A stretch of DNA of 41,151 nucleotides from Anaerolineales bacterium. GTDB lineage: Bacteria; Chloroflexota; Anaerolineae; Anaerolineales; Villigracilaceae. Each line of letters opens with the position of its first letter. Positions within the stretch are counted from its first letter, which is position 1. The notes beneath the pieces are model-generated. The model saw only the letters and a program-made list of their open reading frames with translations. It ran no database searches and was not told where the DNA came from. A program made the translations under genes and the position numbers. Positions 1 to 41,151 of the stretch are shown here, piece after piece. The stretch covers positions 1-41,151 of the forward strand of contig JACZJB010000229.1 of assembly GCA_014860805.1 (NCBI GenBank), given 5' to 3'.

Positions 1-1300
1 ACAATGATCAACGGCTTCGGCTCCGCCTTGCCGTGCGTGCGGAACTCATTCGTCTTCTTCTCCCACGCCGCGCGGATCTTTCTCGTCAGCAAATTCGACA
101 CCAGCAAATAATCCAGGTCACTCTCATGCTCGGCGAACGACAGCACCACATGCTTGCCCGCCTCCAACGACTGGATGATCTGCGCTATCGAGTCCGCTGC
201 AGGGTTGTCCACGATATAGGGTTGGCTGAACAGCCGTCGCAGTTTGTCATGAAGCGCTTCCGCCGCCATCACATTCACACCGTTCTCCAGCGCCCACTTC
301 GCCACGCTCCCCTCCGCAGGCACCTCCTTCGTCTTGCCGCGCTCATCTTCGATCACAACCGTCTCACGGCTCATCCCACGAAACACCGCAAACCACTTAT
401 CCCGAAACGTCGTGTACAACGCATTCAAGATCGTCGGGGTCGTCTCGCGCAGATTCAGCTCACGTGAAAGCGTTTCAATATCACTTGTGGAAATATCTCC
501 CGTTGAGATTTCCAAATTAAAGTCAACTTGATTGCCTCTGATGGTGCTTCCTGCTCCAAGCCAACGCATCGGACTCCGCCCTTGAACAGGGTCTTCAATC
601 CCTTCACGGCTTTTTTCGTGTCTGAAGCCACATCGTCAAACCCATACTCGTTGTGCATGTCCAGCACCAGCACCGCCGCCTGATTGTGCTTCATCAACCC
701 CGCCAGCACCAAGCGCGTCAGGAACGACTTACCCGTCCCCGTCGCACCGAACACTCCCGATGACCGCTGCACGAACTTATCCAAGTCAATGCACACGGGA
801 TGATTCTGCTCACGTGTGTGCCCGATGACAAAATTACTTTCCTTGTTCGGGTCACCGAAGATCTCAGCAATATCGCCTTCATTCGCCAGCGACACCACCG
901 CATGATGCGGAGGAATATTCTTGACGGGCAAAATACGCGGTGCATCTTTCAAGCCCGCATCGATTTTCCCCTGCCAATCCTTATACTCGGGCGTGCCAAG
1001 TTCGGGTCCCACCTCAAGCATCAGGTTCGGCAACACCTCAAGGTTCGCATACAAGGTCTGTCCATGCAGCGCCTTGGCGATATGCGCAGGGAAGCGCACC
1101 TCCGTCTGCTCGTCCGCAAACCGCGGGTCCGTCGCACCGAGATTGATATCCGTCACGATGCCGTAGTAATTCCAATGTCCGCTCTGGATGACGACAAACG
1201 CCCCCTCCTGCATCTCCTGCGGAGAGACCGTAAGCCGCACGCGGAAATTCTCCTTCAATCCGCCGCCGACGAGATAACCAATTTGAGTTCGCTGTTCCAT
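1..1300 (-). pseudogene. herA: HerA-type DNA-translocating ATPase, frameshifted and cut by the window edge
   Basis: HerA/FtsK-superfamily ATPase, in known systems a hexameric DNA pump that works with the NurA nuclease. The start is the ATG at 1300, preceded by AGAGGT. The N-terminus (IGYLVGGGL) looks like a HAS-barrel; Walker A is GATGTGKS and Walker B is VLVLDMHNEYG. From about 557 the reading frame shifts by one. The first frame runs on to a stop at 455 with unconvincing sequence, while the next frame continues a good HerA-like protein to base 1 (for example ELNLRETTPTILN near 440 and KHVVLSFAEHESDLDYLL near 130). One missing G in the run read as TTGGAG on the minus strand (554-560) would explain it. 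It could be a real mutation or a sequencing/assembly error. The C-terminal part, with the remaining catalytic motifs, lies outside the window. The gene is last in the series nurA, HAS gene, GxxExxY gene, herA. Confidence 0.8.
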
Positions 1301-1477
1301 AAATACCTCTTTTTTAACACGAAGGACACAATGTACACAAAAGTTTAAGGCTCTTTCCTTCGAGCCCTTAGTGCTTTTTTGTTTAATATTCTTAAACACG
1401 AAGGGCTCAAAGGTCACGAAGGTTTTAAGGCTCTTAACCTTGGAGTCCTTCGTGCCCTTTGTGTTTAATTGCCTTTA
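1301..1477. repeat. Nest of degenerate direct and inverted repeats 3' of the GxxExxY gene
   Basis: Units related to CCTTCGTGTCCTTTGTGTTT occur at about 1343-1387 and 1438-1477 in direct orientation, and at 1314-1330 and 1392-1422 inverted. 1362-1373 and 1397-1408 form a 12-bp stem with one mismatch, with GTTTAA/TTAAAC extending inside the loop. The unit at 1438-1477 ends exactly on the TTA that is the stop codon of the GxxExxY gene. Apart from the ribosome-binding site of herA, no other feature is seen here. Confidence 0.75.
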
Positions 1478-1900
1478 CATCACGAAACGTTTAATGCCAT
1501 CTTTCAAATGCTTCACGTTGAAATTCATCAAATACCCGAGCCGTTTTCCGCTCAACCGCAGATACGTCATGATTTGCGCCTCATACACAGGATTCATTTT
1601 TTCTACCACCTTAAGCTCCACAATGACGCAATCTTCAACTAACAAATCCAACCGAAAACCAGCGTCCAAATTTTGCCCATCGTACACAATCGGCACAGGC
1701 AGCTGATTCGCTACCGTCAAACCGCTTTTTCGAATCTCATAGGTCAATGTGGTTTCATACACCGACTCTAACAAACCAGGACCCAGAGCAGTATGCACCT
1801 TGAACGCCGCATCCAACACCGCCTTGCCAACTTTTTCAATATCAGAGGTGATTGTCTGATTCACCATCTTTGGAACATTCCGTGAACTTAAGTTTTCCAT
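1475..1900 (-). CDS. GxxExxY family protein
   Basis: 141 residues, the usual length for the GxxExxY family. The defining motif is visible as GPGLLESVYE around residues 40-50. The family is assigned to the PD-(D/E)XK nuclease-like fold, and the acidic stretch RLDLLVEDCVIVELKVVE around residues 83-100 fits its D...ExK core. The cellular role of the family is not established. The ATG at 1900 follows AGGTAGAGGTGT; the ATG at the MVNQTI position (1867) is an alternative start. The gene lies between the HAS-barrel gene and herA on the same strand, enclosed by 40-bp direct repeats (1438-1477 and 2060-2099), so it looks like an insertion into a nurA/HAS/herA operon. It has no recognisable transposase, and the mechanism of insertion is unknown. 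Confidence 0.9.
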   Translation of the reverse strand: MENLSSRNVPKMVNQTITSDIEKVGKAVLDAAFKVHTALGPGLLESVYETTLTYEIRKSGLTVANQLPVPIVYDGQNLDAGFRLDLLVEDCVIVELKVVEKMNPVYEAQIMTYLRLSGKRLGYLMNFNVKHLKDGIKRFVM

Positions 1901-1939
1901 ACACCTCTACCTTCCTGCACCAAAGTCTAAACTCGAAGT

Positions 1940-2099
1940 AAATATCAACAGCACTTAATAACCTTAGTGTCCTTTGCGCCCTTCGAATTCAATAAAACCA
2001 ATCGACAAAATCATCACGAAAGCCAATTAGAAAAAACAACTTCGCCATCACTTAATCAACCTTTGAGTCCTTCGTGTCCTTTGTGTTTAATCGCTCTTA
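1940..2099. repeat. Second cluster of CTTCGTG/CTTTGTG repeats, 5' of the GxxExxY gene
   Basis: The unit at 2060-2099 is identical at 35 of 40 positions to 1438-1477 by hand alignment. A shorter related unit lies at about 1961-1987. As on the other side, the 40-bp unit ends exactly at the TTA stop codon of the neighbouring minus-strand gene (the HAS-barrel gene, 2097-2099). The 1901-2096 gap holds nothing else recognisable. Confidence 0.7.
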
Positions 2100-2690
2100 A
2101 GAAATATCCGCCAATGCACCCAATACAGACATCAGGGTCGGGTAATCGTCTCTCAACAAAGTAATCACTTCCTGCGTCGCGGACTCAATCCACCGCGCTC
2201 CATCTGCTCCCCTTGCTTTCCCCGCCTGCAAAATATGCGCTGCGACCACTTCCCCCACGGGCACATCCTTGCCATTTAAGATATGACGGAAATACCCGAA
2301 CTTCTCGGTAAATCGCACGATATCCTTATCCTCGCACAAATAGATCACATCCAAACTCAGCGGCGGGCGCGGCGGCAGCAGATGATGAACTTTGCCATCC
2401 TGCTCATACCCCACCGCCAACACGGACATTTCCACGGGCACAATGCGGCGCTCGCGGTTGTCCTTCATCACTTCCTCGCTGACTCCATCCGCCGTCACCA
2501 ACTGACGCACCAGCCCATCATCGTCAATGTGAATATCGTGGATCAAGCCATAGACCTGATACCCATCCGCCAACGGCGCGCGGACCAATGCCCCAAACGA
2601 AGGCACACTCAACTGATTCACACGGCAGCCCGCTGTAAACCCTGAAATCCCTGCGCTAAGTAAACGTCCGATCTCGATTGGTTGTGTCAT
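2097..2690 (-). CDS. Stand-alone HAS-barrel-like protein of a HerA/NurA cassette
   Basis: 197 residues with no ATPase motifs. The N-terminus (IEIGRLLSAGISGFTAGCRV) and the following VPSFGALVRAPL...YQVYGLIHDI parallel the start of the adjacent HerA protein (TQIGYLVGGGLKENFRVRL...GAFVVIQSG...YYGIVTDI). I therefore read it as a second, separate HAS-barrel domain; this is inference from pattern, not from a search. The rest (about 100-197) is not recognised. The ATG at 2690 follows AGGAG (2705-2701) at a spacing of 10. An out-of-frame ATG at 2698 would make only a three-codon peptide. It sits directly downstream of nurA on the same strand, so it is probably a HerA-interacting or HerA-loading partner. 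Confidence 0.7.
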   Translation of the reverse strand: MTQPIEIGRLLSAGISGFTAGCRVNQLSVPSFGALVRAPLADGYQVYGLIHDIHIDDDGLVRQLVTADGVSEEVMKDNRERRIVPVEMSVLAVGYEQDGKVHHLLPPRPPLSLDVIYLCEDKDIVRFTEKFGYFRHILNGKDVPVGEVVAAHILQAGKARGADGARWIESATQEVITLLRDDYPTLMSVLGALADIS

Positions 2691-2723
2691 TGTGTCATTT
2701 CTCCTAAAACCGCCCCCACCCGT

Positions 2724-2794
2724 CCTCCCCCAAATACGACATTGAAACGCTTTCTGGATTCATCCAAAATATACGTTGTCGTATTTGGGGGAGG
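2724..2794. repeat. 18-bp perfect inverted repeat between nurA and the HAS gene
   Basis: The arms 2724-2741 (CCTCCCCCAAATACGACA) and 2777-2794 are perfect reverse complements separated by a 35-base spacer. The flanks 2711-2723 and 2796-2812 are imperfectly complementary, so the whole 2705-2815 gap could fold. The right flank abuts the nurA stop codon (2813-2815). There is no U-tract, so a simple intrinsic terminator is unlikely. It looks like a palindromic intergenic element of REP or MITE type. Confidence 0.85.
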
Positions 2795-2812
2795 TGCCGA
2801 AGGCGGAGGGGG

Positions 2813-4006
2813 TTATCTTCTGGTTCTACCCTTCAAATCCTTTGCGGACTGTTTATTCGAACCCTCGTCCACATCTTCACTGTTTCTTCTTAATTCCAAC
2901 GACAGCATCTGCTCGATCTGCTGCTTCTCTTCATTCTTCACCACCGCCGTTTCATGCGCACGATGAAGGAGATATGGATACGGTTTGCTGCCCATCATGG
3001 AGCATTGCTCGACCAAGACCGCATGGAGCAAGTCCAGTTGCTTTTTATCATCCACCACCCAACGCGGAATTTCAACACGCACGGGCCAGGGATGCCCTTC
3101 TGTGCCGACGTTCAAATAAAAGAAGTGCAATTCCAAAACGCCTTTGTAACTCTTCTCGGAACTGGATTGAATTTTGAACACCGCCGAACGATGACCGGGC
3201 GGAAGCAATTGGAATAATTTATTGTTGTAGCCAAACAGCCAACGGTCTGTCACGTATTTCAGCGGCGGCGCGTTGCGCAGTTTTTCCATCTCATCGGGGA
3301 TGGTGATCTGAGTCAGTTCGAGCAATTTGACTACGAGACTGGAAGAGGGCTTATCGATATAGCCTGCTGAGATGATGCCGCGTCCCTGCAAGCGCGAGAG
3401 GACGGAGATGTATTTCTCTACCGTGTTGCGGTACTGATTGGCATTATCAATGTCTTTGGCGCGGAAGATTTCGAGCGTGCCGTCTGTAAATGAAACGACT
3501 GAACCTTTCATGCCTTTGCTCATCTTTTCGATGACGCTGCGTTCGGCGAGGTCACGGCGCAGGGCAACGCCGCCGTCGGTGGTGAGTCCGTTCTCTTCGA
3601 TGGCGTCGCCGAAGAATAATTCGCTTTCCACTTCCACGGCTGGGGTTTCGCCAGAGTTGGGTTTCATCGAGATCGCGCCGACATTGATGACACAAAACTG
3701 CACAGGGCTGTGCCTGTCCGCGATGGCTTGCGAACCGTCCGCGGCGATCAAGGTTGATTGAATAACAGAATCAGACAGCGGGTGTGAAGAAGCGAGCGCT
3801 TCACCCAACGGCACCGCGCAGCGGATGTTGGCATCTGCTGATTTGGCAGAATCCACTTTGGAGCGCAGGAAGTCCAGTTGAGAAGAATAGGTTTCGAGCA
3901 GGGTTTTTGCCAGTTCCTGCGCTTCCTCTTTCTTCTTTCGTCTTTCCTTTGCGCCCAAGCCAACCTGTTTGATCTGGGTGTAGATTTCCTGATAGTTAAT
4001 GGGCAT
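2813..4006 (-). CDS. nurA: NurA domain-containing nuclease
   Basis: 397 residues from the ATG at 4006, chosen because AGGG (4016-4013) lies six bases upstream. The ATG two codons earlier (4012) would have no spacing, and the longer open frame starts inside the presumed promoter. NurA is an RNase H-like, Mn-dependent 5'-3' nuclease that works with the HerA pump in DNA end resection in archaea and in some bacterial defence systems. Visible family features are the IAADGSQ motif near residues 90-96 (first catalytic Asp), SFTDGT around 178-183 and a C-terminal region with VDDKKQLDLLHAVLVEQC. The N-terminus is charged and probably helical (AKERRKKKEEAQE). First gene of the NurA-HAS-GxxExxY-HerA series. 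Confidence 0.85.
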   Translation of the reverse strand: MPINYQEIYTQIKQVGLGAKERRKKKEEAQELAKTLLETYSSQLDFLRSKVDSAKSADANIRCAVPLGEALASSHPLSDSVIQSTLIAADGSQAIADRHSPVQFCVINVGAISMKPNSGETPAVEVESELFFGDAIEENGLTTDGGVALRRDLAERSVIEKMSKGMKGSVVSFTDGTLEIFRAKDIDNANQYRNTVEKYISVLSRLQGRGIISAGYIDKPSSSLVVKLLELTQITIPDEMEKLRNAPPLKYVTDRWLFGYNNKLFQLLPPGHRSAVFKIQSSSEKSYKGVLELHFFYLNVGTEGHPWPVRVEIPRWVVDDKKQLDLLHAVLVEQCSMMGSKPYPYLLHRAHETAVVKNEEKQQIEQMLSLELRRNSEDVDEGSNKQSAKDLKGRTRR

Positions 4007-4073
4007 GATCATCCCTGTGCTTCGACTTCGCTGCTCTCCGCTCAGTGTGAATACAATAGAACATTTGTGCAAA

Positions 4074-4102
4074 ATTTTAGCCGTAAATGGACTAAAATAC
4101 AA
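4074..4102 (-). promoter_or_regulatory. Putative promoter of nurA
   Basis: On the minus strand TTGTAT (4102-4097) and TAAAAT (4079-4074) are separated by 17 bases, giving a transcript start near 4067 and a leader of about 60 bases before the nurA ATG. Prediction from consensus only. Confidence 0.4.
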
Positions 4103-4185
4103 GTGGTTGACAGGGCAGGCGATCTGGGAACTTTTTTTGGGAAGTGACGTCTTACCTGTGAATTACAACCAACAAGGAGACAATC

Positions 4186-4908
4186 ATGCGTACTAAATTT
4201 TTTGCTTTTGCCATTCTGGCCCTCGCCCTCGTCTTGAGCGCCTGCGGGCCGACCACCATCAATCAGGCAGCGCCTGAGAATCTGCGCACATTGAGTGTGA
4301 ACGGGCTGGGACAAGTCTATTTGACCCCGGATATTGCCTATATCAATATCGGTGTGAACACCCAAAGCCCAAGCGCTTCTGAGTCGGTGGCAACCAACAA
4401 GGATAAGTCCAATGCGGTCATCGAAGCCATCAAGGAGGCTGGAGTGGAAGCGAAGGACATCCACACCACCAACTTCAGCATCTGGTCGAACCCTCAGTAT
4501 GATCCGAACGGTCAGGTCACTGGCACCACCTATGTTGTGGACAACACGGTCAACGTGACTGTGCGCGACCTGGAAGGCCTTGGCAGCCTGCTTGACTCTG
4601 CCATTGCTGCGGGCGCGAACAACATCTACAGCATCCAATTCGATGTGGCCGACAAGACGAAAGCTACCAAGGAAGCGCGCGCCAGCGCTGTGGAAGATGC
4701 GAAGACACAGGCTCAGGAATTGGCTGAAGCCGCCGGCCTCTCCCTCGTGGAGATCCAGACCATCAGCTTCTATGAGAGCAGCCCGACCGCCTACTTTGAA
4801 GGCAAGGGCGGCGGTGGCGGCGGTGCAGCCGAAGCGGCAGTCGTCCCGATCCAACCTGGTCAACTGGCGATCTCTGTAACCGTCAGCATTACCTACTCGA
4901 TCAAATAA
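4186..4908 (+). CDS. SIMPL domain (DUF541) lipoprotein
   Basis: 240 residues. It begins with a lipoprotein signal peptide: MRTKF, a hydrophobic stretch, and the lipobox LSAC with the acylated Cys near residue 20. The mature protein is a SIMPL/DUF541 domain, recognisable from LSVNGLGQVYLTPDIAYINIGV near the start, paired beta/alpha segments and the terminal QLAISVTVSITYSI. Members are periplasmic or surface proteins linked to oxidative stress in Escherichia coli (YggE); the biochemical function is unclear. A glycine-rich loop (KGGGGGGAAEAA, around residues 205-217) interrupts the domain. AAGGAG lies just upstream of the ATG, and an intrinsic terminator follows at 4927. It is probably monocistronic. 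Confidence 0.9.
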   Translation: MRTKFFAFAILALALVLSACGPTTINQAAPENLRTLSVNGLGQVYLTPDIAYINIGVNTQSPSASESVATNKDKSNAVIEAIKEAGVEAKDIHTTNFSIWSNPQYDPNGQVTGTTYVVDNTVNVTVRDLEGLGSLLDSAIAAGANNIYSIQFDVADKTKATKEARASAVEDAKTQAQELAEAAGLSLVEIQTISFYESSPTAYFEGKGGGGGGAAEAAVVPIQPGQLAISVTVSITYSIK

Positions 4909-4926
4909 GCGCTTCTTTCCCAACTG

Positions 4927-4959
4927 AAGCCTGCTCCTCCTGCGAGGGGCAGGCTTTTT
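4927..4959 (+). terminator. Intrinsic terminator of the SIMPL lipoprotein gene
   Basis: AAGCCTGC (4927-4934) pairs with the complementary GCAGGCTT across a short GC-rich hairpin, followed by a T run at 4954-4959. It lies 19 bases after the stop codon. Confidence 0.8.
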
Positions 4960-5009
4960 GCACCCCCGCGTTATAATCCACGCATCATTCTCATCCAAGG
5001 AGTCTCTTC

Positions 5010-5897
5010 ATGTTAAGAGTTGGTTATATCGGTCTGGGATTAATGGGCAAATCCATTGCACGGAATATTCTCAAGGCGGGGTTTCCCGTCATCGTTCACA
5101 ATCGCTCGCGCGCCGCAGTGGATGAACTGGCTGCCGAAGGCGCAACCGCCGCGAACTCGCCAAAGGAAGTTGCCGAGCAGGTGGATGTTGTCTTCACCAA
5201 TCTGCCTGACTCACCCGATGTGGAAAAAGTAGCCCTCGGCGAAAACGGAATCCTCGCAGGCGCAAAGGCGGGACTCATCATGGTGGATAACTCCACCATC
5301 AAGCCAGCCTCGGCTCGTTTGATCGCAGAGAAGTTAAAAGAAAAAAGCGTGTTCTCTCTGGATGCGCCCGTCTCAGGCGGGGACATTGGCGCGAAGAATG
5401 GCACGCTCACCATCATGGTCGGCGGCGATGCGGATGCGCTGGAAAAAGTGATGCCTGTTTTACAAGCAATGGGCAAGACCATCACCCACGTTGGGGACGC
5501 AGGCGCAGGACAGGTAGCCAAGGCTGCCAATCAGATCATGGTCGCCGCACAAATGGTGGCAATGGGCGAACTGCTTGTCTTCTCCAAAAAAGCAGGCGTT
5601 GACCCGCGCAAAGTTGTGGATGCCATCAAAGCAGGCGCCGCTCAATGCTGGGCGCTGGACATCAAACCCCTGCGTTTATTTGACGGAAACCGCAATCCCG
5701 GTTTCAAATCCTACATGCAGTTGAAGGACATGAACATCGTCCTGGATACGGCAAAGGAATACGATGTCCCTGTCTCTGGGACGGAAGCCAACACCAAACT
5801 TTACCAAATGATGATCGAGATGGGCATGGGCGAATTGGACAATTCCGCTGTGGTCGGTGTTATCGAAAAATTAGCAGGCGTTGGAATTTTGGATTAG
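5010..5897 (+). CDS. NAD(P)-dependent beta-hydroxyacid dehydrogenase (3-hydroxyisobutyrate dehydrogenase family)
   Basis: 295 residues, a full-length member of the 3-hydroxyisobutyrate dehydrogenase / tartronate semialdehyde reductase family. The Rossmann motif is GYIGLGLMGKSIARNIL (5-21), the substrate-binding motif is DAPVSGGDIGAKNGTLTIM (about 119-137), and the catalytic Lys is in GQVAKAANQ (about 167-175). The family oxidises short 3-hydroxy acids or reduces the semialdehydes. The exact substrate cannot be told from sequence, and succinic semialdehyde or glyoxylate reductase is also possible. AAGGAG is placed well before the ATG, and TATAAT at about 4973-4978 may be its -10 box. The redoxin gene follows closely and may be co-transcribed. 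Confidence 0.9.
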   Translation: MLRVGYIGLGLMGKSIARNILKAGFPVIVHNRSRAAVDELAAEGATAANSPKEVAEQVDVVFTNLPDSPDVEKVALGENGILAGAKAGLIMVDNSTIKPASARLIAEKLKEKSVFSLDAPVSGGDIGAKNGTLTIMVGGDADALEKVMPVLQAMGKTITHVGDAGAGQVAKAANQIMVAAQMVAMGELLVFSKKAGVDPRKVVDAIKAGAAQCWALDIKPLRLFDGNRNPGFKSYMQLKDMNIVLDTAKEYDVPVSGTEANTKLYQMMIEMGMGELDNSAVVGVIEKLAGVGILD

Positions 5898-5921
5898 GCT
5901 TTGAGGCGCTTGAATGCCGAG

Positions 5922-6425
5922 ATGCAAATCAATCAACCCGTCCCCGATTTTGAACTCCCCGACCTTCACGGCAGGCTTCACCGTTTAAGCGATTATCGCG
6001 GGCGAATCGTCATCGTCAACTTTTGGTCGTGTGAATGTCCGCACTCAGAACGCACAGACAAAGCGATCATGTCCATGTTCGTGCAGTGGCAGGATGATGT
6101 CTCCATGCTCACGATTGCGTCAAATCGCAATGAAACTGCTGAAGAGTTGAAAACCGTCTCTGAAACGCGCCGCCTGCCCACGGTCCTGCTGGATGCGGAT
6201 TGCGAAGCGGCAGACTTGTTCGAGGCGCAGACCACTCCGCATGTCTTTGTGATCGACCGTGAAGGCATCCTGCGTTATCGCGGCGCAGTGGACGATGTCA
6301 CCTTTCGGCAAAGAGTCCCAACCCGCTTCTTTCTGGATCTGGCAGTTGAGTCTCTGCTCGAAGGGCATTTGCCCGAGTTGACACAATCTCCCGCCTACGG
6401 CTGCGCGATTGTGCGTGAAATTTGA
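5922..6425 (+). CDS. Thioredoxin-fold redoxin (TlpA/AhpC-TSA type) with altered active site
   Basis: 167 residues from the ATG at 5922; a TTG at 5901 in the same frame is the alternative start. The protein begins MQINQPVPDFELPDL, the usual start of this family, and the core IVIVNFWS...PTVLLD...TPHVFVIDREGILRYRGAVDD is typical of TlpA-like thiol oxidoreductases. Where TlpA proteins carry WCPPC the sequence reads WSCECPHS: Cys37 and Cys39 are present, but the usual second Cys of CxxC is Ser42. It may use a CxC pair or act as a one-Cys enzyme. No signal peptide is seen, so it is probably cytoplasmic. It lies 24 bases after the dehydrogenase gene. Confidence 0.85.
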   Translation: MQINQPVPDFELPDLHGRLHRLSDYRGRIVIVNFWSCECPHSERTDKAIMSMFVQWQDDVSMLTIASNRNETAEELKTVSETRRLPTVLLDADCEAADLFEAQTTPHVFVIDREGILRYRGAVDDVTFRQRVPTRFFLDLAVESLLEGHLPELTQSPAYGCAIVREI

Positions 6426-6431
6426 TAGAAT
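6426..6431 (+). promoter_or_regulatory. -10 box of a probable leaderless transcript (CNB/PH membrane protein)
   Basis: TAGAAT ends six bases before the GTG at 6438. No clear -35 box is seen. Confidence 0.4.
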
Positions 6432-6437
6432 AAAACC

Positions 6438-8267
6438 GTGATCGAAAATAATCAGCGCGCCGCCTTTTTGGATAAAATGCACCTCTTCAGCGGGTTGGAT
6501 CTGAAGCAACTCTCTGTCATCGCGGAAAAACTTGTTGAAAAGGAAGTTGCTGCGGGAACCGTCGTCATCAAGCGCGGCGACAAAGCCGATGGCTTTTACA
6601 TGATCTACAAGGGCAGGGCAAAAGTTACGGCGCCCGGGCCAGAAAAAAAGGACAGGCAGCTGGCTGTTTTATATGCGGGGGACTACTTCGGCGAAGAGGC
6701 ATTGTTCGAAAAACGAAACCGCTCCGCGAACATCATCGCTTCGGAACACTGCACGTTTTTCTTTCTCTCACGGCTCGAATTCGAATCCCTGCTAACCCAA
6801 TATGAGAAGCTAAAACCCAATTTTCAGGTTTCCATCAAGAGCCGCAAACTGGCGCGCTCTTCAAATTTCAAATGGCTGGGCAAGAACGAGGTTATTTATT
6901 TTATTGCCCGCCGCCATCGAATACGCCTTTATCAGGCGCTGGTTGGGCCTGTCCTTTCCATGCTTGTTCCCATTGCGCTTTTTGCCGCGGGGTTCATCTC
7001 TCAAGCCACTACTCCCTGGGCGCTGGGCGTGATCGCGCTGATCGCCGCACTCGGTTGGGCTGTCTGGCAGGCTGTTGACTGGAGCAACGATTATTACATC
7101 GTCACCAATCAGCGCGTGATCTGGCTGGAAAAAGTGGTCGGCTTGTATGACAGCCGCGAAGAAGCGCCGCTCGGCACCATCCTCTCTGTCGGCGTGGAGA
7201 GTGACGCGCTGGGACGCATCCTGAATTATGGCAATGTCATTGTCCGCACCTTTGTCGGCAAGCTCGAATTCGATCACGTCGATCATCCTGTGCAGGCTGC
7301 GGATATGATCCGCGAGTATTGGGAACGTACCAAAGCCATCACCACCCGCAGTCAAATGGATGTGATGAAGGACACCATCAAGCAAAAGTTGGGCATGCCG
7401 CTTGAAAAACGTCCGCAGGTGGAACTTACCCCTGTGGTTCAATTAGATGAAGAAAAAGCCGCGAAAACGCCGCTTTGGATGCTTGCGCTTCAAACCTTGT
7501 TCCAGCTCAGGCTGGAGGAAGGCGGCAAGGTCATTTATCACAAACACTGGGTTATTCTTATCCAGCAAGGATGGAAGCCTCTCGCCCTGTTCTTGGGAGA
7601 CATTGCCTTCATTATTTGGCGTATTATCCATCTCGCCACCACGGAAGGTCAGCGGCTGATCCGTGTCAACGCGGCGGGCACATATAGCCCGGATACTCTC
7701 GTGGTGACAGCTCTTATCCTGCTTTTGCCCATCGGCGGCTGGTTGTGGTACGAATATGAAGATTGGAAAAACGATATCTTCATGGTAAGTAATGATGAAA
7801 TATTCGACATCGACCGCAAACCCTTCGGCAAGGAAGAACGCCGCTCGGCACAGATTGAAAACATCCTCAGCACCTCCTACTCCAGAGACGGTATCATCCC
7901 GATCCTCTTTAATTATGGGACGGTGAAGATCTCAGTCGGCGGGAACCAAATGGGATTTGAAGATGTGATGGACCCCGCCAGCGTGCAGGCAGATATCAAC
8001 CGCAGGCGCGCGGCACGCATTGCCAAAAAGAGCGAAGACGCAGGCAAGGATGACCGCGAACGCTTCGCAACCTGGGTAGCAGCCTATCACCAAAATGTGA
8101 ATGAATTCGTCTCCCCTTCCAAAACCACGCCTGCCACACCCGACCCAAACATCACCGACCCTTTTGCGGGTCAAAAGAAAGATTTCGATGATTTTCCCAT
8201 CAACGAGGATGAGATCGAGGGGCAAGAAGGCTTTGAAGGAGGCAATGAAATGGGCGGGGATCTTTAA
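6438..8267 (+). CDS. Cyclic nucleotide-binding membrane protein with two PH-like (bPH2) domains
   Basis: 609 residues, GTG start; an ATG at 6477 before HLFSGLD is an alternative. Residues 10-130 form a cNMP-binding domain with the phosphate-cassette region YFGEEALFEKRNRSANI, in which the Arg that normally contacts the cyclic phosphate is plausible. Two hydrophobic segments around 172-215 are followed by a bPH2/DUF304-like domain (DYYIVTNQRVIWLEK...LGTILSVGVESDALGRILNYGNVIVRT). A second pair of membrane segments (about 385-430) and a second PH-like copy (DIFMVSNDEIFDIDR...QIENILSTSYSRDGIIPILFNYGTVKI) follow. The tail is acidic. It is probably a cyclic-nucleotide-gated membrane scaffold. Domain calls are by pattern, and the function is unknown. 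Confidence 0.85.
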   Translation: MIENNQRAAFLDKMHLFSGLDLKQLSVIAEKLVEKEVAAGTVVIKRGDKADGFYMIYKGRAKVTAPGPEKKDRQLAVLYAGDYFGEEALFEKRNRSANIIASEHCTFFFLSRLEFESLLTQYEKLKPNFQVSIKSRKLARSSNFKWLGKNEVIYFIARRHRIRLYQALVGPVLSMLVPIALFAAGFISQATTPWALGVIALIAALGWAVWQAVDWSNDYYIVTNQRVIWLEKVVGLYDSREEAPLGTILSVGVESDALGRILNYGNVIVRTFVGKLEFDHVDHPVQAADMIREYWERTKAITTRSQMDVMKDTIKQKLGMPLEKRPQVELTPVVQLDEEKAAKTPLWMLALQTLFQLRLEEGGKVIYHKHWVILIQQGWKPLALFLGDIAFIIWRIIHLATTEGQRLIRVNAAGTYSPDTLVVTALILLLPIGGWLWYEYEDWKNDIFMVSNDEIFDIDRKPFGKEERRSAQIENILSTSYSRDGIIPILFNYGTVKISVGGNQMGFEDVMDPASVQADINRRRAARIAKKSEDAGKDDRERFATWVAAYHQNVNEFVSPSKTTPATPDPNITDPFAGQKKDFDDFPINEDEIEGQEGFEGGNEMGGDL

Positions 8268-8370
8268 CTTCAACGCTGGCAAATCACCTGCAATGCAAGT
8301 ATCATTGGCGCTCTAACAGGGCAGTGACCCACAGAGCGTGAATTTGTAACCAAGAGGAAAAAAGACAAGC

Positions 8371-8904
8371 ATGGCATTACTACCAATCGTAAACCTGCCG
8401 GACCCAATTCTACGGCGCAAGGCAAAACCAGTCACCAAGTTCGACAAGGAACTGCAAACATTAATTGACAACATGATCGAGACCATGCGCGATGCGCCGG
8501 GCGTGGGACTCGCCGCGCCTCAAATTAACATCTCGCAGCAACTGGCAGTGATCGAGTACGCCGAAGGCGAAGACGAGGAAGAAGAGGACGAAAACGCGCC
8601 TGAAAAACCAAAGAAGCTTTATGTCATTATCAACCCTGAAATCACAAAAGTCTCTGAGGAAAAAGTGATGGGCATTGAAGGCTGTCTCTCCATCCCTGGT
8701 TTGCACGGTGAAGTGGAGCGGCACGAAGCCATTCAGGTCAAAGCACTGAACCGCCATGGCAATCCCGTCAAACTAAAAGCAAGCGGATGGATGGCACGCA
8801 TCTTCCAGCACGAGATCGACCACTTGAACGGCGTACTTTTCACAGATCGTGCCACACGCGTCTGGAAGCCCAGCGCGGATGAAGAAGATGTAGAAATGGA
8901 TTAA
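8371..8904 (+). CDS. def: Peptide deformylase
   Basis: 177 residues. It removes the formyl group from the N-terminal Met of new proteins and is a cytoplasmic metalloenzyme. All three signatures are present: GVGLAAPQ (about 48-55), EGCLSIPG with the metal-binding Cys (about 109-116) and QHEIDHLNG with the HExxH metal site (about 149-157). A strongly acidic insert (EGEDEEEEDENAPEKPKK, about 69-86) separates the first two motifs where most deformylases have a short loop. AGAGG stands about 14 bases before the ATG. It precedes recF by 49 bases, so the two may be co-transcribed. Confidence 0.97.
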   Translation: MALLPIVNLPDPILRRKAKPVTKFDKELQTLIDNMIETMRDAPGVGLAAPQINISQQLAVIEYAEGEDEEEEDENAPEKPKKLYVIINPEITKVSEEKVMGIEGCLSIPGLHGEVERHEAIQVKALNRHGNPVKLKASGWMARIFQHEIDHLNGVLFTDRATRVWKPSADEEDVEMD

Positions 8905-8953
8905 CTACGTATGTCAAAGAGTCCCAATCCGGCCTTTGACCCTTGACTTTCCT

Positions 8954-10156
8954 ATGCGCCTCAAGCATCTCTCCCTCACTAATTTTCGCAGCCTCACCCG
9001 CCTGGATGTAGAACTTCCACGGCGGGTTGCTGTGCTGGTAGGCAGCAATGCACAGGGCAAGACCAGTGTTCTCGAAGCCATATATTTTCTGGCGGCGTTC
9101 ACATCCTTTCAAACACATGTGGATCGGCAGATCGTAAATTTTCACGAGGCGAAGAATCCATTGGCAGTGACCCGCCTTGTGGCGGATTACCAGCGCGGGA
9201 AAACAAAGCATAGACTCGAAGCACGCCTCATCCTTGAGCCGACAGGTGTAAACGGCCAACGCCTGCGCAAAGAAATCTTGCTGGACGGTGTGAAGCGCCA
9301 TGCCAACGATGTCATCGGTCATTTCAATGCGGTTATCTTTGTGCCGCAGATGGCACAGATCATCGAAGGCGGACCCGATGAACGCCGCCGTTATCTCAAC
9401 CTTGCGCTAGCGCAAGCTGTCCCTTCGTATGCGCGCGCGCTCAGCGAATACAACCAGGCGCTCACCCAGCGAAACGCGCTTCTCAAGGCGTTGGGAGAAC
9501 GTGGGGGAAGCAGCGACCAGCTTCAAGTGTGGGATGAGGCGTTGGTCAAGTTCGGGGCGCAAATTATTTTGTGGCGCATCCAGGCTGTGCAGGAGATCGA
9601 ACGCTTCGCTTCGCGCGTCCATCACGAGTTGACTCGCGGAACCGAGATCCTGCGCCTCGCTTATGAGCCTGCGTACGATCCGCTGCCCAAACCAAATGGA
9701 CAATTGGGCTTGAAACTCGATACGGTCATCGACCGTTCTTTGATTGAATTGAATGAAATTCAGGAAGGGTTTTTGTCGAGATTGAAACAAATTCGTTCAG
9801 AGGAAATCGCGCGCGGGGTGACAACGATTGGCCCGCACCGCGACGAATTGCGTTTCATCATCAACAAAGCGGACGTGAGCGATTACGGCTCGCGCGGCCA
9901 ACTGCGGACGACATTGCTTGCATTGAAACTTGCCGAAGTGGAATGGATGAAAGACCGCACAGGCGAATGGCCTGTCATTTTGCTCGATGAAGTAATGGCG
10001 GAACTCGACTCATCCCGCCGCGCCGACTTATTGAAATATGTCAACACAGACCAGCAGGTGCTATTCACCACAACCGACTTGAGTTTTTTCACGCCTGCAT
10101 TTATGGAAAGTTCCGATATTTGGGATGTAAAAGACGGAGTGGTTCAGCCAAGATAA
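8954..10156 (+). CDS. recF: DNA replication and repair protein RecF
   Basis: 400 residues from the ATG at 8954; the TTG six codons upstream is less likely because RecF proteins start at the equivalent of MRLKHLSLTNFRSL. RecF is an SMC-like ATPase that loads RecA at gaps with RecO and RecR. Visible motifs are Walker A GSNAQGKTS (about 31-39), the GPHRDEL signature region near 295, and Walker B ILLDEVMAELDSSRR near 340-355, followed by QVLFTTTD. It is not next to dnaA or dnaN here, so the window gives no sign of the replication origin. No clear ribosome-binding site is seen. Confidence 0.97.
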   Translation: MRLKHLSLTNFRSLTRLDVELPRRVAVLVGSNAQGKTSVLEAIYFLAAFTSFQTHVDRQIVNFHEAKNPLAVTRLVADYQRGKTKHRLEARLILEPTGVNGQRLRKEILLDGVKRHANDVIGHFNAVIFVPQMAQIIEGGPDERRRYLNLALAQAVPSYARALSEYNQALTQRNALLKALGERGGSSDQLQVWDEALVKFGAQIILWRIQAVQEIERFASRVHHELTRGTEILRLAYEPAYDPLPKPNGQLGLKLDTVIDRSLIELNEIQEGFLSRLKQIRSEEIARGVTTIGPHRDELRFIINKADVSDYGSRGQLRTTLLALKLAEVEWMKDRTGEWPVILLDEVMAELDSSRRADLLKYVNTDQQVLFTTTDLSFFTPAFMESSDIWDVKDGVVQPR

Positions 10157-10164
10157 GCATGGGG

Positions 10165-10170
10165 TAAAAT
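10165..10170 (+). promoter_or_regulatory. -10 box of a probable leaderless transcript (ribokinase)
   Basis: TAAAAT ends seven bases before the ATG at 10178, and no ribosome-binding site lies between them. Confidence 0.45.
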
Positions 10171-10177
10171 AGCGGAC

Positions 10178-11089
10178 ATGACTGACATACAAAAGCATGA
10201 TGTTCTCGTAATCGGTTCATTGAATGCAGACCTTGTCGTCCGTGCGCCTCGTTTTCCGAGTCCCGGCGAAACCATCAGCGGCAGCGACCTGTTGACCATC
10301 CCCGGCGGTAAGGGAGCCAATCAAGCCGTGGCTGCCGCCAGACAAGGCGCCAACGTCGCCATGGTTGGGCGTGTGGGAAAAGATAACTTCGCTCCATTCC
10401 TCATTGAAAATCTAAATTCAAACAATGTGAATCGTTCGCATGTGGCGCAGGATCATGTTGCCACGGGAACGGCTATCATCATTGTGGATGCGAACGGGCA
10501 GAACAGCATTGTCCTTTCCCCGGGCGCAAACGGCAAAGTGGATTCGCAGGATGTGGACTCCGCGCCGGATGCGAAGATTCTACTTTTGCAATTCGAGATT
10601 CCAATGGAAACGGTGTTGCACGCCGCCAAACGATACAAAGCCAAAGGCACGACGGTCATTCTTAATCCCGCGCCTGCCGGGCAAATCCCAGATGAATTGC
10701 TTCCCAATGTGGATATTCTCGTCCCGAACGAAAGCGAACTCGCCCTCCTGAGCGGAATGCAAATCACAGACCAAACATCCGCTGAGCTTGCTGCTCGTGA
10801 AATTTTAAAACATGGCGTGAAAACGGTTATTGTGACACTCGGAAGCAAGGGCGCATTATTGGTGACGGAGACACATGCTGTACATATAAATTCCTACAAA
10901 GTTGACGTGGTAGATACCACAGCCGCAGGCGATGCTTTCATCGGCGGGCTGGCTTCCGCACTCCTGCGCAAAACCTCCCTCGAAGATTCCGTCCGTTACG
11001 GCTGCGCCTGCGGCGCACTCGCAACAACCAAAATCGGCGCGCAGCCATCCATGCCCACAAAAGAAGAAGTGGAAAAATTCATCGCCTAG
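10178..11089 (+). CDS. rbsK: Ribokinase (PfkB family)
   Basis: 303 residues. It phosphorylates ribose to ribose-5-phosphate in the cytoplasm. The PfkB signature 1 region is [25 protein letters not shown] (about 43-67), and signature 2 is [17 protein letters not shown] (about 245-261) with the catalytic Asp in AAGD. LNPAPA (about 164-169) and PNESELALL (about 183-191) are also typical of ribokinases. Two nucleoside hydrolases follow on the same strand, which supports a role in using ribose freed from nucleosides. The next gene starts 29 bases after the stop codon. Confidence 0.93.
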
Positions 11090-11118
11090 GGCAGGAATCC
11101 CTGACTCCACAGGACATC

Positions 11119-12072
11119 ATGACAAAACGAATCATCATTGATACAGACCCCGGCGTGGACGATGCGCTGACATTTTTACTTGCGCTTGCCTCGCCGGAAA
11201 TCAAGCTTGAAGCGTTGACGACCGTGCAAGGCAATGTAACGATTGAAAAAGCCACGCGCAACGCCTTGTCTGTGCTGGAACTTGTCAAAGCAGGTCAAAT
11301 CCCCGTTGTACAAGGCTGCTCACATCCCCTGCTTAAGACGCCGCATAATTCAGGCGAGGCTGTGCATGGACAAAGCGGGATTGGTAAATCTGTTTTACCT
11401 GAGCCAAAGTCCAAGCCAATTGAAGGTCACGCAGTTGATTACCTCATCGAGAGCGCGCTGGCACAGCCGGGTGAATTGAGCATCTTCCCCATTGGTCCGT
11501 TAACCAATATTGCTTTTGCCATCCGCAAGGAACCGCGTTTTGCAAAAGCGGTAAAAGAGCTCGTGATCATGGGCGGCGCGATCCGCTCAGGCGGGAATAT
11601 CACCCCGCTGGCGGAGTTCAACATAAATGAAGACCCGCATGCCGCGCATATTGTCTTTCATTCGGGCATTCCCATCACTTTGGTTCCGCTGGATGCGACC
11701 TACAAATGCCTGCTCACTTCGGATGATGTGGAGAGATTAAATAAGATCGATTCACCAATCGCACGATTTGTCCGCGACGCCACGGCAACCTACATGGATT
11801 TTTATTTGAAGTACGAAGGCTTCAAAGGCTGCGCCCTGCACGACCCATTGACCCTGGCAACTGTTTTCGCGCCTGAAATTTTTACTTTTGAAGACCATTA
11901 CGTGGATGTGGATATTTCAGGCGGCATCTCCACCGGCAAAACCTTTGCCGATTTTATGAAAGTGGCAAAGAAACCCGCAAATATAAAAATCGCGCTGGAT
12001 GTTCGCGGCCGCGATTTTGTAGAATTATTCCTTGAGAGGATGGAAACGTTAAGTCGTTCCATTTCATATTAA
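11119..12072 (+). CDS. Nucleoside hydrolase (inosine-uridine preferring family), copy 1
   Basis: 317 residues. It hydrolyses the N-glycosidic bond of ribonucleosides to give ribose and base. The calcium and ribose binding motif DTDPGVDDA is at residues 8-16; later conserved elements are IGPLTNIAFAIRKEPRF, VIMGGAIRSGGNITPLAEFNINEDPHAAHIV and ALHDPLTLA with the catalytic-site His. It is a tandem paralogue of the next gene, which starts one base after its stop. Specificity for purine or pyrimidine nucleosides cannot be assigned. It lies in a ribokinase/ECF transporter cluster. Confidence 0.95.
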   Translation: MTKRIIIDTDPGVDDALTFLLALASPEIKLEALTTVQGNVTIEKATRNALSVLELVKAGQIPVVQGCSHPLLKTPHNSGEAVHGQSGIGKSVLPEPKSKPIEGHAVDYLIESALAQPGELSIFPIGPLTNIAFAIRKEPRFAKAVKELVIMGGAIRSGGNITPLAEFNINEDPHAAHIVFHSGIPITLVPLDATYKCLLTSDDVERLNKIDSPIARFVRDATATYMDFYLKYEGFKGCALHDPLTLATVFAPEIFTFEDHYVDVDISGGISTGKTFADFMKVAKKPANIKIALDVRGRDFVELFLERMETLSRSISY

Positions 12073-12073
12073 C

Positions 12074-13021
12074 ATGCCAAAGCATATCATTTTAGACACT
12101 GACCCCGGCATCGATGACTCGCTTGCGATCTTGCTCGCTCTTGCCTCGCCCGAAATTGTTCTTGACGGAATCAGCACGATCCACGGGAATGCATCCACCA
12201 CGCAGGTGACGACGAATGCGCTTTCCATTTTGAAACTGGCGCATGCAAACCAGATCCCCGTGTACAGAGGCTGTGAATTACCGCTCGTGCAGCCGTCCCT
12301 GCTCAGCCCGGAGACGCATGGGAACTCAGGCTTGGGCTACGCAAAACTTCCAGAACCGGCAGCCAGGCCGCAGGTTAAGCATGGAAGCGATTTCATCATC
12401 GAACATATCATGTCTCATCCGGGGGAGATTTCCCTGGTGGCAATCGGTCCATTGACAAACGTCGCCCTGGCTGTTCGCAAAGAGCCGCGCATTGTGGAAA
12501 ATGTAAAAGAAGTATTCGTGATGGGCGGAGCGATCAAGTATCAGGGCAACACCACGCCGCTGGCTGAGTACAACACCTATGTGGACCCGCATGCCGCGCA
12601 TGTTGTCTTTCATTCGGGGATGCCGATCGTCCTCACGCCGCTGGATGTGACGTATGATTGCATTTTTTTGAAAGAGGACCTGAACCGCTTGTTGAAGATC
12701 GATTCGCCGATCACCAAGTTCATTGCAGACGCGACCCGCTTTTACATGGAATTCCACGATGAATATCAAAAGATCGACGGCTGTGTGATCAACGACCCGA
12801 TGACTCTGGCATTGACCTACATGCCTGAGATCTGCGATTATCAGGATTTATATGTGGATGTGGATATCTCCACAGGCGTAGGGCTTGGGAATACGTTTGC
12901 CGATTTTTACAACTACGAAAAGAAAGCGCCGAATATGAGAGTGGCGCTGGGAGTGCGCCCGCGCATGTTCATGGAATTGTTTTTGGAGCGCATGGAAAAA
13001 TTGGCGCGTGTCAACTCGTGA
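12074..13021 (+). CDS. Nucleoside hydrolase (inosine-uridine preferring family), copy 2
   Basis: 315 residues, clearly homologous to the preceding gene along its whole length. The metal/ribose motif is DTDPGIDDS (residues 8-16), with AIGPLTNVALAVRKEPRI, FVMGGAIKYQGNTTPLAEYNTYVDPHAAHVV and VINDPMTLA. Where copy 1 has ALHDP this copy has VINDP, so the residue before the conserved Asn/His-Asp position differs and substrate preference may differ. It has no ribosome-binding site of its own and begins one base after the upstream stop, suggesting translational coupling. The two probably divide nucleoside substrates between them. Confidence 0.95.
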   Translation: MPKHIILDTDPGIDDSLAILLALASPEIVLDGISTIHGNASTTQVTTNALSILKLAHANQIPVYRGCELPLVQPSLLSPETHGNSGLGYAKLPEPAARPQVKHGSDFIIEHIMSHPGEISLVAIGPLTNVALAVRKEPRIVENVKEVFVMGGAIKYQGNTTPLAEYNTYVDPHAAHVVFHSGMPIVLTPLDVTYDCIFLKEDLNRLLKIDSPITKFIADATRFYMEFHDEYQKIDGCVINDPMTLALTYMPEICDYQDLYVDVDISTGVGLGNTFADFYNYEKKAPNMRVALGVRPRMFMELFLERMEKLARVNS

Positions 13022-13090
13022 CGGTTTGCATTAACGGGTGTTATTATAGGCACGGCAATCCATTTCACAACATTATTTTCGGAGGAGTAT

Positions 13091-13780
13091 ATGTTAGAAA
13101 AGATCAAGAACAACTTCAACACGCAGACGTGGGTACTCATTCCCATCGCCATCGGCATTAATATTGCCGTGGGGCAGATCGTTCTCGTTCTCAAGCTTCC
13201 TGTTTTCCTCGATTCCATCGGAACCGTAATGGTAGCCGCCTTGTGCGGACCGTGGGCCGGCGCGTTGACAGGCGCTCTCTCAAACGTTATTTGGGGCATC
13301 GCCATTGACCCCGGCGCGCTTCCCTGGTGGCCTGTCGCTGCCATGATCGGCTATATGGCCGGACGCATGGCTCAGTGGGGCTTCTTCAAATCCTGGTGGA
13401 AAGTGGTCGTGACCGGCTTTGTGGTCGCCCTCACCGCTGCCATCGTTTCAACCCCGATCGCTGTGTACCTATTCGGCGGCATTACCGCCAGCGGCTCTTC
13501 CTTCATCACCGCATACCTGCTCCAGACCGGGCAGGGAATTTGGTCGGCTGTGGTCAGCACCAGCTTCCTCACCGAACCTGTGGACAAGATCACTACAGCC
13601 ATGATCGCTTTTGCCATCATCCAGGGTTTGCCCAAGCGCACCATCGGCGGTTATCCCAAGCCTGAGCAGGTGGAAGCCGAAGGCGGGACGAACAAGAACC
13701 AGATGTACATTGCCATTGGCGTTGTAGTCGTGCTGGTTTTGTTCGCGGCGTTCATGCTCCGCAATATCCTCGGCGGGTAA
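13091..13780 (+). CDS. ECF transporter S component (substrate-binding membrane subunit)
   Basis: 229 residues, very hydrophobic, with about six membrane segments. The first half (INIAVGQIVLVLKLPVFLDSIGTVMVAALCGPWAGALTGALSNVIWG) has the small-residue-rich helices typical of ECF S components, and a last helix (IAIGVVVVLVLFAAFML) ends the protein. An excellent GGAGGAG precedes the ATG. It follows the nucleoside hydrolases and precedes ecfT, so the ligand is probably a nucleoside, nucleobase or other ribose-containing compound; that is inference from neighbours. A terminator and a palindromic repeat separate it from ecfT, so S and T/A subunits may be expressed separately. Confidence 0.85.
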   Translation: MLEKIKNNFNTQTWVLIPIAIGINIAVGQIVLVLKLPVFLDSIGTVMVAALCGPWAGALTGALSNVIWGIAIDPGALPWWPVAAMIGYMAGRMAQWGFFKSWWKVVVTGFVVALTAAIVSTPIAVYLFGGITASGSSFITAYLLQTGQGIWSAVVSTSFLTEPVDKITTAMIAFAIIQGLPKRTIGGYPKPEQVEAEGGTNKNQMYIAIGVVVVLVLFAAFMLRNILGG

Positions 13781-13790
13781 TTTAGAAAGT

Positions 13791-13887
13791 ATGTCATTGC
13801 GAGGGCGCTCTTGCATTTGCCCGAAGCAATCTTATACATGGTTATTGGAGATTGCTTCGTCGCGAAGCAAGCTGCTCGCAATGACAT
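13791..13887. repeat. Palindromic intergenic repeat, copy 1 (nested inverted repeats)
   Basis: The outer arms ATGTCATTGCGAG (13791-13803) and 13875-13887 are perfect 13-bp reverse complements. The inner arms CGAAGCAATCT (13822-13832) and 13849-13859 are perfect over 11 bp. The element lies between the ECF S gene and its terminator. Related copies occur at 16334-16437 and 39725-39785. This type of repeat recurs in many bacterial genomes. Confidence 0.85.
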
Positions 13888-13891
13888 GAGC

Positions 13892-13925
13892 AAAAGAGAC
13901 CAAGCTTGTGGCTTGGTCTCTTTTT
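13892..13925 (+). terminator. Intrinsic terminator after the ECF S component gene
   Basis: GAGACCAAGC (13896-13905) pairs perfectly with GCTTGGTCTC (13911-13920) around a TTGTG loop, flanked by AAAA and TTTTT. It closes the rbsK-hydrolase-S unit. Confidence 0.92.
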
Positions 13926-13931
13926 GTCGTT

Positions 13932-13937
13932 TATAAT
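13932..13937 (+). promoter_or_regulatory. -10 box of a probable leaderless transcript (ecfT)
   Basis: A perfect TATAAT ends eight bases before the ATG at 13946, directly after the terminator of the upstream unit. This suggests independent transcription of ecfT and the two ATPase genes. Confidence 0.55.
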
Positions 13938-13945
13938 CAGCGCTT

Positions 13946-14725
13946 ATGCATGAGAGACTTTCCTTCCATATAAAAAGAGACAGTTTCATCCATAACCTCA
14001 ACCCGCTCACCAAACTTGTGTTGACTCTCACCCTCATTTTGATCGCATTCACATTCCCCTGGTATTGGACGCCCCACCTTCTAGTACTTGTTGCCATCAT
14101 CCCATTGAGTTTGCTCGGAAAAGTGTTCCGTGAATTTTCCGTCACTGCGCTGCGCCTCATCCTGCCTGCCGCTGGATTCCTCTTCCTGATGCAGGCTTTC
14201 TTTCAACCTGTGGGAAGTGACGTCATCTTCAAATTCTATTTTCTGGACGTCACACAGGAAAGCCTGATGTTTGCGTTCCGAAATGCCATGCGTGTTTTTG
14301 TGATGGTCTCGGCTTTCACCCTTTTCCTCGTCACCACCCATCCCAGTGAATTGATGTCTGACCTTACCCGTCGCGGACTGCCCGGACAATTTTCCTACGT
14401 CATCATTTCCACGCTGCAAATCCTTCCGCAGATCATCGCCAAGTCACAGACCATCATCGCCGCGCAGCGTTCGCGCGGGCTGGATACAGAAAGCAGTTTC
14501 TTCAAACGTGCGGGTTCGCTCATTCCGCTTGTTGGTCCGCTGGTCTTCGGTTCATTGATGGAAGTGGAAGAACGCGCCATCGCCATCGAAGCGCGTGGTT
14601 TCACCTCCAAACAAACAAAGACATCTCTGCATGAAATCCCAGACCCGTCTTTTGACCAAATGCTGCGCTGGGTTCTCGTTGCACTCATCATCCTTTCCAT
14701 TGCGTTGAATCTATGGCTTTCGTAA
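13946..14725 (+). CDS. ecfT: ECF transporter transmembrane component T
   Basis: 259 residues. It is the integral membrane subunit that couples the two ATPases to the S component. It shows several hydrophobic helices (LTKLVLTLTLILIAFTFPWYW, LRLILPAAGFLFLMQAFF, AMRVFVMVSAFTLFLVTTHP). It also has the conserved cytoplasmic coupling motifs: QRSRGLD (about 169-175) and ARGF (about 219-222) are the two A-R-G type motifs that contact the ATPases. The stop overlaps the start of the first ATPase gene by 13 bases, so the three genes are translationally coupled. Confidence 0.95.
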   Translation: MHERLSFHIKRDSFIHNLNPLTKLVLTLTLILIAFTFPWYWTPHLLVLVAIIPLSLLGKVFREFSVTALRLILPAAGFLFLMQAFFQPVGSDVIFKFYFLDVTQESLMFAFRNAMRVFVMVSAFTLFLVTTHPSELMSDLTRRGLPGQFSYVIISTLQILPQIIAKSQTIIAAQRSRGLDTESSFFKRAGSLIPLVGPLVFGSLMEVEERAIAIEARGFTSKQTKTSLHEIPDPSFDQMLRWVLVALIILSIALNLWLS

Positions 14726-15552
14726 ACCTCCAAAACGTCACGTACAAATATCCGCTCACCAAAGCCCCCGTTTTGCAAAATGTCAATTTGCAAGTGGACG
14801 AGGGGGAATTCGTTTCAATTGTCGGGCCGAACGGCGCAGGGAAATCTACGCTGTGTTACGCATTGGCGGGATTTGTCCCGCATTTTTTCAAAGGGGAGAT
14901 CAGCGGCTCCATCGAAGTGGACGGAAAAGAATCCAGCAAGTCCACACTGGATGAATGGGTTTTGAATGTCGGCCTTGCGTTTCAAAATCCGTTCAATCAG
15001 ATCTCGGGCGCGAAGTACACCGTCTTTGAAGAGATCGCGTTCGGGCTGGAAAATATCGGCGTGCCGCGCGAAGAAATGAAAAGCCGCGTGGAGGATGCCA
15101 TGGCTCTGACAGGCATCCGCGATCTGGCAGACCGCTCACCTTATTCTTTATCCGGCGGACAACAACAACGCGTCGCTCTTACCTCGATCCTGGTCATGCG
15201 GCCCAAACTGCTCGTCCTCGACGAACCGACCTCGCAAATGGACCCGATCGGCACGCGCGAAGTCTTCGGCACCATCCGCAAGATGGCAGAAGAAGGCATG
15301 ACGGTTGTGCTCGTGGAACATAAAATGGAATGGATCGCAAAATTCGCAGACAGGGTCATTGCCCTCAAAGATGGCAGTGTCCTGCTGGAAGGCAAACCCA
15401 ACGAAGTCTTGACCTCTGACCTGCTTGTTGAAAACGGCTTCGGCATTTCGCGCTACACATCCACGGCACGGGAAGCAAAGAAGCAGGGCATATGGAAAAA
15501 AGAAAGTTTACCCGTCACGCTGGATGAGGCTGCCGAGGGGTTCACGAAATGA
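14713..15552 (+). CDS. ecfA1: ECF transporter ATPase A
   Basis: 279 residues. It is a cytoplasmic ABC ATPase that powers substrate uptake with its partner. All motifs are intact: Walker A GPNGAGKST (about 37-45), Q-loop LAFQNPFNQISG (about 88-99), signature LSGGQQQRVAL (about 146-156), Walker B LLVLDEPTSQMDP (about 165-177) and H-loop VEHK (about 200). It overlaps ecfT by 13 bases and the next ATPase gene by four (ATGA). Which of the A/A' names applies is a convention; this copy has the canonical signature. Confidence 0.95.
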   Translation: MAFVNLQNVTYKYPLTKAPVLQNVNLQVDEGEFVSIVGPNGAGKSTLCYALAGFVPHFFKGEISGSIEVDGKESSKSTLDEWVLNVGLAFQNPFNQISGAKYTVFEEIAFGLENIGVPREEMKSRVEDAMALTGIRDLADRSPYSLSGGQQQRVALTSILVMRPKLLVLDEPTSQMDPIGTREVFGTIRKMAEEGMTVVLVEHKMEWIAKFADRVIALKDGSVLLEGKPNEVLTSDLLVENGFGISRYTSTAREAKKQGIWKKESLPVTLDEAAEGFTK

Positions 15553-16352
15553 ACATTGAGATAAAAGATTTACGTTTCACATACCCCACAGGCCTGGAAG
15601 CGGTCAGCGGGATTTCCCTGACCTTAGAGGCAGGGGAGCAAGTTGCTATTGTTGGGCAGAATGGTGCGGGAAAAACAACCCTCGTGAGACATTTCAACGG
15701 GTTGTTGCAGCCAACTTCAGGCTCGGTGAAGATCGGCGATTGGGACACAAAAAAAACATCGGTGGCAAAACTTGCTTCACGGGTTGGTTATGTTTTTCAG
15801 AATCCTGACGAGCAATTGTTCTCGCGGGATGTATTAACCGAAGTCACCTTTGGTCCGCGCAATTTGGGATATTCCAAAGAGAAAACCGATGGATTAGTCG
15901 AACGCGCGTTGGCACTAACGGAACTAAGCGACAAGACCGAAACCAACCCCTATGACCTTTCCCCCACCTGGCGAAAAATGGTGGCTCTCGCTTCCATCAT
16001 TGCCATGGATACACCCATTGTCATCTTCGATGAACCAACGACAGGACAGGATGCCGTCAACGTGGCGCGCATTGCGAATGTGATCGCGGAGCTGCAAAAA
16101 GAAGGCAAGACCGTCATCACGATCACGCATGACATCGATTTCTGCGCGGAGAATTTCGAACGCGTGGTTGCCTTGTCCAAGGGACAGGTTTTACTGGACG
16201 GGCCCGCTCGCGAGATTTTAGGTCAGGAAGAAATTCTCGCACAGACGTATGTAGAACCGCCACAGCTAACTAGATTGGGAAAAAGGCTGAGATTGAAGGA
16301 AACGGTAAGAAATCAGGAAGAGTTTCTCAACGCCATTGCGAGGAGGGCCTAG
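15549..16352 (+). CDS. ecfA2: ECF transporter ATPase A' with a degenerate signature motif
   Basis: 267 residues. Walker A GQNGAGKTT (about 36-44), Q-loop YVFQNPDEQLFS (about 80-91), Walker B IVIFDEPTTGQDA (about 156-168) and H-loop ITHD (about 195) are normal. The ABC signature, however, reads LSPTWRKMVALAS in place of LSGGQ...R. In an ATPase heterodimer this would make one of the two composite sites non-canonical. The start overlaps the preceding stop (ATGA). The last codons, NAIARRA, are encoded by the left arm of a palindromic repeat (16334 onwards), so the C-terminus has probably been reshaped by repeat insertion. Confidence 0.93.
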   Translation: MNIEIKDLRFTYPTGLEAVSGISLTLEAGEQVAIVGQNGAGKTTLVRHFNGLLQPTSGSVKIGDWDTKKTSVAKLASRVGYVFQNPDEQLFSRDVLTEVTFGPRNLGYSKEKTDGLVERALALTELSDKTETNPYDLSPTWRKMVALASIIAMDTPIVIFDEPTTGQDAVNVARIANVIAELQKEGKTVITITHDIDFCAENFERVVALSKGQVLLDGPAREILGQEEILAQTYVEPPQLTRLGKRLRLKETVRNQEEFLNAIARRA

Positions 16353-16437
16353 CTCAACGACGTGTGCCATGAAATGGTAAGCAATCCCCATTAAGTTAAG
16401 ATTGCTTCGGGAACACAAACACCGCCCTCGCAATGAC
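16334..16437. repeat. Palindromic intergenic repeat, copy 2, overlapping the end of the second ECF ATPase gene
   Basis: The outer arms CATTGCGAGG (16334-16343) and 16426-16435 are reverse complements. The inner arms AAGCAATC (16379-16386) and 16400-16407 pair as well. The left arm lies within the coding region and supplies its last codons before the TAG at 16350-16352. The right half closely matches copies 1 and 3. It may serve as a transcript end between the convergent genes. Confidence 0.8.
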
Positions 16438-16440
16438 GGT

Positions 16441-16839
16441 TTATTTTTTATACACAACCAATTCTTCATACCCCGAATCACTTTCCAATAATTCGCGCTT
16501 GTAAATTACATCATCGAATTCAGCGATGACGATCTCAGCGGTGGTATAGATCGTACAGCCGCTGACAAGATGTCCACCCGTGGTGACGCCGTCTCCATCG
16601 GAGATCGCCGCATGGATGTGTGAGCCATGTATGGAAACTGTCCCTGTCATGGAGACGATCTCAAAATGACCTTCGTATTCGTTATAGTAACTGCGGTTTG
16701 CAAGACGCAAGGTGGCGTGGGTCAGGCTGCCAACTGAGGCGAGGATGCAGCCCGCTTCAATTTTTTTCTCAACGACGAATGCTTCAATGGAATCGAACAG
16801 GTCTTGTGTTGGTTTGAGTCGAAAAGTGTGGGTTTTCAT
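16441..16839 (-). CDS. PPC/DUF296 domain protein
   Basis: 132 residues from the ATG at 16839 (MKTHTFRLKP); the open frame extends further upstream but only into the PAP2 gene. The PPC domain (plants and prokaryotes conserved, DUF296) is recognised from the region ILASVGSLTHATLRLANR and the His-rich motif GSHIHAAISDGDGVTTGGHL (about 73-92). In prokaryotes these are small trimeric proteins of uncertain role that have been suggested to bind DNA or metal. It is the last gene of the minus-strand series from 19173, eight bases after the PAP2 gene. Confidence 0.9.
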   Translation of the reverse strand: MKTHTFRLKPTQDLFDSIEAFVVEKKIEAGCILASVGSLTHATLRLANRSYYNEYEGHFEIVSMTGTVSIHGSHIHAAISDGDGVTTGGHLVSGCTIYTTAEIVIAEFDDVIYKRELLESDSGYEELVVYKK

Positions 16840-16847
16840 TCGGTGTA

Positions 16848-17408
16848 TTACCAGAGCGGGAAACCGGTCAACGAAACAAGCCAGTCCACCATGGGCGGGT
16901 AAATCTGCAAGCCGATAATACCAACGATAATACCGAGGAGCGCGCCTGCGACAATATCGGAGAGATAGTGTACGCCCATCGCAACGCGGGCAAGAGCCAC
17001 CAGCGGAGCCCATATCCATAGTGCAACAGCAAGCCAGGGCGGAGCAAGAGCCGTTCCAACCACAGCGATCATGAAAGAACGGGCGGCATGTCCAGATGGG
17101 AAGGAATGCGGGTCGGTGTTGCGATAAATCCCGCCCCATTCACCTGCAGGTCTTTCGCGGCGGACCAGGAATTTGATTGCAAGCACCACGCCCGCCAGAC
17201 CGAGGATTCCAAAAAACTCAACGACTTCCCATTGCTTCCAGGCAGAGTTGGTGAAAAACCAGGCGATGATGAGTGTCGGGAACCAAAACCATGAGTCGCC
17301 AGAGTGAGCGAAAAAGACGGCGATATTGCGTAAAAAACCCGGCTTTTCAGCCACACGCAATTGACTGGAGAGTCGGGCATCGAGTTCGAGGATGGAGCGA
17401 AAGCTCAT
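16848..17408 (-). CDS. PAP2 family phosphatase
   Basis: 186 residues, an integral membrane phosphatase that acts on lipid pyrophosphates or phosphatidic acid, possibly undecaprenyl pyrophosphate. The three-part signature is complete: KFLVRRERP (about 79-87), PSGH (about 104-107) and RVAMGVHYLSD (about 140-150) with the catalytic His. Several membrane helices surround these motifs. Its start overlaps the end of the nucleotidyltransferase gene by four bases, and the next gene follows after eight bases, so it is clearly in one operon. The natural lipid substrate cannot be told from sequence. Confidence 0.93.
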   Translation of the reverse strand: MSFRSILELDARLSSQLRVAEKPGFLRNIAVFFAHSGDSWFWFPTLIIAWFFTNSAWKQWEVVEFFGILGLAGVVLAIKFLVRRERPAGEWGGIYRNTDPHSFPSGHAARSFMIAVVGTALAPPWLAVALWIWAPLVALARVAMGVHYLSDIVAGALLGIIVGIIGLQIYPPMVDWLVSLTGFPLW

Positions 17409-18265
17409 TTTTTCTTTACCTTTGGCTTCGCTGTGTTCTTCGGCTTGGATTTCGTTTTTGGCGCTGATTTTTTCACTGCAACAGCAACGCCCTGCTTTTT
17501 GCGACTCGCAAAAACTTCGCGCATCAATTCGAGCTGATGCGGTTTATCCACATCCATGCACGGCTCAGCCTGCGACCAAATGATGGCGCGCCCCTTGATA
17601 CCAATACGCTGCGAGGCGCGTTCGACCAGCTTCTGCAAAGTGAATTGGCGCGTGAACAACTGGAAGAGGGTATCCCAACCGATGACCGCCGCCTGACGCA
17701 AAGGACTTTTGCGGTTGCCGATGAGCTGCTCCCATGTATCAAGATGGTTGGTTGTCATACTGACGTGAATCACGTTGATATCCGAGCCGCAAACTTCCAT
17801 ATCTTTAAGTTTGGTGAAGGTGCGTTTCGAAGTCGGGAAGCGTGCTTCCATTACTTCGCGCGGACAAACGCCGTAGTAAAGGTCATCCTTTGTCTCCATA
17901 CAAGTCTTGATCAACCAGTCCACCATATCCCCTTTGATGGCGGGAATATCAGAAGAGACGAGCAAGACATATTCGCTCTTTTTATTTAATTCAAGCGACT
18001 TGTTCACGCCTGCAACGATATTGGAAAGCATGCGTCCCTGATTGGAGATGTAGTGCAGCGGCTTTTTACAGGTCAGACCGCTCTTCGAAGAAAGCCCGAT
18101 GATGATGACATTATCCACTTTTTTGGAATCGCCAAGCGCATCCAAAATCCATTGCACCATGGGCTTGCCTGCCACATCGATCAAGGCTTTTGAGTCGCCA
18201 TTGGAATAAACATACAGCGGGTCGCCGGGCTGCGGAATTCCGCCAGCAGTTACGATGGCATCCAT
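17405..18265 (-). CDS. Nucleotidyltransferase (MobA/GlmU-like) with a Lys-rich tail
   Basis: 286 residues. The start MDAIVTAGGIPQPGDPLY, the GDSKALIDVAGKPMVQWILDAL segment (about 22-43) and the VLLVSSDIPAI acidic motif (about 100-110) mark an NTP-transferase fold that joins a nucleotide to a sugar, alcohol or cofactor. The substrate is not identifiable. The tail from about 260 is made of Lys, Ala and Pro with repeated PK (KSAPKTKSKPKNTAKPKVKKK split in the middle), a likely disordered nucleic-acid- or membrane-binding extension. It starts two bases after the stop of the upstream quinate-dehydrogenase-like gene and overlaps the PAP2 gene, so the order and coupling are tight. Confidence 0.85.
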   Translation of the reverse strand: MDAIVTAGGIPQPGDPLYVYSNGDSKALIDVAGKPMVQWILDALGDSKKVDNVIIIGLSSKSGLTCKKPLHYISNQGRMLSNIVAGVNKSLELNKKSEYVLLVSSDIPAIKGDMVDWLIKTCMETKDDLYYGVCPREVMEARFPTSKRTFTKLKDMEVCGSDINVIHVSMTTNHLDTWEQLIGNRKSPLRQAAVIGWDTLFQLFTRQFTLQKLVERASQRIGIKGRAIIWSQAEPCMDVDKPHQLELMREVFASRKKQGVAVAVKKSAPKTKSKPKNTAKPKVKKK

Positions 18266-18267
18266 AT

Positions 18268-19173
18268 TTAATTCAACTCCTGCAATTGAGGTTCAAAGCC
18301 AAGTTTGTCGAGCATTTCATCCAATTCAGGCCAGGTCAATGGGCGGTTTTTCCCCGATACAGCTACGAGCGCAGCTTCCATCATGTTTGTTCCGAACGAA
18401 CGTCCTTCAAGCACGGGGGTTGTTGTCACAAGATATTTGACCCCAGCCTTGCGGAACGCCTCCACATCTTCGGGTGTGGTTGTGTTCGTGACAACGACCT
18501 TGCCGGTAAGATCATCAGGCATGAAACGTTTGATGTAATGACAATCGCCCGCAATGACAGTTGCCCAGGCATAATATTTTCCCCATTTCGGCGTGCGCTT
18601 CTCCTGCTTCTCGCCAGTGGGATAGATCCATTCAAAAGGCAGGCGTCCAGCAATCGGCATCAACAATCCGGCTACTGTCTTGAGGGTTTTAAGTTTACGA
18701 ATGGCAATGGGGATATCCAGTCCGAACATCAAATCGCCGTACACAGTCTCATAACCGGAATCCGAAAAAGCCCGGGCAAGTCCCCAGCGGTCTGCGCCCA
18801 ACGTGACAAGCACCTTGCGTCCACGGGAATTGATGTAATCGCCGATTTTCTGATCCAGGAACGCGGTGGCTTTATTTTCAAGTGTGTTCTTTAAACCGCC
18901 GCCATCCACCAGCGGGGTCTTTTTTACGAACCGCACCATGGGAGTCACAGAATGCAAGGCGTACCATTTGCCATCAATAATGGCGCCCAAGTCCGCCCCA
19001 CCGACGCCGAATGCATCCACGGTTCCGTCAAGCTCTTTGTATTTTAGTGCGGCGGCTTCCATATCGCCATCCGTACCTATGCGTTCGATGCTGACCTTTT
19101 CGCCGAGCAGAGTCACCTCCACAGCTTTGTTGCGCTTGGATGAGCCGATGCTGATACTGACTGCACGTTTCAT
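18268..19173 (-). CDS. Quinate 5-dehydrogenase-like protein
   Basis: 301 residues. It resembles the Chloroflexota proteins usually labelled quinate 5-dehydrogenase, from the start MKRAVSISIGSSKRNKAVEV and a Rossmann-like region KVVVTNTTTPEDVEAFRKAGVKYLVTTTPVLEGRSFGTN (about 225-265) within a split reading. The enzymatic label is weakly supported, since no classic GxGxxG motif is obvious. AGGAGG lies six bases before the ATG, giving a strong start. It is the first gene of the operon that continues with the nucleotidyltransferase, PAP2 and PPC genes. The shared operon suggests a lipid or sugar-phosphate pathway rather than aromatic-acid use, but that is inference. Confidence 0.65.
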   Translation of the reverse strand: MKRAVSISIGSSKRNKAVEVTLLGEKVSIERIGTDGDMEAAALKYKELDGTVDAFGVGGADLGAIIDGKWYALHSVTPMVRFVKKTPLVDGGGLKNTLENKATAFLDQKIGDYINSRGRKVLVTLGADRWGLARAFSDSGYETVYGDLMFGLDIPIAIRKLKTLKTVAGLLMPIAGRLPFEWIYPTGEKQEKRTPKWGKYYAWATVIAGDCHYIKRFMPDDLTGKVVVTNTTTPEDVEAFRKAGVKYLVTTTPVLEGRSFGTNMMEAALVAVSGKNRPLTWPELDEMLDKLGFEPQLQELN

Positions 19174-19214
19174 ATAATCCTCCTGGGATGAGATAGCGCC
19201 AGTTATATCACGAA

Positions 19215-22187
19215 TCAGGAATCGGATTTGGCAGGAAGCGTGAAGAAAAAGGTCGCTCCTTTTCCCGCTTCGCTCTGGACCCAGATCCTGCCGCCGTGAA
19301 CCTCGACAATTCTCTTAACGAGAGTCAGTCCAATTCCCGTGCCGTCTGAGTTTACATCCAGCTTATTGAACAAGCCAAAGATCCTCTCGTGGTGGATCGG
19401 GTCAACGCCAATGCCGTTATCGCGGATAAAGAAAATGGGTTTGCCGTCTTCATACCCCCCGCAGCCAATTTCAATCAGCGGGTCTGGAACATCCCCTGCA
19501 AACTTGGCGGCATTGTCGATCAGATTTTGAAGCACTTCGATCAAACGCCTGCGGTCTCCATGTACAACTGGCAACGACTCGCCCACATACACTTGAACAT
19601 TTTTCTCACTCAACCGCCCATAGACAATGGTCAGCGCCTCCTGAATGAGTTCTTCAAATAAAATATTCTGATGCGGATTTGTCAACCGCCCCACACGGGA
19701 CAGTTCTAGCAATTCGTTCAACAAAGTCTGCATCTTATCGGTGGCATCAGCAATGCGCTGCGCATCCGCCTTAAAACGGACGATGTTTCCGCTGGCGGCA
19801 TCTTTTTCCAGGAATCCGAGGAAACCCTTGATGGTAATGAGCGGAGATTTCAGGTCATGAGAAACAGTGTAGGTGAAACGTTCCAACTCGCTGTTCTTTT
19901 CCTCAAGTTCATTAATCAGTTTTTCGCGTTCGGTCTCCACCCATTTGCGCTGGCTGATGTCCCGCACCATGATGATGACCGATTCGGAAGTGACCGCTGA
20001 CACGCGCGCCTCAAAAAACTGGACTTCCTCTCCGGGCGGCATTCCGTATTCAAAGGCATGTAATTGCTGAGTAGCGAGAGAACGCTCAATCGCAAACACA
20101 GTCTGTTTGGCGATTTCAGAGGGGAACATATCCTTGATATTCTTGTTAATAAACTCTGAAGGCGGCATGAGCGGCGTGAACTCAGCCGATGCTATGAAAT
20201 CCAGAATTTTTCCATCCTTGGATACTTCAAAGATCATATCCGGAATGGATTGCAGGATGGCGCGTTTGCGTGCTTCGGCATTTTGCAGTTCATTCTGCAC
20301 TTGTCTTTGCTCGGTCACATCATAGAACATGCAGAGAATACAGGGCTGCGCGTCGATCTCGATCAGTTCATAAAAGGCAATTGCAAAACGCGGGGCATTC
20401 GTTTTATATTCCGCAAATTCGTAATTCGGGTTTAAAAGGGAATGGGTTTGCTTTAATTTCTCTATAAAAACACGGCGGTCTTCAGGAGAGTCCCACATTT
20501 CCATTTCTTCCGACGACTTACCAATGGAAGTATTGGGATCGTACCCTGTCATCTTCCAATAAGCATCGTTGGCGTCCAAAAGACGCCCCTCCTCCATTGT
20601 TGTGATGCAAATCGCCACGGGGCTGGCTTCAAACACCTTGCGGAAACGCTCTTCGCTTTCCTTGAGCGCCCTCTCAGACTGCCGCTGTTCCGAGACATCG
20701 TAGAACATGCAGAGAATACATTGGTGGTCTTTAATACTAATCAATTCATAATAGGCGATGGAGGTTTTGCTGGGGCGGTCCTTGAGAACAAAGTCAACTG
20801 CGACATTTTGCAAATAACGTTTTTCCAAAAGATTCTGGACGAAGGCAGCCCGCGCCTGGGGCTTCTCCCAAAAATTCAGTTCAAGTGCTGTGTGCCCAAG
20901 GATCTGCTCAGGTTGATAGCCGGTCAAGTCGCAAAATGCGGCATTGATCTCCAGAAATCGGCCTTCTTCCAGCGTGACAATCGCGATGGCAACATAGCTA
21001 TTGTTGAATACTTTGCGGAATAATTCCTCACTGGACCGTAAAGCCAACTCGACTGTTTTTCGTTCGTTAATTTCCCTTTGCGCCTGTTCGTACAGGCGGG
21101 CATTATCAATGGCGAGTGAGGCAAGCGCGGCGAAACGTTCCAGCAATACAACCTGTTCCGGTTGGAACTTCTTTTCCTTGTCGGTATGAGTGACGATCAA
21201 CGTCCCAACCACTTTTTGTGCTGACGTGAGAGGGGTGCCCATCACTGCCCCATACCCGACGCCTATCGCTGTGGAGTTGGCTCCTTCCCACTCATCATAG
21301 TCTTGCACAAGGATGGTCTTCCCTTGCTCCCAAACCTTGCCCGTCAACCCCAAGCCCTTTTCAACCAGCGTGCCGTTGTCTTTGGCGAAAAATCCGTGCC
21401 CAAGTTCCTGGCGCAGGGCGGATTCATCGGGCAGCAAGAGGTCTATTCCAACGTGGGGCGTATCGAGAAGTTCACTGGCGTTATTGAGAATGGTCTCAAG
21501 GAGTGGTTTTAGTTCAAGGCGGTTGACCAGCCCAAGGGTCGTTTCATGAAGCGCGGTGAGATATCTTGCCTGAGTCTGAAGTTTTTCATCCGCTCGTAAA
21601 CGTTCTTTTAGTTCCAGGCGGGCTTCCTTCAAGGAAAGATTGAGGTTTTGAATCAAAAGATAAATGAGAACGCCAGCCAGCAAAAAAACTGCGGTCAGGT
21701 CACGCGTATAACTATATGGATCATCAATTGTAAACGGACGTATTCCCTGATATTCCTGATAAGCAAAATACCAAATAGCGGAGACACTCAGCAAACCAAA
21801 GAAAAGTCCTTCCTGCCAGCCGATCAATAAGCCTGCAAGAAGGATGATGACGATATATGCGATGGAAGCCACATCGCGGAGTCCATCGGAATGCCATGCC
21901 TGATAAGTCATTGCCAGCCAGGTAGAGGCGACTAAAAACCGGCCAGCCCCCAGCACAATACCCCTGCGGATCATGATCAGTATGATGATCATGATCAAAA
22001 TCACCAACGGCAAAATGACCATCGAGGAACGACTCGTCCATCCCTGGATGGCCACGCGGTTCAAAATAATGACGAAAATAATGGCAATGGCGCTCCACCC
22101 AAAGGAATTAAGTATTTGCGCGATGCGTGTTTTTTCTTCATTATCGAAGATCGGACTGTTAAAGGAACGTCGTAACCGATCAAACAT
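19215..22187 (-). CDS. Membrane histidine kinase with GAF and three PAS domains
   Basis: 990 residues from the ATG at 22187; an ATG three codons upstream overlaps the -10 box and is less likely. The order is a cluster of membrane helices (about 30-180), GAF (about 220-365), PAS 1 (about 395-505), PAS 2 (about 515-630), PAS 3 (about 640-750), a HisKA dimerisation domain with the phospho-His in VSHDLKSP (about 775), and a HATPase domain with NLIDNAAKF, RDNGIGVD and GTGIGLTLVKRIVE. PAS 1 and 2 share near-identical ends (QCILCMFYDVSEQRQ / PCILCMFYDVTEQRQ), a sign of internal duplication. There is no receiver domain, and no response-regulator gene lies nearby, so its partner is elsewhere. Confidence 0.95.
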   Translation of the reverse strand: MFDRLRRSFNSPIFDNEEKTRIAQILNSFGWSAIAIIFVIILNRVAIQGWTSRSSMVILPLVILIMIIILIMIRRGIVLGAGRFLVASTWLAMTYQAWHSDGLRDVASIAYIVIILLAGLLIGWQEGLFFGLLSVSAIWYFAYQEYQGIRPFTIDDPYSYTRDLTAVFLLAGVLIYLLIQNLNLSLKEARLELKERLRADEKLQTQARYLTALHETTLGLVNRLELKPLLETILNNASELLDTPHVGIDLLLPDESALRQELGHGFFAKDNGTLVEKGLGLTGKVWEQGKTILVQDYDEWEGANSTAIGVGYGAVMGTPLTSAQKVVGTLIVTHTDKEKKFQPEQVVLLERFAALASLAIDNARLYEQAQREINERKTVELALRSSEELFRKVFNNSYVAIAIVTLEEGRFLEINAAFCDLTGYQPEQILGHTALELNFWEKPQARAAFVQNLLEKRYLQNVAVDFVLKDRPSKTSIAYYELISIKDHQCILCMFYDVSEQRQSERALKESEERFRKVFEASPVAICITTMEEGRLLDANDAYWKMTGYDPNTSIGKSSEEMEMWDSPEDRRVFIEKLKQTHSLLNPNYEFAEYKTNAPRFAIAFYELIEIDAQPCILCMFYDVTEQRQVQNELQNAEARKRAILQSIPDMIFEVSKDGKILDFIASAEFTPLMPPSEFINKNIKDMFPSEIAKQTVFAIERSLATQQLHAFEYGMPPGEEVQFFEARVSAVTSESVIIMVRDISQRKWVETEREKLINELEEKNSELERFTYTVSHDLKSPLITIKGFLGFLEKDAASGNIVRFKADAQRIADATDKMQTLLNELLELSRVGRLTNPHQNILFEELIQEALTIVYGRLSEKNVQVYVGESLPVVHGDRRRLIEVLQNLIDNAAKFAGDVPDPLIEIGCGGYEDGKPIFFIRDNGIGVDPIHHERIFGLFNKLDVNSDGTGIGLTLVKRIVEVHGGRIWVQSEAGKGATFFFTLPAKSDS

Positions 22188-22194
22188 ATAAAAC

Positions 22195-22200
22195 ATTATA
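22195..22200 (-). promoter_or_regulatory. -10 box of a probable leaderless transcript (histidine kinase)
   Basis: TATAAT on the minus strand ends seven bases before the ATG at 22187. It also decides the start, because the upstream in-frame ATG (22196) overlaps this box. Confidence 0.5.
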
Positions 22201-22336
22201 TATCATGTCCAAACAAAAAAGAGCCGATTTTGCCCGGCAGCCTTACAAACCAGCAATTACCGTTGGTTAAAACCATACCCGTGCTTTCAAACAAGGAAGG
22301 TGTAAAATAGGAAAAAATATCTCTTTTGGAGAACTC

Positions 22337-23827
22337 ATGACCCAGCAGGATTTTCGCAAAGAAAAAGATTCACTCGGTGAAATTCAAGTACCAGCTTCGG
22401 CGTTGTATGGTGTGCAGACACAGCGCGCAGTGGAAAACTTCCCCATCAGCGGATTGCGCCCCTGGCGTGCCTTCATCTGGTCTATTGCCTCAGTGAAACG
22501 CGCCGCGGCCCTGGTGAACTTTGAATTGGGCTTGTTCAACGACCGTGAAGTGGACGGCAGGCACTTCACCGCAAAGCAGCTTTCACAGGCTATTGTACAG
22601 GCCGCAACAGAAGTAATGGACGGCAAATGGGACAGTGAATTTGTCGTCGAGCCGTTCCAGGCGGGCGCGGGGACGAGTCACAACATGAATGCAAATGAAG
22701 TCATCGCCAATCGCGCCACTCAAATTTTGGGCGGGGAGTTGGGCAAATATTATGTCCATCCAAATGACCATGTCAACATGGCGCAATCCACGAACGATGT
22801 GATCCCAACATCGATCCGCTTGGGCGCGCTATGGCGTTTGGATGAATTATTAAAAGCACTGCAAAATCTTCATACAACACTTGAAGCCAAAGCGCTTGAG
22901 TTCGATGAGATCGTCAAGTCAGGCCGCACGCATTTGCAGGACGCAGTTCCTGTACGTTTGGGTCAGGAATTTGGCGCGTACGCCAAAGCTGTGGAGCGTG
23001 ACGCAGCACGCATCCGCAGATCGGCTGAGGGATTGCGCAGGCTTGGGATTGGCGGCACAGCTGTCGGTTCCGGGTTGAACGCGCATCCTGAATACCACTC
23101 CCGCATGGTAGCCGTCTTATCCGAGTTGACTGGGTTGCAGTTGGTTAATTCCGATAATCTTTTCGAGTCGATGCAATCCATGGCGGATGCGGCGGACTTC
23201 TCCGCTTCACTGCGGACTCTGGCGTTGACATTGATCCGCATCGCAAACGATTTTCGCCTCCTTTCGTCTGGACCTTCAACTGGTTTCGACGAAATCAGAT
23301 TGCCCGCCGTTCAGCCTGGTTCTTCCATCATGCCGGGCAAGGTTAATCCTGTCATGGCGGAAATGCTCGATCAAGCCATGTTCCATGTCATCGGCTGTGA
23401 TACCACAGTGGCGTTTGCAGCCCAGGCAGGGCAATTGGAACTGAATGTGATGATGCCCATCCTCGCGCATAATCTGTTTGAGATGATGCAAGTCATTATC
23501 GGCTCGGTCAACGCATTTACAGAACGCGCCGTGAAAGGCGTGACTGGCAACCGGGAAAAAGCGGAAGGCTGGCTGGCAAAGAATGCCATCATTGTGACAG
23601 CTTTGAATCCTGTAATTGGGTATACACAGGGAGCTGCGCTGGTAAAGGAAGCTATTGCAAATAATGCCTCCATCCGCGAGCTGGCCATTGAAAAAGCAAA
23701 AGCTGGCACACTAAAGCACCGGGATGAAGATCGGATGGTGACTACTGAAGAGATCGAAGCTGCTTTGGGTGATCTAAAAAAATTGACCGAAGGCGGAATC
23801 GTCGGTGGCGTAAGCGGCGGCGGATAA
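22337..23827 (+). CDS. aspA: Aspartate ammonia-lyase (class II fumarase/aspartase family)
   Basis: 496 residues. It interconverts aspartate with fumarate and ammonia in the cytoplasm. The start RKEKDSLGEIQVPASALYGVQTQRAVENFPISG is typical of the family. The flexible catalytic loop is GSSIMPGKVNPVMAEM (about 332-347), with GAGTSHNMNANEV (about 113-125), NMAQSTNDV (about 150-158) and SGRTHLQDAVP (about 195-205). I prefer aspartase over fumarase because of the substrate-region sequence (FQAGAGTSHNMN), but fumarase is not excluded. TTGGAG stands before the ATG. The protein ends with a short glycine-rich tail (GGIVGGVSGGG). Confidence 0.88.
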   Translation: MTQQDFRKEKDSLGEIQVPASALYGVQTQRAVENFPISGLRPWRAFIWSIASVKRAAALVNFELGLFNDREVDGRHFTAKQLSQAIVQAATEVMDGKWDSEFVVEPFQAGAGTSHNMNANEVIANRATQILGGELGKYYVHPNDHVNMAQSTNDVIPTSIRLGALWRLDELLKALQNLHTTLEAKALEFDEIVKSGRTHLQDAVPVRLGQEFGAYAKAVERDAARIRRSAEGLRRLGIGGTAVGSGLNAHPEYHSRMVAVLSELTGLQLVNSDNLFESMQSMADAADFSASLRTLALTLIRIANDFRLLSSGPSTGFDEIRLPAVQPGSSIMPGKVNPVMAEMLDQAMFHVIGCDTTVAFAAQAGQLELNVMMPILAHNLFEMMQVIIGSVNAFTERAVKGVTGNREKAEGWLAKNAIIVTALNPVIGYTQGAALVKEAIANNASIRELAIEKAKAGTLKHRDEDRMVTTEEIEAALGDLKKLTEGGIVGGVSGGG

Positions 23828-23840
23828 TCAAACTGTAGAA

Positions 23841-23878
23841 TAAAAGCAGGGACACAGTCGTCTGTGTCCCTGCTTTTA
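23841..23878. terminator. Bidirectional intrinsic terminator between aspA and the GNAT/FemAB gene
   Basis: A perfect 17-bp stem (23841-23857 with 23862-23878) closes on a TCGT loop with A/T-rich ends on both sides. The right arm contains the stop codon of the minus-strand gene (23876-23878). Confidence 0.9.
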
Positions 23879-24886
23879 TTTTCTTATCAACTTTGCTCGC
23901 ATAACGTACTTATTCACTCCGCCAAAGCGATATTTGTACTCTTCATCGCCGCGCATGAAATCGAATTCATACCGTCCGTTTTCACAACACCATTGAAGAA
24001 CGTAACCCAGCAAGACCCAGCCAGGGGATAAATCCATAAAATCGCGGTTGACGCCGGCATTATAGCCCCAGAGTTTATTGCCATAATCAAAGTTAAGCGC
24101 AGCCGCAATGCGTTGACCATCGGCTTCGAGGAAGGCCATCCACAACCAGCCATTCTCATGCGCGGCGCGGATGACTTCCCGCATTTGCGTGCGCATGGGT
24201 TCGCGCAGGAAACTGGCTTTGCCTTGATCCTGTTCCATTAATTTTAAAAAGGCGTCAATTTCTGCTTCGGGGTCAGCCATGTCAGAAATGAACCAGCGCA
24301 CACCGCGTTCGCTTTCGACGGCGCGGCGCATTTTTCGGCGAATTTCGTGACGCTGCTTCTTTTCCACGCGTGAGAGATATTCCTCAAAATCACCGTTAAG
24401 GGCAATGCGCGGAGTGGGACGATACATCTCTTCGAGATGAACCCAGCCGCGAGATTCGGATTCCGCTTTGAGGGCGGCGAGAGTGGGAGATGAATCAGGC
24501 AGGTTATACCAATCGAGGCTGGACCAGCTATCGGCAAGGGAAGAGGCGAGAAAATCCAGCAGTCCCGCGATGAAGCCTGAAAGGTCGTTCATCCGCACGA
24601 TCAAATCCAAATAATCGGAAATTTCAATGCTGCCATTTAAAAGAAGAGCGGGCTTGCCTTCGTATTCGGCAACGAAAAGAGGGGCAATACCGATGAGTTT
24701 GTCACCTTCGCGCGCAGAAACGAGAATGAGTTGGGCATTTTGCCACTCGCCGCCGCCGCGATGTTCCCACCAACTGCGTTGATACTCATGACGTAAAAAG
24801 GGAGTGTCACAGACCGATTCTTTCAAAAGGTCGTTCCACTCCTGTGCGTTTATTTCAGAAAAATCTTTATGAAGTGTATATTCCAT
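23876..24886 (-). CDS. GNAT/FemAB-like acyl- or aminoacyl-transferase
   Basis: 336 residues from the ATG at 24886; a TTG three codons upstream (24895) is possible. It belongs to the FemAB/CelD-type GNAT family, judged from the N-terminal TPFLRHEYQRSWWEHRGGGEWQ segment, the DYLDLIVR and LDWYNLPDSSPTLAAL stretch, the RVEKKQRHEIRRKMRRA basic helix (about 175-191) and the C-terminal GNKLWGYNAGVNRDFMDLSPGWVLLGYVLQW acetyl-CoA-type region. Such proteins act on cell-wall or exopolysaccharide precursors, but the substrate is unknown here. It is transcribed alone and is convergent with aspA. It shares a short divergent promoter region with the next plus-strand gene. Confidence 0.85.
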   Translation of the reverse strand: MEYTLHKDFSEINAQEWNDLLKESVCDTPFLRHEYQRSWWEHRGGGEWQNAQLILVSAREGDKLIGIAPLFVAEYEGKPALLLNGSIEISDYLDLIVRMNDLSGFIAGLLDFLASSLADSWSSLDWYNLPDSSPTLAALKAESESRGWVHLEEMYRPTPRIALNGDFEEYLSRVEKKQRHEIRRKMRRAVESERGVRWFISDMADPEAEIDAFLKLMEQDQGKASFLREPMRTQMREVIRAAHENGWLWMAFLEADGQRIAAALNFDYGNKLWGYNAGVNRDFMDLSPGWVLLGYVLQWCCENGRYEFDFMRGDEEYKYRFGGVNKYVMRAKLIRK

Positions 24887-24895
24887 GGCCGCCAA

Positions 24896-24901
24896 ATTTT
24901 A
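24896..24901 (-). promoter_or_regulatory. -10 box of a probable leaderless transcript (GNAT/FemAB gene)
   Basis: TAAAAT on the minus strand ends nine bases before the ATG at 24886. Confidence 0.35.
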
Positions 24902-24906
24902 CCAGT

Positions 24907-24912
24907 TATAAT
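24907..24912 (+). promoter_or_regulatory. -10 box of the PP2C-like membrane protein gene
   Basis: TATAAT stands 46 bases upstream of the ATG at 24959, giving a short leader of about 40 bases. Confidence 0.4.
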
Positions 24913-24958
24913 CAATATGAAACGCATTCTCTGATAGGCGCTTAAGGCTTATTCTTAC

Positions 24959-27394
24959 ATGGCTCTCGACCTCACGCTTGCTCCCCTCTACCGCATCAAT
25001 GGACAGGAAATTGCCAACCTGCCTGGTTTGCTTGCATTAACTCCACCGACCCAGGCAGCGCGCATCCGCACACAGGATCGTTTGCTGGTGTATTTGCTGC
25101 TGACAGGCAATGCGGTTTTTTCATCTTCCGAATACTTGCAAGTGGCGCAGGATGCCGCCAATGCGTTTTATCAAACATCGGGGTCAACTACCAGCGCATT
25201 GCGCGCCGCAACGGAACTTGTCAATAAAACCCTGCTCGACCGCAACATGTCCACCAGCGGGCGCGGACAATATACGAACGGCTGGCTCACGCTTGCCGCA
25301 CTGCGCGATTCGCAATGCACAATTTCGATCAGCGGCCCCATGCATGTCTATTGGTTCGGGCAGAATGATTCCCGCCACATTCACGAACCCAGCTCATCCG
25401 GCAAGGGGCTGGGCATCAGTCAAAATACAAACCTTCATTACGGCCAGATAACGTTAAGCGCAGGTGACCGAATCCTGCTGGCGGGCAGGATTCCCGGCGC
25501 ATGGGAAAGCACGCTCGACGACTCCCGCCCATCCTCGCTGGATGCGATGCGCCGCCGCCTGATCACCCTCACCCGCGACGACCTGAATTCAGTCCTGCTT
25601 CAAGCCACAGATGGAACGGGCAGGTTCAACTTCTTTAACGGGACGGCTGAAATCAAGGAAGAAAAGCCAAAGGAAGAACCTGCGCCTCCCGCTTTAATCT
25701 CAAGCCTGCCTCATCTTCAAGAAGCAGAATCCACGCCTGATGAACCTGAATCCGTTCCAGAAACAATTGACTATCCACAAGAGGCTGCGCCTTCTGGAGC
25801 GCATTATGTTCAACCTTCGGCGTATGCCATTCCTCCGCAGGAGGAGAAAGCACTTGTCCCCGAAAATCCGTTAGCCCATTTGCCGCGAAATACTTTGCCG
25901 CGCGAATTTCCCTCCTCCATTCCACGCGCACAGCCGAAGCCACAAACAGATATTCCTGAAACGGTCGAAGTTGTTGAAGCGCCAGTCCCTGCTGTTGAAG
26001 AGAAAAACATCCCGCCTCAAAAAGTGACCGAACCCGAGTCACCGCGTGAACCCTCGTTACGAACGCGTCAGACAGCGAAGATGCTTGCAAACGGCATTCA
26101 GGCCGCCCGTAGTTTGAGCGCAACTCTCGGCGAAAAATTCCGCAACTTTTTGCCGCGTCTGCTTCCAAGCTCGGAAGCGGTTAATAATCCCGTCCCTTCC
26201 TCTACGCTTATGTTTTTTATGGCGGTACTCATCCCGTTGATGGTGGTGGTGGTCTTGGTTGTCGTTTATCTGCGCTATGGGCGCAGTGAACAATACGATG
26301 CATATCTTAGGCAGGCGCAGGAAAATAAGGCGCAGGCAGTGGCGCTGACCAACCCAGTGGAACAGCGGATTGCGTGGGAAAACGTTTTGCTGAATGTCGA
26401 GATCGCCGAGTCACACCGCGAAACGAATGAAACCATTACGCTCCGCCAGGAAGCGGAAGCGAATTTGGATAAGCTGCTTGGCATTACCCGCCTGCAATTC
26501 AATGCGGCGTTTAGCAGTAAACCGAACATCAATATCAGCCGCATGGCTGCAAATGAAACTGATCTTTTCCTGCTGAACGCGGCAAATGGAGAAGCGTTAC
26601 GCGCTTTCCCCGCCCCCGGCGGACGCGGCTTTCAACTGGATACAACCTTCAACTGCCGTCCGGGAGTCTATGGCAATTACACAGTCGGCCAGCTTGTGGA
26701 TATTCTAGCCCTGCCGGGATTGAACACCATCAATGCCACCATGCTTGGCATCGACGCAAATGGTCTTCTCCTTTATTGCGCGCCGGGGATGGTGGCGCAA
26801 GCCGTTCCCCTGCCCACGCCGGACACCAATTGGGGACACGTTACTGCCTTCATACTGGAGAATGGAAACCTGTATGTGTTGGACGCCCCCTCGCGCGCCG
26901 TCTGGGTGTATAACGGCAAAGACGGCACATTCGTGGACCAGCCATATTTTTTCTTTGGTAAACAAACTCCAACCCAGGATGTGATCGACTTCATTGTTAC
27001 CGGTGACGAGCTATACATGCTCCATGGGGATGGGCATCTTTCCATTTGCTCCTATACCCGGGTGGAATCGAGCACATCCCAATGTCAGGACCCGCTGCCT
27101 TTGGTGAATCCTTTCGGCGCGTATCAGGGCAGTGACCTGTTCAGCACAGCGCATTTCACTCAATTACTTTTCGCCGCCCCGCCAGATCCATCCATTTTGC
27201 TGCTGGATGCTGACAGCCGTGGTGTAATGCGTTTTTCACCGCGTTCGCTTGAGTTGCAAAACCAGTTCCGCCCGATGACAGGAGCCGCCAATCCAATCTC
27301 ATCCGGCCCTGCAGGCGCTGTAGCGGTCAGCCCGAACCATGTGCTTTATCTGGCCGTGGATGGTCAGGTCTATTTCGCCACGAACATGCCGTAA
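24959..27394 (+). CDS. Membrane protein with a PP2C-like N-terminus and beta-rich exterior domain
   Basis: 811 residues, not a family I can name. Residues 1-225 resemble a PP2C phosphatase: RTQDRLLVYLLLTG, ATELVNKTLLDRN, WLTLAALRDSQCTISISGPMHVYWF and ITLSAGDRILLAGRIPGAWE match the positions of PP2C strands. The usual metal-binding GD motifs, however, are absent (GP where GD is expected), so it is probably a pseudophosphatase. Residues 230-400 are rich in Pro and Glu. A membrane helix (about 417-440, LMFFMAVLIPLMVVVVLVVVYLR) and a charged helix (about 445-510) follow. The C-terminal 300 residues have repeated hydrophobic strands (for example NLYVLDAPSRAVWVYN), reminiscent of a beta-propeller. 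The next gene begins 18 bases on and is probably its partner. Confidence 0.75.
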   Translation: MALDLTLAPLYRINGQEIANLPGLLALTPPTQAARIRTQDRLLVYLLLTGNAVFSSSEYLQVAQDAANAFYQTSGSTTSALRAATELVNKTLLDRNMSTSGRGQYTNGWLTLAALRDSQCTISISGPMHVYWFGQNDSRHIHEPSSSGKGLGISQNTNLHYGQITLSAGDRILLAGRIPGAWESTLDDSRPSSLDAMRRRLITLTRDDLNSVLLQATDGTGRFNFFNGTAEIKEEKPKEEPAPPALISSLPHLQEAESTPDEPESVPETIDYPQEAAPSGAHYVQPSAYAIPPQEEKALVPENPLAHLPRNTLPREFPSSIPRAQPKPQTDIPETVEVVEAPVPAVEEKNIPPQKVTEPESPREPSLRTRQTAKMLANGIQAARSLSATLGEKFRNFLPRLLPSSEAVNNPVPSSTLMFFMAVLIPLMVVVVLVVVYLRYGRSEQYDAYLRQAQENKAQAVALTNPVEQRIAWENVLLNVEIAESHRETNETITLRQEAEANLDKLLGITRLQFNAAFSSKPNINISRMAANETDLFLLNAANGEALRAFPAPGGRGFQLDTTFNCRPGVYGNYTVGQLVDILALPGLNTINATMLGIDANGLLLYCAPGMVAQAVPLPTPDTNWGHVTAFILENGNLYVLDAPSRAVWVYNGKDGTFVDQPYFFFGKQTPTQDVIDFIVTGDELYMLHGDGHLSICSYTRVESSTSQCQDPLPLVNPFGAYQGSDLFSTAHFTQLLFAAPPDPSILLLDADSRGVMRFSPRSLELQNQFRPMTGAANPISSGPAGAVAVSPNHVLYLAVDGQVYFATNMP

Positions 27395-27412
27395 CCCAAC
27401 AAGGAGAATTTG

Positions 27413-28408
27413 ATGTCCAATTTTCTCAACTCGTTTTTTGACCTGTTCAAGTCGTCTTCAGCCAAGGCAAAATATCCGGCGGATAGCCTTACCGAACCCG
27501 CGCAAATCACACAGAGCAAGGTGCTTCTGATCGTCTACGACCCAATTATGGATAAAGCAAACGGGATGACCCTCTCCCAGCAGCAAAAGTGGTACCGCGT
27601 TTCCGATCTCATTACTGGTTTCATGGCAGATATGCTTGATGTCAGCGCCGGGTTGGTCCGTTATCAAGTTGTGGAACGTGTGGATGTAAATGAATTCCCT
27701 GCCAAGACAGATGGGTTCCGATACACTCCACAAACCTATATGGATGTTCTACAACGCAAGTCTCCGCCGCACATACCGCAGGAGGCGGATTACAACGCTA
27801 TACTAACCAAATACAATATACTGCAACGTGTTGCAAGAAATGAAATCGACGAGGTGTGGATATTCGGATTCCCGCATGCCGGTTTTTACGAATCCACCAT
27901 GGGCGGACCGGATGCTTTCTGGTGCAATGCGCCTCCTCTCAAGAATACCTCCGCCAGCAAACGCCGCTTTGTCATCATGGGCTTTTCCTATGAACGATAT
28001 GTCGGCGAAATGGAGGAGGCATACGGTCATCGTGCAGAATCGATCATGGAGAAAACCTTTGCCAAATTAACAGGCGAAGCGAATTTGTGGAAACGTTTTA
28101 TTCAGTATGAGAAGATCGCGCCGGGCAAAGCGGCCTGCGGCAACATCCATTTTGCGCCCAACAGCAGGCAGGATTATGACTGGAACAACACTACCCCAGT
28201 AAAAAGCGAGTGCTACGACTGGCAATTGAATTTTCCAAACTTCAAAGGGGATGTTCGCACCGTCAATGCAACAGAATGGGGCGAAGGCGATATCCGCGCT
28301 CACCACAAATGGTGGTTCAATCACTTCCCGCGTGTGGCGGGAAGAAAAAACGGCATTCACAACAATTGGTGGCAATACGTAGCCGCCCCGCAAAAAGTGA
28401 TCATCTAA
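27413..28408 (+). CDS. Conserved hypothetical protein next to the PP2C-like membrane protein
   Basis: 331 residues from the ATG at 27413, with AAGGAG six bases before it. No known family is recognised. It has no signal peptide or membrane segment. The central region DEVWIFGFPHAGFYESTMGGPDAFWCNAPPL and the C-terminal EGDIRAHHKWWFNHFPRV, rich in Trp, His and Phe, look like an enzyme active site or a ligand pocket, but that is only an impression. Two nearby Cys (CN and ACGN) are present. It is probably co-transcribed with the upstream gene. A perfect 12-bp hairpin without a T run follows the stop. Confidence 0.7.
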   Translation: MSNFLNSFFDLFKSSSAKAKYPADSLTEPAQITQSKVLLIVYDPIMDKANGMTLSQQQKWYRVSDLITGFMADMLDVSAGLVRYQVVERVDVNEFPAKTDGFRYTPQTYMDVLQRKSPPHIPQEADYNAILTKYNILQRVARNEIDEVWIFGFPHAGFYESTMGGPDAFWCNAPPLKNTSASKRRFVIMGFSYERYVGEMEEAYGHRAESIMEKTFAKLTGEANLWKRFIQYEKIAPGKAACGNIHFAPNSRQDYDWNNTTPVKSECYDWQLNFPNFKGDVRTVNATEWGEGDIRAHHKWWFNHFPRVAGRKNGIHNNWWQYVAAPQKVII

Positions 28409-28418
28409 AAAGGTTCTA

Positions 28419-28445
28419 ACTTCGCGCCAGAGACTGGCGCGAAGT
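28419..28445. other. Hairpin of 12 bp without a T run
   Basis: ACTTCGCGCCAG (28419-28430) and its exact complement (28434-28445) surround an AGA loop. No T tract follows, so it may be an mRNA-stabilising or Rho-linked structure rather than a simple terminator. The rest of the gap (28409-28536) holds the probable promoter of the next gene (TACAAT at 28518-28523). Confidence 0.6.
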
Positions 28446-28536
28446 CACTTAACAACAAAAATGAAAACAAAGTTTGCTTACGACCTTTTTGTAACGAAGA
28501 ATCGAGCGAATCGGTCATACAATAACATTAGCAATC

Positions 28537-31500
28537 ATGATTAATTTGTACGTTGCTTTAATTTATCTGTTCGCCGCAATACCATACGCCTGGCTGGGGT
28601 TGTACGCCTGGCGCAAGCGGCCGGCGGTGGCGGTGGTCCCATTTGCATGGTCCATGCTTGCCATATCATTTTGGGCGTTCACTTACAGCCTTGAAATCTT
28701 CTCCCTGGATCTGCAGACAAAATTATCCGTTGTGAATATCGAATATATCGGCATTGTTTCATTGCCTGTATGTCTGACTTTCTTTGCCCTTGAGTTCACA
28801 GGCAAAAGCCATCTGCTTACAACACGCACGAAATTCCTGTTATGGAGCCTTCCCATCGCAGCTTTGGCTCTCGTTTGGACAAACAACTTCCACCACTTGA
28901 TGTGGGACATGGAGACCGTCTCCACGGTCGGCGGGCTCGTTTTGCTGGATGTTCGATTTAGGCCGTTATTTTGGATACATGTCCTGTACTCCTACATCCT
29001 TGTGATATATGCCAGCATTCTGCTTGTCATCGAATTAATGCAAAGGCCGAGTATCTACCGCATTCAAATAAGTTTTATCCTCCTGGGTATGATCGTTCCA
29101 GCCATCGGGAGCTTGATCTTTGCTGCCGGGGTTAATCCGATCAAAAACCTTGATCCTACGCCGCTATTCTTTTTACCAACTGCGCTGGGGCTCTCCTGGG
29201 CAATCAGCAAATATCGCCTGCTTGACGTGCTGCCGCTCGAACATCTGACCGTATTAAAGACCATGAAAGACGGCGTGATTGTTTTGAATCCGCAACAAAG
29301 AATTTCTTACATCAACCCGATCGCAGGGCTTTTACTCAACTGTACGGAGAATGAAGCGCTTGGGCAGCCTCTCGCTTATATGTCGGGACAATATGCCGAA
29401 AAGCTTTCGCCCTACTTAATCGCCGGGGTGGAAAATCGGGCTGAGATCACAGTTCAAGAGGGCAATCAGGCAAAAGTTTTTGAATTGACCGTTTCTCCAG
29501 TCTCCACGCTGGAGAATTCACAGAAACAAATCCAAGCCATTCCGGATATCATGATCATTCTGCACGATATTACAACGCGCAAAGAGGCGGAAGTGGCGCG
29601 TGCCCGCCGCGAGTCGATCATGTCTGCCATCAGTTTGACAGCAGAACAATTCCTGAAGGAATCTTCATGGGAACATAACGTCCCGTCAGTGTTGGATACG
29701 ATCGGGCAGGCTGCGCATGTCAGCCATGTATATGTAGTGATGAATTATAGAGGCGCTGATGATTGCATTCATTCCAGCCTGTGCTATGAATGGGCAGATC
29801 CACGGGTGCCCTCGCATATAAAAAATCCATTATTGCAGCATGTTCCTCTGAGCAAAGCGGGGTTCGAGAGATGGGAAAATTACCTTTCGCGCGGTCTCCC
29901 CCTTTTCGGGATAACCCGTGATTTTCCACAGGAAGAACAGGAATTCTTAAAACACTTGGGAAGCCTGGCTGTGGCTGTTGCGCCCGTCTATGTGGATTCG
30001 CAATGGTGGGGCTTTATCATGTTCGATGATCATTTCACGGAACGCGTGTGGAACAGCGTCGAATTGGAGGCGCTTCAAACGACAGCAAACATCTTCGGCT
30101 CAGCAGAATCCCGCGCACGCACCGAACAAAAACTGCTTCGCAGACAATACGCTCTTAACCTGCTGCATGAGTTAGTGAGCATTTCCCTGAAATCAAGGGA
30201 CATAAAAGACATGGCGCAGATTGTCGTGGAAAGGCTCGGTGGTTTAATCCGTGCGGACGGTTGTTTTCTCACGTTATGGAATGATGTCAACCAGCGCACC
30301 GTCCCGCTTGCAGCATCTGGTCCGTTTGCTGAAACATACGCGAAGATCGAAGTAAAGCCCGGTGAACGCACCTTTACCGAGACGGCATTATCGCACGGTA
30401 CAACCCTGGTGATCGAGGATACCCAATCTACCGCCTACGCAGACCAGCGTTTGACCAGCCAGTTCCCGTCACGTTCCGTGCTGGTTCTGCCCTTGATCGC
30501 CAAACAGAAAAAACTGGGTGGGATTTTGATCGCCTTTAACACCCTGCATGCCTTCCAACTGGAAGAAATTCAAATCTGTGAACAAGCCGCTGACTTGATT
30601 GCGCTGGCGTTGGAAAAATTCAACGCAGTGGAACAGGCTCAACGCAGGGCAGAGACGTCTGAGTCTTTGAGAAAAGCCAGTGTGGCTGTCACAGAAGTGC
30701 GTGATCTGGACGAAGCGGTCAATCAAATTTTGGAACAACTACTTCAAGTGGTGCCGTATGACAGCGCTTCCGTTCAAATATTGGAAGGGAACGAGCTGCA
30801 TATCATCGGCGGACACGGTTGGAGCAACATGGCGGATGTGATCGGACTGCGGTTTCCAGTGCCGGGCGATAACCCCAACAGCGTAGTCATAGAAACCGGT
30901 AAACCTTACTGCCTTCCGGAAACCTGGAAAATATACAAAAAATTCAATGAACCGCCTCATGACCACATCCGCTCGTGGCTGGGCGTGCCGTTGATACACC
31001 AGGAAAAAATCATCGGCCTGCTTGCCATCGACAGTTCAGAACCTAATGATTTCTCAGAGGACGACATCAAGGTTGCTGCGGAATTTGCAAACCAGGTTGC
31101 GGTTGTGCTTGAAAATGCGCGCTTGTTTAAAGAAACCCAAACCCAAGCCATCACCGATGCATTGACTGGAATCTATAACCGCCGCGGATTATTACAGCTT
31201 GGGGAGTTCGAATTCTTGCGCGCCCGCCGCATCGAACGCCCCTTCTGTGCCATGATCTTTGACATCGACCGCTTTAAAAGAGTCAACGACCACTACGGAC
31301 ATAAAATTGGAGATCAAGTCCTGCAAAGCCTTGCGGAACGATGCAAAAAAACATTACGTTCCATTGACCTGGTTGGCAGGTATGGCGGCGAGGAATTTGT
31401 CATCCTCCTGCCGGAGACCAATCTCGAATCAGCCAGGCGGGTCGCTGAGCGGCTGCGCCAGTTAATTATGAACGAGCCGTTTCAAACAGACGCTGGCGCA

Positions 31501-31644
31501 CTGCACATCACGGTCAGCATTGGGCTTGCAGAGGCAAAAGTCGCGGACAGCCTGCATACCTTAATTGAACATGCCGATGTCGCTCTTTACAAAGCAAAGG
31601 AAGCGGGACGCAACCGCGTCATGCTCGATGAATTGACGACCTGA
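28537..31644 (+). CDS. Diguanylate cyclase with 7TM, PAS and GAF sensors
   Basis: 1035 residues. About residues 1-225 hold seven membrane helices of the kind found at the N-terminus of 7TM sensor kinases. A PAS domain follows (about 240-345), then GAF domains (about 360-520, 545-690 and 710-870), and a GGDEF domain at the end. The cyclase motif reads GGEEF (about 950-954), an active variant, and RSID stands five residues before it, matching the RxxD inhibitory site for product feedback. It should make cyclic-di-GMP and be inhibited by it. There is no EAL domain. Its stop lies one base from the convergent methyltransferase gene. Confidence 0.95.
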   Translation: MINLYVALIYLFAAIPYAWLGLYAWRKRPAVAVVPFAWSMLAISFWAFTYSLEIFSLDLQTKLSVVNIEYIGIVSLPVCLTFFALEFTGKSHLLTTRTKFLLWSLPIAALALVWTNNFHHLMWDMETVSTVGGLVLLDVRFRPLFWIHVLYSYILVIYASILLVIELMQRPSIYRIQISFILLGMIVPAIGSLIFAAGVNPIKNLDPTPLFFLPTALGLSWAISKYRLLDVLPLEHLTVLKTMKDGVIVLNPQQRISYINPIAGLLLNCTENEALGQPLAYMSGQYAEKLSPYLIAGVENRAEITVQEGNQAKVFELTVSPVSTLENSQKQIQAIPDIMIILHDITTRKEAEVARARRESIMSAISLTAEQFLKESSWEHNVPSVLDTIGQAAHVSHVYVVMNYRGADDCIHSSLCYEWADPRVPSHIKNPLLQHVPLSKAGFERWENYLSRGLPLFGITRDFPQEEQEFLKHLGSLAVAVAPVYVDSQWWGFIMFDDHFTERVWNSVELEALQTTANIFGSAESRARTEQKLLRRQYALNLLHELVSISLKSRDIKDMAQIVVERLGGLIRADGCFLTLWNDVNQRTVPLAASGPFAETYAKIEVKPGERTFTETALSHGTTLVIEDTQSTAYADQRLTSQFPSRSVLVLPLIAKQKKLGGILIAFNTLHAFQLEEIQICEQAADLIALALEKFNAVEQAQRRAETSESLRKASVAVTEVRDLDEAVNQILEQLLQVVPYDSASVQILEGNELHIIGGHGWSNMADVIGLRFPVPGDNPNSVVIETGKPYCLPETWKIYKKFNEPPHDHIRSWLGVPLIHQEKIIGLLAIDSSEPNDFSEDDIKVAAEFANQVAVVLENARLFKETQTQAITDALTGIYNRRGLLQLGEFEFLRARRIERPFCAMIFDIDRFKRVNDHYGHKIGDQVLQSLAERCKKTLRSIDLVGRYGGEEFVILLPETNLESARRVAERLRQLIMNEPFQTDAGALHITVSIGLAEAKVADSLHTLIEHADVALYKAKEAGRNRVMLDELTT

Positions 31645-31645
31645 C

Positions 31646-32365
31646 CTAACCGTTCAGCCAGATTTGATATAACCCCAATTTCCCATTTTCCCCATCCGAT
31701 AAAAAACTTTCGCTCAGACTCATTTCAACCTGCTCAGCCAGCCCAAGCAATTCCTCCACTGAAAATTGATGCGCGTACCGTAACCCTTCTCCCCCGCTGC
31801 GCCAATCCAATAAATAATCCCCTTCATCCACATCTTCGTCTGAAAGCCCCGCCCTGCTCCACGCCTGGATCCGAGTCTTCAATTTTTCGCTGTTCAAAAA
31901 CTGCCAATTGGACAGGATGAATCTCCCGCCTGGCTTCAATAATTTCTTCACTGTTCGCAAAATATCCAAACGGATTTCGTTCGATGGAATGTGATGCAGT
32001 GTCGCAAACATCGTAACCACAGACCATGGACCACTGACTGCCAAAAGCTGATCGCTGAAAGCTGAAAGCTTCGCCAGATCAACCTCCCGAAACTCCACCC
32101 CCAGCCTGGATTCTGCATTTCGCAGCAGAGGCAGGCTAAAGTCCACACCAAGAAGCGCAGCGTTGTGACCGCGCCGAAGCAACTCGTGGAGAAAATGCCC
32201 GTTACCGCATCCCAAATCCAAAACGGAATCATCCGCTTGAATAGTTTCAAGGATTTTATTTACCCCGGGCTGCAAGCGCTGCCGTGTGGCGGAAAAAGAG
32301 TCGCCGAAGCGGTTATAAAATTCCCTGTTGATCGCAAGCAGGCGTTCGGCGGTGGCAGAATTCAT
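31646..32365 (-). CDS. SAM-dependent methyltransferase, Trm9/ALKBH8-like
   Basis: 239 residues, ATG at 32365. SAM binding motif I is VLDLGCGNGHFL (about 48-59). The preceding NREFYNRFGDSFSATRQR (about 13-30) strongly recalls the FS-TR segment of Trm9/ALKBH8 tRNA methyltransferases, and the MFATLHHIPS...DILRTVKKLLKPGGRFILSNW block matches the same family. Those enzymes methylate carboxymethyl-uridine at the tRNA wobble position. It is encoded divergently from cysH-elp3, and Elp3 makes the carboxymethyl group, so a linked function is plausible. This is inference: a general small-molecule methyltransferase is also possible. Confidence 0.7.
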   Translation of the reverse strand: MNSATAERLLAINREFYNRFGDSFSATRQRLQPGVNKILETIQADDSVLDLGCGNGHFLHELLRRGHNAALLGVDFSLPLLRNAESRLGVEFREVDLAKLSAFSDQLLAVSGPWSVVTMFATLHHIPSNEIRLDILRTVKKLLKPGGRFILSNWQFLNSEKLKTRIQAWSRAGLSDEDVDEGDYLLDWRSGGEGLRYAHQFSVEELLGLAEQVEMSLSESFLSDGENGKLGLYQIWLNG

Positions 32366-32371
32366 AGCGGC

Positions 32372-32377
32372 ATTATA
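32372..32377 (-). promoter_or_regulatory. -10 box of a probable leaderless transcript (methyltransferase)
   Basis: A perfect TATAAT on the minus strand ends six bases before the ATG at 32365. Confidence 0.5.
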
Positions 32378-32447
32378 CTCTGCGCGACTTACCCTTCGAT
32401 TACTTTACAACTTCAGGTGCTTTGCTCATTCGGGCATTACATAACGG

Positions 32448-32453
32448 TATAAT
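32448..32453 (+). promoter_or_regulatory. -10 box of a probable leaderless transcript (cysH-elp3)
   Basis: A perfect TATAAT ends six bases before the ATG at 32460. With the box at 32372 it gives two divergent, mirror-like promoters in a 94-base gap. Confidence 0.55.
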
Positions 32454-32459
32454 CTCGGC

Positions 32460-33212
32460 ATGTTATCGGTACACGAAATTACGGAACTTTCTGAAGAGTT
32501 TGAGACGAAGACCCCGCAAGAGATCATCCAATGGGCGGCGGATACATTTTGGCCTGAGATCGCCATGAGTTCGTCTTTCCAAACCCAATCCATGCCGCTG
32601 CTGCACATGGTAACTTCGCTCAATCGCAGCATTCCCGTTTTCTTCATTGACACGGGCTATCACTTTTGGGAAACGTTGATGTTCCGCGAGAAGATTGCTT
32701 CGGAGTGGAAGATCAACGTGATCGATTTGTATCGCGACCATCGCTGGGATGTGTTCGCAAAGCAGAATATCCGCAGCCTGCCGCTGGAAGACCCGAACCT
32801 GTGCTGTTATTTACACAAGGTTCAGCCGATGCAAAAAGCGTTGAAGGACATCAAGGCATGGATCAGCGGCATCCGCCGCGACCAAACCTCGGTGCGGGCG
32901 CACGCAAAGATTTTGGAATTGCAGGAAAATGGCTTGCTGAAGATCAACCCGCTGTTGAATTGGAAAAAGTCGGATGTGCAGGAATACATGGAAGAATATA
33001 ATTTACCGGCTCATCCGCTTTACGAAAAGGGATACAAAAGCGTCGGCTGTGCTCCCTGCACGGTTGCCATCGGCGTCAATGATGATGAACGCGCGGGCCG
33101 CTGGGCCGGCAGAGGCAAAGTGGAATGCGGTCTGCACACTGACATGTTCAGCAAAAAGGATATTGCGGATGTGCAGAATGAATTTCACCTGGATATAACG
33201 AAGGTCAAATAA
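32460..33212 (+). CDS. cysH: Phosphoadenylyl-sulfate / adenylyl-sulfate reductase
   Basis: 250 residues. It reduces APS or PAPS to sulfite in sulfate assimilation. Cys115-Cys116 (NLCCYLHKVQP) and Cys197/Cys200 (GCAPCT) are the ligands of the 4Fe-4S cluster found in APS-type reductases, and Cys223 in ECGLH is the catalytic Cys. The cluster-binding pattern favours adenylyl-sulfate as substrate, although PAPS cannot be excluded. The stop is directly followed by the GTG of elp3 without a gap, so the two are in one transcript. Other sulfate-assimilation genes are not in this window. Confidence 0.95.
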   Translation: MLSVHEITELSEEFETKTPQEIIQWAADTFWPEIAMSSSFQTQSMPLLHMVTSLNRSIPVFFIDTGYHFWETLMFREKIASEWKINVIDLYRDHRWDVFAKQNIRSLPLEDPNLCCYLHKVQPMQKALKDIKAWISGIRRDQTSVRAHAKILELQENGLLKINPLLNWKKSDVQEYMEEYNLPAHPLYEKGYKSVGCAPCTVAIGVNDDERAGRWAGRGKVECGLHTDMFSKKDIADVQNEFHLDITKVK

Positions 33213-34859
33213 GTGGATCTCTCTGAACGACGAAAACACTGGAAAAAGATCAATACGCTCACGCCGCAAAAGCTGGCGCTGGCTCATCATGTATTGGATG
33301 AGATTCGCGAAGGCAGCGACGTGATGAAAGCCTTGCGCAGTCATCCGCTGGACGAAGGCGGGTATCTTACAAAAGCCGCGCTGGTCGCCGCGTACAACCA
33401 AATGGTGGAAGCTGGCGCGATCACCCCTGACAAGGTTCTGCTGGAGCGCATCCGCATGAAACCCATGCGGACTCTTTCCGGCGTCACAACCGTGACGGTG
33501 TTGACCAAGCCTTATCCCTGCCCCGGGAAATGTATCTTCTGCCCAACCGACGTTCGCATGCCGAAGAGTTATCTGCCTGATGAACCCGGCGCCATGCGCG
33601 CGCTGGAACATCAATTTGACCCATACGAGCAAGTCCATAACCGCATCCGTGCGTTGACCAACCTCGGTCATCCCACGGACAAGATCGAACTGCTCATTCT
33701 CGGCGGGACATGGTCCTCCTATCGGCGCGATTATCAGGAATGGTTCGTCAAACGCTGCTTCGACGCAATGAACAAGATCAACGAAGAAATATATCAGAAA
33801 GAACCCAGCGAAAAGAACGCCGTCGGCACATTTAACATTGCCGAAGCCCACACGATCAATGAAACCGCGTCCCATCGCAACGTGGGACTGGTCATCGAAA
33901 CCCGCCCGGACGAGATCAATCCCGATGAAATAAAATGGCTGCGTCATCTCGGCGTGACCAAAGTGCAAATGGGCGCACAAAGTTTCGACGACCACATTCT
34001 GGAGATCAACAAACGCGGGCATGATGTCGAGTCCACGCGCCAGGCCACAGCCCTGCTGCGTGCCGCTGGATTTAAGATTGTCCTGCATTGGATGCCCAAT
34101 CTCCTCGGCGCAACCCCGCAAAGCGACCGCGAAGACTTCAAAAAATTATGGGACGATTTCTGTCCCGATGAAATAAAAATATATCCAAATCAATTGCTGG
34201 CAAATGCCGAGCTGTATGAATACTGGCAGCGCGGTGAGTTCCATCCCTACAGCATGGACGATCTCGTCAATCTGCTCGTGGATATCAAACCCACCATCCC
34301 CCGCTATTGCCGTGTCAACCGTGTCATCCGCGATATTCCGGGCAACAACGTGGTCGAAGGAAATACCCGCACCAGTCTGCGGCAGGATATCCAACAAATC
34401 ATGAAAGAGCGCGGCACACGCTGTCAGTGCATTCGCTGCCGCGAAGTAAAAGGCAAACGTGTGGACTCCGCCAGTCTGCGCCTTGATGACCAAATCTACA
34501 CAGCAGGATTCGCCGAAGAGCATTTCATCTCCTTCATCACAGAAGACGATGGGCTGGCAGGATTCATCCGCCTCTCTCTCCCGAAGGCAGGCTCGCCAGA
34601 AACAGGCATTCCCGAGCTTGATGGCGCAGCCCTCATCCGCGAAGTGCATGTCTACGGTCAATCCCTCGAAGTCGGCTCCGAAAAAACAGGCGCCGCACAA
34701 CACGCAGGGCTTGGCACACGTCTGCTGGAAGAAGCGGAAAAAACTGCGAAAGAAAACGGCTACGAAAACCTTGCAGTCATCGCAGCCGTTGGCACACGTA
34801 ATTATTATCTAGACCGCGGCTTCAAACGCGGCGAATATTACCTCGTGAAGAGAATCTAA
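33213..34859 (+). CDS. elp3: tRNA uridine(34) carboxymethyl modification enzyme Elp3
   Basis: 548 residues from the GTG at 33213, with GAAGGT eight bases upstream. Elp3 forms carboxymethyl-uridine at tRNA wobble position 34 using a radical SAM domain and a GNAT acetyl-CoA domain. The N-terminal domain is about 10-80. The cluster-binding Cys pattern is C103-PGK-C107-IF-C110, and LLILGGTWSSYRRDYQEWFVKR (about 150-171) and TRPDEINPDEIKWLRHLGVTKVQMGAQSFDD are typical Elp3 segments. The GNAT region ends with GLGTRLLEEAEKTAKENGYENLAVIAAVGTRNYYLDRGFKRGEYYLVK. The convergent TPR gene overlaps the end by four bases. A Trm9-like methyltransferase lies divergently upstream. Confidence 0.97.
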   Translation: MDLSERRKHWKKINTLTPQKLALAHHVLDEIREGSDVMKALRSHPLDEGGYLTKAALVAAYNQMVEAGAITPDKVLLERIRMKPMRTLSGVTTVTVLTKPYPCPGKCIFCPTDVRMPKSYLPDEPGAMRALEHQFDPYEQVHNRIRALTNLGHPTDKIELLILGGTWSSYRRDYQEWFVKRCFDAMNKINEEIYQKEPSEKNAVGTFNIAEAHTINETASHRNVGLVIETRPDEINPDEIKWLRHLGVTKVQMGAQSFDDHILEINKRGHDVESTRQATALLRAAGFKIVLHWMPNLLGATPQSDREDFKKLWDDFCPDEIKIYPNQLLANAELYEYWQRGEFHPYSMDDLVNLLVDIKPTIPRYCRVNRVIRDIPGNNVVEGNTRTSLRQDIQQIMKERGTRCQCIRCREVKGKRVDSASLRLDDQIYTAGFAEEHFISFITEDDGLAGFIRLSLPKAGSPETGIPELDGAALIREVHVYGQSLEVGSEKTGAAQHAGLGTRLLEEAEKTAKENGYENLAVIAAVGTRNYYLDRGFKRGEYYLVKRI

Positions 34860-35722
34860 CTTCCCAATTCCTTTAACCGCTTGAGACGGTCAGGCTCGCT
34901 TTCTGCCAGCCATGCATCCTTGCTCAACACTTCATAAGCGGTTACAAAATAAGGTTTCGCTTCCACTTCACGCTTCAACGCCAGCAAACACTCCCCGATC
35001 TCTTCAAGCACGTAGCCATCCGTCTCACTCGCAGCTTCCAATTCCGCGCACAATCTCATCTGTTTGGACAACGCCTCATCAAGGCGATTAAGCGAACGCA
35101 ATGTCCGCGCCACGCACCAGACGGCGATACGAATCTCGTTCACGCCTCCCTTCGCCCTGCGGAAGGCTTCAGCTTTCTGGAAGATCTCCAACGCTGATTC
35201 ATACTCGCCCATGGCATGATATGCCCAGCCCGTGTTGTTGTAGAGCGAGCCGAGCCAGTTGCGTGCTTTTTCCTGTCCCGAAGATTCTGCCATTTGAATG
35301 GCTTGCAGGTTCAAGGTCAGGGCAGAGGCGGGGTCGGCAATGATCGCCAGCATATGAATCGCATCCACTGCATGGGTATCTTCGCCAAGCGCCTTCGCCA
35401 AATCCAATGCCTGCTCGAAAAACGGTTTCGCCTTGTCTGCCTGTTTCGACGAATTGAAAACCCGCCCGCGTTCCAGCAAATAACGGACTTTTGCGCGCGA
35501 AGGACTTTCATCCAATTGCATTTCAACGCGATCCAGGGTTTGATGCGCTTCATCGAACTTTCTTTGCAATCCCTGTGTGCGCGCAATCTGGGTCAACAAT
35601 TCAAGATAGGGATATTCATTCTCAGGGAACTGCGGCAACAACTCACGGAATTTCGTTTCTGTCCGATCAGGAGCCGAATAATCCCAGAGCGAATCAAAAT
35701 CAGGAAGGTTCTGCTGAGGCAT
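34856..35722 (-). CDS. Tetratricopeptide repeat protein
   Basis: 288 residues with no signal peptide. Several 34-residue helical repeats are visible; clear units include AKVRYLLERGRVFNSSKQADKAKPFFEQALDLAKALG and NWLGSLYNNTGWAYHAMGEYESALEIFQKAEAFRRAKG (each shown in full pattern by G/Y-A-E). TPR proteins are protein-interaction scaffolds, and no catalytic domain is seen. The ATG at 35722 has GGAG upstream. The stop overlaps the convergent elp3 gene by four bases. The partner is unknown. Confidence 0.88.
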   Translation of the reverse strand: MPQQNLPDFDSLWDYSAPDRTETKFRELLPQFPENEYPYLELLTQIARTQGLQRKFDEAHQTLDRVEMQLDESPSRAKVRYLLERGRVFNSSKQADKAKPFFEQALDLAKALGEDTHAVDAIHMLAIIADPASALTLNLQAIQMAESSGQEKARNWLGSLYNNTGWAYHAMGEYESALEIFQKAEAFRRAKGGVNEIRIAVWCVARTLRSLNRLDEALSKQMRLCAELEAASETDGYVLEEIGECLLALKREVEAKPYFVTAYEVLSKDAWLAESEPDRLKRLKELGS

Positions 35723-35959
35723 AATTTTTTCTCCTACTCGTAAAGGTGGTTCAAATAATAATCCGATTATATGCAGAGGGCAACCTGCTTTGGAAGGATT
35801 TGCAATGGTAAGATATAAAACTTATTGGATATCAAAGTTGTGTGCCAGCAAGTAAAAACAGCAAGAATCGGGTGGAGTTTTCATTTCCCGGGAAATATAA
35901 TTCACATATCCATATCGGAAATTTACAAACAACAAGCATCTCAAATTATTGGAGTCAAC

Positions 35960-36835
35960 TTGAAAACAAAACACTGGTTCGTTTTTATCACCCTTGGGTT
36001 GATCTGGAGTTCATCTTTTCTGTGGATCGAACTTGCGCTCAGGGAAATCGGTCCGATCACCATCGTCGCCTTCCGCGTCTTCTTTGGGCTTTTGTTTGGG
36101 CTCGCTGTGATCATTTTCCAGCGCGCGCCCATGCCGCGCACCGCAAAGGAATGGACGCCGCTTATCGTGCTGGGTCTCACCAACATCGCCATTCCCTTCT
36201 TTCTGATCACATGGGGACAGAAGTCCATCGATTCAGGTGTTGCATCCATCCTTGATGCAACTGTGCCGCTTTTCACCATCCTCGCCGCGCATTTCATCCT
36301 GCACGACGATAAAATGACCATCCCAAAAGTGCTGGGCTTGCTGGTCGGTTTTGCAGGCGTGGTTATCCTGATGAGCAAGGATATTGGCACATCCAGCGGC
36401 TCTTTGCTGGGACAATTGGCAGTCATCATTGCCTGTATCTTTTACGCCGGCAGTTCCATCTATGCCCGTAAATTCACCGAAGGCACATTAGGGATTCTAA
36501 GGAGCATGGGACCTTTGGTCTCTGCAACAGCAGTGATGGGATTCTCTGCGTTCATCTTTGAAGCGCCGCTAAAAATTCCCACTCTACCCCTCACCTGGAT
36601 CGCGCTGCTCTGGCTGGGTATTCTCGGCTCCGGATTGGCATTCGTATTGTTATACTATCTAATCCATGAGATCGGTCCCACCCGCGCCACCATGGTCACA
36701 TATCTGTTCCCGCTCGGCGGTGTTACCCTTGGCGTGATCTTCCTCAAAGAAGAATTGACTTGGCAGGTGATCACAGGCGCGGTCCTCATTATTAGCAGTC
36801 TCGTCATAGCAAACTGGAGCTCAAAAAACGCATGA
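35960..36835 (+). CDS. EamA/DMT family transporter
   Basis: 291 residues from a TTG at 35960, chosen because GGAG lies five bases upstream and the next residues (LKTKHWFVFITLGLIWSSSFLWIELALREIGP) begin the first membrane helix. The frame is open back to 35825, but the extra 45 residues have no membrane or EamA character. The protein has about ten helices in two EamA repeats and small-molecule exporter features such as GSGLAFVLLYYLIHEIGPTRATMVTYLFPLGGVTLGVIFLKEE. The substrate is unknown. The stop overlaps the start of era (ATGA), so the two are coupled. Confidence 0.9.
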   Translation: MKTKHWFVFITLGLIWSSSFLWIELALREIGPITIVAFRVFFGLLFGLAVIIFQRAPMPRTAKEWTPLIVLGLTNIAIPFFLITWGQKSIDSGVASILDATVPLFTILAAHFILHDDKMTIPKVLGLLVGFAGVVILMSKDIGTSSGSLLGQLAVIIACIFYAGSSIYARKFTEGTLGILRSMGPLVSATAVMGFSAFIFEAPLKIPTLPLTWIALLWLGILGSGLAFVLLYYLIHEIGPTRATMVTYLFPLGGVTLGVIFLKEELTWQVITGAVLIISSLVIANWSSKNA

Positions 36836-37731
36836 CACATCATTCAGGTTTTGTTGCCATCATCGGACGTCCCAATGTCGGCAAATCCACATTGGTCAAT
36901 GCATTGCTGGGTCAAAAGATCGCGGCTGTTTCACCGCGTCCGCAAACCACCCGCCGCCGTCAGCTTGGCATCCTTACCCTTGAAAACGCGCAAATCGTTT
37001 TCGTGGATACACCCGGCATACATCACGCCCGTCACAAACTTGGCGAGTTTCTGAATTACGAAGCTGAGGAAGCTCTCGCGGGTGTGGATGTGATTCTGTG
37101 GCTCGTGGATTCATCTTCCGCACCCACCGAGGATGACATCCATATTGCGGAGCTGCTCAACAAGATACCGCCTCGCACGCACCGATTGCTGGTCTTAAAC
37201 AAAATAGACACCATCGGCGCTGACGAAGTATCCGCTCGCAGCGAAGAATATGCCAGATTGTGGGATCAAGCCACGGTTAAAAAAGTATCCGCAGAGAAGC
37301 GGCTTGGGCTGGGTGAACTGCTCGAGACTCTGATCCAGTCACTTCCGCAGAGACCGGCTGAATATCCCGAAGAACAAATCACAGACGCGTACGAGCGCGA
37401 CATTGCCGCAGACCTTTTACGCGAAGCCTGCCTGCTCCAATTGCGGGACGAGGTGCCGCACAGTTTAGCCGTGCGCGTGGATGAATTCAAGGAACGCGAG
37501 AACGGCATGGCATACATCGCTGCAACTATTTTCGTGGAACGCGAATCACAAAAGGGAATCGTGATCGGCGAAGGCGGAAAAATGCTCAAATCCATTGGCA
37601 GTGCGGCGCGCAAAGAGATAGAGGAAATGGGAGGACGGAAAGTTTTTATTGAATTGCGCGTGAAGGTTTCCAAGGACTGGCGCAATAATCAAAATGCCTT
37701 GAATCAATTTGGGTATACGAGAAGAAAGTAA
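36832..37731 (+). CDS. era: GTPase Era
   Basis: 299 residues, the usual length. Era binds 16S rRNA and assists 30S subunit maturation. GTPase motifs are G1 GRPNVGKST (about 12-20), G3 DTPG (about 60-63) and G4 NKID (about 123-126). The C-terminal KH domain is present (GEGGKMLKSIGSAARKEIEEMGGRKVFIELRVKV, about 246-279). It overlaps the upstream EamA gene by four bases and is convergent with the YitT gene. Its usual neighbours (rnc, recO) are not adjacent. Confidence 0.97.
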   Translation: MTHHSGFVAIIGRPNVGKSTLVNALLGQKIAAVSPRPQTTRRRQLGILTLENAQIVFVDTPGIHHARHKLGEFLNYEAEEALAGVDVILWLVDSSSAPTEDDIHIAELLNKIPPRTHRLLVLNKIDTIGADEVSARSEEYARLWDQATVKKVSAEKRLGLGELLETLIQSLPQRPAEYPEEQITDAYERDIAADLLREACLLQLRDEVPHSLAVRVDEFKERENGMAYIAATIFVERESQKGIVIGEGGKMLKSIGSAARKEIEEMGGRKVFIELRVKVSKDWRNNQNALNQFGYTRRK

Positions 37732-37755
37732 TTCTTCTTTTGAAAGAGAAAAGAA

Positions 37756-38640
37756 TCAACGTCCCTTTAGCGGCTTGAACCCTTCTCCCAAGGCTTCATG
37801 AGCGACCCCGATCACCATAAATGCTTCGGGGTCGCTTTCATGCACAATGGCTTTAAGGGAAGCCACTTCCGCGCGATTGACCACACAATACAACACGGGA
37901 CGTGAATTGCCTGTATAGCCGCCTTTGCCTTCAAGGCAGGTCACGCCGCGCTCCAATTCTTCGATCACACGGTTTGTGACTTCGTCGGGTTTTGCGGTCA
38001 CGATCATCGCTGTGCGGACGGTAGCTCCTCCTTCCAGAACGGTCTCAGAGACAAGCCCACTGACGTACAACGTGATCATCGCATACAGAGCCTGTTTCCA
38101 ACCAAAGATAAACCCAGCGGAGAGAATCACAGCCGTATCTACGATCAGATAACTTTGGGTCATGGAAATGCCGCGCCAATGGTTGAGGATGCGCGCCAGA
38201 ATATCCGAGCCGCCGCTGGTTCCGCGGGCGCGATACACCATTCCGTATCCAATGCCGCTGAAGATGGCGCCGTAAAGCGAATTGAGAAAAATATCGCCGC
38301 TCAGGTCATGAATAAGTATCTGGGAGTAGGAGATAAAGGCGGGAATCTTCAAAAGTAGATCCGTGAAGAGTGAATACGTGACGATGGCAATTGCTGTCCG
38401 CATGGCAAATTTAAATCCGCCGAGGTAACGCCAGCCCAGCAAAAAGAGCGGGATGTTGCCAAGGAGCACCATGAAACCGATGGGCCAGCCGGTGAAGTGA
38501 TTGATCAATTGGGAAATACCGCTCACCCCTCCTGAAGCAAGGTTAGAGGGAATAAAAAAGAGGCGCAGGCTGACAGCCTGTATCAGGCTCGAAATAAGGA
38601 TCAAAAGATAATCGCGAATTGTGGACCAATATTTTTTCAT
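37756..38640 (-). CDS. YitT family membrane protein (DUF161 plus DUF2179)
   Basis: 294 residues from the ATG at 38640, preceded by AAGGAATT; the frame extends upstream but lacks a better start. About six membrane helices (DUF161) contain the typical FIPSNLASGGVSGISQLIN near the start and GTSGGSDILARIL in the middle. A soluble DUF2179 domain (TAMIVTAKPDEVTNRVIEELERGVTCLEGKGGYTG...LYCVVNRAEVASLKAIVHESDPEAFMVIG) follows. The function is unknown; related proteins are suspected transporters. It overlaps no neighbour and is divergent from the flippase-like gene. Confidence 0.92.
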   Translation of the reverse strand: MKKYWSTIRDYLLILISSLIQAVSLRLFFIPSNLASGGVSGISQLINHFTGWPIGFMVLLGNIPLFLLGWRYLGGFKFAMRTAIAIVTYSLFTDLLLKIPAFISYSQILIHDLSGDIFLNSLYGAIFSGIGYGMVYRARGTSGGSDILARILNHWRGISMTQSYLIVDTAVILSAGFIFGWKQALYAMITLYVSGLVSETVLEGGATVRTAMIVTAKPDEVTNRVIEELERGVTCLEGKGGYTGNSRPVLYCVVNRAEVASLKAIVHESDPEAFMVIGVAHEALGEGFKPLKGR

Positions 38641-38696
38641 GATAATTCCTTCCGGGGAGCGTATTATATCCGAGCAAATCCCCTCTTTACTTTTGG

Positions 38697-38702
38697 TACA
38701 AT
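38697..38702 (+). promoter_or_regulatory. -10 box of a probable leaderless transcript (flippase-like gene)
   Basis: TACAAT ends eight bases before the ATG at 38711. Confidence 0.4.
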
Positions 38703-38710
38703 CAGCCTCT

Positions 38711-39715
38711 ATGAAAAAATGGCAAATCTGGCTCGGGGTGCCGATCAGCATCTTTTTTATCTGGCTGGCTCTGCGCGGCCTTCACCTGGAAGACTTCTGG
38801 AACGCGGTACAAAAAGCAAATTACATTTGGCTTCTCCCCGGCATTGGTGTCTATTTCATCGGGGTATGGATTCGGGCATGGCGCTGGCATTACCTGTTGG
38901 GTCCCATCAAGAAAATCCCCACAAAGACCATGTTCCCCATTACGACCATCGGCTATATGGGCAATAACATCTATCCTGCCCGCGCAGGGGAAGTGTTACG
39001 AGCAGTGATCTTAAAACGCAGGGAAGGCGTGCCCGTTTCTGCTTCACTCGCGACCATCATCGTGGAGCGCATTTTTGATGGCGTGGTGATGCTGGCATTC
39101 GTCTTTGTCAATCTCTCCGAACTCGCCAAACTGACGGGCGCATCCGGTTTCGTGGGCAACATTCAACAAGTGGCAATCTATGGAACCGGCATCTTTCTCG
39201 GCGCATTGGCTGTCTTTTTGCTGGCAGCCATGTTCCCGCAAGTGACCGTGAAGATCGGCACCTGGGTTATCGAACATTTGACTCCGCAGCGCCTGCACGA
39301 AAAGATTGGCGGCATTATGCACAAATTTTTGGATGGGCTCGCTTCGCTGCGCTCTCCCTTTAACGTGTTAATGGTCTTTTTTACTTCGGTCATCATCTGG
39401 CTGTTGGAGACGGGCAAATACTGGTTCGTGATGCACGCTTTCAACTTCAACGTCTCATTTTTTGCGTTGATGCTCATGAACGGCATCGTCAATCTTGCGA
39501 CCACCATCCCGTCTGCGCCAGGGTATATCGGCACTTTCGACGCGCCGGGCATCGCGGTCTTAACCGCTTACGGCGTGGATCAAGCCACTGCGGCGGGATA
39601 CACACTCACTTTGCACGTTGCTCTTTGGCTTCCCATCACGATACTGGGCGCGTATTATCTGGCGCGTGAGGGAATCAAGTGGAGTGATACACTCAGGACA
39701 GAAATAGAGAAATAA
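38711..39715 (+). CDS. Lysylphosphatidylglycerol synthase TM-region / flippase-like protein
   Basis: 334 residues from the ATG at 38711; the open frame runs 30 codons further upstream but into the divergent YitT promoter region. About eight membrane helices. The family mark is the segment NNIYPARAGEVLRAVILKRREGVPVSASLATIIVERIFDG (about 86-125), shared by the MprF flippase region and UPF0104/AglD-like proteins, which move lipids or lipid-linked sugars. There is no MprF synthase domain, so it is a stand-alone flippase-like protein. Palindromic repeat copy 3 separates it from the next gene, which may belong to the same pathway. Confidence 0.9.
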   Translation: MKKWQIWLGVPISIFFIWLALRGLHLEDFWNAVQKANYIWLLPGIGVYFIGVWIRAWRWHYLLGPIKKIPTKTMFPITTIGYMGNNIYPARAGEVLRAVILKRREGVPVSASLATIIVERIFDGVVMLAFVFVNLSELAKLTGASGFVGNIQQVAIYGTGIFLGALAVFLLAAMFPQVTVKIGTWVIEHLTPQRLHEKIGGIMHKFLDGLASLRSPFNVLMVFFTSVIIWLLETGKYWFVMHAFNFNVSFFALMLMNGIVNLATTIPSAPGYIGTFDAPGIAVLTAYGVDQATAAGYTLTLHVALWLPITILGAYYLAREGIKWSDTLRTEIEK

Positions 39716-39724
39716 TTACGATCA

Positions 39725-39785
39725 TGTCGCTCTGTGAGGATTGCTTCGGGCAAAGAACAAGTACGCCCTCGCAAGGACATTGGAT
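39725..39785. repeat. Palindromic intergenic repeat, copy 3 (half unit)
   Basis: The reverse complement begins ATGTCCTTGCGAGGGCG and contains TTTGCCCGAAGCAATC, so it matches the left half of copy 1 closely and the right half of copy 2. Only one half-unit of the nested palindrome is present. Confidence 0.75.
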
Positions 39786-39793
39786 GAGGAAAC

Positions 39794-41068
39794 ATGAAAA
39801 TAGCAATCATCGGGGCAGGATACGGCGGAATGGCAGCCGCGTGGGATTTGAAAAAGGCAGGGCACGACGTCACCATTTTCGAATCTGCAAATTATGCGGG
39901 TGGACTGGCGAGCGGATTCAAAGAACCGCATTGGGACTGGTCTGTGGAGAAGTTTTACCATCACTGGTTCCAGTCAGACAGCGAAATGCTGGGGTTGATC
40001 CGCGAATTGGGATTGGAAGACAAGGTCATCTTTCCGCGCCCGCTGACAGTGATGTACTACAAAAACAAATGGTACCCGTTTGACTCAATTATCAATGCGC
40101 TGCTATTCCCCGGACTTGGCTGGGGATTGAACAAGGTCCGTTTCGGCTTCGTTGGGCTGTTCCTGCGCATCACGAACAATTGGCGCGCGCTGGAAAAGGT
40201 CACTGCCCATGAATGGATGTTGAAATGGGCCGGCAAAAAAGTGTACGAGCAGATGTGGGAACCGCTCTTGATCGGAAAGTTTGCCTCCTTCTACAAAGAT
40301 GTCAACATGGCGTGGTTGTGGGCGCGCATGCATGCACGCACCACACGTCTCGGCACATTTGAAGGCGGCTTTCAGAATTTTGCAGATTTGTTCGCGGAAA
40401 AATTGCGCGCATTGGGTGTGGAGATTCGGCTTGGGGCGAGTATCAAATCCATTAAGCAGGACCAGGCATCCCGAAGTTTGAGCGTGGATAATGAATCCTT
40501 CGACAAGGTCCTGGTGACCACGTCGCCGAATTTGATGGCAAAGCTGTGCCCGAGTCTTCCTGAAAATTATTTGAAGGGACTGCTGGGATTGAAGTCGATG
40601 GGCGCGGTGGTGATGACGCTCTCGTTGAAACATTCGCTTTCAAAGGACGGGTATTACTGGTTCAACGTGCCAAAGGGTGAGGGGTATCCATTTTTGGCTC
40701 TGGTGGAACACACAAATTTTGTGCCAAAGGAAAATTTTGGCGGCGACCACATTGTGTATGCGGGCGATTATTTGGAACTGGGGCATGAATATTTTTCAAT
40801 GAGCGATGATGAATTATTGGAACGGTTTATTCCCGCCTTCCAAAAATTCAACCCCGAATTTTCACGCGAGTGGATTCAAAAGATCTGGGTGCATAAAACG
40901 AATTATGCACAGCCTGTTCCGTTGGTTGGACATTCGAAAAACATTCCCGATATCCAAACGCCGATCGACGGCTTGTACTTTGCTTCGATGAGTCAAGTCT
41001 ACCCGTGGGACCGTGGGACGAATTTTGCAGTGGAGATCGGGCGAAGAGCGGCGAGGATGATGAAGTAA
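39794..41068 (+). CDS. FAD-dependent oxidoreductase (amine oxidase / protoporphyrinogen oxidase-like)
   Basis: 424 residues. The FAD-binding Rossmann motif IAIIGAGYGGMAAAWDLKKAGHDVTIFES is at residues 3-31, followed by the second part NYAGGLASGF (about 33-42). The C-terminal FAD motif is GLYFASMSQVYPWDRGTNFAVEIGRRAARMM (about 394-424). Related NAD(P)/FAD enzymes include phytoene desaturase-like, UDP-galactopyranose mutase-like and protoporphyrinogen oxidases; sequence alone does not distinguish them. GAGG precedes the ATG. It lies 78 bases after the flippase-like gene and may act on the same glycolipid pathway. A strong terminator follows. Confidence 0.9.
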   Translation: MKIAIIGAGYGGMAAAWDLKKAGHDVTIFESANYAGGLASGFKEPHWDWSVEKFYHHWFQSDSEMLGLIRELGLEDKVIFPRPLTVMYYKNKWYPFDSIINALLFPGLGWGLNKVRFGFVGLFLRITNNWRALEKVTAHEWMLKWAGKKVYEQMWEPLLIGKFASFYKDVNMAWLWARMHARTTRLGTFEGGFQNFADLFAEKLRALGVEIRLGASIKSIKQDQASRSLSVDNESFDKVLVTTSPNLMAKLCPSLPENYLKGLLGLKSMGAVVMTLSLKHSLSKDGYYWFNVPKGEGYPFLALVEHTNFVPKENFGGDHIVYAGDYLELGHEYFSMSDDELLERFIPAFQKFNPEFSREWIQKIWVHKTNYAQPVPLVGHSKNIPDIQTPIDGLYFASMSQVYPWDRGTNFAVEIGRRAARMMK

Positions 41069-41079
41069 GCACAAGCAAT

Positions 41080-41116
41080 AAAAAACGAAGGCGGTGATTA
41101 GCCGCCTTCGTTTTTT
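41080..41116. terminator. Intrinsic terminator after the FAD oxidoreductase, probably bidirectional
   Basis: CGAAGGCGG (41086-41094) pairs with CCGCCTTCG (41102-41110) around a seven-base loop, with an A run before it and a T run after it. Confidence 0.92.
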
Positions 41117-41151
41117 ATTTCACCACCAACGTATATTCCCACTCCCCCATC
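41115..41151 (-). CDS. C-terminal fragment of a minus-strand gene
   Basis: Reading the minus strand from the window edge gives MGEWEYTLVVK and then TAA at 41117-41115, immediately behind the terminator. It is only 11 codons, but position and reading frame suit the end of a gene whose body lies beyond the window. No function can be assigned. Confidence 0.4.
   Translation of the reverse strand, partial: MGEWEYTLVVK

Follow-up and report, generated by a model that had tools for sequence, protein, structure and literature searches.

The window, the 41,151-nucleotide stretch of DNA analyzed here, is a whole contig (C63) of an Anaerolineales genome of 4.23 Mb (G000). It contains a small GxxExxY gene situated within a NurA-HAS-HerA operon and accompanied on both sides by similar 40-bp repeats. 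The original prediction was that the gene plus one repeat form an insertion unit without any transposase, and that relatives should possess the corresponding empty site. The main features of the locus are listed in Table 1.

Table 1. Features of the GxxExxY locus (window positions)
Feature	Position	Strand	Remarks
herA	455..1300	-	DUF87, PF01935; downstream of GxxExxY; frame interrupted in comparison with relatives
Palindrome A	1316..1385		immediately upstream of herA; outer limits by eye
Palindrome B	1392..1477		contains the stop codon of GxxExxY; outer limits by eye
GxxExxY gene	1475..1900	-	141 aa; TIGR04256, PF13366 PDDEXK_3; sole gene between the arms
Arm L2	1960..1989	+	units at 1963, 1972, 1981; second arm upstream of GxxExxY, more degenerate
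Arm L1	2060..2099	+	units at 2061, 2070, 2079; terminates in the TTA stop of the HAS-like gene
HAS-like gene	2097..2690	-	upstream operon neighbour of GxxExxY
nurA	2813..4102	-	PF09376

The repeats at 1438-1477 and 2060-2099 indeed match at 35 of 40 positions without gaps, whereas in 1000 dinucleotide shuffles of the two intergenic regions no pair of 40-mers agreed at more than 26 positions (mean of the best matches 21.5). Both were said to end on stop codons, and both do, at 1475-1477 (GxxExxY) and 2097-2099 (HAS-like gene); as also predicted, no transposase lies between them. Each 40-bp unit consists of three copies of the 7-base word CTTNGTG at 9-base steps. With units defined as 7-mers having at most one mismatch at such steps, further arms of two to three 7-mers, some of them reversed, are found at 1960-1989, 1397-1421, 1358-1373, and 1318-1342. 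The plus-strand units at 1439, 1448, and 1457 of the arm 1438-1477 are opposed by minus-strand units at 1397, 1406, and 1415, forming palindrome B, and the plus-strand units at 1358 and 1367 by minus-strand units at 1318, 1327, and 1336, forming palindrome A, both between GxxExxY and herA. Across the gene, the 19 nt at 1396-1414 are 95% complementary to 2059-2077. Since the arms oppose each other, the flanks are palindromic and not merely direct repeats, and the proposed unit of a gene plus one 40-bp direct repeat has to be redrawn as arm, gene, and inverted arm, or as a gene between whole palindromes.

The neighborhood has some features of its own. No Pfam or NCBIfam family matches the HAS-like protein at E 0.01, and the protein owes its name to the original prediction. 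A repeat of another kind, a perfect 18-nt inverted repeat (CCTCCCCCAAATACGACA / TGTCGTATTTGGGGGAGG), is located at 2724-2794 in the gap between the HAS-like gene and nurA. In herA, tblastn matches switch frame near residue 250, at about positions 545-560 of the window, which reflects either a pseudogene or an assembly error.

The GxxExxY protein, encoded by the only such gene found in the G000 genome, scores 144.8 bits against TIGR04256 (curated cut-off 35) and 137.7 bits against PF13366 (curated cut-off 22). In an alignment of 55 proteins, residues G40, G42, E45, Y48, D85, E95, K97, Q109, and N126 are invariant and Y113 is nearly so; the GxxExxY and D...ExK motifs are intact, and this is the catalytic set expected of a PD-(D/E)XK nuclease, and Q109xxxY113 is presumably the QxxxY motif of Cas4/RecB-type enzymes. 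The structure model has a mean pLDDT of 92.7. Among 993 solved chains, the sole one with Z of at least 8 is SSO0001 (4ic1; Z 9.6, rmsd 3.8, 99 aligned), a Cas4 protein. Restriction enzymes, Holliday-junction resolvases, and lambda-type exonucleases are at Z of about 7 or below, and such matches to the model may mean only a common fold; the absence of other folds from these lists proves nothing. Lambda exonuclease is among the top Foldseek matches, none of which reaches E 0.001, and the PDB contains no sequence relative of the window protein (best E 0.42). Open-licence papers bearing the name or accession of TIGR04256 give no function for it, and no association of GxxExxY with inverted repeats was found in the main texts of the open-licence literature.

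Bracketing by inverted repeats was then analyzed across loci by aligning the 250 bases upstream of a gene with the reverse complement of the 250 bases downstream, a gene being considered bracketed at a score of at least 16. The cross-phylum set was limited to the 80 best among 580 confirmed stretches. Its genomes belong to Chloroflexota, Bacteroidota, Planctomycetota, Acidobacteriota, Proteobacteria, Cyanobacteria, Verrucomicrobiota, Spirochaetota, and further groups, with one archaeal MAG; since its query favours the GPGLLES subgroup, it samples TIGR04256 unevenly. In this set 60 of 77 GxxExxY genes are bracketed and 17 are not, compared with 1 of 226 control ORFs (the longest ATG ORFs of at least 100 aa, some of which therefore have wrong starts). 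The predicted tie between such repeats and GxxExxY genes in general is thereby borne out. The family set, from the family of the window's genome, consisted of 100 loci with flanks of up to 5 kb, covering the first matches listed and chosen blind to repeats. Here 78 of 105 GxxExxY genes are bracketed versus 6 of the 469 remaining ORFs of these loci, or 80 of 105 versus 6 of 469 with the stop codon included. Many of the family loci are old sites that recur from species to species and across genera; when these are collapsed, 41 usable sites remain, of which 33 have a majority of bracketed genes. Genes with short flanks had been dropped (7 of 84 cross-phylum, 4 of 109 family). At least three loci are common to both sets (L199, L200, L273), and without these the cross-phylum result is 58/75 versus 1/216. 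One Hymenobacter copy (L228) shows a 52/52 match between its two ends.

The one bracketed cross-phylum control resembles a four-helix-bundle gene with its own repeat (L220:664-1012). Ordinary genes bracketed by iterated inverted repeats were also observed in the family set (L162:2782-3310, minus-strand coordinates; L163, L148, L139, L130); named from sequence, they are zinc-ribbon/OB-like, queA-like, and pyrB-like, and they belong to the approximately 1% of bracketed controls. Chance or low complexity as the source of the repeats was considered and ruled out by the shuffles, the control ORFs, and a reversed-pattern control described below.

The arms differ in sequence from gene to gene. The general unit is CRCN[A/G]A[G/T], present in about three copies per arm and spaced by 8, 9, or 10 bases in 146, 267, and 64 cases, respectively. 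The proposal that other GxxExxY genes are bracketed by the CTTCGTG/CTTTGTG unit thus holds for the bracketing and fails for the word, which is one of many (CACAGAG, CACGGAT, CGCCAAG, etc.). A first scan, in which the heptad pair of the window was present in just 3 of 30 GxxExxY loci, seemed negative because the arms of other genes bear other versions of the unit.

The unit version is consistent within a gene and follows the protein. Each end has two or more units of a single class in 123 of the 198 genes examined, and the two ends share their class in 117 of these (chance about 0.31). On a tree of 163 proteins the unit class changes 24 times, versus 74.8 times on average and never fewer than 65 in 200 label shuffles; this tree and the count of ends still include the loci shared by the two sets. 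Between nearest relatives at 60-70% identity the class agrees in 24 of 33 cases, against 34% by chance. Loci of the window clade contain AAG-class pairs in 18 of 29 cases and GAG-class pairs in none of the 29. For comparison, four-helix loci have AAG pairs in 0/30 and GAG pairs in 1/30, and neither pair occurs at 30 GIY-YIG loci. Three genomes have 12-14 matches each. Among the loci fetched from them, a gene and its closest paralog share 36-64% identity and in most cases differ in their units; 22 of the 30 loci from these genomes are bracketed, a doubly fetched locus being counted once.

The HAS-HerA slot was compared in 30 HAS loci from relatives, with categories assigned by eye. GxxExxY follows HAS in seven of them (L009, L010, L015, L016, L018, L019, L037). 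In four others (L012, L013, L024, L025) the slot holds a single heptad palindrome and no gene, which is the gene-less site that had been predicted, with one repeat between HAS and herA; in a further four, a short gap contains no such repeat. Two loci carry a GIY-YIG gene between a different repeat and one that repeat alone, one locus has a third type of repeat, two have a four-helix-bundle gene, and nine contain other genes or are incomplete. The GxxExxY gene of a related genome, G158, is 93-98% identical to that of G000 with an interrupted frame; by eye, it has one palindrome versus two in G000 and one arm upstream of the gene versus two. The variety of slots and this difference indicate gain and loss of repeat units at this site. 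In one relative (G018, L010), a methyltransferase-like gene, named from sequence, lies between two heptad palindromes beside GxxExxY and is possibly cargo.

Of the 30 best-matching loci for the window protein, counting its own, 23 also contain HAS or HerA and span several genera, and GxxExxY is an old resident of the NurA-HAS-HerA operon; the gene-less sites may therefore be losses rather than sites that were never filled. The other seven loci comprise three further contexts, in two genomes each, and one unclear case (L369). With neighbor names read from the sequences, these contexts are between a transporter permease and an epimerase (L346, L348) and between a radical-SAM protein and a transporter or Era-like GTPase (L350, L356); the third is beside the gene of a 169-aa protein (L361, L367), and in L367 the opposite neighbor probably encodes the DNA polymerase III delta subunit. 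Members of the window clade, as assigned by score, are thus found at four kinds of operon site.

The repeats are not confined to GxxExxY genes. In G000, seven sites match the core with at most three mismatches, two of them in the window itself; L003, L005, and L006 hold inverted pairs, the first two between ORFs, and since GxxExxY is single-copy in this genome, these three sites lack the gene. In the whole family, the AAG-class pair CTTNGTGNCCTTNGTG occurs in 137 of 150 genomes (0-158 per genome; 0-1 per strand for the reversed-pattern control), and the GAG-class pair CACNGAGNNCACNGAG in 120 of 150 (0-192 per genome; control 0-2 per strand), counts that include the few pairs flanking genes. 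G000 itself has nine CTTNGTGNCCTTNGTG pairs and no CACNGAGNNCACNGAG pairs. For G098, compact palindromes with opposed pairs no more than about 50 bases apart were counted by eye at 16 of the first 20 sites listed; the position of dispersed pairs relative to genes is covered for a few of them.

TIGR04256 is present in 130 of the 150 family genomes, and the 20 genomes without it have a median of 2 AAG and 0.5 GAG pairs. GAG pairs are more numerous in genomes with a sampled CAC-GAG gene (median 56 versus 6; 32 and 36 genomes, p=1e-4, all genome-level p values and correlations given here ignoring shared descent), and AAG pairs do not differ in the same comparison (p=0.52). By sampled AAG gene labels, AAG pairs number 24.5 versus 22.5, which is not significant (p=0.30). 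By presence of the window clade, found in 47 of 150 genomes, they number 19 versus 15 (p=0.009), this label having been picked after the sampled-label result, and GAG pairs do not differ (p=0.32). Two genomes are exceptions: G100 contains 91 AAG pairs and zero GxxExxY genes, and G098 contains 120 GAG pairs and one GxxExxY gene without detectable arms. Y1_Tnp genes are present in 146 of the 150 genomes; the partial correlation of GAG pairs is 0.31 with Y1_Tnp number versus 0.28 with GxxExxY number, and Y1_Tnp number correlates less with AAG pairs.

A separate case is a repeat of about 200 bp in G061 (L370-L378), a genome without a GxxExxY match. Its copies share approximately 80-92% identity; they have GAGTCCACTGCAAAAA as outer inverted repeats, GAG-class units further in, and, by eye, apparent 5-8 bp target duplications. 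Its interpretation as a recent burst of gene-less elements was dropped, as it is a longer MITE-like repeat with its own outer repeats, and for this reason it was left out of the evidence.

No consistent excess of target duplications was observed in 97 elements at any offset for k from 2 to 5, with arm ends that were taken from alignments and are maybe off by a few bases. Among the 30 loci from the three multi-copy genomes there are no near-identical gene copies at two sites, the 100% identical pairs being one locus fetched twice. As family sites are common across genera, transposition would be rare or ancient. The window protein matches 7 of 72,556 plasmid records and 0 of 50,697 phage records. 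Family GxxExxY genes are codirectional with both neighbors in 84 of 99 cases versus 243 of 399 controls, and across phyla in 49 of 72 versus 83 of 157; this excess indicates that they tend to ride host operons.

In the bracketing of the genes, the iteration of the units, the agreement of unit class between ends and with the protein tree, the dispersed pairs and palindromes, and the intact catalytic residues, the nuclease and the repeats behave as if they were one small self-spreading or self-maintaining system. The association of the two is a matter of observation, and from it we infer mobilisation. The best reading, which we hold to be moderately probable, is a REP/RAYT-like system with a PD-(D/E)XK nuclease replacing the Y1 transposase. 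The GxxExxY gene would then encode an active-looking nuclease placed in the loop of a palindrome or between palindromes, and the arms would be its putative cognate sites, to which it would bind. The nuclease may cut at the arms or at a cruciform, and repair or strand transfer that leaves no target duplication may spread the copies. The nuclease may spread the palindromes, may do no more than maintain them, or may itself be maintained by them. Gene-bearing copies appear to settle in host operons, mostly in the sense orientation, probably using the host promoter, and the gene-less scattered palindromes would be non-autonomous relatives. A bolder version, which we put forward tentatively and regard as doubtful, is a separate, phylum-crossing class of minimal mobile elements, in which a lone PD-(D/E)XK nuclease of about 120-140 aa would recognise arms of iterated 7-mers and spread both itself and palindromes lacking the gene, with four-helix-bundle (S23-type) and some GIY-YIG genes as further classes. 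Such elements would do without a transposase or recombinase, occupy operon gaps, leave no target duplication, and have several orthogonal arm specificities per genome.

Alternatively, the arms could be operator, processing, or nuclease sites of a vertically inherited host gene that is immobile now, for instance an accessory of the NurA-HerA repair/defence operon, the nuclease preserving the arms through cutting and gene conversion. The sharing of sites across genera, the predominance of the NurA-HAS-HerA context among window-clade loci, the codirectionality with neighbors, and the lack of observed recent duplicates and target duplications all fit this scenario, but the same clade also occupies three other operon contexts, unit pairs are dispersed in most of the family genomes, and the number of palindromes differs by eye between G000 and G158; we consider it rather unlikely. 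A somewhat smaller chance is given to the possibility that another enzyme, such as a Y1/RAYT or DDE transposase, moves the palindromes in trans and GxxExxY is captured cargo. In its favor are the orphan repeats in G100 and G098, the near-ubiquity of Y1_Tnp, whose number correlates with both AAG and GAG pairs, and the GAG units that are seen by eye in the MITE-like repeat of G061 with its longer outer inverted repeats and apparent target duplications. On the other hand, AAG or GAG pairs are found beside 0 of 30 Y1_Tnp loci, generic ORFs are practically never bracketed, and chance capture would produce neither the agreement of unit class at both ends nor its congruence with the GxxExxY tree.

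Two more mechanisms seem very unlikely. The arms flank the ORF and could share one transcript, in which they would pair around it and the RNA would be processed by the nuclease or RNase III; a precedent would be the Coxiella intervening sequence, which has a 28-bp terminal stem and tandem heptamers upstream of its S23p ORF (PMC4990558). However, a stem needs no iteration of 7-mers within each arm, and G-U-compatible changes among arm mismatches, 108 versus 156 in the family and 106 versus 98 across phyla, show no clear excess, which makes DNA the likelier level of pairing. Less probable still is that homologous recombination between the 40-bp direct repeats adds and removes the gene as a cassette. 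The identity of the two repeats in the window speaks for it, as do direct flank repeats in 26 of 77 cross-phylum genes versus 4 of 226 controls, but this remains a minority pattern beside the inverted arms of the same set.

Bracketing extends to two other families. Genes of the four-helix-bundle family TIGR02436 are bracketed in 17 of 30 cases versus 0 of 14 controls at a score of at least 16, and in 24 of 30 versus 1 of 14 at a score of at least 14; for GIY-YIG genes the counts are 10 of 32 versus 0 of 10 at a score of at least 16. Each family included two loci picked by hand because a repeat had been seen there (L030 and L033, four-helix; L011 and L027, GIY-YIG), without which the results are 15/28 versus 0/12 and 8/30 versus 0/8, respectively. 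The TIGR02436 genes (L309-L338, L030, L033, L220:664-1012) are flanked by inverted repeats of a distinct kind, likewise iterated (GTTAGCGATTAGC, CAGTTATCAGTTATC, and the like). The GIY-YIG gene in the HAS-HerA slot (L011, L027) is bracketed by the palindromic repeat TGTCGTTGCGAGG..., which in L014 stands alone, and other GIY-YIG genes (among L279-L308) are bracketed by GTGGTCTCGATACGC-type repeats.

These results link TIGR04256 to a definite DNA site that can be read from the flanks of the gene itself, and the orphan family thereby gains a direct question: does the protein bind and cut the adjacent arms? GxxExxY becomes a candidate for the enzyme acting on a class of palindromes scattered through environmental genomes. 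Further, as paralogs of a single genome differ in unit class, the family is suited for learning a sequence-recognition code.

Several known systems share some of these features. Insertion sequences and MITEs of the DDE type have terminal inverted repeats, an internal gene, and gene-less derivatives. GxxExxY units resemble them in the terminal inverted repeats, but the window unit has no transposase, and target duplication was not detected in the 97 elements. Enzymes of the Cas4, lambda-exonuclease, and RecB type are similar to the GxxExxY protein in the predicted fold and in Q109xxxY113. Cas4 proteins are distinguished by four Fe-S cysteines, whereas the window protein has one cysteine and no helicase domain.

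In the intervening sequence of Coxiella 23S rRNA, an S23p ORF lies between terminal inverted repeats with tandem heptamers upstream of the ORF (PMC4990558). The likeness to GxxExxY consists in the small ORF between terminal inverted repeats and in the heptamers, and the arrangement resembles the four-helix type of bracketing. It differs in that the intervening sequence resides in rRNA genes, is excised from RNA, and has a non-nuclease ORF, whereas the gene of the window belongs to a NurA-HAS-HerA operon.

The closest parallel is provided by REPtrons (REP or BIME repeats with the RAYT enzyme, TnpAREP) and their TIRtron variant, which are described as scattered short palindromes with a single enzyme gene flanked by them, the repeats coming in enzyme-specific versions without a strict correlation between repeats and enzyme, and REP ends supplying stop codons of neighboring genes (PMC3733652, PMC8266576). 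GxxExxY shares with REPtrons the dispersed palindromes, the inverted flanking copies, the enzyme-specific repeats, the repeats without a cognate enzyme, and the supplied stop codons. The enzyme differs, being a PD-(D/E)XK nuclease with matches to PF13366 and TIGR04256 only, and not a Y1/HUH transposase. The arms differ as well: they are iterated 7-mers, whereas REP is a GTAG-tagged hairpin, and in the 12 bases next to the outer end of an arm, GTAG is found in 12 of 280 cases (shuffled mean 19.3) and CGTC in 3 of 280 (shuffled mean 13.3). Having the architecture of a REPtron with neither the Y1 enzyme nor the GTAG tag, the GxxExxY system thus appears to work like a REPtron and is not one.
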